From Cyclobacteriaceae bacterium (GTDB taxonomy: Bacteria; Bacteroidota; Bacteroidia; Cytophagales; Cyclobacteriaceae): a DNA stretch of 36,982 nt. Position 1 is the stretch's first letter, and the number at the start of each line of letters is the position of its first letter. The translations under genes and the position numbers were made by a program. Below, in pieces: positions 1 to 36,982 of the stretch. Below the pieces are notes generated by a model. It made no database searches and was not told where the DNA came from. It worked only from the letters and a program-made list of their open reading frames with translations. Location of the stretch: NCBI GenBank assembly GCA_020832375.1, contig JAFIEW010000029.1, positions 1-36,982 on the forward strand, read 5' to 3'.

Positions 1-322
1 TTTTAATTCCTTGGATTCGTATTTACTACAATCATTTCACCCCGATGGGGTTTTATTGATGCAGGTATTGTCTCGTCCTGAAAAAACTTTACACTAAAAG
101 TTAGAAAATGGAAAAGAAAACTTATGTAACAACTAAGACATTTTTCATGGATGAAGAGAAACATTCTATCATTTCTGACAATCATACAAGCGGCTTAAAC
201 AAGAATGATATTTTAGGACAAGTCAATCAACACCTTTTAAGATCTCTAAGTCCCGATAGGGATGACATGATTCTAGCAGCATTAAATCCAAATTCAAAAA
301 ATCCCGATAGGGATGGCATGAT
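1..322. repeat. 51-bp hairpin repeat, three copies in two orientations
   Basis: One copy lies on the minus strand at 51..1. One lies on the plus strand at 251..301, directly followed by a partial copy at 302..322. Each begins with a short hairpin: ACCCC-GAT-GGGGT at 39..51, TCCC-GATA-GGGA at 251..262 and ATCCC-GATA-GGGAT at 301..314. After the hairpin comes a conserved block, with ATGATTGTAG on the minus copy and ATGATTCTAG on the plus copy, and then an AATCCAA block. The unit length is a multiple of three, and each copy stays open in the reading frame that gives a P-x-R-x-x-M-I motif. The left copy touches the window edge, so the array may continue. This looks like a REP-like palindromic intergenic family; the mobilising enzyme is not in the window. 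Confidence 0.7.
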
Positions 323-335
323 CAAGGTCAATTAG
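108..335 (+). CDS. Possible small ORF ending in the 51-bp repeat (75 aa)
   Basis: I do not recognise this ORF. It opens with ATG after an A-rich stretch. It has about 48 residues of non-repetitive hydrophilic sequence and then two in-frame translations of the 51-bp repeat (SPDRDDMI... and NPDRDGMI...). There is no signal peptide or membrane segment. The repeat contributes more than a third of the protein, and an opposite-strand ORF at 3..185 also ends in translated repeat. The frame may therefore be open only because the repeat unit is a multiple of three. It may be a repeat-derived non-gene or a short real gene extended by repeat insertion. Confidence 0.2.
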   Translation: MEKKTYVTTKTFFMDEEKHSIISDNHTSGLNKNDILGQVNQHLLRSLSPDRDDMILAALNPNSKNPDRDGMIKVN

Positions 336-400
336 ACAACACATCCCCTTGCTTTCCTATCATGAGCTAAAGACCCTCACATATAAATAATAAATAACCA

Positions 401-1693
401 TTACGCACGGGAAAGCTCTAAAATAGTAATCTCGGGTGGTATACCAATTCTTCCGGGATAACCAACGAAGCCAAAACCTCGGTTCACATAAATCTGCTGA
501 TTAGCACGCTGATATAATCCCGCCCATTGCTTGTATATATATTGCGATGGACTCCATTGGAAGTCACCAATCTCCACGCCAAACTGGAATCCGTGGGTAT
601 GCCCTGCCATCATCAAGTCAATATCCGGAAAATCGGGTCTCACTTGTGCATCCCAATGAGAGGGGTCATGCGAAAGCAATAGCTTCACATCTGCCTCAGT
701 GCCTTGATGAGCTTTGGTGAGATCGCCATATTTAGCAAAGCGCCCCGCACCCCAGTTTTCTACCCCTATTAGGTCAATTTTATCGGTACCCACTTTTATA
801 CTGCGGTGTTCGTTAAGCAATAAGTCCCATCCGAGCTCCTTGTGAGCGGTGTACATGTTTTCCATATTCTGCTTTCTGGCAGCCGCACTACTCCATTGAT
901 GATAATCACCATAGTCGTGATTACCTAAAACGGAGTAAACGCCAAGAGGAGCCTTGAGCTGATTGAAAATCGGAATGTATCTTTTTACCTCAGCGGTAAC
1001 ATTATTGACAAGATCGCCGGTAAATACAATCATATCGGCCTTTTCTGCCATGATCATCTCCACCCCTCCTTTTACAGCAGTCGGATTGAAAAAACTACCT
1101 GTATGGATGTCTGATACTTGAGCAATTCTCAATCCTTCAAATGCTGCAGGAAGCTTAGGAATGCGGACACGCTGTCGAATGACTCGATAATCGTGCGCAC
1201 CACTTATAATGCCATAGCCCATGCTGATAAGCGGTATAGAGGTAGCAATGAGCGCTGCCTTACCCATAAACTCAGATCGCGATATTTTTTCGCTTGATTG
1301 TGATGAAGATGCGTTGCTACTGTCCTCATCTCTCGCAAAAAATAATTTTTTCACATAAATGAAAAACCGCCGGATATCATCTAGGAGCAAAAAGACCACA
1401 CCGAAGGCTTTTGAAAAATAATTCATAAAAATGAACACCATAATGAAGGTATTCCAGCCCCTACCCCACTTTTCAGGCATCCCCGTATGGTAGGCTACCA
1501 ATAGAAACACTGTGAAAGCAGTTACCGACCAAAAGCCAACTCGAATTATTTTTCTTAAGCGAGGATTGATGCCTTTGATCAAGATTTTTATGGCCTGCCA
1601 GACATAATAATCCATCGCTAGGAAAACCAAAGAAAAAGTAAGTATGATAATTATTTTGTTCATTGTAAAGATGATTATTAAAATCAGCATCAT
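401..1693 (-). CDS. Membrane-anchored calcineurin-like metallophosphoesterase (YkuE-type)
   Basis: This 430-residue protein has several N-terminal membrane segments (about residues 11-30, 52-70, 82-105) and a possible further segment near 145-163. A calcineurin-type phosphoesterase domain follows. The metal-site motifs are all visible: D195-x-H197, G226-D227, G257-N-H-D260, H342 in SHD and G364-H-T-H367. In this family these bind two metal ions that hydrolyse phosphoesters; the YkuE branch is membrane-associated, and the true substrate here is unknown. The annotated ATG may not be the real start, since a second Met at residue 11 also begins a good hydrophobic segment. It lies downstream of the efflux operon on the same strand but is separated from it by a strong terminator, so it is probably transcribed independently. 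Confidence 0.85.
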   Translation of the reverse strand: MMLILIIIFTMNKIIIILTFSLVFLAMDYYVWQAIKILIKGINPRLRKIIRVGFWSVTAFTVFLLVAYHTGMPEKWGRGWNTFIMVFIFMNYFSKAFGVVFLLLDDIRRFFIYVKKLFFARDEDSSNASSSQSSEKISRSEFMGKAALIATSIPLISMGYGIISGAHDYRVIRQRVRIPKLPAAFEGLRIAQVSDIHTGSFFNPTAVKGGVEMIMAEKADMIVFTGDLVNNVTAEVKRYIPIFNQLKAPLGVYSVLGNHDYGDYHQWSSAAARKQNMENMYTAHKELGWDLLLNEHRSIKVGTDKIDLIGVENWGAGRFAKYGDLTKAHQGTEADVKLLLSHDPSHWDAQVRPDFPDIDLMMAGHTHGFQFGVEIGDFQWSPSQYIYKQWAGLYQRANQQIYVNRGFGFVGYPGRIGIPPEITILELSRA

Positions 1694-1770
1694 ATCAGAC
1701 GCCAGCCATCAAGGCAGTAAAGGTTCAAAAGCAAGATAATCGTACAATTGAAGATTAGGTCGAAAATCGA

Positions 1771-1841
1771 AAAAAGACCTGTCCAGCTATGATGTAAATG
1801 AATGGTTCACTTACATTAATATTTCGCTGGCAGGTCTTTCT
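1771..1841 (-). terminator. Long stem-loop terminator of the efflux operon
   Basis: The arms at 1773..1787 and 1826..1839 pair over 14 bp with one bulged base (AAAGACCTG-T-CCAGC against GCTGGCAGGTCTTT). Inside the loop a second stem forms between ATGTAAATGAA and TTCACTTACAT with one mismatch. Read on the minus strand, the outer stem ends in a run of T. It lies about 50 nt beyond the RND permease stop and ahead of the phosphoesterase start, which is the expected place for the operon terminator. Confidence 0.75.
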
Positions 1842-1893
1842 TTAAAATATTACATTAAGACAATGATTCATACGTAAAAAAACTGCCTTTAGA

Positions 1894-4800
1894 TTAAGCC
1901 TTTTGCTTCATTTTTGCGACTCTCGATTTGATCTTATCGACCATATAGTACATGATCGGCACTAAAATAAGCGTAAGGAAGGTGCTGAATATAAGTCCAA
2001 AGATCACTGTCCATGCCATAGGCCCCCAGAAGATGGCATTGTCGCCACCGAAGTAAAATTCGGCATCGTAAGAAGAAAGCAACTTAGCAAAGTTAATATT
2101 CACACCTAGTGCCAAAGGAATAAGTCCAACCACTGTGGTGATGGCGGTGAGTAAAACAGGCCTTAAACGTATTTTACCTCCTAATATGATGGTTTTTAGT
2201 AATTCCTTCTGCGGCAATAGTTCACCATCAGCTACCCCAAGCTCTGCACGCTTTCTTTGACGTAGTAGGTTAGTATAGTCGAGAAGTACAATGGCATTGT
2301 TTACAACCACACCAGCCAGTGAGATGATACCCACCCCAGTCATCACTACCACAAAATCCATATTGAAAGCCACCAAACCTAAGAATACACCAATAGTACT
2401 TAAAATAACCGAGGCCAAGATAATGAATGGTGTTGCAACACTGTTAAATTGAGCAACAATGATCATGAAAATGGTGAAAACTGCGATCAACATGGCTCTA
2501 CCTAAAAACTCGGCTGCCTCCTGCTGCTCCTCTTGCTCACCTGTAAAACGCACGGAATAACCCTCAGGCATATCATAATCCGCAATAAGATCTTTCAGTT
2601 GCTCATTGATCTCGTTGGCATTATATCCATCTCTGACATTGGAAAACATCGTGATAACCCTGTCTGAATCTTTTCTCTTCACAGAGCCGTAGGTTTCACT
2701 ATACTCTACATCAGCCACGGCCGAAATAGGTACTTTCTTTTCATTGCCAAATTTATCTCGGAAGGTAATCTTCTTATCCATCAGTGAGCCAATATCGTAT
2801 CTTTGCTCATCTTTGAGTCTCAGTTGAATCGGATACTCATCTTCCCCATCCTTAAACTTACTCACCTCTTGACCGAAGAGAGCAGTACGTAACTCATTGG
2901 ATATCTGATTAGTAGAAAGCCCAAACCTTCTTGCTTTATCTCTATCAATCTTAATAAGTAATTCAGGTTTACCCAGCTCGATATCTGTCTTGAGTTCCTC
3001 AATACCGAGAATTGAAGAATTATTAATTTCTGTTCGCACTGCCGCTGTAAGTTCTATCAATTTTTCAAGATCCTCTCCGATCACTTCCATATTGATTGGC
3101 TTACCTACAGGAGGTCCATTTCTATTTTTATCTACTGTGATGGTAGCTCCCGGATATTTCTCCATGCGCTCACGGATTTCATCCATAATTTTGGTAGTAG
3201 AAACTCCCTGTCGGAATTCAAAATCTTCAAAAGCTACTGTAATTCTTGATTTATGTGGGGAATTCCCTTGACTTGGTCCTTCAGATGGATCCGTTGCTCC
3301 TTCACCTACTTGTGCAATAATAGACTCTAGCATAAAGCCATAAGGCTCCATCATTTCAATCAATTCCTCTTCTAGCGTTTTAGTAAAAGCATTGGTCTTT
3401 TCGATATCCGTACCAATCGGCTTCTCCACGAACACGTTGATATAATTAGGGTCGTTTTCGGGGAAGAACACCACTTTTGGCGATTTTGCCACAAAAATAC
3501 CAATAGATAGCACCAATAATAAAATAGTACCAAAGAATAACAGATAAGGGGTTTTACCCTTTAAAGCAAAGCCAAGTGTCTTCTCATATAAATTCTCCAA
3601 TGAGGTCAAAAAGCGGTTTTGAAATACCTGAACTGCGGGATTGATGAAGTAAATATTGGCCAGAGTCAGTATAACGACAAGCGCCATCACATTACCCATG
3701 GTGATATTACCCATCACAAAAAACAAAATAGCAATTGCTACTCCTACAGCTGAGAAGATCCAATATCTCTTTTTATTTACTTGCATTTTCCCGTCTTGCA
3801 CTACCATAAAAAGGCTTGTCAGTACAGGGTTGATTACCAATGCCACAAACAAAGAGGAAGAAAGTACCACTATCAGCGTCAGCGGAAGGTAGCCCATAAA
3901 TTCACCTACAATACCTTCCCAAAAGGCAAGTGGTAAAAATGCCGCTAAGGTGGTTGCCGTAGAGGTTATAATCGGCAGTGCTACCTCGCCTACCCCTTGC
4001 TTAGCCGCATCTATTGGATTCATGCCTTCCTGCATGAGTCGATAGATGTTTTCAACTACAACAATGCCATTGTCTACCAGCATCCCTAGCGCCAAAATCA
4101 ATGAAAAGAGTACTACCAAATTCATTGTAACACCCAGTGCATTAAGAATCAAGAAGGACATCAACATAGACAGTGGAATGGCTACCCCCACAAAAAGTGA
4201 GTTTCTAAAGCCCAAGAAAAACATCAATACCACTACCACACCGATCATACCCGATATGATGCTATTCTCCAGGTTACTCAATTGGCTACGGGTAACTTTC
4301 GATTGATCGTTCGATATAGAGATATCCAGATCTGCAGGAAAACGAGTATTTTGAGCTCTCTCGATGATGTCAAAAACTTTATCAGCCGCATCGAGCAAGT
4401 TTTCACCGCTACGCTTCACTACATCAATGGTGATTACAGGCAGTTGACTTGAGCGTGCATAGCTAGCTCGCTCCTCATATGTATCTCGAACCTCCGCAAC
4501 ATCTTTTACATAAACGATTTTATTATTGTCAGTCTTGACCACAATATCTTCAATTTCCTTAGGCGACTGAAACTCACCGACTATCCTGAGCGATCGGCGG
4601 AAATCTCCCGCTAATAAATTACCACCAGAAATGGTCACATTTTCTGCCGATATCGCATCAGAAATATCAGAAAAGCTCACATTAACTGCCTCCATCTTAA
4701 ATAAATCGGCATCAATTCTAATCTCGCGTTCCATGGCACCGCGAATGTCCGCACTACTGATTTCCGATAGCTTCTCTATTTCATCCTGAAGGTACTCAGA

Positions 4801-5325
4801 GTACACTTTCAACTCATCGAGCGAGTAGTCACCCGACACATTGATGAACATAATCGGCAGATCCGATAAGTTAACTTCAAATACATTAGGGTCTGCATCC
4901 AAGTCGGTAGGAAGCTCACTTTTGGCCTTATCTACCGCGTCTTTGGTGTCTTGCAGTGCCCTTGAAATGTCTACATTGGGATTAAATTCGACAATAATGG
5001 TCGAAAAATCCTGTATGGATGTAGAAGATATATCTTTCAGGCCATTAAGCCCTTTCAATTCTTTTTCGATTGGTCGAGTCACCAAGTTTTCCATATCCAC
5101 AGGCGAGTTACCGCTATAGGTCGTACCAATGTATATAGTCGGTATAACGATCTCGGGGAAGTTTTCCTTCGGCATGCTCTGATAAGACATATAGCCCATC
5201 AAGCCAATAAGGAAGGTAAGAATTACGATACTCGTACGATTGTCGACAGACAAACTACTAAGTCCGAATTCTCTAATAATAGGATTTTTTGATTTTTCCT
5301 GACCTGAATTTGGTGCTTCACTCAT
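1894..5325 (-). CDS. RND efflux permease (AcrB/SwrC-like inner-membrane pump)
   Basis: At 1143 residues this is a full-length RND permease with an AcrB-like plan: a first helix at about 31-50, two large periplasmic loops and two helical bundles. The helix-4 motif reads GMLVDNGIVVVENIY (D418, N419), where AcrB has two aspartates. Helix 10 reads VVVNNAIVLLDY, with Asn where AcrB has the proton-relay lysine. Both are features I associate with the SwrC-like branch. About 48 extra residues (521-568) after the first bundle carry two more hydrophobic segments, an insertion relative to AcrB. It is the last gene of the TetR-TolC-HlyD-RND operon and sits 206 nt after the adaptor gene, a gap that holds a hairpin-forming repeat. 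The substrate cannot be told from the sequence. Confidence 0.95.
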   Translation of the reverse strand: MSEAPNSGQEKSKNPIIREFGLSSLSVDNRTSIVILTFLIGLMGYMSYQSMPKENFPEIVIPTIYIGTTYSGNSPVDMENLVTRPIEKELKGLNGLKDISSTSIQDFSTIIVEFNPNVDISRALQDTKDAVDKAKSELPTDLDADPNVFEVNLSDLPIMFINVSGDYSLDELKVYSEYLQDEIEKLSEISSADIRGAMEREIRIDADLFKMEAVNVSFSDISDAISAENVTISGGNLLAGDFRRSLRIVGEFQSPKEIEDIVVKTDNNKIVYVKDVAEVRDTYEERASYARSSQLPVITIDVVKRSGENLLDAADKVFDIIERAQNTRFPADLDISISNDQSKVTRSQLSNLENSIISGMIGVVVVLMFFLGFRNSLFVGVAIPLSMLMSFLILNALGVTMNLVVLFSLILALGMLVDNGIVVVENIYRLMQEGMNPIDAAKQGVGEVALPIITSTATTLAAFLPLAFWEGIVGEFMGYLPLTLIVVLSSSLFVALVINPVLTSLFMVVQDGKMQVNKKRYWIFSAVGVAIAILFFVMGNITMGNVMALVVILTLANIYFINPAVQVFQNRFLTSLENLYEKTLGFALKGKTPYLLFFGTILLLVLSIGIFVAKSPKVVFFPENDPNYINVFVEKPIGTDIEKTNAFTKTLEEELIEMMEPYGFMLESIIAQVGEGATDPSEGPSQGNSPHKSRITVAFEDFEFRQGVSTTKIMDEIRERMEKYPGATITVDKNRNGPPVGKPINMEVIGEDLEKLIELTAAVRTEINNSSILGIEELKTDIELGKPELLIKIDRDKARRFGLSTNQISNELRTALFGQEVSKFKDGEDEYPIQLRLKDEQRYDIGSLMDKKITFRDKFGNEKKVPISAVADVEYSETYGSVKRKDSDRVITMFSNVRDGYNANEINEQLKDLIADYDMPEGYSVRFTGEQEEQQEAAEFLGRAMLIAVFTIFMIIVAQFNSVATPFIILASVILSTIGVFLGLVAFNMDFVVVMTGVGIISLAGVVVNNAIVLLDYTNLLRQRKRAELGVADGELLPQKELLKTIILGGKIRLRPVLLTAITTVVGLIPLALGVNINFAKLLSSYDAEFYFGGDNAIFWGPMAWTVIFGLIFSTFLTLILVPIMYYMVDKIKSRVAKMKQKA

Positions 5326-5430
5326 AGAAGTAATCTTTGATGCATTTTATGTTTTGAGTAGCCACTTTTGATGGATATCATCTGTCGCTAATATTCCTAT
5401 TTCTTTTTGAAAGCCGTATTTTGTATTTAT

Positions 5431-5525
5431 TTTTTGCGTGGAATGAGGGGGTAAGACAGTTGGTATTCACTAGCAATCGAACTAAAGATTGATCGTTCGC
5501 CGTCAAATGCGTCCTCATTTCACCC
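5431..5525. repeat. GTGGRATGAGG repeat pair between adaptor and permease genes
   Basis: A T-run followed by GCGTGGAATGAGGGGG lies at 5431..5450, and the inverted partner GCGTCCTCATTTCACCC ends at 5525. The core arms at 5438..5448 and 5513..5523 can pair over 11 bp with one mismatch across a loop of about 64 nt. Related copies are at 12682, 21258 and 29219. The element lies inside the efflux operon, so any structure would form in the mRNA leader of the permease gene. Confidence 0.65.
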
Positions 5526-5531
5526 TAAAAA

Positions 5532-6680
5532 TTATACCTCAGATATTTTCACTCTACCGCCATCACTCACATTTCTAAAGCCTTCATTGATCAGTCGATC
5601 GCCAGCCTCAAGTCCTTCTACCATGCTTTGGTTCCGATAGGTCATGCCTTTTTTCACTGGCCTCTTTTTGGCAACGAGCTGACCTTCCTCTTCTACAGCA
5701 ATGTACACATACTCACCTCTATTGTCTTTCTGAATGAGGTTGGTAGGAACGATTATCGCATCATCGGCATGGAAATCTTTAATTCGTAAGACGGTGAGCA
5801 TATTAGGCTTAGCAAACTCCACCGTTTTTGGCAGGCTAACTTCTAAGCGGAAAGTACGATTATTAGTATTGATCACTTGACCTACAGCTCTAACCTGTGA
5901 TTCAAAGGTTTTATCAAGGCTAGGAAAGCTTACCTCTACAGGATCGCCGGATTTGAATTTCCCAACATAAGCTTCCGAAATATCCGCTTCAATAAACATG
6001 TCTTTAGTAGAAACCAACTGTACTACAGGCGTACCAGGCTGCACACTTTCACCGATTTTGATCAATACCTCCTCAATTACACCAGCAAATGGCGCTCGGA
6101 TAACAGACTTATTTAGCTCTGTTTTGGCTGACTTTAATCGCTCTTCAAGTGATTCTTTATTGTTTTTAGCTTCCAGATACTGTATTTCGGAGCCAATATT
6201 GTCATTCCATAGCTTTTCTTGTCTCTCAAAAACGGTGCTGGCAAGTTCTAATTGCTTTTCAAGTTCTTGCACAGTGCGGTCATTTCTTTCAGAATCTATT
6301 TTACCAATTACCTGACCTTGACGAACTTGCTGACCGTCTTGTACAGATACTTGAATGATATTACCACTAGCTTCTGCACCTACCATTACATTTTTTCTTG
6401 AGCTGAGACTACCCCTTACCTCTAAAAAGTGTTCGAAAGTAGATTTTTCCGCCTCGAGTAAGGTCACTATATAAGCCTTCCTATTTGCACGAGCAAAACT
6501 TGGATCAGCCTTAGAGATTTCGGTTTCCAAATCACTAATCTTAGACTTCAAATCACTCAGTTCTGATTTGTATGCTTTAAGTTCTTCCTTTTTTTGATCA
6601 AGGTCATCGCCTTTAGAGCAAGCGCTTGTCCATAATCCAATCAGCACTAACCCAATCCAGTAATAATTGCTTTTATTCAT
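5532..6680 (-). CDS. RND efflux periplasmic adaptor (HlyD/AcrA family), lipoprotein
   Basis: The 382-residue product starts with a lipoprotein signal ending WTSAC (C21), so it should be lipid-anchored and face the periplasm. A charged heptad-rich segment at about 27-60 is probably a coiled coil. The usual adaptor order follows: a barrel-sandwich half (VMVGAEASGNI... DGQQVRQGQVIGKID), an alpha-hairpin rich in Lys/Glu (about 135-190), the second lipoyl half (VIRAPFAGVIEEV), then beta-barrel and membrane-proximal regions. It would join the TolC-like protein encoded 44 nt upstream to the RND permease encoded downstream. The two lipoyl half-motifs and the operon position make the assignment firm; the exported compound is unknown. 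Confidence 0.94.
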   Translation of the reverse strand: MNKSNYYWIGLVLIGLWTSACSKGDDLDQKKEELKAYKSELSDLKSKISDLETEISKADPSFARANRKAYIVTLLEAEKSTFEHFLEVRGSLSSRKNVMVGAEASGNIIQVSVQDGQQVRQGQVIGKIDSERNDRTVQELEKQLELASTVFERQEKLWNDNIGSEIQYLEAKNNKESLEERLKSAKTELNKSVIRAPFAGVIEEVLIKIGESVQPGTPVVQLVSTKDMFIEADISEAYVGKFKSGDPVEVSFPSLDKTFESQVRAVGQVINTNNRTFRLEVSLPKTVEFAKPNMLTVLRIKDFHADDAIIVPTNLIQKDNRGEYVYIAVEEEGQLVAKKRPVKKGMTYRNQSMVEGLEAGDRLINEGFRNVSDGGRVKISEV

Positions 6681-6724
6681 AATGAAAATTGATTTTGCCA
6701 GTAGGTTACTGGTAGTATGATCTC

Positions 6725-8116
6725 TTAGTTATCGTTCGTTAATAATTTACCATCTGCACGCTCACGATCTACTTTCGCAATGAGCACATCGTAGAGTGCA
6801 TTAAAATAATTTGTTTCTGCTTCCTTAAATGCTGATTCAGCATCGATCAACTCAAAATTAGAACCAAGTCCCGCTTGATATCTTTTCTTCGCATTTTCGA
6901 AAATGGTCTCAGCAAGTTCTTTATTCTCCTTTTGCACTTCAAGCTCCTCAAGGCCATTTCTATAGTCGATATCTGCCTGCATACGCTCAAAAGCGATATT
7001 ATCTTTAAGAAAGGTCCTCTGATTGTCTAGCTGCTGCATCTGTATGCGTGACTGCTGCATCTGATGTTTCTTTAAGAATCCATCGAAGATCGGTACAGAA
7101 AGTCTTACTCCTACTACACCTAAACCAAACCAATTGTCGAAGGCTGCATCAAAGTTTTGAAAACCCGAATTCGCACCAAACCGAGAAAAAGCCTCCAATT
7201 TGGGGTAATATCCAGATCTAAAATTTCTCCACTCTAGCTCTGCCAACTCGCGGTTTACACTTAGTTGCTGAAATTCAATTCTATCATTAAAGTCAAAATC
7301 TTGGTCTACCCCTTCGTACTCCAATTCGCTTTCAATGTCAGCCAATCGGTCGGCTATGTCAATTTCATCGGAAAGTGGCATGCCAACTTGTAGCTTAAGA
7401 ATGTTTTTGGATAGTTGCAATGCTCTCTGAGCCTGCTTAAATTGAGTTTTCACATTATTGAGTTGTACCTTCACGCGACTTACATCCACCTTTTCAATCA
7501 AGCCGTTTTCATATTGCATCTGTGTTTCGCGATAGAGCGATTCTAGTCTTGTAAGATTATTTTGTAAGAGGTCAATTCGTTCTTTACCAACTAGGACTCC
7601 GTAATATGATTTCTTTACATTTTCAATTACATCGGTTTCAGTTTTGATGAAGTCTTTATCAGCGAGCTGCTTATAGGTTTTAGCAGCTTTTAAGCCAACA
7701 AAATAAGAACCGTCAAAGATCATTTGAGTAAGTTGTGCCGCCAGCTCTGCTTGGTAGTTTACCGCAAAGGCTAAAGGGATAACCCCATCACTTGTCGGTT
7801 GAGCACCTCCTCCCCCTGGAATGGGTGGAGCACCTCCACCGCCATTTTGATCAGGTACAGGAATGAAGATGGTGGGTACGATGGCGTTGTAGGTACCTTC
7901 TGCATTTCCAGTAAGCTGTGGTAAACCCTGTGCGCGAGTTTCTCCTATACGCGCTTTGGCCAATTCCTTTTCCAAATTGGCATTCTTCATTTCTACATTG
8001 TTCGTTTTAGCGTAGCGAATACACTCTTCCAGCGTTAAGGTTACCGACTCCTGAGCATAAAGCTCGAGGCTTAGCAATAACAATAACAAAATGGACATAA
8101 TATACTTCAAGGTCAT
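6725..8116 (-). CDS. TolC-family outer-membrane efflux protein
   Basis: The 463-residue protein has a signal peptide ending near LYAQES, then the typical opening SVTLTLEECIRYAKTNN of TolC-like proteins. Two long helical repeat regions rich in Gln, Glu and Leu follow (about 120-250 and 330-450), with a conserved VPIFDG turn between them. TolC trimers form the channel through the outer membrane for an RND or ABC pump. A Gly/Pro-rich insert at residues 88-109 lies where an extracellular or periplasmic loop is expected. It is encoded 21 nt after the TetR gene and before the adaptor, so it belongs to the tripartite system. An alternative start at Met7 would also leave a good signal peptide. Confidence 0.94.
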   Translation of the reverse strand: MTLKYIMSILLLLLLSLELYAQESVTLTLEECIRYAKTNNVEMKNANLEKELAKARIGETRAQGLPQLTGNAEGTYNAIVPTIFIPVPDQNGGGGAPPIPGGGGAQPTSDGVIPLAFAVNYQAELAAQLTQMIFDGSYFVGLKAAKTYKQLADKDFIKTETDVIENVKKSYYGVLVGKERIDLLQNNLTRLESLYRETQMQYENGLIEKVDVSRVKVQLNNVKTQFKQAQRALQLSKNILKLQVGMPLSDEIDIADRLADIESELEYEGVDQDFDFNDRIEFQQLSVNRELAELEWRNFRSGYYPKLEAFSRFGANSGFQNFDAAFDNWFGLGVVGVRLSVPIFDGFLKKHQMQQSRIQMQQLDNQRTFLKDNIAFERMQADIDYRNGLEELEVQKENKELAETIFENAKKRYQAGLGSNFELIDAESAFKEAETNYFNALYDVLIAKVDRERADGKLLTNDN

Positions 8117-8137
8117 AATGAGTTAGGTTATAGAATA

Positions 8138-8767
8138 TTAATCGAGTATGTGGTTTTCATTAAAGACTTTTTCACCCTCTGCGGTTAGGATACCCCTGAG
8201 GAAATGACGGTAGACTTCCATTTGCACCTCTGAAAAGTTAAATTTCTTTCTGGGATATATTTCGTCATCAAAAATCATTTCAACTTGCTCTAGTCTCATT
8301 ACAGCAAGAATATCTGGCTTGATATCGTTTCGGAAAATCCCTTGATCCATTCCTTGTCGAAGAATTTTTTCCATTTGTGTAGGGAAATGATCTCTTTTAA
8401 ATTTCACAAATCTCTTCCAGGATTTTTTATAGTACTTCTGTAAGTCGTACATCACGACAGGATTCATTTGATTGAGGCTTTCCCTCATGTGCTTAGAAAT
8501 ATTGGTGAACATTTCTATTACATCCCCTGAATTGGCTATAAGCGCTTCTATTTCTTTTTCCTCACAAGCCAAATGGGTATTAGTCACCGACTCAACCAAA
8601 GTTTCTTTATCAGAAAAATATTGATAAAGTGTTTTTTTTGACATTCCCAGTTCTCTACAGATATCATCCATAGTGACTGATCGAATGCCATATCGAAGAA
8701 ATAAATTGGAAGCTACTTCCAAAATCTGCTCTTTTTGATCTAAATTCTTATTTTCTGGGGTCTTCAC
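8138..8767 (-). CDS. TetR/AcrR-family transcriptional regulator of the efflux operon
   Basis: The 209-residue protein has the N-terminal TetR helix-turn-helix at about residues 11-57 (QILEVASNLFLRYGIRSVTM, then ICRELGMSKKTLYQYFSDKE). A helical C-terminal ligand-binding region follows, with no recognisable subfamily. TetR proteins usually repress their own operon until a ligand binds. This one is the first gene of the minus-strand efflux operon, so autoregulation of the whole set is the natural inference. A 12-bp perfect palindrome lies 60 nt upstream of its start and is a possible operator. No direct clue to the inducer is visible. Confidence 0.93.
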   Translation of the reverse strand: MKTPENKNLDQKEQILEVASNLFLRYGIRSVTMDDICRELGMSKKTLYQYFSDKETLVESVTNTHLACEEKEIEALIANSGDVIEMFTNISKHMRESLNQMNPVVMYDLQKYYKKSWKRFVKFKRDHFPTQMEKILRQGMDQGIFRNDIKPDILAVMRLEQVEMIFDDEIYPRKKFNFSEVQMEVYRHFLRGILTAEGEKVFNENHILD

Positions 8768-8826
8768 TTAGGAAACTTTGCGGTTACTTACAGTTTTCAC
8801 ATGCAAATAACGTTCTTCTCAACCAG

Positions 8827-8838
8827 ATGTTTAAACAT
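8827..8838. promoter_or_regulatory. Perfect 12-bp palindrome upstream of the TetR gene
   Basis: ATGTTTAAACAT is a perfect dyad lying 60 nt upstream of the TetR start codon, in the AT-rich leader of the efflux operon. Its size and place suit a regulator operator, but no second copy was found near other genes in the window. Palindromes of this length in AT-rich DNA can arise by chance. Confidence 0.35.
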
Positions 8839-9049
8839 TTTTTCATTTTTTTTATGAATTTAACACTCTAAATAAATGGGAAAACCAACAATCGATTGAA
8901 ATGACATGAGGCAACGAAAAAATTAATGTCCATCAAGATGGAACATTGATAGCTGCTTGAAACTTAGCATTATCAACATTTAATCTTCAGGTATTAATTC
9001 TTGTAAATACACTTCCAATGATTGAATTGCTTAATTGATAGGTATTTAC

Positions 9050-9649
9050 CTAATCACTCTCCAATTCAGCAATGATCTGCTTCAAAGTGCGCAGCTTATC
9101 TCCATACATCCACTTAAGGTAAAAGTGAAAAAAAAGGAAAATCATGATTAGAGGAATACTTATAGATAAGATGTAAATAGCCCATTCGCCTAAGGTGTGT
9201 GACCCCACACTTAAGAAGCCTTCATCTGACCAAAAAGCAAAAGTGCCGTAGAAGAATCCTACCAAACCCGCAAGCACAGATAATAGGCGGTAGTGATCAA
9301 AAAAGCGCTGAAACAATCGATAGGTGCTTTTTAGATATTCTAATGTGTTTTGGTTGGTTTCGTGATTTTTTAAGCGATTGATGGTAATTTGATAGTAAAT
9401 CAAAAAGGGAGGAAATACCACCAGCATCAAGTAAAACCATAAATATTCTTCTCCCACAATAAGAAAAATGCTTATCAGAATAAAGGTAATGATATTGATA
9501 TAATGCTCAACAACAATATTGCGCCTAAACTTTTCAATGAGTGAGTTAGAGTAAGAATCGAAAACCTTATTCAACTTCTCATAGCTTAGCTCAAGCTTGC
9601 TTCCAGGCTTCTTCCAAATGTCTTTTAAGCTTTGTTCACTATTTTCCAT
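9050..9649 (-). CDS. Four-helix membrane protein coupled to an ECF sigma factor
   Basis: I do not recognise a named family. The 199-residue product has a cytoplasmic-looking N-terminus of about 45 residues (including KDIWKKPGSKLELSYEKL) and four hydrophobic helices at about 48-66, 69-89, 121-140 and 155-178. A charged C-terminal tail, TLKQIIAELESD, ends it. The gene starts inside the last 11 nt of the sigma-factor gene, so the two are translationally coupled. That pairing suggests an anti-sigma or sensor role, with the N-terminal segment as the likely sigma-binding part, but no zinc-binding anti-sigma motif is present. Confidence 0.7.
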   Translation of the reverse strand: MENSEQSLKDIWKKPGSKLELSYEKLNKVFDSYSNSLIEKFRRNIVVEHYINIITFILISIFLIVGEEYLWFYLMLVVFPPFLIYYQITINRLKNHETNQNTLEYLKSTYRLFQRFFDHYRLLSVLAGLVGFFYGTFAFWSDEGFLSVGSHTLGEWAIYILSISIPLIMIFLFFHFYLKWMYGDKLRTLKQIIAELESD

Positions 9650-10118
9650 CTATGATTCTCTTTAATTCTTTTTTTGCTCGCAATAATTTTACCCCAACAT
9701 GGCTTGTACTTATACCTAATATCTCAGCCATCTCTTTGTAAGACTTATCATCAAGAAAAAGCATGATCAAGGCGCGGTCGGTTTTACTTAGCTTTTTCAA
9801 TGCTGCGTACAGCATCGCTACTTGCTCCTCATCATTATTGCTTTCATCCACCCAGATGTTGGGATTATCAATCTGTGTGGTCTGAATTTTTCGCTTCGAC
9901 TTATTTAGCTCACCTAAGCATACGTTGAGTGTTATGCGATAAATCCAAGTAGAAAGTTTCGAACGACCCTCAAAGTTTTTCATCGACTTCCACACTTGAT
10001 AGCTTGCCTCTTGAAATAAGTCCTCCATCTCCCACTCATCCTTCGAATAGGCTCGGCAAATCTTATAGATGATTTGCTTGTTCTCCTCCAGTATTTCGAC
10101 AAATTCTTTATTCTGCAT
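9639..10118 (-). CDS. ECF-type RNA polymerase sigma factor (sigma-70 family)
   Basis: The 159-residue protein has both regions of a minimal ECF sigma factor. Region 2 is at about 10-80, with DLFQEASYQVWKSM and the aromatic-rich LSTWIYRITLNVC. Region 4 is at about 105-155, with the helix-turn-helix SYKEMAEILGISTSHVGVKL. There is no region 1 or 3. It would direct RNA polymerase to a small regulon, and its 3' end overlaps the gene for a four-helix membrane protein, the probable control partner. The 317-nt stretch upstream would hold its promoter, but no convincing sigma motif was picked out. Confidence 0.93.
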   Translation of the reverse strand: MQNKEFVEILEENKQIIYKICRAYSKDEWEMEDLFQEASYQVWKSMKNFEGRSKLSTWIYRITLNVCLGELNKSKRKIQTTQIDNPNIWVDESNNDEEQVAMLYAALKKLSKTDRALIMLFLDDKSYKEMAEILGISTSHVGVKLLRAKKELKRIIDGK

Positions 10119-10435
10119 GAGTAAAGGGAAGCACTCCTAATTAATTTAATTTTTAATGAATGCCTTTAAGCTCTGTATTTAACCTTCTGAAGATAGGATG
10201 AGTATATCGTTACAATACATACCATCATCTAATTTGGATGAAAGTACCATATTGAAATCTAATTCTTATACTTTTACTGTAAAGGACGATGAATAAGTTG
10301 CTCTTACGGTCAAAAAATTACAGTATACTCCATAAAAAATTATAAAAAGATTTAAAATGAGGTTAAATCATCTTTTGGTTATGACTATTGTGAAGAAAGG
10401 AGATGAAAAAAATTGTTTTTTAGTAAAGTTAGTAA
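10119..10435. other. 317-nt intergenic stretch with no gene seen
   Basis: This AT-rich spacer lies between the sigma-factor gene and the DNA glycosylase gene, both on the minus strand. It should hold the sigma-factor promoter. No open frame of useful length, no strong hairpin and no copy of the window's repeat families was seen. Confidence 0.6.
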
Positions 10436-11044
10436 CTAAGGCTTACTGATATATTTGCTTCCTTTGGGATACCACCTCCAAGGTAAAAATGCATCTTCTT
10501 CAGCATAGTCTATGCCAATTCTCGGACGAGCCACAAGTGGTGCGACTTCCATCCTTTTGGAGTCTAAAATGAAAAGGTCCGCATCGATAGCATCCAAGAG
10601 ATGCCGATCGAATGTTCGATTAATACCTAAGGCTTTACTCAATTTACCAGGTCCATTGCACAGCTCATGATCTTTCCGTTTCTTCATTCCACCCAACCTT
10701 TGCTGCATAACCTCCTTTCCCTCCAAAGGCATCAATGCTCGAATGAGCACAGCATCGGCTTTGCCTGATCGGTTGCAAACGATATTGAAAAGATGATGAA
10801 TGCCATAGCATAGATACACATAGGCAATACCTCCCTCCATATACATGCTTTCATTGCGAGGGGTGCGCTTACCCGCATGACTATGACAAGCCTTATCACC
10901 ATAGTGTCGATAGGCCTCTGTTTCAATTATGATGCCAGAGCAATACTCACCCCCTACTCTACTCACCAACTCCATCCCAATTAAGTCTTGAGCAATTTGT
11001 AAGACATCGTCCTGCTGAAAAAAATCACTTTTTAGCTGCTTCAT
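10436..11044 (-). CDS. DNA-3-methyladenine glycosylase (AAG/MPG family)
   Basis: The 202-residue protein matches the mammalian-type alkyladenine glycosylase fold used by many bacteria. The conserved block E43-A-Y45 corresponds to human E125-A-Y127, and H54 lies at the spacing of human H136. TPRNESMYM, the helix YVYLCYGIHHLFNIV and NGPGKLSKALGI also match conserved family segments. It removes alkylated or deaminated purines from DNA and starts base-excision repair; the catalytic Glu and the intercalation region are both present. Length is normal for bacterial members. The downstream thioesterase gene on its other side is transcribed on the same strand, but I see no functional link. Confidence 0.94.
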   Translation of the reverse strand: MKQLKSDFFQQDDVLQIAQDLIGMELVSRVGGEYCSGIIIETEAYRHYGDKACHSHAGKRTPRNESMYMEGGIAYVYLCYGIHHLFNIVCNRSGKADAVLIRALMPLEGKEVMQQRLGGMKKRKDHELCNGPGKLSKALGINRTFDRHLLDAIDADLFILDSKRMEVAPLVARPRIGIDYAEEDAFLPWRWYPKGSKYISKP

Positions 11045-11109
11045 ATTTACTCATTGCTTGGGTCGGGTAAGATACTATCAGCAAAACCATCAAAGCATTC
11101 GCTAGGTTT

Positions 11110-11553
11110 TTACTCTGATCCTTTAGCTGTTCTCTTAACACGATACACGGCCCTGCTCACTGCAATCGGCGGCTCACCCTCCTCATGATAAGCGCTCATA
11201 TGGGTAAATACAACGCCTTTCCCGTCTCTGATGATTTCACCCCTCACATAAAGGTCCTTAGGCTTACCTGCCACCAGATAGTCTACACTAATATCTACAG
11301 TGCTGATCTGGTCCTCATTGCTCGACAAGGTAGTAATTACCGCCGCTCCGCCAGCTGCATCCATTGCTGTAGAAATGACGCCGCCGTGAATTCTCTTACT
11401 ACGAGGATCACCGACTAAATCTTCACGAAAAGGAATTCTTACCAATGCTTTACCCGCCTCCATTTCCACAAGCTCTAAGCCAATCAAGCGATGAAAAGGA
11501 ATCAGCTCCTCAATGAGTGATTGATAATTGGCGGTATCGAATAGTACTTTCAT
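11110..11553 (-). CDS. PaaI-type hotdog-fold thioesterase
   Basis: The 147-residue protein has the single hotdog domain of the PaaI/YigI group. The HGGVISTAMDAAGGAA segment (about 57-72) forms the central helix and carries the His-Gly-Gly and Asp that sit in the active site of this family. TVDISVDYLVAGKPKDLYV and the VVFTHMSAYHEEG strand follow in the expected order. Members hydrolyse acyl-CoA or aryl-CoA thioesters; the acyl group here cannot be told from the sequence. The gene lies 65 nt upstream of the DNA glycosylase gene and 59 nt downstream of the APH-like gene, all on one strand. Confidence 0.88.
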   Translation of the reverse strand: MKVLFDTANYQSLIEELIPFHRLIGLELVEMEAGKALVRIPFREDLVGDPRSKRIHGGVISTAMDAAGGAAVITTLSSNEDQISTVDISVDYLVAGKPKDLYVRGEIIRDGKGVVFTHMSAYHEEGEPPIAVSRAVYRVKRTAKGSE

Positions 11554-11612
11554 GTTTTAGAATTTGTCAGGTTGTTAGTTGATTTAAAGCGGAGGCTTCA
11601 TCTAGAAGAGGA

Positions 11613-12650
11613 CTACTTTGAAATATTAGTCTTCTGGGTGGCTAGCTTCAAGCTCAACTCCAAGATTTCACCCATACATGTGCATTTTTTGAAGGCAGGC
11701 TCGTCATAATGATCGGCGAGATCTTTCCGTAGCTTCTTTACGTTTTCTATGGGTGCTATCCTGTCTTTTTTCATCACCTCTAGCAGCCTTTCTACCACGG
11801 GTCGAGCCGCTTTATAGCGCACTGCAATTAGCGAGCGCTCCTCTTTCTGATACTGCCTCACCGTCTCGGGGGTCATCTGTCGCATACCTAGCGCAATCAA
11901 CTCATTGTTTTGCTTGAAATACTGCGGCATATACACCCCCTTAGGTCCTTCATAAGCCTGCTGATCAAAATCAATGGAACGGATACGATAGTGTATTTCC
12001 TCAAAATCAGGGGTGATATCAATTACGAAATTACTACTATGCATATCGCCTAAAAGCCGAATGAAGCATCGCTCAGTAAACTTCACAAATTCTTTGGCGA
12101 GGCGGGTTTCATTAATTTTCTTATCGTTCAGATACTGATTGATAAACTGATCGCCAGGTACACCCGCAATATGCTCCTCTATCAGGGTATTTTTATGCAC
12201 CAAATAGCTGATTCGGTTTGGAGATAGCAGGTGCTCCAATTCAAGACCATAGATGCGAGAAGCATCCGCATTTTTGATATAGAAATAATCAAAGTTGTCG
12301 TTGATTCTATTGACAATTCTCACCCTAAAAGGTTGCGTATTTCCGTAGGTGCAGAGGTCTACCCTGTCTACAAAAAGATGCTCCATTACTGAAAGATCAC
12401 CATCAGCCTTGATGAGCGCATAGATTTTCTTTAGTGCCAAGTGTATGGACTTCATGTCATCTTGAGGATAAAAAACGGTCTCCCAGAGGGTGTCTCTATC
12501 CTCACTATCGTAAAGTGGTATCGAATTGTTATAACGCAAAAGATCCTCATACTCAATCGGCAGATCAAGCGATCGATCGAAGTCAATTAGGTATTTCCGA
12601 AGATCTTCCGAAATGGGTATGCTTTTCTTTTTGTTTTTAATTAGCGCCAT
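11613..12650 (-). CDS. Uncharacterised protein with APH-like kinase fold
   Basis: No named family was recognised, but several kinase-fold motifs are visible in the 345 residues. The strand YFYIKNADASRIYGLELEH (about 122-140) could supply K126 for ATP and a helix-C Glu. IEEHIAGVPGD (157-166) resembles the hinge. G201-D-M-H-S-S-N207 matches the catalytic loop G-D-x-H-x-x-N of aminoglycoside phosphotransferase-like kinases. I226-D-F-D229 matches the metal-binding DFD. There is no signal peptide or membrane helix, so it should be cytoplasmic. The substrate is unknown, and nothing nearby suggests antibiotic resistance. A copy of the GTGGGATGAGG repeat lies just upstream. Confidence 0.75.
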   Translation of the reverse strand: MALIKNKKKSIPISEDLRKYLIDFDRSLDLPIEYEDLLRYNNSIPLYDSEDRDTLWETVFYPQDDMKSIHLALKKIYALIKADGDLSVMEHLFVDRVDLCTYGNTQPFRVRIVNRINDNFDYFYIKNADASRIYGLELEHLLSPNRISYLVHKNTLIEEHIAGVPGDQFINQYLNDKKINETRLAKEFVKFTERCFIRLLGDMHSSNFVIDITPDFEEIHYRIRSIDFDQQAYEGPKGVYMPQYFKQNNELIALGMRQMTPETVRQYQKEERSLIAVRYKAARPVVERLLEVMKKDRIAPIENVKKLRKDLADHYDEPAFKKCTCMGEILELSLKLATQKTNISK

Positions 12651-12681
12651 ATCTTAAGCATTCACTCTTTGTGATTATTTC

Positions 12682-12707
12682 TTTTTTTCGTGGGATGAGG
12701 AGGTCAG
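12682..12707 (+). repeat. GTGGGATGAGG repeat, copy 2
   Basis: A T-run followed by CGTGGGATGAGGAGG lies 32 nt upstream of the minus-strand APH-like gene. It matches the copies at 5431, 21258 and 29243. No inverted partner of the type seen at 5513 was found in this spacer. Confidence 0.6.
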
Positions 12708-12939
12708 TCAGCTTCATACAAAATGAAACATTACTTAGCTTGGAAGCTTACATAAAATAAATCAATGGCAAGTAGTAGGCATCAATTGCATCTCTTTCCA
12801 TTCATTCACTTTTTTAAAGCTCGAAGTGGTATCAATCCCTCAAAGAATCACATCCTCGGATTGCACAAAAACATTTATTCAGACTATTACTACATGAGTT
12901 GAAGTGCTCACATCATCTGATGATGAAATTGGCTTACTA

Positions 12940-13236
12940 TTAAAGCTGGCGGTAAGCAATGATACCCCCCAATACATTCCTTACATTTTCGAAGCCATTG
13001 GCAAGCAAAAACTTCTTCGCTTGGTCGCTTCTTTTGCCACTTCTGCAGTGCACTATAACCTCTTCAGATTTCCAGTCCTCTAACTCCTCAAGTCGCGTAG
13101 GCAACTCGCCTAAGGGTATCAATTTACCTTCAATATTATCCTCATCAAACTCCCACTCTTCGCGTACATCTAAAAGGTGAATCTTTTCGCCTGATTCAAT
13201 TTTTTCTTTCAATTCGGCAACTTCAATGTCCTTCAT
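12940..13236 (-). CDS. Single-domain rhodanese-like protein
   Basis: The 98-residue product is one rhodanese domain. LLDVREEWEF (21-30) is the first conserved motif and V-H-C64-R-S-G-K-R-S is the active-site loop, with Cys64 as the sulfur carrier. The loop length fits sulfurtransferases rather than the longer loop of Cdc25-type phosphatases. There is no signal peptide, so it acts in the cytoplasm, as a thiosulfate or persulfide transfer protein. It is encoded 25 nt after the T9SS-exported protein and is probably the last gene of the ddl-PASTA-T9SS unit, although a link to cell wall synthesis is not evident. Confidence 0.92.
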   Translation of the reverse strand: MKDIEVAELKEKIESGEKIHLLDVREEWEFDEDNIEGKLIPLGELPTRLEELEDWKSEEVIVHCRSGKRSDQAKKFLLANGFENVRNVLGGIIAYRQL

Positions 13237-13261
13237 TTTGACCTTAAGTTTAATTTAAAAT

Positions 13262-15178
13262 TTATTTTTCAAGTATATACTTCTTTGTCTGAAAGCCTGT
13301 TTCAGTTTTGATCTTTAGCAAATAAATCCCTTTAGAAAAATTACTAAGATCTACAGACGATATTCGGCTCATTGCATCAGATTGTTTGTCTAGCACTAAT
13401 TTGCCCCTACTATCAAAGACCAAAACCTGATCTACGGCATTAGAAAAACGAACTTCACCCCTACCAGGGTTAGGGTAGATAGTTAATGTTTTCGGTAAAT
13501 TCTCCGCTACAGACAATACAATATCATCGTTGATGACAGGTCGCATCATCATGCTGCCTGAAAAGGTCTCATCTGCCTGTTCCCAAGAACCACTTACATT
13601 GAAGTAAATTCGCTCTCTGCTATTAGTGTCCGTATCCCAGCCGAGAGGTACAAATCGATTTACATCTTGACGATAGCCAATATAAAAAGTGTCTTCAACA
13701 GCTACCGGATTCTCTAATTCAAAACGCACAAATTGATTTCTATCCTCTGATCCTTGCAGTAAGATGGGTAGGAAACTAATAATGCCGTCCTCATCCTCAT
13801 CGGGTAATGCATCTAAGAGTTTATCCCAGACAAACAAAACTCCAGGATTAATATCTTGTAAGCCTTCACCAAGGGGTGGGAAATAGAGATCAATATGCGT
13901 AAGTACTGTACCCCCTGGTACGATATATTCATAAGCAAGTCGCCCACCATTTTGGTTAATTCCAATCGCAAACTCGGCGGTACCATCGTCATAGCTGTAG
14001 AAATTATTCAGCTCAATCATGGTTGTAGCTCGGTCGTTGAGGCGAAAGTCAATGACATCCGATGGTCTGCTTCCCACAAAGCCAGTAGTATTGGGTTGAA
14101 TGTTGTCGGGTGTAATGAGGGAAACATGAACCCCCATCTGTATGGAATCCTCAGCAAGAGCGGGAAGGTTCACTGTGCTCGGACTTAATGGCACATCAAA
14201 AATCCGAAAGCTTCGTGTTTGCAATAAGGCAGACACCACAGATGCCATGCTTGCTATACTCGACTGATCGGCTTCATTGCGCAAGGAGAGACTGTATTCT
14301 ATAAAGTTATCTTGTGTGCTTAAGTTGCTCAATGTAAATCTAGAGGTATCAGCTAAAGAAGCTAGTTCATCCATTGCTCTCGAATAAGGCACGCTGTGAT
14401 AAGGTGCAAAGGGTGAGTCAGGTTTTCTACTAACTGCCCTATCGGGAAAGTTGACTTGATTAGCATTCCTACCCACATTAAGATAGATATAATCTAAATT
14501 CCAATTATCAAACCGTCCGCTGAGCCTAGCCACATTTCTAAACCTAAATTGAAAGCCGCTATGCAAAAACCTCGGCTGCTGTACGGGAAGAACTTGTGTG
14601 GTAAAAATTGACCGATTCATATTCTCATCCCCACTAATACCCCAAATACGCTCCCATCGCCCCTCATTGGTGTAAAACTCTAAGACCAAGGAGTCCTCGG
14701 TGTCGGGTATTTCGGAAAAGCCGCCTGCCTGCCAAGCAAAAGAAAAAAACAGGCCACTTACTAAATTGGCGGGTACCTCCTCCAAATCAATTGCCATCGA
14801 GGTAAATACATCAGCATCCCCTATATTGTTAACATTGTTGCTATAGGGTCGCCCATCTCCTCTGGCACCATCTAGCGATGCTACGCCTAATGTTGGTGGG
14901 TTAATGGCCAGGCTGAAATTAATAAAAACATCCTCACTATCATACCAACGGCGGCTGTCGGGTATTCGTGATGTAGCTTGAGAAAAATCATCCCAAAAAG
15001 GCAAGCTCAAGGTATCGAGCGGTATCTCTACCTCTGCGCTATCTTCCATCACTCTGGCTGACTCTATTTTTTGATGGTTGAGCATTTTAATTTCCAGCTG
15101 AGCCTTAGCGGCAGGTATGATTACCAATGATATCAAGGCCAAGGAAAGTGAAAAATATACCGCCCGTCTGTTCATCAA
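13262..15178 (-). CDS. T9SS-exported protein with type A C-terminal sorting domain
   Basis: The 638-residue protein has a signal peptide ending near AKAQLEI. A large beta-rich middle region follows with no family I recognise (including IPLDTLSLPFWDDFSQ near the start). The last 72 residues (567-638) form a type A sorting domain: IYPNPGRGEV at its start, a VFDSRGKLVL strand, SSVDLSNFSKGIYLLKI and the terminal KKYILEK. The Bacteroidota type IX secretion system recognises this domain, moves the protein across the outer membrane and usually attaches it to the surface. The FWDDFS opening resembles other surface proteins of this phylum. It follows the PASTA gene by 94 nt on the same strand. Confidence 0.88.
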   Translation of the reverse strand: MMNRRAVYFSLSLALISLVIIPAAKAQLEIKMLNHQKIESARVMEDSAEVEIPLDTLSLPFWDDFSQATSRIPDSRRWYDSEDVFINFSLAINPPTLGVASLDGARGDGRPYSNNVNNIGDADVFTSMAIDLEEVPANLVSGLFFSFAWQAGGFSEIPDTEDSLVLEFYTNEGRWERIWGISGDENMNRSIFTTQVLPVQQPRFLHSGFQFRFRNVARLSGRFDNWNLDYIYLNVGRNANQVNFPDRAVSRKPDSPFAPYHSVPYSRAMDELASLADTSRFTLSNLSTQDNFIEYSLSLRNEADQSSIASMASVVSALLQTRSFRIFDVPLSPSTVNLPALAEDSIQMGVHVSLITPDNIQPNTTGFVGSRPSDVIDFRLNDRATTMIELNNFYSYDDGTAEFAIGINQNGGRLAYEYIVPGGTVLTHIDLYFPPLGEGLQDINPGVLFVWDKLLDALPDEDEDGIISFLPILLQGSEDRNQFVRFELENPVAVEDTFYIGYRQDVNRFVPLGWDTDTNSRERIYFNVSGSWEQADETFSGSMMMRPVINDDIVLSVAENLPKTLTIYPNPGRGEVRFSNAVDQVLVFDSRGKLVLDKQSDAMSRISSVDLSNFSKGIYLLKIKTETGFQTKKYILEK

Positions 15179-15272
15179 ATTATAAAGTCTACTTTAGAAA
15201 TACGCTTAAAACCTATCACTTGGATAGATATTATTAAAAACTCGAGAGAATGAATCATTGATGATTGGGAAT

Positions 15273-16082
15273 CTAAATTTCATCCTCATCGAGGCCGAGG
15301 TCGAGTGAATCGTCATATTCTACCACCCAAAGATCAACCACAGATCCGATGCGCACCTCTTGTCCCGATTCAGGCTCTTGCTTTACGACAGTGCCCGCTC
15401 GCTGATTTGTTTCGCTTGCCGATACAAAGACAATTGCCCCTACATTGAGTCCAGATCCTGTAATTAAAAACTCAGCCTCATCAAGATCAAAACCAGTAGC
15501 ATCTGGTACGCCTAGTGTCTGTTTGCCCATGCCATCCCCTACTACCAGATCAATCTTAGCACCTTTCGGAACAAAAGAGCCTTCCTCAATAGGTTTACCT
15601 TCATAGAGTTGATCAAGCACAGAATTTTGAATCAAGTCAGGCTTGTAAATCAACTCCCCCCTGATCAATCCATAACTGCTCAATACCATTTGTGCATTTT
15701 TCACCGAACCGTCAATTAGGTTTGGCATTTTTACCTTTGGTGGCTGAGCGGCATTGAGTGTTACATAAATTTTACGACCTTCCTTTACCTTGGTATTTTT
15801 CATCGGATAGTGATTCAAAACCGCATAAGGTGGGAATTCTGAAGAAAAACCTGAGTCGATATTGACCTCATAGCGCAGGTTTCTCGCTTGCAAATACTGG
15901 TCTAGCTCCTCGAGCACGATTCCTTCCAAATCAGGAACTGTAAGTGTTTCACCATGCTTGGTGGTGCTAGGCAGATAAATTAAAAAGAAGATCAGTATTG
16001 CCAAAAAAGCAATAGAAAGCATGACACCTAAGTGAATTAAGGCCTTTTTAAAGCTGTTGATACGAAAAAAATCTCTAAGCAT
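15273..16082 (-). CDS. Membrane-anchored triple PASTA-domain protein
   Basis: The 269-residue protein has a short cytoplasmic N-terminus, one membrane helix (about 18-38) and three PASTA repeats at about 44-110, 114-182 and 187-254. Each repeat shows the V-P-x-L/A start and the G-x-x-V-x-V end strands. An acidic tail (DDSLDLGLDEDEI) follows. PASTA domains bind peptidoglycan or muropeptides, usually on kinases or penicillin-binding proteins, but here there is no kinase or transpeptidase domain. Its start overlaps the end of the tandem ddl gene by 8 nt, so the two are translationally coupled. That supports a role in cell wall assembly or sensing outside the cytoplasmic membrane. Confidence 0.9.
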   Translation of the reverse strand: MLRDFFRINSFKKALIHLGVMLSIAFLAILIFFLIYLPSTTKHGETLTVPDLEGIVLEELDQYLQARNLRYEVNIDSGFSSEFPPYAVLNHYPMKNTKVKEGRKIYVTLNAAQPPKVKMPNLIDGSVKNAQMVLSSYGLIRGELIYKPDLIQNSVLDQLYEGKPIEEGSFVPKGAKIDLVVGDGMGKQTLGVPDATGFDLDEAEFLITGSGLNVGAIVFVSASETNQRAGTVVKQEPESGQEVRIGSVVDLWVVEYDDSLDLGLDEDEI

Positions 16083-18792
16083 TGATTTTCATTTTTTTAA
16101 ATCCATAATCAATAATTGCATCCACAAAATCATAAGGGGTGTAGGCATTGAGCGCACACTGATGAAAAATGCAAGTAGCAGGTGTCATACCAGGTAGTGA
16201 GTTAATTTCAATAATGTAAACGTGTACGCTCTCCTGTTGATCTACTTTCACGAAGGCATCAATTCGCGCATAACCCTCTATTTTAAGTGTTTCTGCCACT
16301 TTGTGTAGTACTTTTTGCACTTCCCTTTCTACTGCTTCATTGAGCGCGGCAGTAGGTGCATAACGTGCGGGGGTAATATTTTGTCCTTCACCCGCAAGAA
16401 ATTTTTCTTCTAAGCTCAAAACATCCCCTGAAGCTAATGCTTCTGAAGGTCGGAATATTTCATAGCGTACACTACCATCATCCTGTCGGTGAGTAAGCAA
16501 TCCACCTGTAATCTCAAGGAAATAAAGTGCATCCTTTTTATCAATCAACTCCTCGACCAAGAAGTAGGACTTTCGCGGAAACTCTTCGGTCGGTGCCAAG
16601 CGAAGTGTCTGCTCCAATTCAGCATCCCTCATTTCCTCATCCCTAAACATCAAGCGAGTGAAAGCATTGAGCTCTTCTTGGTTTTTTATTTTTTTCACGG
16701 CGCTGCTACACCCGTCGTCTGATGGCTTAGCAATCATGGGGTAAGCAAAAGCTTGCTCTATCTTACGAATCAGCTCGTCTGAGTCTGAAAGAAAATCTTC
16801 CTTTTGAATGAGCATATGATCTGCCACCTTAAAGCCATTTTCGCGCAAGAACTGATTGGTAGCATATTTATCGATAGTCAGTTGTGAGCTCTCAATACTG
16901 GATCCATTGTAGGGGACCCCTCGTTTTTCCAGTTCCCTTTGAATGGCACCGTCCTCGCCAGGCCTGCCATGCAGTGCTATAAAGGCAAAATCAACCGCTC
17001 TCGCCAACTCATCATAGCTTAGCTCTTGTAGCTGAATACTTGACTTTGCATCACGGTAGCGAGAAAGAAATTGATCCGCCTTCTGTGCTATTTCCTTTAC
17101 TATGGGGTGGGATGAAGAGCCATGAAAAGCCTTTTCTTTAATGTCGTCGGCATTATCCTTGAGCATCACCTTCACTGGTATTCTAAATAGTCGATGCATT
17201 TCCTCATCTCCTGAAAGAAAAACAGGAATCGCTTGATACTTTGGCGAGGAGTTGAGTTTCTCAAAGATATTTCTACCGCTTTCTACTGAAATATGTCTTT
17301 CAGAGCTAAACCCACCCATCACCACGGCTACTTTTATTGCATCCGATTCTTCATGCTTAATGCGATGGATGTCATCGTCAAGTTTTGCAAGTAGCCGCTT
17401 GATGCTAAATTGGTTTTTACCAGTTTTTAGTCTTGCAGCGAGGCTCGTACGAATAATGTAGGTAATGAAAGCTGAAGGATCCATGTCTACTTCCGCGGCC
17501 TGATGGAAGAAAAAGGAAGAAGGCATCATGCCAGATGTGGTATTAGGATCGTTGAGGTATACATGCCCTTCAGGACTTAAAAAACCGTCGATACGAGCAT
17601 AGACTTCAGCTTGCATCAGCTCAAAAAGGTCTTCGCAGGCCTTGGTGATCTTCCGAATGTCGGCATCGCTAGCATCGATTGGGGTAATTTTCCTACTCAT
17701 ACCTGGCAGGTACTTGCTCTTATAGTCAAAGAGGTCGGTCTTCTTTCGGATTTCAGTTGGAGGCAACGATAGTGGTTTCCCCTGTTCATCTTCAATGACA
17801 ATGCAAGAAAACTCTTTGCCTGAAATTTTTTCCTCCACCAGCAACTGTTGATCAGCATCTTGCGCCGAAAGCACAATACTTGGCTCATTGCAATCCGATA
17901 GGTAATCGTATAGTTCGGCTGGATGTAATATCCATCTGTCGGCAGATTCATGATATAAAGGCAGTCCAAGCCCTTCACGAATATCGATCAATCGATGCAC
18001 GAAGATGCGCTTTTGCTCACTGTCAAGCAGCTGAAAAGCGGTGATATCGATTTGCTGCTTAAAAAAGCACCTATCTACTGCCGCTTCGAAAGTGGTAAGC
18101 TCGGGATGAGATAAAATAGCAACCCCTATTGATGAGCCTTGAGTTGGCGCTTTGATGACAAACTCAGAGCCAACAGCGGAAATCAGTTGTCTTAAAAGTT
18201 TTGATCGGTCAGTAATCGTCTCCCACTCTGAGCGCAAAATACTCGTTCTCTTTGGTTGTAGAAAACCAACGGTACTCATGATATTTGCTTGAATGAGCTT
18301 ATTGATACCAAATGCTGAGGAAAACATACCCGCTCCAGAATAAGGAATGCCGCACCACTCCAAGATACCCTGAATATTTCCATCTTCACCATAAGGTCCA
18401 TGGAAAGTGAGAAAAGCAAAATCAATAAGACTGGCAAGCTCTTCTATGGCGACCTTTTCACCCACCTCAGCGATCATCTTATCCATTTTATCCTGCGGCA
18501 GATGATGCAGAGACTCTACATAAAGCTGAAAACTGGACTGATCGGGTAGCGACTCACTTACTGCGCTTGCAGTAGGGTAGAAATCACGTATGGTACCTTT
18601 ATAAATATTTTTCCAATCGAGATGAATGAAATTGCCGAGGGTATCTACAAAGATAGGAACCGGCTGAAAAAGCCCTTTGTTGAGGTTATCATAGACCGTT
18701 CTACCCCCTGCAAAAGAAACTTCCCTTTCTCTGCTTCTTCCTCCAAAAAAAATTCCAACGCGCATACATTCTTTATTTAATGCTTGAATCAT
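16075..18792 (-). CDS. ddl: Tandem (double-length) D-alanine--D-alanine ligase
   Basis: The product is 905 residues, roughly twice a normal Ddl, and contains two ATP-grasp ligase copies. Copy 1 (about 10-460) shows VGIFFGGRSREREVS, HGPYGEDG (131-138), KAPTQGSSIG (214-223), the loop FDYKSKY (355-361), R400-x-D402 and D415-P-N417. Copy 2 (about 485-905) shows VMGGFSSERHIS, HGRPGEDG (608-615), KPSDDGCSSA (689-698), R843-x-D845 and E862-I-N864. Ddl joins two D-alanines for peptidoglycan precursors. Copy 1 has Asp where the metal-binding Glu is usual. Copy 2 keeps Glu-x-Asn but has a diverged substrate loop (SLEEKF). Met10 (MRVGIFFGG) is an equally good start. The gene ends 8 nt inside the PASTA gene. 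Confidence 0.9.
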   Translation of the reverse strand: MIQALNKECMRVGIFFGGRSREREVSFAGGRTVYDNLNKGLFQPVPIFVDTLGNFIHLDWKNIYKGTIRDFYPTASAVSESLPDQSSFQLYVESLHHLPQDKMDKMIAEVGEKVAIEELASLIDFAFLTFHGPYGEDGNIQGILEWCGIPYSGAGMFSSAFGINKLIQANIMSTVGFLQPKRTSILRSEWETITDRSKLLRQLISAVGSEFVIKAPTQGSSIGVAILSHPELTTFEAAVDRCFFKQQIDITAFQLLDSEQKRIFVHRLIDIREGLGLPLYHESADRWILHPAELYDYLSDCNEPSIVLSAQDADQQLLVEEKISGKEFSCIVIEDEQGKPLSLPPTEIRKKTDLFDYKSKYLPGMSRKITPIDASDADIRKITKACEDLFELMQAEVYARIDGFLSPEGHVYLNDPNTTSGMMPSSFFFHQAAEVDMDPSAFITYIIRTSLAARLKTGKNQFSIKRLLAKLDDDIHRIKHEESDAIKVAVVMGGFSSERHISVESGRNIFEKLNSSPKYQAIPVFLSGDEEMHRLFRIPVKVMLKDNADDIKEKAFHGSSSHPIVKEIAQKADQFLSRYRDAKSSIQLQELSYDELARAVDFAFIALHGRPGEDGAIQRELEKRGVPYNGSSIESSQLTIDKYATNQFLRENGFKVADHMLIQKEDFLSDSDELIRKIEQAFAYPMIAKPSDDGCSSAVKKIKNQEELNAFTRLMFRDEEMRDAELEQTLRLAPTEEFPRKSYFLVEELIDKKDALYFLEITGGLLTHRQDDGSVRYEIFRPSEALASGDVLSLEEKFLAGEGQNITPARYAPTAALNEAVEREVQKVLHKVAETLKIEGYARIDAFVKVDQQESVHVYIIEINSLPGMTPATCIFHQCALNAYTPYDFVDAIIDYGFKKMKINA

Positions 18793-19621
18793 CAGTAAAT
18801 TGACAAATAGCCAAGAATTGAAGTTTCAATAATATCTCTTATCCTATAAAGGTTGAGGTCTTGAAACTTACGAAATCAAGTCATTGAGCTTTTGATAAAT
18901 TATGCTGCAATATAGAAGTTTTCAGGCTATTTTCTTAATGAAGACGATGGGATTAGGAATTGAAGGAGGCTTATTGAGTCTATTTTTTAATGATCGATGA
19001 GAGCTTAGATCTTAAGGAGCGCTTGCTTAAACCCAGAATATGCATTATAATTTCTATTGCGAGCTAAAAATACTTCAAAATCAAACGCTTCGCTGGTTTT
19101 CATGGGTAGAAACATACGTGAATTTCAAGTAGTCTGATTAAGGTTGTAAATGTTTTTTAATGCATATACGAATTACAAAATAGCATAATGCTTATGTTAT
19201 GCTTCAATATGTCGAATTGAAACATTTTGAGGGATTAGCAATAATGACATCCTCTTAAAGCGGTGTACTTCATAAAACAAAAAGCAAATTTATTAAATAC
19301 TATTATCTTTAAGCAGCTGTTTCTAGGCATGCTCAAATGATTCTTTTGTCTTCCATACCTTTCCGTAACTTTTCAAGCATGCTAGCTGTATTTTAACTGT
19401 GATTAATCATGCTTCATTAAAGAGAAGAAGCCTTGGAGGAGCTCATAGAATAACAGTAAGAAGATAGCTCCGTATAAAAAAGAAATCCAGTATCAATATT
19501 CCTAAAACCCTTCCTATCCGATTAACCATCACTAAACTGATACTAAGATTATGTTTAATTTAGCATAAAAGCCGATTAAGTGCCTTGCTAAGTTATTTTT
19601 AAAATCAAAATTTTCGATTCA
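18793..19621. other. 829-nt gene-free stretch upstream of the DUF748 gene
   Basis: This AT-rich spacer lies between the divergent ddl and DUF748-like genes. It holds one copy of a 71-bp repeat (19030..19100) and a small hairpin, AGCATAA-N8-TTATGCT, at 19182..19203. No convincing gene or RNA was found; the open frames are short and broken. It must contain the ddl promoter on one side and the DUF748 gene's promoter on the other. The length is unusual for this window and may reflect remnants of a lost gene or inserted element. Confidence 0.6.
19030..19100 (+). repeat. 71-bp dispersed repeat, copy 1
   Basis: The segment starts AACCCAGAATATGCATTA and matches 20786..20856 in the same orientation at 60 of 71 positions, with no gap by eye. 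The copies lie on either side of the DUF748-like gene. Confidence 0.75.
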
Positions 19622-20746
19622 ATGGCTTACACCAGATCACTGTTTGTTAAAAAGCGGTTTATCATACCACTCGTTATTTTATCACTTCTTGTTGCGGGAA
19701 GATTCTACCTATCTACCTACATCAAAAATACCGCTAATCAAGCACTTGCAGAAATACCAGGTTATTATGGTAAAATCGATGATATTGACCTTCAATTGAT
19801 TCGTGGATTCTATACCATAGAAGGACTCGTGTTAGATAAAGTTGAAGCGGAGACAAGAATTCCATTTCTATATTTCCCAAAAAGCGAGGTAAAAATACAG
19901 TGGCGACCGCTATTGAAAGGCGAGATAGTCAGTGAGCTTAGCATGTACTCTCCAGAAATTAAATATGTCCTAGAGGATCAAAGTGGGGACGATGATGAGG
20001 CTGATCGAGAAAGTTGGACAAAAGCACTCACGGAATTAGTACCTATCTCTATCAACCAATTAGAAGTATACTCAGGTCAGCTTGCCTTTAAGGAAATATC
20101 GGCCGAACCTGAGATTGATTTGAAAATCGAGGACCTAAGATTGAGTGCTAGAAATCTACAAAATGTAGAACAAGAGGAAGCGGTGCTCCCTTCACCTATT
20201 GAACTGAGTGGAATTTCTTTTGGTGGTGGGAAAATAAATGTCAAAGGTGATATTAACCTAATTAAGCAAATTCCTGATTTGGACCTCAATGCCAGCTTAG
20301 AAGATGTAGACGCTACTGCTCTCAACGCGCTTGTGCTAAACTACGTGGGTGTAGATTTTGAAGAAGGAAAAGTCAATCTATTTAGCGAGTTTGCAATCAA
20401 AGACGCCTATCTGAAAGGTTATGTCAAACCACTCCTAGAGAACTACCGCCTGATAGGTAAGGACGAAAATATAGCTCAGCAAGCTTGGGAAGCATTAATT
20501 ACAGGAGTTGGATTCCTTTTCACCAATCAAAGAACTGGTAAGTTTGCAACCAATGTACCCTTTGAAGGTGATCTATCAGATGTTGACTCTAATACTTGGA
20601 AGGCTGTGTGGGGGATCATCAAAAACGCTTACATTGAATCAATGGAAAGTGAAATTGATGAATCCATTTCCTTTTCAGACTTTTTTGATAGTGATGAGGA
20701 AGGTGAAGATAAAGATGAGAATGAAGACGAAGACGAGGATGAATAG
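19622..20746 (+). CDS. DUF748/AsmA-like envelope protein
   Basis: The 374-residue protein has one N-terminal membrane helix (about 14-30). An extracytoplasmic domain follows that resembles DUF748 and AsmA-like proteins: short beta-repeats such as IDDIDLQLIRGFYTIEGLVL, IRTPFLYF-type strands and INVKGDINL. Such proteins are thought to span the periplasm or move lipids between membranes, but function is little known. The last 35 residues or so are strongly acidic (DSDEEGEDKDENEDEDEDE at the end), a low-complexity tail. It is a lone plus-strand gene between two long gene-free stretches that carry direct copies of a 71-bp repeat. I judge the family fit probable rather than certain. Confidence 0.78.
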   Translation: MAYTRSLFVKKRFIIPLVILSLLVAGRFYLSTYIKNTANQALAEIPGYYGKIDDIDLQLIRGFYTIEGLVLDKVEAETRIPFLYFPKSEVKIQWRPLLKGEIVSELSMYSPEIKYVLEDQSGDDDEADRESWTKALTELVPISINQLEVYSGQLAFKEISAEPEIDLKIEDLRLSARNLQNVEQEEAVLPSPIELSGISFGGGKINVKGDINLIKQIPDLDLNASLEDVDATALNALVLNYVGVDFEEGKVNLFSEFAIKDAYLKGYVKPLLENYRLIGKDENIAQQAWEALITGVGFLFTNQRTGKFATNVPFEGDLSDVDSNTWKAVWGIIKNAYIESMESEIDESISFSDFFDSDEEGEDKDENEDEDEDE

Positions 20747-20785
20747 CTGACTTTGACAGTCCTGCATACCAGTAGGTTTAGTTTT

Positions 20786-20856
20786 AACCCAGAATATGCA
20801 TTAGAAATTCTATTCCGAGCGCAAACTGCTTCAAAATCAATCGCTCCGCTGTATTT
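20786..20856 (+). repeat. 71-bp dispersed repeat, copy 2
   Basis: This copy matches 19030..19100 in the same orientation at 60 of 71 positions. The identity is highest in the first 18 bases and in the CTTCAAAATCAA block. The similarity seems to stop near 20856, but the following 100 nt could be a longer part of the element that is missing from copy 1. Confidence 0.75.
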
Positions 20857-21021
20857 ATCGCCTTCACCAGAGCGGTGCTATGCCTCAGTCGCTAAATACT
20901 TGATTTTATTGCATTCTGTACTCTCATTACGAATCCTGACGCATAATTCCATCTAACTAATTTTTAGAGCAGCATTTAATTCATCAACTGACATGTTCAA
21001 TGAAAGTATCTTTTTTTTTCA

Positions 21022-21050
21022 AAAACCCTAACTTGTGCAGTTGGGGTTTT
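21022..21050. terminator. Terminator-like hairpin between convergent genes
   Basis: AAAACCCTAACT at 21022..21033 pairs with AGTTGGGGTTTT at 21039..21050 with one wobble pair and a 5-nt loop. A T-run follows on each strand, so it could end transcription from the DUF748 gene on the plus strand or the DUF2207 gene on the minus strand. It lies 240 nt or more from either stop codon. Confidence 0.6.
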
Positions 21051-21257
21051 ACATTTCTACCAGAATCCGGGAGGGGATAAAATCACCATTTGATGTATAG
21101 GCTTTTTCATGCTACAATCAAAAGTTAGCTATTTTACGTTACTTATTTTTCAAGTCGTAGAATCCAAGTTTAAGCTTGAACTTATATCAATCTTAGCGCT
21201 TTAAAAAGCTCCTCATAAAATGCTCTCCAGCGCTTTCTAATGGCATGGACTTGAGGT

Positions 21258-21287
21258 CCCCCCCTCATCCCACACGCAAAGAAAAAA
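21258..21287 (-). repeat. GTGGGATGAGG repeat, copy 3
   Basis: Read on the minus strand, a T-rich run is followed by GCGTGTGGGATGAGGGGGGG. It directly abuts the stop codon of the DUF2207 gene, so here the element lies 3' of a gene rather than in a leader. Confidence 0.6.
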
Positions 21288-23108
21288 TCACCTGGCACCG
21301 CCTCCGCCAGCAGATACTCCGCCACCACCGCCGAAGGATGCGCCACCACCAAAACCACCAGAAGAGCTCATGACTGTTCCTAGACTTTGACTCATTTGAC
21401 TTGCAATAGCTGAGGGATTAGGGTTTGTCTGATTGTTTGAAATAAGTATTACGTACCACGGTAAATAGGCGGCAAAATCATTGGCAGACATTCTGCCTAA
21501 GATATTTTCTATATTATTTTTTCCTAATCCAAACAAGATAGCATAAACCAAATGGATAGAAATATTTTCTTTGTCTAGACTAAGGTCAGCTCCTTTTTTG
21601 GCGGCTAACTTTAGCGATTTCGAATAAGAGACCCAATACGGAAGCTCATCATGCCATTGCTTCGTTCTAGAGGTAGTGGTGGCACAAAGAATGAACGCAA
21701 TAAAAGGCAGAACTAACAGAAAGAGTGCAGTAGGACCAAAATAATAGACAGCAGGCACAATCATAAGTGATGACAATAAACCCGGTATGATACCCAAATT
21801 AGTTCCTTTTTTACTTTCTTCATCCCAAAACTGAAAGACCTTCGCCTCATCTCTAAGCAATTTATAATATTCAGACTGAAATTTTGTCCACTTAGAATTA
21901 GCTTTTTGAAACTGATAGATAGATATTTCATCTTTGCCTTTGGCAAGGGTACCAAAGATAAATTCTATGAACTTTTTGTCGAAAGTACTCAATTTGCTTT
22001 CAAGTGCTCGCATACGGGACTTTTCTAATACCCAAAATACTTTTTTATTGCTGCGCTTTTTCGGGTTTTCTGACTCATCTCTATCCTCCATTTTAATAGC
22101 ACCTAAGTGAGCCAAATAAAGTAGATTTGACTGTATCTCTCGATACATCTGCGTATTATAGCGCATAAGTGAATAAAAAGCAGGATGAAAATCGGAAGGA
22201 GGATTCATCTGCGGTTTGCTAGGTGCACTCACTTTGGGGTAACGCTTTCTATATTTAAAATGAATTTGAACTGACCACATTAGCAAAATGAAGAAAATGA
22301 GAGGGGTAAGCCAGTTAGCCACTTGCTTTTGAGCTTCCTTTTCCTTCTCTTTTTGTATCGCATCCAGTCTTTTCTGATTTGCCTTTTCAGCCAAAACTGC
22401 CTCCTCAGTTTTGATCGAGTCAAGCATGGCCATGCCTGTGGAAGGCACCCCATCAAACCATGATTCTGGATATAGTGCTCTAATTTCTAAAAAACTACGA
22501 CGTGGCACTTTAGGCGCTACAATTTTTATACTTCCATCTTCCAAAAGTGTAGAAAAAGCATGCCCGGGTCCGTGAAGCCAATGGTATATCTCATCGCTTG
22601 CCATATCTTCAAAAAGTTGCAAAATAACAGTCACATTGGATTGGCTTACCTTCCACTCCTTACCGATAAATTGGAAATACAATTCTGCTATATCTTCATG
22701 TCGCTTTACCAGATTAGCAACTTGATACCTGATTTCAAACGTACGGGATTCATTTTTTGCAGTAAATGACCAGCCTACAAGTGTCTCTTTCTCCTTATCT
22801 TCAATCACGAAAGTTGACGGTTTTTCACCCTCCTCGAGTCGATAAGCTTCACCATCTTCGAAAATCTCAAAGCCACCAAATTCTACTCCCTGATTTTTAG
22901 GAAAAGAACGATAAGCATAGCTAAAACCTCCCTTAAAGCGATAAGTTCTTTTTTCAATCACCTGTAGGTTCCCATCTGACATTACGGTTGCAGTGATCTC
23001 TAAAGAATCAATAGTAAAAGATTTTTTAGCAAAAAGCTCATTTGCGGCTGAATATACTGTCAATAATATCGCTAAAAATAGGTGTCTCATGATGGTATGA
23101 TTAATCAA
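21288..23108 (-). CDS. DUF2207-domain membrane protein with glycine-rich tail
   Basis: The 606-residue protein has a signal peptide, an extracytoplasmic DUF2207 domain (FTIDSLEITATVMSDGNLQV to about 230), a membrane helix (about 268-285) and a cytoplasmic segment. A second membrane pair lies near 455-490, with a cytoplasmic-looking helical region after it. The C-terminus is low-complexity, SSSGGFGGGASFGGGGG, ending GGGGAR. DUF2207 proteins are membrane proteins of unknown function found in many bacteria, and the Gly-rich end is common in them. Met7 (MRHLFLAIL) is a more natural signal-peptide start than Met1. It is monocistronic and divergent from the TolC/adaptor pair. Confidence 0.88.
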   Translation of the reverse strand: MINHTIMRHLFLAILLTVYSAANELFAKKSFTIDSLEITATVMSDGNLQVIEKRTYRFKGGFSYAYRSFPKNQGVEFGGFEIFEDGEAYRLEEGEKPSTFVIEDKEKETLVGWSFTAKNESRTFEIRYQVANLVKRHEDIAELYFQFIGKEWKVSQSNVTVILQLFEDMASDEIYHWLHGPGHAFSTLLEDGSIKIVAPKVPRRSFLEIRALYPESWFDGVPSTGMAMLDSIKTEEAVLAEKANQKRLDAIQKEKEKEAQKQVANWLTPLIFFILLMWSVQIHFKYRKRYPKVSAPSKPQMNPPSDFHPAFYSLMRYNTQMYREIQSNLLYLAHLGAIKMEDRDESENPKKRSNKKVFWVLEKSRMRALESKLSTFDKKFIEFIFGTLAKGKDEISIYQFQKANSKWTKFQSEYYKLLRDEAKVFQFWDEESKKGTNLGIIPGLLSSLMIVPAVYYFGPTALFLLVLPFIAFILCATTTSRTKQWHDELPYWVSYSKSLKLAAKKGADLSLDKENISIHLVYAILFGLGKNNIENILGRMSANDFAAYLPWYVILISNNQTNPNPSAIASQMSQSLGTVMSSSGGFGGGASFGGGGGVSAGGGGAR

Positions 23109-23411
23109 GTGGGTCTTTTCTTTAAATAAGACAAAGCTTCTATCGCCATTTTTCCATCAGTGAAAAAATAAGCTCATTTTGTAGATAGATTAGTCGGCTA
23201 GACTTGGATATTTATTACACCCAACTTGTCAAAATTTGTCTGATGACTATCATCATCGCAAAAGCAAGGTAAATACTATTTAAAATGAGAACAATAATTA
23301 TCTTCAACCACTATTAATGGACAAATCGTCCAGATGAAGCTTATAATTAATTAATCGTTAAACATCGATTCCTTAGAATGCGTTTAGAAGATCAAGTTCA
23401 AACGATACTCA
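23109..23411. other. 303-nt divergent promoter region
   Basis: This spacer separates the minus-strand DUF2207 gene from the plus-strand TolC-like gene and must carry both promoters. Apart from a 15-bp dyad at 23318..23332 it contains no gene, repeat family member or strong hairpin that I could find. No exact match to the Bacteroidota promoter pattern was located by eye. Confidence 0.6.
23318..23332. promoter_or_regulatory. Candidate operator dyad upstream of the second TolC gene
   Basis: TGGAC-AAATC-GTCCA has perfect 5-bp arms and a 5-nt centre. It lies about 80 nt upstream of the TolC-like start, where a TetR-type operator of a pump operon could sit. No regulator gene is adjacent, so the partner is unknown. 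Confidence 0.35.
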
Positions 23412-24752
23412 ATGATAAAAAAGCGCTACATTTTCTGCATATTTTGTTTGTTAATGGCACTTTCGGTGGATGCACAAGAAAAAATGTCGATGGAAGAGTG
23501 CATTAGGTATGCATTCGGACAGCAACCACTTTATCAAAGACAGCTTCTCCAACAAGAATTCGTAGCTCTTGACATCAAAAGCGGATTATCCGGATGGACA
23601 CCCCAGGTGAATTTAGCTACTGACTTCGAATACTTTTTACAACAACCCGTAGCGATTTTTCCTGACTTCGAAAACCCTGAATCTGGCGAATTCCAAGAGG
23701 TAGAAACAGGTGTACCTTACAATGCCAATGTCTATCTCACCATGCAGCAATCCATATTGAGCAACCGCTTAATAGATATTGTAAGAAGAAAGGAAGTACT
23801 TAAAACACGTGCCGAGGCCATGACCAAAAGCGCTCGTCTTGATTTAATCCGAGAGGTAAGCGCTGCCTACCTTCAACTAGCCTTAGCTGAAGAGCAAATA
23901 CAACTAATACAAGGCAACATAGAGCGGCAAGAAAGGCAAAAAAAGGAAACTCAATTACAGTTTGAAAGCGGTCTTACTGATCAAGTGGATTATAAACGTG
24001 CCCTCATCGCTCTAAGCAATAGCGAGGCGGAACTAAAGAGAGCTCAAGAAGACCAAAAAATTGCACGCAGCCAATTGCATCTTGCTATGGGGAGGGATCC
24101 CCTAGAAGAAAATGTGAGTACCATAGATATCACTGAACAGATTCAAAAGATCGTTAACAACTTTACAATCGAAGCTAATGAAGTTTCAAATAGACCAGAA
24201 TATACCGTACAACAAAGCGATCTATCCCTAGCGGCAGAAGACATTAACTTTGGGAAAAGAGCCTTCATGCCTGAATTGAGTGCGTTTTTTAATTATACCA
24301 TTCTTTTTCAAAGTCCCAATGGTGACGAGCTGATCAGTCAGCGTTTCCCCTACTCTACGGTTGGTTTGCGACTATCAGTTCCTATTTTTTTAGGTGGAAT
24401 GAGAATCTATGAGATACAAAAAGCAAAAATTGCTTATGAACAAGTGGAACTCAATGAACGGCAACTGATCAACCGCATTGACAATGAATACACGCAAGCA
24501 GTAGCTGACTTCCGTGCAGCGAAAACACAATGGCAAAAATATGCTCAAAATGAACAATGGGCAGAAGAAATATACCAAACCATAAAATACCAATATGAAG
24601 AAGGTATCATTAACTTTCTAGAAGTGGTAGTTGCGGAAGATGACCTACGCACTGCCAGAATCAATCGACTAAATGCGCTTTTCTCAGCTTATGAAGCCAA
24701 ACTCGCTATTGACAGAGCTCGTGGTGAAGAAATCATATCTTACCAAAACTAA
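23412..24752 (+). CDS. TolC-family outer-membrane efflux protein (second copy)
   Basis: The 446-residue product has a signal peptide ending near SVDAQEK and the TolC opening MSMEECIRYAFGQQPLY. Two helical repeat halves follow (about 120-240 and 330-440), with the conserved VPIFLGG turn before the second half. It resembles the product at 6725..8116 in design but has no Gly/Pro-rich insert. It would form the outer-membrane duct of an RND or other tripartite pump. The adaptor gene starts 4 nt after its stop, so the two are one transcript. No inner-membrane permease is encoded nearby. Confidence 0.94.
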   Translation: MIKKRYIFCIFCLLMALSVDAQEKMSMEECIRYAFGQQPLYQRQLLQQEFVALDIKSGLSGWTPQVNLATDFEYFLQQPVAIFPDFENPESGEFQEVETGVPYNANVYLTMQQSILSNRLIDIVRRKEVLKTRAEAMTKSARLDLIREVSAAYLQLALAEEQIQLIQGNIERQERQKKETQLQFESGLTDQVDYKRALIALSNSEAELKRAQEDQKIARSQLHLAMGRDPLEENVSTIDITEQIQKIVNNFTIEANEVSNRPEYTVQQSDLSLAAEDINFGKRAFMPELSAFFNYTILFQSPNGDELISQRFPYSTVGLRLSVPIFLGGMRIYEIQKAKIAYEQVELNERQLINRIDNEYTQAVADFRAAKTQWQKYAQNEQWAEEIYQTIKYQYEEGIINFLEVVVAEDDLRTARINRLNALFSAYEAKLAIDRARGEEIISYQN

Positions 24753-24756
24753 TTGA

Positions 24757-25872
24757 ATGACACGATCAACCTACCACTATCGTAATATTGCTATCTGTTT
24801 CATACTTGGCTTATTTGTTGCGAGCTGCCAATCTCAAAAAGAGCAACAAGATGAGCCTCTCAAAGTAGTTGCTTATAAGGTGCAAAAAGAATATATAAAG
24901 ATTCGATCAGAATACCCTGCGCGAGTGGTAGCACTTCAAGAGGTGGTGATCCGTGCAGATGTAAGTGGTTTTATCACTAGAATACTAATAGAAGATGGTG
25001 ATCAAGTTCAGAAAGGAGACCTGCTTTATGAAGTTGACACTCGCCGATACCGAGCAAGGTCACAGGAAGCTGCGGCAAGGTTGCGTATAGCGAAAGAAAA
25101 TAAAAAAAGAGTAGAGCAAGATCTTGCTCGATATGAAAAGCTCCAAGCAGAGAATGCCATACCGCGTCAAACCTACGAAAATACACTCATAGAGCTAGAA
25201 AACGCCTCAGCACAGATAGAGGCCGCAGAGGCTGAGTTAGAAAATCTTAGTGTAGACCTAAAATATACCAAAGTTTATGCTCCATTTGATGGCACCCTAG
25301 GATTTTCTGATGTTCGCCTCGGTGATTTAGTGACGGCGGGAAGCACAGCCCTCAACACCATCTCCTCTGATGACCCTATGGCAGTGGACTTGCAAGTAAA
25401 TGAGGATCAGATTCCTTACTATCGTGATTTATTAAATCAGCAAAATGAGGCTCGACAGCTCAATGATTCTCTTTTTAAAGTAAGGCTAAACGACGGAAGC
25501 TATCACGGCTACCCCGCTCACTTGAGGAGATTAGACCGCGCTGTAGACGAAAATACCGGAACAATACGTGTAAGGCTCGTTGTAGACAACCCTGAGTTTT
25601 ACTTGCGTCCTGGACAATCATGCAGGGTTTCGGTAAAAGACGAGCGGAGTGGTAAACACCTTTTGGTACCCGAAAAAGCAATCAAGGAAGACCTCGGGGA
25701 GTATTTTGTTTTTGTAATTGGGGATGATAATAAAATTGAACAACGCCGTATACATAAAGGCGCTACTGCCGATGGGTCAGTCATTATAGAAAAAGGGCTA
25801 AGCGAAGAAGAGCTTATCGTAAAAGAAGGAGTCGGAAGGGTATCAGATGGCGACCAAGTAAAATTTGAGTAA
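24757..25872 (+). CDS. RND efflux periplasmic adaptor lipoprotein (second copy)
   Basis: The 371-residue protein has a lipoprotein signal ending FVASC (C24). The MexA/AcrA adaptor order follows: a first lipoyl half (VVIRADVSGFITRILIEDGD), a coiled alpha-hairpin (about 90-165), a second lipoyl half (VYAPFDGTLGFSDVRLGD), the beta-barrel and the membrane-proximal domain. It is the standard link between a TolC channel and an RND permease. The usual third gene, the permease, is absent: 62 nt downstream a decayed barrel gene begins. The protein itself looks intact and could partner a permease encoded elsewhere. Confidence 0.93.
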   Translation: MTRSTYHYRNIAICFILGLFVASCQSQKEQQDEPLKVVAYKVQKEYIKIRSEYPARVVALQEVVIRADVSGFITRILIEDGDQVQKGDLLYEVDTRRYRARSQEAAARLRIAKENKKRVEQDLARYEKLQAENAIPRQTYENTLIELENASAQIEAAEAELENLSVDLKYTKVYAPFDGTLGFSDVRLGDLVTAGSTALNTISSDDPMAVDLQVNEDQIPYYRDLLNQQNEARQLNDSLFKVRLNDGSYHGYPAHLRRLDRAVDENTGTIRVRLVVDNPEFYLRPGQSCRVSVKDERSGKHLLVPEKAIKEDLGEYFVFVIGDDNKIEQRRIHKGATADGSVIIEKGLSEEELIVKEGVGRVSDGDQVKFE

Positions 25873-25900
25873 ATTATCTCATTAACATTAAAGCCTATTT

Positions 25901-25932
25901 TGATTAAATTGTAGTAAAATACAATTTAATCA
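25901..25932. promoter_or_regulatory. Perfect 13-bp inverted repeat before the decayed barrel gene
   Basis: The arms TGATTAAATTGTA (25901..25913) and TACAATTTAATCA (25920..25932) pair perfectly with a 6-nt loop, ending two bases before the ATG at 25935. A T-run does not follow, so it is a weaker terminator candidate for the adaptor gene and a better candidate for an operator or an mRNA hairpin that masks the start. Confidence 0.6.
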
Positions 25933-25934
25933 TT

Positions 25935-26851
25935 ATGAAAATATCACTACTCCTTTTCACTCTATTCATAAGTTACGTTCCAAGTTATTCACAACGACTA
26001 ATGGAACGCAATACGATGGTCATCCCTTTGGCTGATTCTATCAATTATAATCCTGAAGATGGTATTTCTTTTGCTCACTCCCTGAGTGGATGGGCTGGCT
26101 TTGGCAACTACCTAGCAAGTTCAGATGAAAGCCATGAATGGTTCCATGAAATGGGAGTGACAGTTGAGTAAATGCGCTTCAGTCAAAAAGCAACTTTAGG
26201 AATTACTACTACCATAGAGTTTATAGCTGATCCATTTAACAACATCAACTTTAATCCTAGGGCTATTTGGTGGAGTGAAGGTCTTTTCTACATGCAAAAG
26301 ACAAAGAAAGGTTTTTGGAGAACAGGATACTACCATCGATGTAAGCATGATATTGACAACTTATCTATCCATTGGTGAAAAGCGTACCTTAATATTTGGC
26401 AGTGTTCATGGTGAGTATTTTGTCCCTATCAAAAGTACACAACGAGAGGAATTATGGTACACTATTGGAGCAGAATGGTATACGATCAGACAAGATGATA
26501 GAGATCCTACTAACTCAGAACCAGAAAGTCTCAATCACATGAATTTACTTGGATCCTTATCTTTTAAAATCCATCATATGAAGCGCTTCTCCAATCCAAA
26601 GTTCGGCTGGTATACCAATGCATACTTTCAACCCAATTTTTATAGTACCAACAAAGGCTTTATGGAGCGATTTAGATCGACAGAATGCTTCTTTCGGGAT
26701 TAGCACTGGGTTAGCACTCAATGGCAATGGTCAAATAAGGGTTGGCTTTAATTACAAATACTATCCCGATACCACCATGACTCTTGTTCCTGAAAGCAGT
26801 CACCTATTCAGCTTTGGGATTAGGGGTTTGAGCTTATCACAAGTGAAGTAA
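25935..26851 (+). pseudogene. Decayed outer-membrane/secreted protein gene
   Basis: Pieces of one coding sequence run through three frames. A signal peptide (MKISLLLFTLFISYVPSYSQ) and about 78 residues end at an in-frame TAA at 26169..26171. The same frame continues at 26172 with MRFSQKATLG... to about 26370. An apparent one-base insertion (CC at 26369-26370) moves it to IGEKRTLIFGS. A second shift near 26665-26680 moves it to LDRQNASFGISTG. The late strands (GQIRVGFNYKYYP, HLFSFGIRGLSL) look like an outer-membrane barrel. An intact version would be about 300 residues. I do not know the family. One stop and two shifts make loss of function likely; a sequencing error could explain one of them, but not easily all three. 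Confidence 0.8.
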
Positions 26852-27215
26852 GTTGGGGCATGCTTAAAAACAGCTAAATTGTTGATAAATAAATCATAAA
26901 GTTTATACTTTATTTATTTGAGTGCACGGGTTTTAATCAAAAATAGTGAAAATGCTTGCGCTAAAGTGTCTGAGATCGGTATTTTGCAGCTTAGCCCCAA
27001 GCATTATCGTGATTCGTAAATCGTAAGTGGTATTTATTTGAAAAAAGATTAAAAGCTTAAAATAAGCTTCTTGAAATATATTGTTTTTTCCTTCAAATAA
27101 GATAAGCGAAGCTTGTGTCGCCTCGAATCTGCTTTACTTTGACTTTTTAAGCAAGTTCTAAGTTGAAAAATTAACATTAAGCGCTAAAATAATACCCCAA
27201 CTATGGGTGAGACTA
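26852..27215. other. 364-nt intergenic stretch between convergent genes
   Basis: Most of this stretch is occupied by a dispersed repeat element (26946..27132, minus orientation). The remainder is AT-rich, with no gene or obvious terminator hairpin. Confidence 0.6.
26946..27132 (-). repeat. Dispersed element with conserved ends, copy 1
   Basis: Read on the minus strand, it starts GCAGATTCGAGGCG, one variable base, CACAAGC. It later has CGATCTCA, then 13 nt, then AAGCATTTTCAC. The same three blocks, in the same order and with the same 13-nt spacing between the last two, occur at 32801..32944 on the plus strand, while the centre differs in sequence and length (187 against 144 nt). Confidence 0.65.
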
Positions 27216-27893
27216 TCAGTTATCTCGTAAATTGTAATCGGGCTTATCAATTCCTTTGAATTTCCCTGATCTCCAATCGTTCAAAAACCTAGACCAAGAA
27301 TTAGGATTGAAAAAACTGTTCATCATAGGCTGAGCCTGTCCAGTGATTTCGTATAATCTACCTTCGCGCTGTGAATCATGCAAAAACCACTCGGATTGTC
27401 TCACCATTTCAGAATTGCCGCGTAGCTTTTCTTGAGAAGATTGGTTACGAGTATCTTCAAGGGTATACTGCAAAAACTCCCTTTTCAACTCTTCTTCAGT
27501 AGGCCACGGGCGAATGATCACCTCATCCAGTAAAATAGTATCTTTATACATTAACTCAATAAGACTATAATTTTCTCCTGTCAACTTATCAGGAAGGGTA
27601 TACTCTGCGGTTTTATAACCTACCTCTGAGAACTGTAAGGTATCACCTGCTTTGGCTAAAATCACAAAGAATCCAGCATCATTGGTAATTGTTCCTGTAT
27701 TAGAGTTTTTGATAATCACATTAGCATATGTAAGTGGTTGCAAATCCTCAATATCAGCTAAAACTCCCGTAATCTTAACCAATTTTGCAGGTTCGGGCTC
27801 TAAAGCTAAGTCATCGCCTTCACCTTGCGCATTGGCTAAATGAGAGAATGAGACATAAAAAATAAACATTAAAAAACCAAAGAGCCTTTTCAT
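27216..27893 (-). CDS. CarboxypepD_reg-like domain protein, secreted
   Basis: The 225-residue protein has a signal peptide ending near LANAQGEG and an N-terminal CarboxypepD_reg-like domain (about 40-120: ITGVLADIEDLQPLTYANVI, ... TGTITNDAGFFVILAKAGD, ... EVGYKTAEYTL). Such beta-sandwich domains are common at the front of TonB-dependent receptors and surface proteins in this phylum. No plug or barrel follows, so this is a stand-alone small periplasmic or surface protein. The C-terminal third (after RPWPTEEELKREF) is charged and not recognised. No catalytic residues of a peptidase are present. Confidence 0.85.
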   Translation of the reverse strand: MKRLFGFLMFIFYVSFSHLANAQGEGDDLALEPEPAKLVKITGVLADIEDLQPLTYANVIIKNSNTGTITNDAGFFVILAKAGDTLQFSEVGYKTAEYTLPDKLTGENYSLIELMYKDTILLDEVIIRPWPTEEELKREFLQYTLEDTRNQSSQEKLRGNSEMVRQSEWFLHDSQREGRLYEITGQAQPMMNSFFNPNSWSRFLNDWRSGKFKGIDKPDYNLRDN

Positions 27894-28108
27894 GACAAAG
27901 TAGTGTAGTAGGTGATAAAACTATTCTTCTATATATCTGAACGCACTGATAATATACGTGTTTCTAAAATTGATGCTTATTAAACAAACCTCAATAAAAA
28001 CCGAATATAATAAATACTTTATGAGAATCCACGATTATGAGGATTGCATTCATTTTTCAATAAACGATCAAAAGACAATCTATCGATTGGTAAAACAAAT
28101 GCAGTTAC

Positions 28109-29158
28109 TTATCGATGGCTCCAATTATAAGTATCTAGTCTTTCTAGCGCTAAACAAAGCAGGTCAATACTTAATGCAATATCCTTTTTGTGAGCCATTT
28201 CTATTACCTGATGTAAATGACGTGTAGGAATGGATATAGCTCCAGCAATCGCTCCCCGCTTACCCATGCGCTGAAGACCAGCAGTATCCGTTCCTCCTGC
28301 AGGTAACATTTCAACTTGCCAAGTAATCTCAGCCTCCTTAGCTAATTGCTTTAAATAATCCACCATTCTATAATCGCATATTGTCATCGCATCCATCACT
28401 TTAATGGCAGTACCTTTTCCCAGAGCAGTTACCTGTTCATGAGGCTGAGCACCAGGAAGATCATATGCAATGGTAGTGTCTAGAGCAATCCCAAAATCAG
28501 GGTCTATGCTATGAGCAGCCACATTAGCACCTCTAATACCGACTTCCTCTTGTACCGTAAATACACCATATACCGTATAGGGTACTGATTTAAGCCTTTT
28601 CAAAGCTTCTATTAATACAAAAACCGACACGCGATTGTCAATAGATTTGCAATTTACGCAATCACCCATTTCTATCAATTCTCTTTCTCTAGTAATTGGG
28701 TCACCTGGCGCAATGAGTTTTTCTACTTCTTCTTTTGAGCGACCTAAATCAATAAAAAAATCAGTTACTTCAGGCATTTTTTTACGTTCTTCAGGCTTCA
28801 TCACATGAATAGGTTTTGTACCCATCACGCCAATAACATCCTCTCGCCCATGGATAATTACTCGCTGAGCTGTCAAAGTTTTGGGATCAAACCCACCTAG
28901 TGGATGAAATCTTACAAAACCTTTATCGTCAATATGAGAAACGATAAATCCAATTTCATCCATATGAGCAGCTACGGCAACTTTTTTTGTTGCCTCAATG
29001 CTGCCTTTAATCACTGCATGTACATTACCGATATTGTCAACCTCCAAACTATCGACATGACCTTCAAGCTCCTGCAAAATTAAATTCCTGACAGGACTTT
29101 CAAAACCAGGAGCACCTGGCACTTCACATACTTGCTTTAATAATGTTGTATTGATCAT
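28109..29158 (-). CDS. M42-family metallo-aminopeptidase
   Basis: The 349-residue product is a full-length M42 (glutamyl aminopeptidase/endoglucanase-like) peptidase. The metal and catalytic residues are in order: H65-x-D67 in AHMDEIG, D174 in KSIDNRVS, the E204-E205 pair in VQEEVGIRGA, D227 in GIALDTT and H316 in RHLHQVIE. E204 is the general base; the others hold two metal ions. M42 enzymes form large hollow tetrahedral assemblies that trim peptides in the cytoplasm, which fits the absence of a signal peptide. It is flanked by unrelated genes. A GTGGRATGAGG repeat pair lies 61-107 nt upstream of its start. Confidence 0.95.
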   Translation of the reverse strand: MINTTLLKQVCEVPGAPGFESPVRNLILQELEGHVDSLEVDNIGNVHAVIKGSIEATKKVAVAAHMDEIGFIVSHIDDKGFVRFHPLGGFDPKTLTAQRVIIHGREDVIGVMGTKPIHVMKPEERKKMPEVTDFFIDLGRSKEEVEKLIAPGDPITRERELIEMGDCVNCKSIDNRVSVFVLIEALKRLKSVPYTVYGVFTVQEEVGIRGANVAAHSIDPDFGIALDTTIAYDLPGAQPHEQVTALGKGTAIKVMDAMTICDYRMVDYLKQLAKEAEITWQVEMLPAGGTDTAGLQRMGKRGAIAGAISIPTRHLHQVIEMAHKKDIALSIDLLCLALERLDTYNWSHR

Positions 29159-29218
29159 ATTTTGTTATTTAGTCATCGGTAGAGATAAAAAAACCGATCA
29201 TTAGACTTCCAATTTTTT

Positions 29219-29265
29219 ATGCGTCCTCATTCCACCCCAATCTTTTTTTTTGCGTGGGATGATGG
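29219..29265. repeat. GTGGRATGAGG repeat pair, copy 4
   Basis: GCGTCCTCATTCCACCCC (29221..29238) and T-run plus GCGTGGGATGATGG (to 29265) lie head to head, 14 nt apart. They can pair over about 11 bp with mismatches. It is the same pair of motifs as at 5431..5525 but with the order inverted. It lies upstream of the minus-strand M42 gene. Confidence 0.65.
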
Positions 29266-29358
29266 TAATATTAAGCAAAACAAGGTACACTAAGAGCTAA
29301 TTGCTGTATTTCGTATACTAAATTATCCCCTTATCACTTAAAGAGAAAGCGTAGATAC

Positions 29359-29646
29359 TTAATTTTTGAGAACAGCATTTCTATGAACGGCAGCAGTCTT
29401 CAAGTCGCGATTATCATTTCGATAAAGAAAAACAACATAATCTTGCTTCTCCCATTCTTTTTGTGTTGCAGACTCCAGCTGGTGACGATAGCCAACGATC
29501 ACGTAGGTTACTAAGGGATCACTACCCGTAAAGATCACCGTTTGGCCGAGCTCCAAGTGAGGTTCTGGACTTCCGTAGTCAACCTGACCTTCCGTGCAGG
29601 ATAAGATAGTTAGTAAAAATGAAAGCGCTAGTAAAAGATTTTTCAT
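29359..29646 (-). CDS. Small putative lipoprotein of unknown function
   Basis: The 95-residue protein has a lipoprotein signal, LLALSFLLTILSC, with C17 as the lipid-modified residue. A short mature part follows, including LELGQTVIFTGSDPLVTYVI and a basic C-terminus. I do not recognise a family. It may be a periplasmic lipoprotein anchored in the outer membrane. The gene is monocistronic by spacing and lies between M42 and murI on the same strand. Confidence 0.75.
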   Translation of the reverse strand: MKNLLLALSFLLTILSCTEGQVDYGSPEPHLELGQTVIFTGSDPLVTYVIVGYRHQLESATQKEWEKQDYVVFLYRNDNRDLKTAAVHRNAVLKN

Positions 29647-29835
29647 CTGTTATTGCTTTGTATATTATGACACATTTTTATGCTTGAATGTTTCTACTCC
29701 AACCTTACAAAAGGAGGTGAAAAGAGCGGAAATCAAAGACATTTGAATAGTCTAGGAATTAAATTTAAAACAAATCTAGCGAGATAGTAACAAAATCACT
29801 AAAATAGCTTTCAAATTAGCTGACAGAAAATATCA

Positions 29836-30651
29836 CTACTCCCAAAGAGGATATCTTTCCAGCTCTATTTGCTCACCAAAAAACGTCTTCGTTGTTTTCT
29901 CAAATGAGGCTGTAAAATCAGATACTAAGAAAATATCTGAAGATACTTTAACTCGTTTTGTCACCAATAAATTGTGATATGCCAAATAGCCTTTCAAAGA
30001 GTTAGCTACAATTACGGAAGAATCAATGATATCAACAGCTGCATTAGCATAAAATTCGGTAATTTTATCCTTGATGACAGGATAGTGGGTACAACCTAAA
30101 ATCAAAGCATTGATCGACTGCAGCTTATCATGGTTCAGATATTCAGAAATAATACCTGTACTAATCTGATTCTTATAAAAGCCTTCCTCTATCATTGGCA
30201 CCAACATGGGTGTGGCGAGACTTTGTAGTCTGATCGATCGATTAAGGCCTTCTATTTTATTTGCATATACATTGGATGCTACTGTAGTTTTAGTACCAAT
30301 CAATCCAATTTCTTTTTCAGGGTAGTGCTCTCTCACATAATCAACAACTGGATCAATTACATTAAATACATGTGCTTTTGAACCCACATATTCCTTCACT
30401 AAGTCGAAGGCTGCAGCTGATGCGGAATTACAAGCAATTAAAATTATCTTACATTTCTTGCGCAGAAGAACATCGGCAATTTTAACAGAATAGGCTTGTA
30501 TAGCAGCGCTAGATTTATCTCCGTAAGGTAAGTGAGCTGTATCGCCAAAATAAATGATTTGCTCTTCTGGCATTAGATGTTTAATAGCTGCCGCTACAGT
30601 AAGCCCTCCAATACCACTATCAAAAATCCCAATCGGTTGTTCGGCTATCAT
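29836..30651 (-). CDS. murI: Glutamate racemase
   Basis: The 271-residue product has the two-cysteine racemase site. D11-S12 lies in GIFDSGIGGL, C74 in LIACNSASAA and C187-x-H189 in GCTHYP; E156 is also in place. It converts L-glutamate to D-glutamate for peptidoglycan in the cytoplasm. Length is normal. Its start codon overlaps the stop of the LacI-type gene upstream by 4 nt (ATGA), so the two are translationally coupled and transcribed together from the LacI promoter. MurI is usually constitutive, so this coupling to a LacI-type regulator is unusual. Confidence 0.95.
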   Translation of the reverse strand: MIAEQPIGIFDSGIGGLTVAAAIKHLMPEEQIIYFGDTAHLPYGDKSSAAIQAYSVKIADVLLRKKCKIILIACNSASAAAFDLVKEYVGSKAHVFNVIDPVVDYVREHYPEKEIGLIGTKTTVASNVYANKIEGLNRSIRLQSLATPMLVPMIEEGFYKNQISTGIISEYLNHDKLQSINALILGCTHYPVIKDKITEFYANAAVDIIDSSVIVANSLKGYLAYHNLLVTKRVKVSSDIFLVSDFTASFEKTTKTFFGEQIELERYPLWE

Positions 30652-31673
30652 ACTGTCTTGATGCTACTGTCTCTGATAATGAGGTTGGTAGGTAAGGTGT
30701 ACTCCATTACCTTGAAATTTTCTTTATCCTTGGATTTTAATTGCTCAATAAGCATTTCAGCGGCTTTTTTACCCATTTCATAGCCTGGCTGCTCTACCGT
30801 GCTAATTGACGGACTAACTAACTGAGTAACAGGTTCATTGCTAAAGCCTATCAATGCTACTTGACTAGGTATTTTAACACCTCTTTCTGAAAATCGCTTA
30901 TGTATACCTAATGCTACAGGGTCGGTTACAGCAAATATTGCCTCTGGTAAATGAGGTAGTTTAAGGATTTCATCCGCTATCTTCATACCTCCTTCTACAC
31001 TCAATTCTGATCTTATTATGCGAATTTCATTTTCTAAACCTCCATCCTTCATCGCGTCAGCATAACCATCTTCTCGATTTTTACTGATGCTAAGCTTTTC
31101 TGGGCCTGATACATGAAGAATCTTAGTGAACTTTTGATCGATCAAGTGCTTAGTGGCGTTTTTGGCACCTTCAAAATCATCTACCACTACCTTGCCTGTA
31201 GGCAAACTAGGGCAAACACGATCGAAAAACACCATGGGTACTCCTCTCTCATATAAGCTTTCGAAATGGGAATAGTCATTGGTTTCAGAAGAAATGGAAA
31301 TTAAAAAGCCATCAACCCTACTGGAATATAGGATGCCAGCATTTGCGACTTCTCGATCATATTTCTCATTAGACTGACAGATCAATATGTTATATCCTTG
31401 TTCACGGGCAGCATCCTCTATACCGCTAATAGTAGATGAAAAAAAATGATGAACAATTTGAGGAATCATTACTCCTATTGTATTTGTTTTACTACTCCTT
31501 AATGCCGAAGCAATAGTATTGGGTTGATAATTTAACTCTTTGGCAAGAGCAACAACGGCTTTTTTTGTTTTAGGACTTATATCAGGATGATCTTTGAGGG
31601 CTCTAGAAACAGTAGAGGGTGATATATTTAGTTCTCTTGCAATATCTTTTATTGTAACTTGACCGGGTAGCAT
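30648..31673 (-). CDS. LacI-family transcriptional regulator
   Basis: The 341-residue protein has an N-terminal LacI helix-turn-helix at about 7-28 (VTIKDIARELNISPSTVSRA), then a hinge (YQPNTIASALRSSKTNT) and a periplasmic-binding-protein-like ligand domain from GVMIP to the C-terminus. The ligand is probably a sugar or sugar phosphate, going by the family. Its gene overlaps murI by 4 nt, so it and the racemase form an operon, while a DUF6089-type gene starts 188 nt upstream on the other strand and could share the regulatory region. No clear palindromic operator was found in the intergenic stretch. Confidence 0.94.
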   Translation of the reverse strand: MLPGQVTIKDIARELNISPSTVSRALKDHPDISPKTKKAVVALAKELNYQPNTIASALRSSKTNTIGVMIPQIVHHFFSSTISGIEDAAREQGYNILICQSNEKYDREVANAGILYSSRVDGFLISISSETNDYSHFESLYERGVPMVFFDRVCPSLPTGKVVVDDFEGAKNATKHLIDQKFTKILHVSGPEKLSISKNREDGYADAMKDGGLENEIRIIRSELSVEGGMKIADEILKLPHLPEAIFAVTDPVALGIHKRFSERGVKIPSQVALIGFSNEPVTQLVSPSISTVEQPGYEMGKKAAEMLIEQLKSKDKENFKVMEYTLPTNLIIRDSSIKTV

Positions 31674-31861
31674 GGTTTTTGTAATTTGATATGATTACTA
31701 AAAATTTAAATTTAATTTGCATTTTATACATCTGGAAATAATCGATGCATTCAAAAATACGTTATTTTTTCTAGATACTAACAATATATATTGTAAATTA
31801 GATGGTTGAATACTTAGTCGGTCTTTTAGGAATTCGTTTGAAACAAATATAAGAAAATCTG

Positions 31862-32770
31862 ATGATGAAAAAGTATACTTTTTTAACTGTTATTTTATTG
31901 CTGATAGGTTTAGAACTATCAGCACAAAGTTTTTACCAAAGGAAAAGAGAGAGATTGTGGATCGCAGGTTTTGGTACAGGTACCGCTAGTTACTTTGGTG
32001 ATATTAATGCACCCAATAATTATCTAGACCTCAGCCCAAGCATTACTGTTTCTCTGGAGCGTAAACTATCCGATCATCTCGCTTTACGGGCAGAAGCAGT
32101 TTGGTATAGAATATCAGGTTCAGATGAAGAGGCAGGAGTAAGACCTAATGAGGATGGGGTAAGCTTAAGGAATCTAAGCTTTCGATCTGACAATTTAGAA
32201 CTAAGTGTTTCAGGAAAAGCTTATCTTTTTCCGAATAATGCGGTCTACTACAGAAGAAACTTTTGGAATGCTTATGCCTTTTTAGGCGTAGGAGTAACCT
32301 ATTTTGACCCAGTTACCAACTTCGAGGGTGAATGGGTAAGACTTAGACCCTTAGAAACTGAAGGCGTAAGTTATGCCCCCGTCACTATGGTAATTCCTCT
32401 TGGTTTAGGGGTTAAATTTGCTGTGACACCTTTTATCAATATCAGTGTAGAAGGAGGTTATCGATTTACATTTACAGACTACTTAGACGATGTAAGTGGT
32501 CGATATAGAGACCCTAATGAATTTCCTGGTGGATTTGCGGGATTTGAACATCGAATTGCCGATAGAAAACATGAAATTACCAGTCCTGGCGTGGACCCAG
32601 GAGATCTAACTCCCGCTGATTTCTTGAGGGAAGGTGATATTAGAGGTAACCCTGACAATGATGATGGCTATTTCTTGTTGAATGTAAAGGTTGAATACTT
32701 CATAAGCCCTACAATATTTCAACAGAAAAGAAGAGCACCAAGACCAGGTAAAAAAGCAAGATATAGATAG
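31862..32770 (+). CDS. DUF6089-like outer-membrane beta-barrel protein
   Basis: The 302-residue product has a signal peptide ending near ELSAQSF, then the opening RERLWIAGFGTGTASYFGDI that I associate with DUF6089 outer-membrane proteins. Alternating strands such as DHLALRAEAVWYRISG and NISVEGGYRFTFTDYLDD follow, as in an eight-stranded or larger barrel. A basic tail, KRRAPRPGKKARYR, ends it. Function is unknown; members are surface or porin-like. It diverges from the LacI-murI operon. A copy of the dispersed element (32801..32944) lies 30 nt downstream of its stop. Confidence 0.82.
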   Translation: MMKKYTFLTVILLLIGLELSAQSFYQRKRERLWIAGFGTGTASYFGDINAPNNYLDLSPSITVSLERKLSDHLALRAEAVWYRISGSDEEAGVRPNEDGVSLRNLSFRSDNLELSVSGKAYLFPNNAVYYRRNFWNAYAFLGVGVTYFDPVTNFEGEWVRLRPLETEGVSYAPVTMVIPLGLGVKFAVTPFINISVEGGYRFTFTDYLDDVSGRYRDPNEFPGGFAGFEHRIADRKHEITSPGVDPGDLTPADFLREGDIRGNPDNDDGYFLLNVKVEYFISPTIFQQKRRAPRPGKKARYR

Positions 32771-33088
32771 TCATGGCTTGCGGAAAAAGATCCAAGTACT
32801 GCAGATTCGAGGCGGCACAAGCGTTGCTTGATTTGTAAAGGACTAATAAATAGACCTCTCAATTTGATTTACCATTGGATTGAATTTCATCAAATTCCGA
32901 CTAAATGATATCGATCTCAAAAAATCGGGTGAAAGCATTTTCACGATCTTGCAGTAAAACCGTAAACTCAGATAAATGAAATAAAATCTTTATCATTTTT
33001 TTATCGACAATCTAGCTGTTCAAAACATGCCTTAATTACTAATGCCAAAAGGTTCTCAAACAGAATCTTTTCTTACTCCTAGTATATA
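32771..33088. other. 318-nt intergenic stretch after the DUF6089-like gene
   Basis: It holds the second copy of the dispersed element at 32801..32944. The rest is AT-rich, up to the alr stop codon on the other strand, with no gene and no clear terminator. Confidence 0.6.
32801..32944 (+). repeat. Dispersed element with conserved ends, copy 2
   Basis: It begins GCAGATTCGAGGCG, has CGATCTCA at 32912..32919, a 13-nt spacer and AAGCATTTTCAC ending at 32944. It matches the blocks of 26946..27132 in opposite orientation. No coding potential was seen. Confidence 0.65.
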
Positions 33089-34252
33089 TTATCGAACCAC
33101 CACCCTTGGTATACTTTCTGGAAGCCGAGTGAGGAGCTCATAATTAGGCTGGTTGGTCAATTCTCCAAAAGCAGCGACTGATATTTCGTTATTTCTTTGT
33201 TTACCAATGAGCACTACTTCATCGTTTTTTGCTACATCTTTGAGTGCTGAAATATCTGCAATCAATAGATTCATATTCACGATACCTATTATGGGTACTC
33301 TTTTTCCTTTAATCAACACACGCCCCATATTACTCAAGCTACGAGTAAATCCATAAGCATAACCTACAGGAACAACGGCTAAGTGCATTGCTTGTGTGGC
33401 TTGATAGCTCATACCATATCCAATAAACTCACCAGCATCTACCGTTTTGGTAGCCATAATCGTCGAACTCCAAGAAATCACGCGGCGAAGAGGGTCTTTG
33501 GTATTCATGCCATTTTTTTGCAGATAGGCAATAAAAGTTTCCTTACTTGGCCAAAAGCCATAAGTCAATATACCGACTCTCACCATATCCATGTGAGTCT
33601 CAGGGTAGCTAATCACCGCGGCACTACAGGCAGTATGCCGTAACTTTGGAGTAAAACCCGCATCAAAAAACTCCTGATATACCTCTTCGTAGCGTTTAAT
33701 TTGGTTTTTGATCCTCAAATAGTTTGCAATACTCTCCGAACCTGCAAAATGAGTACATAGTCCTTCAAACTCATAATGACCTTGATAGGTGTCAAGCAAC
33801 TGTATGACCTGCGGAATCTCTTTTGCTTGAAACCCCAAACGATTCATACCTGTCTCCACCTCTATGTGTAATAACACCTGTTTTCCAATCTTTTTCGCAG
33901 TTGCCAATAAAATCTGCAATCGCTCTAATTCAAAAGCGTAAACCTCAACACCCTCCTCGATAGCCCATTTACATTGATCATCAAGAATCTGTCCCATAAT
34001 CATCAGGCGTGTGCCCTGCTTCTTCACTTGACAAACACGGTATGCTTCATCGGCACTAAACACGCTGAGATGACCAATGCCATTTCGTTCTAATAAGGGA
34101 ACAAAAGTTTCAATATCGTGTCCGTAAGCATTACCTTTAATCACGGGTGAATAAATCGTCTTATCCCCTAGCAAACTTTTAATGAATCGAATATTGTTGG
34201 CAACTGCAGACTTGCTCAGTTTAAGTTGGGATGTATGAAAGTTTTTACCCAT
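33089..34252 (-). CDS. alr: Alanine racemase
   Basis: The 387-residue protein is a PLP-dependent alanine racemase. K39 in SPVIKGNAYGHD carries the cofactor. Y279 in FIGYGMSY is the second catalytic base, confirmed by the 19-residue spacing to Y298 in VPVGYAYG, which matches the Bacillus enzyme. R138 in MNRLG and the TACSAAVI segment also fit. The usual GYADG motif reads GYAYG, a small change. It supplies D-alanine for the Ddl reaction encoded elsewhere in the window. It is alone on its strand; the 71-nt gap upstream separates it from a divergent DUF3820 gene. Confidence 0.95.
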   Translation of the reverse strand: MGKNFHTSQLKLSKSAVANNIRFIKSLLGDKTIYSPVIKGNAYGHDIETFVPLLERNGIGHLSVFSADEAYRVCQVKKQGTRLMIMGQILDDQCKWAIEEGVEVYAFELERLQILLATAKKIGKQVLLHIEVETGMNRLGFQAKEIPQVIQLLDTYQGHYEFEGLCTHFAGSESIANYLRIKNQIKRYEEVYQEFFDAGFTPKLRHTACSAAVISYPETHMDMVRVGILTYGFWPSKETFIAYLQKNGMNTKDPLRRVISWSSTIMATKTVDAGEFIGYGMSYQATQAMHLAVVPVGYAYGFTRSLSNMGRVLIKGKRVPIIGIVNMNLLIADISALKDVAKNDEVVLIGKQRNNEISVAAFGELTNQPNYELLTRLPESIPRVVVR

Positions 34253-34323
34253 TTTTGTCTCGGTTTTGACTCTTAATTTGACAAGTTAATAGAGAAAGCC
34301 AAAGGAAACAACTAAAACTCTCC

Positions 34324-34548
34324 ATGGAAGCACATCAGGAAATACTTATTGAAATCGTTCGTATGCGTATGCCTTTTGGAAAATATAAAGGACAGATCAT
34401 TGCGGATCTGCCGATAAGTTATTTGGAGTGGTTTCAGAAAAAAGGCTTTCCCACTGGTAAATTAGGTATGATGCTGTCAACTGTCTTTGAAATTAAAAGT
34501 AACGGCTTAGATGAAATCATCAGAGGCTTAAAGCAGCGCTATGCTTAA
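34324..34548 (+). CDS. DUF3820-like small protein
   Basis: The 74-residue protein matches the DUF3820 pattern: MPFGKYKGQIIADLPISYLE (about 16-35) with a short helical C-terminus. Such proteins are small, cytoplasmic and of unknown function, sometimes linked to nucleases by context. It starts 71 nt from alr on the opposite strand, suggesting a shared promoter region. Its stop codon overlaps the stop of the PorT-like gene on the other strand in a shared TTAA, so there is no room for a terminator between the two. Confidence 0.8.
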   Translation: MEAHQEILIEIVRMRMPFGKYKGQIIADLPISYLEWFQKKGFPTGKLGMMLSTVFEIKSNGLDEIIRGLKQRYA

Positions 34549-35186
34549 AATACTATTCTATAGCCAACTGTGATGTTAAAGTTACGATTGACCATTTTGT
34601 TTCCCGGAGGAATGTCTTTAGCCACGTTCATTACACCACTATAATATCTCAAATCGAGAACGAGCGATCCGGGTCCATAAGGATAGTAAGCGCCTACTCC
34701 GCCCTCAAGACCAAAGCACATCGATTCCCACAGGTCAGCATCTTCAGCACGTAATTCACCAGCATCTACTAGGTCTTGGTCGAAGCTAGGGTTGTTGATT
34801 TCGTTGCTGCGGGTACCTAGTCGCATGCTGTAAGTAATACCTCCTTGTGCATAAACAAATAAATCGTTGAGCTGATAAGTGTATCGTAAAAGGTAATTAT
34901 TAGAAATAAAATTATGCCGTATGCGACGATCCTCTATTCTAGCCCCCTTAGCATTAAAGTATAATTCAGTGATTAAAGAAAAAGGACCACCAGCATTGAG
35001 TTCCGCGGAAAGACCGAAAGTGGGTAAATGTAGTGATTCTTGGTTTTGGTTGAATGATTCACTATCAGCGTTCATCCATGTATTAGAATAGCCTGCAAAG
35101 AAAGTTACTGGAATCTTTTGCGCTGATACGGAAAACGAAATAAAAACAAAAATCAGGGTCGATAAGTATTTGACTTTTAATCTCAT
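34545..35186 (-). CDS. PorT-like outer-membrane beta-barrel protein
   Basis: The 213-residue product has a signal peptide ending near SFSVSAQK and a compact beta-barrel, with strands such as LFVYAQGGITYSMRLG and SLVLDLRYYSGVMNVA. It ends in aromatic GYRIVF, a typical outer-membrane C-terminus. It resembles the OMP_b-brl_2/PorT-type domain; a role in the type IX secretion apparatus is possible but not shown. Its start overlaps the end of the DUF2490 gene by 4 nt (ATGA), so it is coupled to it. It ends by sharing a TTAA stop region with the convergent DUF3820 gene. Confidence 0.82.
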   Translation of the reverse strand: MRLKVKYLSTLIFVFISFSVSAQKIPVTFFAGYSNTWMNADSESFNQNQESLHLPTFGLSAELNAGGPFSLITELYFNAKGARIEDRRIRHNFISNNYLLRYTYQLNDLFVYAQGGITYSMRLGTRSNEINNPSFDQDLVDAGELRAEDADLWESMCFGLEGGVGAYYPYGPGSLVLDLRYYSGVMNVAKDIPPGNKMVNRNFNITVGYRIVF

Positions 35187-36039
35187 GGCATTATTTGATT
35201 CATTTTAAACGGAAGGGACTCTTTGTTTGATTTACCTCTTAAATCAAGAGTAATAAAAAGGTTGAGTCTAATAATATGAGATTGCCGATAAGAAAACCCA
35301 TCGGGGTTTTGCCCGATAGTCCACATATGCCCTCCAAAAAACATATAACGACTATTGAAAATATACCCAATTGCTGTATAAATACGGAAATCCTCATATG
35401 GATTATAGACTACATTTCTACCAGTCTCAAAAAAGATTTCTGCGGAGGGAGATACAAAAAATGTTTTATTTTCTAAAGTAGGTTTATTAATCGGAATATA
35501 AGCGAAAAGCTTATAGCGGTATCTGTCGGTATAAAAGTTATCAGAACCCTTCAAATTATCTCGTTTCCATCGATGCTCAAATCGAAATTGGTGATATACC
35601 TTGGTACGCCCCATGGAAGGCATTATAAACACCCACTGATGCCATATTCGAGGCTCAAGAGTGTAGGTGTCATAGGCATGATCTCCTGGTGGGGTGTGAA
35701 ATTAAATACCAGAGTAGGGCCGAAAGTCACATTAAAATAATCATTGAATAGGTACTTTATTCCTCCTCGATTATATAGCTGGCCCATTCTACCCACAAAA
35801 TCCAAATTATTATTTAGACTATTTCGCCTACGGTAATGAGTTTCAGCATAAAAGAAAGTCTTTTTTCCTATTTGCCAGGTATTGTAAATTCCATTCCATG
35901 ACCCTGTAGTGGGTGGGTTAGTCACTGATTCCGTGGCTAAATCGCCAGTACCTTGCGCATAAGTAGTACTTAAGCTTATAAGGAATATAAATGGAAATAG
36001 GCAAAGAAGTATGTAACGGGTAATCTTGAGATATAACAT
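35183..36039 (-). pseudogene. DUF2490 outer-membrane protein gene with one frameshift
   Basis: Two frames read as one protein. The first 138 residues (signal peptide ending STTYAQGT, then strands such as KTFFYAETHYRRRNS) reach NFTP near 35693. The other frame then gives PPGDHAYDTYTLEPRIWHQW, the block expected in DUF2490 proteins, and continues to the stop at 35183. A single missing C in a CCCC run (GGGG at 35691..35694) explains the shift and restores one 285-residue frame. The GTG at 35632 is therefore internal, not a start. It may be a real mutation or a homopolymer sequencing error. It ends with ATGA overlap into the PorT-like gene. Confidence 0.8.
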
Positions 36040-36051
36040 TTGGGTGATTTT

Positions 36052-36933
36052 TTAAAGCTTCGGTGCATCAAATTTTTGGATTAGACTTTCAGCATCATCA
36101 TTTCTGCTGATTCTTCTCTCCATTTGTCTTGCTTCTTCTCCAAAAGATGTTTGCATGAATTTAAACAGTTCTTCCAATAAGCCTTTGTACTCAAACAAGG
36201 TATCACAGTCTATTTGCTCCTCTAACTCTTTTTTGTAATGCGGAAGTAGTATTTCCTTATATGCATTAAAAAACCTTGGGAAGCTGATATCATCTTGATA
36301 CACGTAAGTATAAGGGTTAAACACTCTTTTAGTATAGAGTCTTTCTACTTCCTTTTCTCTTTCTAAAATCCTATTGAACTCAAAGTATAAATCTGGAAAC
36401 TCTTCCAAACAAGAGATTAAATTGTCTACCTGTTCTAGCTTTTGCTCACCATCTAGTTTGGTATAATTGGCAAGTGATTTATTTACGAAGCGTACAATAG
36501 GTCCACGATATCGTTTATGGTACTTATTGTATCCTGATGTAGCAGACTCATCCGTAAAGATTTCTAGAATTCGATTGGCTAAGTTCTGCAGTTTTTGCTC
36601 CTTCTCAACTAAGATATTTTGAAGGCGTAGCTCCGCAAGTAAGGAATCCGACTCTTCTTTAATGAGTACATGTCTCTTAGACAAGTTGTCAACATAGTTC
36701 TTAAGTGCCGTAGTGAAGTCTTCCGCTAGATCAAGCACAGGGAGTTCATAGGAGAAAGACTTTTGCTCATCATCAAATTCATACTCTATTATCACCACCT
36801 TTTCTAGCCTTTGATCTAACCTTCGCATCTGTTGGCGCTGATCAATGAACTCTATATAGGGCGTCAGCATAATGTCAATAACCGAATCTAATTGATTGAC
36901 ATTATCTTTTAGGTAGCCTAATTCGGCTGTCAT
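36052..36933 (-). CDS. Uncharacterised helical cytoplasmic protein
   Basis: I do not recognise this 293-residue protein. It has no signal peptide or membrane helix and looks mostly helical, with charged heptad-like stretches around 85-125 and 165-200. Few residues look catalytic. The start ATG at 36933 follows an AGGGA-like ribosome site, and the frame is closed upstream by a TAA at 36964..36966, so the gene is complete in this window. It is 12 nt from the DUF2490 gene and probably heads a three-gene operon with that gene and the PorT-like gene. A scaffold or regulatory role is only a guess. Confidence 0.75.
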   Translation of the reverse strand: MTAELGYLKDNVNQLDSVIDIMLTPYIEFIDQRQQMRRLDQRLEKVVIIEYEFDDEQKSFSYELPVLDLAEDFTTALKNYVDNLSKRHVLIKEESDSLLAELRLQNILVEKEQKLQNLANRILEIFTDESATSGYNKYHKRYRGPIVRFVNKSLANYTKLDGEQKLEQVDNLISCLEEFPDLYFEFNRILEREKEVERLYTKRVFNPYTYVYQDDISFPRFFNAYKEILLPHYKKELEEQIDCDTLFEYKGLLEELFKFMQTSFGEEARQMERRISRNDDAESLIQKFDAPKL

Positions 36934-36982
36934 TCCCTGAAATACGTTGACCGTTTTTAACCCTTAAAGTCATGTTAAAAAC

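Follow-up and report, generated by a model that had tools for sequence, protein, structure and literature searches.

The essential enzyme D-Ala-D-Ala ligase (Ddl), a target of the drug D-cycloserine, is usually described as a single small module. In CarB, the large subunit of carbamoyl-phosphate synthetase, two halves perform different steps. This subunit arose by internal gene duplication (PMC11915815, in excerpt). Within the Ddl family, Phe at the position of Tyr216 is given as a depsipeptide signature in lactobacilli, Leuconostoc and relatives (PMC5996685, in excerpt). Among the titles and starts of abstracts listed in our searches of open-licence PMC papers, a scope short of proving absence, none describes a tandem Ddl, and no assay of any member of the group was found.

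A double-length Ddl and its distribution

The window analysed here (the whole stretch of 36,982 nucleotides, contig JAFIEW010000029.1 of the Cyclobacteriaceae assembly GCA_020832375.1) carries at 16075..18792, on the minus strand like every feature given below, a single open reading frame of 905 amino acids, which is assigned as a tandem Ddl by Pfam, TIGR01205 and an AlphaFold2 model. The Pfam scan placed the Ddl N domain twice in this protein and the Ddl C domain in at least two stretches, and it also returned three weaker generic ATP-grasp models; the domain scans thus bear out the original prediction of two complete Ddl ATP-grasp modules in one chain. Against TIGR01205, the full-length protein scores 349 bits summed over both copies, above the cut-off of 245.65 bits, and a solo copy 2 (locus L205, 163 bits) and a truncated copy 1 (L125, 186.5 bits) stay below it. 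The model reached a mean pLDDT of 91.3 and a pTM of 0.91, and Ddl relatives were among the matches listed in fold searches. Pfam, alignment and fold match delimit copy 1 (residues 10-463, 17404..18765) and copy 2 (residues 486-900, 16093..17337), with Z scores (VIA-align) of 39.3 against Salmonella DdlA (3i12_A) and 39.5 against a Thermus Ddl (6u1d_B), respectively.

A full-length tandem is present in 27 of 148 same-family genomes, among them the source genome, and also in named isolates (for example Hymenobacter, Pontibacter, Rufibacter, Flammeovirga, Marivirga and Neolewinella). This recurrence rules out an assembly artefact or chance and supports the earlier suggestion that a fused Ddl is a lineage trait; many of the genomes surveyed are MAGs. 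In all 31 tandem genomes checked, every PF01820 match falls inside the tandem open reading frame, so that the tandem is their only Ddl. The other 121 genomes of the family yielded no tandem; 115 of them have another match and six have none. Single Ddls carry the canonical residue set in 32 of 33 sequences in one comparison and in 26 of 26 in a second (23 of these from the same family), so that any activity of copy 2 is not generally needed. Elsewhere in the phylum, no stand-alone copy 2 was found among the matches listed for 395 genomes, where no listed score, the listing covering the stronger matches, lay between 116 and 479 bits.

MurF matches were obtained in all 11 genomes searched, eight above the curated cut-off and the other three with a best E of 1.7e-53 or better. 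From these matches and the sole-Ddl status in the 31 genomes, we infer that the tandem makes D-Ala-D-Ala. The idea that a missing MurF had given copy 2 another job is not borne out by the same matches, and a second MurF homologue (open reading frame of about 790-917 aa) is also present in genomes with a truncated Ddl and is therefore not tied to copy 2. The Uhrbacteria tandem has an open reading frame overlapping one for an alanine racemase.

Residue sets of the two halves

Residues were compared, in DdlB numbering for both copies, across 87 tandem rows (84 distinct, identity down to about 27%) from Bacteroidota, one Gammaproteobacteria MAG and two Patescibacteria. The substrate loop FDYKSKY of copy 1 (355-361, 17710..17730), the Asp of its metal motif D415-P-N417 (17542..17550; Glu270 and Asn272 of DdlB) and the motif E862-I-N864 of copy 2 (16201..16209) all lie where the original prediction had placed them. 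Copy 1 is of the Ser150/Tyr216/Asp270/Ser281 type: Ser220 (18133..18135) stands at Ser150 and Y361 at Tyr216, and both, like Asp270 and Asn272, are invariant (87/87 rows). The Glu15-Ser150-Tyr216 triad of Ddl is complete in every row, and of the metal ligands Asp257, Glu270 and Asn272 the second is always Asp. Variation was seen at Lys144, replaced by Arg in 4 of 31 Bacteroidota copy-1 rows; residue 282 is mostly Phe.

That D415 marks a crippled half is a reading that the data do not support. Against this Asp as a marker of a dead site speak families in which an Asp-type copy 1 is the sole Ddl and the catalytic part of copy 2 is absent: these truncated forms (families f3, f56 and f58) keep the full copy-1 set with Asp270 in 42 of 42 sequences read. 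Asp-x-Asn is furthermore the metal motif binding both metals in the active ATP-grasp kinase Asp1 (PMC9765450, in excerpt). On the best reading, copy 1 would thus make D-Ala-D-Ala also within the tandem, its Asp not being inactivating.

Contrary to what had been supposed, copy 2 does have a substrate loop; it reads LSLEEKFLAGEGQNITPAR (792-810, 16363..16419), and its K797-F798 align with K215-Y216 of DdlB, Phe replacing Tyr in 87 of 87 rows, as in the depsipeptide ligases. Against NF000206, the model for D-Ala-(R)-lactate ligases, the whole tandem scored 184 bits and the solo copy 2 of L205 90 bits, both below the cut-off of 550 bits. Cys695 at Ser150 (16708..16710) and Thr873 at Ser281 (16174..16176) are two changes in copy 2 beyond those originally pointed out. 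The resulting set Cys150/Phe216/Glu270/Thr281 is invariant (87/87), the triad being broken at Ser150 and Tyr216 and the metal ligands Asp257, Glu270 and Asn272 being complete in every row. Residue 282 is small (Cys, Ala or Val), and Glu180 is replaced by Gln in one of three Patescibacteria-type rows. Copy 2 is best read as a partner competent for ATP and Mg, whose altered acceptor site would be regulatory or would make another D-Ala-D-X. Two distinct residue sets, each held in 87 of 87 rows, support the functional asymmetry first proposed; of the original prediction as a whole, the tandem, the asymmetry and the lineage trait stand, and the missing loop of copy 2 does not.

Judging by the sequences compared, this asymmetry is ancient. 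In the tree, copies 1 and 2 group apart, each group uniting Bacteroidota and Patescibacteria rows, with support of 100/100 for copy 2 and 94/87 for copy 1 together with the truncated forms. The careful tree comprised 39 of 106 rows and left out row L106; this row had been aberrant in an earlier FastTree. The tree tool warned of long branches meeting at the Patescibacteria rows. Under the tree model, computation shows one origin for the pair of copies, and an independent duplication in Patescibacteria-type rows is ruled out (AU p 0.0002) by a test that shares any long-branch pull. Mean pairwise identity is 55.5% for copy 1 and 57.3% for copy 2 (3486 pairs); rates as similar as these imply that neither half is decaying and rule out recent decay of one of them.

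Truncated and separated halves

In some families the sole Ddl consists of copy 1 followed by only the first lobe of the copy-2 N domain, the ATP-grasp part being lost. Family f3, with a PF01820 match in 80 of 81 genomes, has open reading frames of mostly 553-677 aa. For the remaining lobe, the model gives a confident fold, with a pLDDT of 92-96 for the blocks between residues 481 and 572. As these families are without the catalytic domain of copy 2, copy 1 suffices.

In the small-genome family f69, the halves are separate, unlinked genes in 12 of 21 genomes. The unlinked copy 2 has Phe216 in 12 of 12 cases and Cys150 in 11 of 12; the metal motif is absent from the open reading frame of one solo copy 2 (G745), and His63 is changed in 2 of 12 solo copy-1 genes. 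Ser stands at position 150 in two of 13 solo copy-2 genes (G620 and G742), and these two cases, which may represent one event, both are without an adjacent PASTA gene, PASTA matches being found elsewhere in the genome. G742 retains copy 1, which weakens the view that the change from Cys to Ser is a sign of copy-1 loss. In G620 (0.7 Mb, 96% complete), only the copy-2 gene was found; if real, this pattern implies that copy 2 alone can act as Ddl and weakens a strict division of labour.

Possible roles of copy 2 and relation to known enzymes

The explanation that we favour, and hold to be somewhat probable, is that of an old double-length sole Ddl, in which copy 1 is the D-Ala-D-Ala ligase and copy 2 a paired ATP/Mg module with an altered acceptor side. 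Copy 1, with canonical Glu15, Ser150, Lys215-Tyr216, Arg255 and Ser281 and with Asp for the bridging Glu270, would make the D-Ala-D-Ala used by MurF. Copy 2, with its ATP/Mg residues kept (Lys97, Lys144, Glu180, Glu187, Asp257, Glu270, Asn272) and its acceptor side altered (Ser150 to Cys, Tyr216 to Phe, Ser281 to Thr), would be paired with copy 1, acting as a second subunit within the same chain; its site may tune copy 1 through binding of D-alanine or ATP, or may join D-Ala to another acceptor.

The first of these two roles in its pure form is a tentative possibility that draws on the neighbouring gene: as a regulatory pseudo-ligase, copy 2 would bind ATP as well as D-Ala or D-Ala-D-Ala and would determine how active copy 1 is, with a PASTA protein possibly controlling it in turn. 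Downstream of the tandem lies the gene for a PASTA-domain membrane protein (15273..16082, Pfam PASTA 8.3e-22); the first 8 nt of this gene coincide with the last 8 nt of the ligase gene. With a profile that drew on 17 of the 27 neighbours in the same family, a PASTA-type gene was found after the tandem in 26 of 27 loci of that family and in 37 of 59 named loci and after 10 of 12 solo copy-2 genes, and after none of the nine solo copy-1 and 12 truncated loci with enough DNA; in L122 and L079, the tandem itself continues at its C terminus into a PASTA part. However, the same type of neighbour follows 4 of 23 single Ddls, which weakens the case for a special bond between copy 2 and PASTA, as the gene order may be inherited, and a pure sensor need not retain every catalytic residue.

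Somewhat less likely is a copy 2 that is itself a working ligase with a product of its own, D-Ala-D-lactate or some other D-Ala-D-X, so that the protein would give two kinds of stem-peptide ends. Phe at Tyr216 and the intact metal ligands speak in its favour, and the small residue 282, set against the Phe mostly found in copy 1, could admit a larger acceptor. On the other hand, Ser150 and Ser281 are changed in copy 2 as well, f3, f56 and f58 are without its catalytic part, and genomes with single canonical Ddls yielded no tandem. We likewise regard the joining of D-Ala to a non-D-Ala acceptor, be it a D-hydroxy acid or some larger D-amino acid, as rather doubtful. Two ordinary D-Ala-D-Ala ligases fused for dosage, a reading to which G620 with its possibly sole copy 2 lends some weight, are improbable given two distinct residue sets held across phyla, compared with the canonical set in single Ddls. 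Least probable of all is a copy 2 serving as structural dimer partner only: the well-folded first lobe retained in truncated forms speaks for it, but copy 2 changes at a rate no higher than that of copy 1, and its active-site residues are invariant in tandems and almost invariant where it is a separate gene, which makes a purely structural role for the whole of copy 2 unlikely.

An old two-module Ddl whose halves differ in a strictly conserved way is the only Ddl in many genomes, and its variants (fusion to a PASTA membrane protein, reduction to copy 1, split genes) are natural experiments, which bear on the communication between Ddl subunits, on the roles of the Tyr/Phe and Ser/Cys sites and on the question whether stem peptides with unusual ends occur in Gram-negative walls. 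Should copy 2 join D-Ala to another acceptor, a bifunctional enzyme would be present in a large part of the Bacteroidota and in some Patescibacteria, where it would set the ratio of two stem-peptide ends or make a D-dipeptide with another use.

Among known systems, E. coli DdlA and DdlB (PF01820 and PF07478, TIGR01205) share with both halves the fold, the domain order and the ATP/Mg residues, at 23-31% identity, and the tandem likewise is the sole Ddl of the cell; it differs in having two modules per chain, Asp for Glu270 in copy 1 and Cys, Phe and Thr in copy 2. The D-Ala-D-Lac ligases of lactic acid bacteria (LmDdl2, PDB 1ehi, and Lactobacillus Ddl), compared here at Tyr216 and by fold (Z 38.3 to copy 2), have the same Phe as copy 2, which adds Cys at Ser150, Thr at Ser281 and a Tyr-type partner in tandem. 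MurC-Ddl fusions (NCBIfam PRK14573) also hold a Ddl fused within one chain, but with MurC as partner instead of a second Ddl, and the tandem scores far below their cut-off (180 vs 1015 bits). CarB shares the ATP-grasp type and the internal duplication, but belongs to another ATP-grasp family with other chemistry, and no CarB model was among the Pfam matches of the 905-aa protein.

Architecture and active sites of the two copies

The tandem D-Ala-D-Ala ligase (Ddl) gene at 16075-18792 (-) encodes a 905-aa ORF in which both the Ddl N and the Ddl C domain are repeated, as expected from the original prediction of two ligase copies in one chain. In an AlphaFold2 model based on a 74-row alignment (mean pLDDT 91.3, pTM 0.91), residues 8-463 superpose on Salmonella DdlA (3i12_A; VIA-align Z 39.3, 338 aligned, 2.9 Å) and residues 484-904 on Thermus Ddl (6u1d_B; VIA-align Z 39.5, 325 aligned, 2.1 Å); the N-terminal copy 1 and the C-terminal copy 2 are 27% identical.

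Active-site positions were read against E. coli DdlB as a ruler in 87 aligned tandem sequences (84 distinct). All 87 carry Glu15, His63, Ser150, Lys215, Tyr216, Arg255, Asp257, Asp270 and Asn272 in copy 1, with Ser281 in 86 of them, and Glu15, His63, Cys150, Lys215, Phe216, Arg255, Asp257, Glu270, Asn272 and Thr281 in copy 2. The Asp noticed in place of the metal-binding Glu of copy 1 (D415, position 270) and the E862/N864 pair said to be kept in copy 2 (Glu270 and Asn272) thus hold throughout; the substrate loop, which copy 2 had been thought to lack, exists there as LSLEEKFLAGEGQNITPAR, altered, with Phe replacing Tyr. Exceptions at ATP residues are Lys144 to Arg in four of 34 copy-1 rows and Glu180 to Gln in one of 34 copy-2 rows. 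As a control, the canonical Ser/Tyr/Glu/Ser set (positions 150, 216, 270 and 281) was found in 32/33 single Ddls and in 26/26 further ones, 23 of them from the window's family.

Distribution, truncation and splitting

The original prediction had proposed a search for other double-length Ddls, and such proteins are found in 27 of 148 same-family genomes (the window's own included) and in the named collection (at least 80 loci). Apart from the window's own, the same-family tandems are 52-57% identical to it. In their final 700 residues, three of the family's tandems exactly match those of Marivirga aurantiaca and of two Cyclobacteriaceae-named MAGs, so that Cyclobacteriaceae is the probable identity of the family. 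Same-family genomes with another match (115/148) mostly have ORFs of ~320-400 aa, and 6/148 have none. By hand count of the order sample, two Ddl N-domain matches occur in 87/145 genomes (split genes in seven of these 87), one in 57/145 and three in 1/145. Among the loci listed from the named collection, tandems occur in Hymenobacter, Pontibacter, Rufibacter, Flammeovirga, Xanthocytophaga, Sporocytophaga and Neolewinella and, at 28-30% identity, in a Gammaproteobacteria MAG (L100) and two Patescibacteria (L102, L103). In L100:5710-8439 (+) a helix-turn-helix domain precedes the ligase in the ORF, either a real fusion or an in-frame upstream gene; in the Uhrbacteria locus L103 the tandem and an alanine racemase ORF overlap. 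A Bacteroidota-type tandem next to a PASTA gene also turned up in L080, a MAG labelled Sphingomonadales, where a binning error is the probable cause.

Every PF01820 match lies inside the tandem ORF in 31/31 tandem genomes, and the truncated ORF is the sole match in 3/3 genomes with that form. Behind the named loci, 15/16 genomes have matches in tandems or tandem fragments only; in the remaining one (L118) the single match falls in a different kind of gene. MurF matches were obtained in 11/11 genomes searched (above the curated cut-off in 8/11). The window's genome has two MurF homologues (C118 and C188), one in a 439-aa ORF and one in an 812-aa ORF, the latter presumably the MurF-Alr fusion of Bacteroidota; comparable pairs occur in other Bacteroidota searched.

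In the truncated protein, all that remains of copy 2 beside copy 1 is the N domain's first lobe, which is confidently folded in the AlphaFold2 model. The truncated form is found in family f3, probably Spirosomataceae (PF01820 match in 80/81 genomes, ORFs mostly 553-677 aa, an additional weak, partial match in two), and in f56 (7/7) and f58 (10/10), with one match per genome and listed ORFs of 570-646 aa (order sample, hand count). The complete copy-1 residue set with Asp270 is retained in 42/42 truncated sequences (32 from f3, 10 from f56 and f58).

In family f69, presumably Amoebophilaceae (genomes of 0.7-2.7 Mb), the copies are separate genes in 12/21 genomes and a tandem in 6/21; G620 has copy 2 only, and neither copy was found in 2/21, one of these 66% complete. 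In the same family, G743 (0.7 Mb, 90% complete) yielded no Ddl N-domain or PASTA match and is perhaps without peptidoglycan. Split copies sharing a contig sit far apart, as in G636 (at 769 and 428 kb) and G649 (at 336 and 1743 kb). Split copy-1 genes (n=12) keep Ser/Tyr/Asp/Ser, with His63 altered in two; solo copy-2 genes (n=13) have Phe216 in 13/13 and Cys150 in 11/13, and that of G745 ends before the metal motif. The two with Ser150, L232:691-1944 (-) in G620 and L262:1444-2661 (+) in G742, may be one lineage and are the only two of 12 tested solo copy-2 genes without a PASTA neighbour.

Gene neighbourhood

In the window, the gene for a PASTA membrane protein comes next after the ligase, its start overlapping the ligase stop, and at L122 and L079 the tandem chain itself continues into a PASTA domain. 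A PASTA-type gene follows 26/27 same-family tandems, a count partly built in, since the profile was derived from 17 of these 27 neighbours, and 37/59 named tandems with enough DNA, three of which loci duplicate same-family ones. It also follows 10/12 solo copy-2 genes but 0/9 solo copy-1 genes; among 39 truncated loci tested, 27 had too little flanking DNA and the other 12 gave 0/12. PASTA matches lie elsewhere in the genome in 3/3 truncated-form genomes searched. The order may simply be inherited, because some single Ddls have such a neighbour too (4/23 in the same family).

The window further contains an alanine racemase gene (33089-34252, -), an Asp/Glu racemase family gene (29836-30651, -) adjoining a LacI-type regulator (30648-31673), an RND efflux set of pump, adaptor and outer-membrane channel (1894-8116, -), and a second adaptor and channel pair (23412-25872, +) with no RND pump gene in the adjoining ORFs.

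Origin of the pair and roles of the halves

A 39-row tree, with a long-branch warning for the L100, L102 and L103 rows and a root position that is not fixed, separates copy 2 (100/100), copy 1 with the truncated forms (94/87) and single Ddls (99/96), each copy group uniting Bacteroidota with L100, L102 and L103. A separate duplication in these three, with their six halves constrained together, was rejected (AU p 0.0002). Since the copies group across phyla and this alternative fails, a single origin of the pair, followed by inheritance or transfer, is most likely. The truncated forms nest within Bacteroidota copy 1 and therefore look like secondary losses.

Decay of one half is ruled out by similar mean identities (copy 1 55.5%, copy 2 57.3%; 3486 pairs of Bacteroidota-type tandems) and similar numbers of invariant columns over all 87 rows (46/454 and 50/414). 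The suggestion that one half is structural fares poorly for copy 2 if taken as merely structural, because its ATP/Mg residues are conserved, its rate is similar and genomes 0.7-1.9 Mb in size retain it as a stand-alone gene. At the same time its activity seems not to be generally essential, as it was lost in three families and close relatives live with single Ddls. The likeliest D-Ala-D-Ala ligase is copy 1. For copy 2 the likeliest reading is a partner that works or binds ligands and whose acceptor site is altered, possibly a regulator or the maker of a second product.

Park and Walsh reportedly observed that DdlB S150A and Y216F acquire depsipeptide-type activities. In lactic acid bacteria, depsipeptide versus dipeptide activity is set by Phe versus Tyr at position 216 (PMC5996685), and the active ATP-grasp kinase Asp1 has Asp-x-Asn (Asp333/Asn335) as metal motif at the Glu270 site (PMC9765450). 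Because canonical Ddls recurrently adopt a dimer arrangement (PMC6899670), copies 1 and 2 could plausibly form a built-in pair. The folds of the D-Ala:D-Lac ligase 1ehi_A (VIA-align Z 38.3) and of Y216F DdlB 1iow (Z 36.4) both align with copy 2, and E. coli DdlA and DdlB are 23-31% identical to each half, roughly as distant as the halves are from one another.
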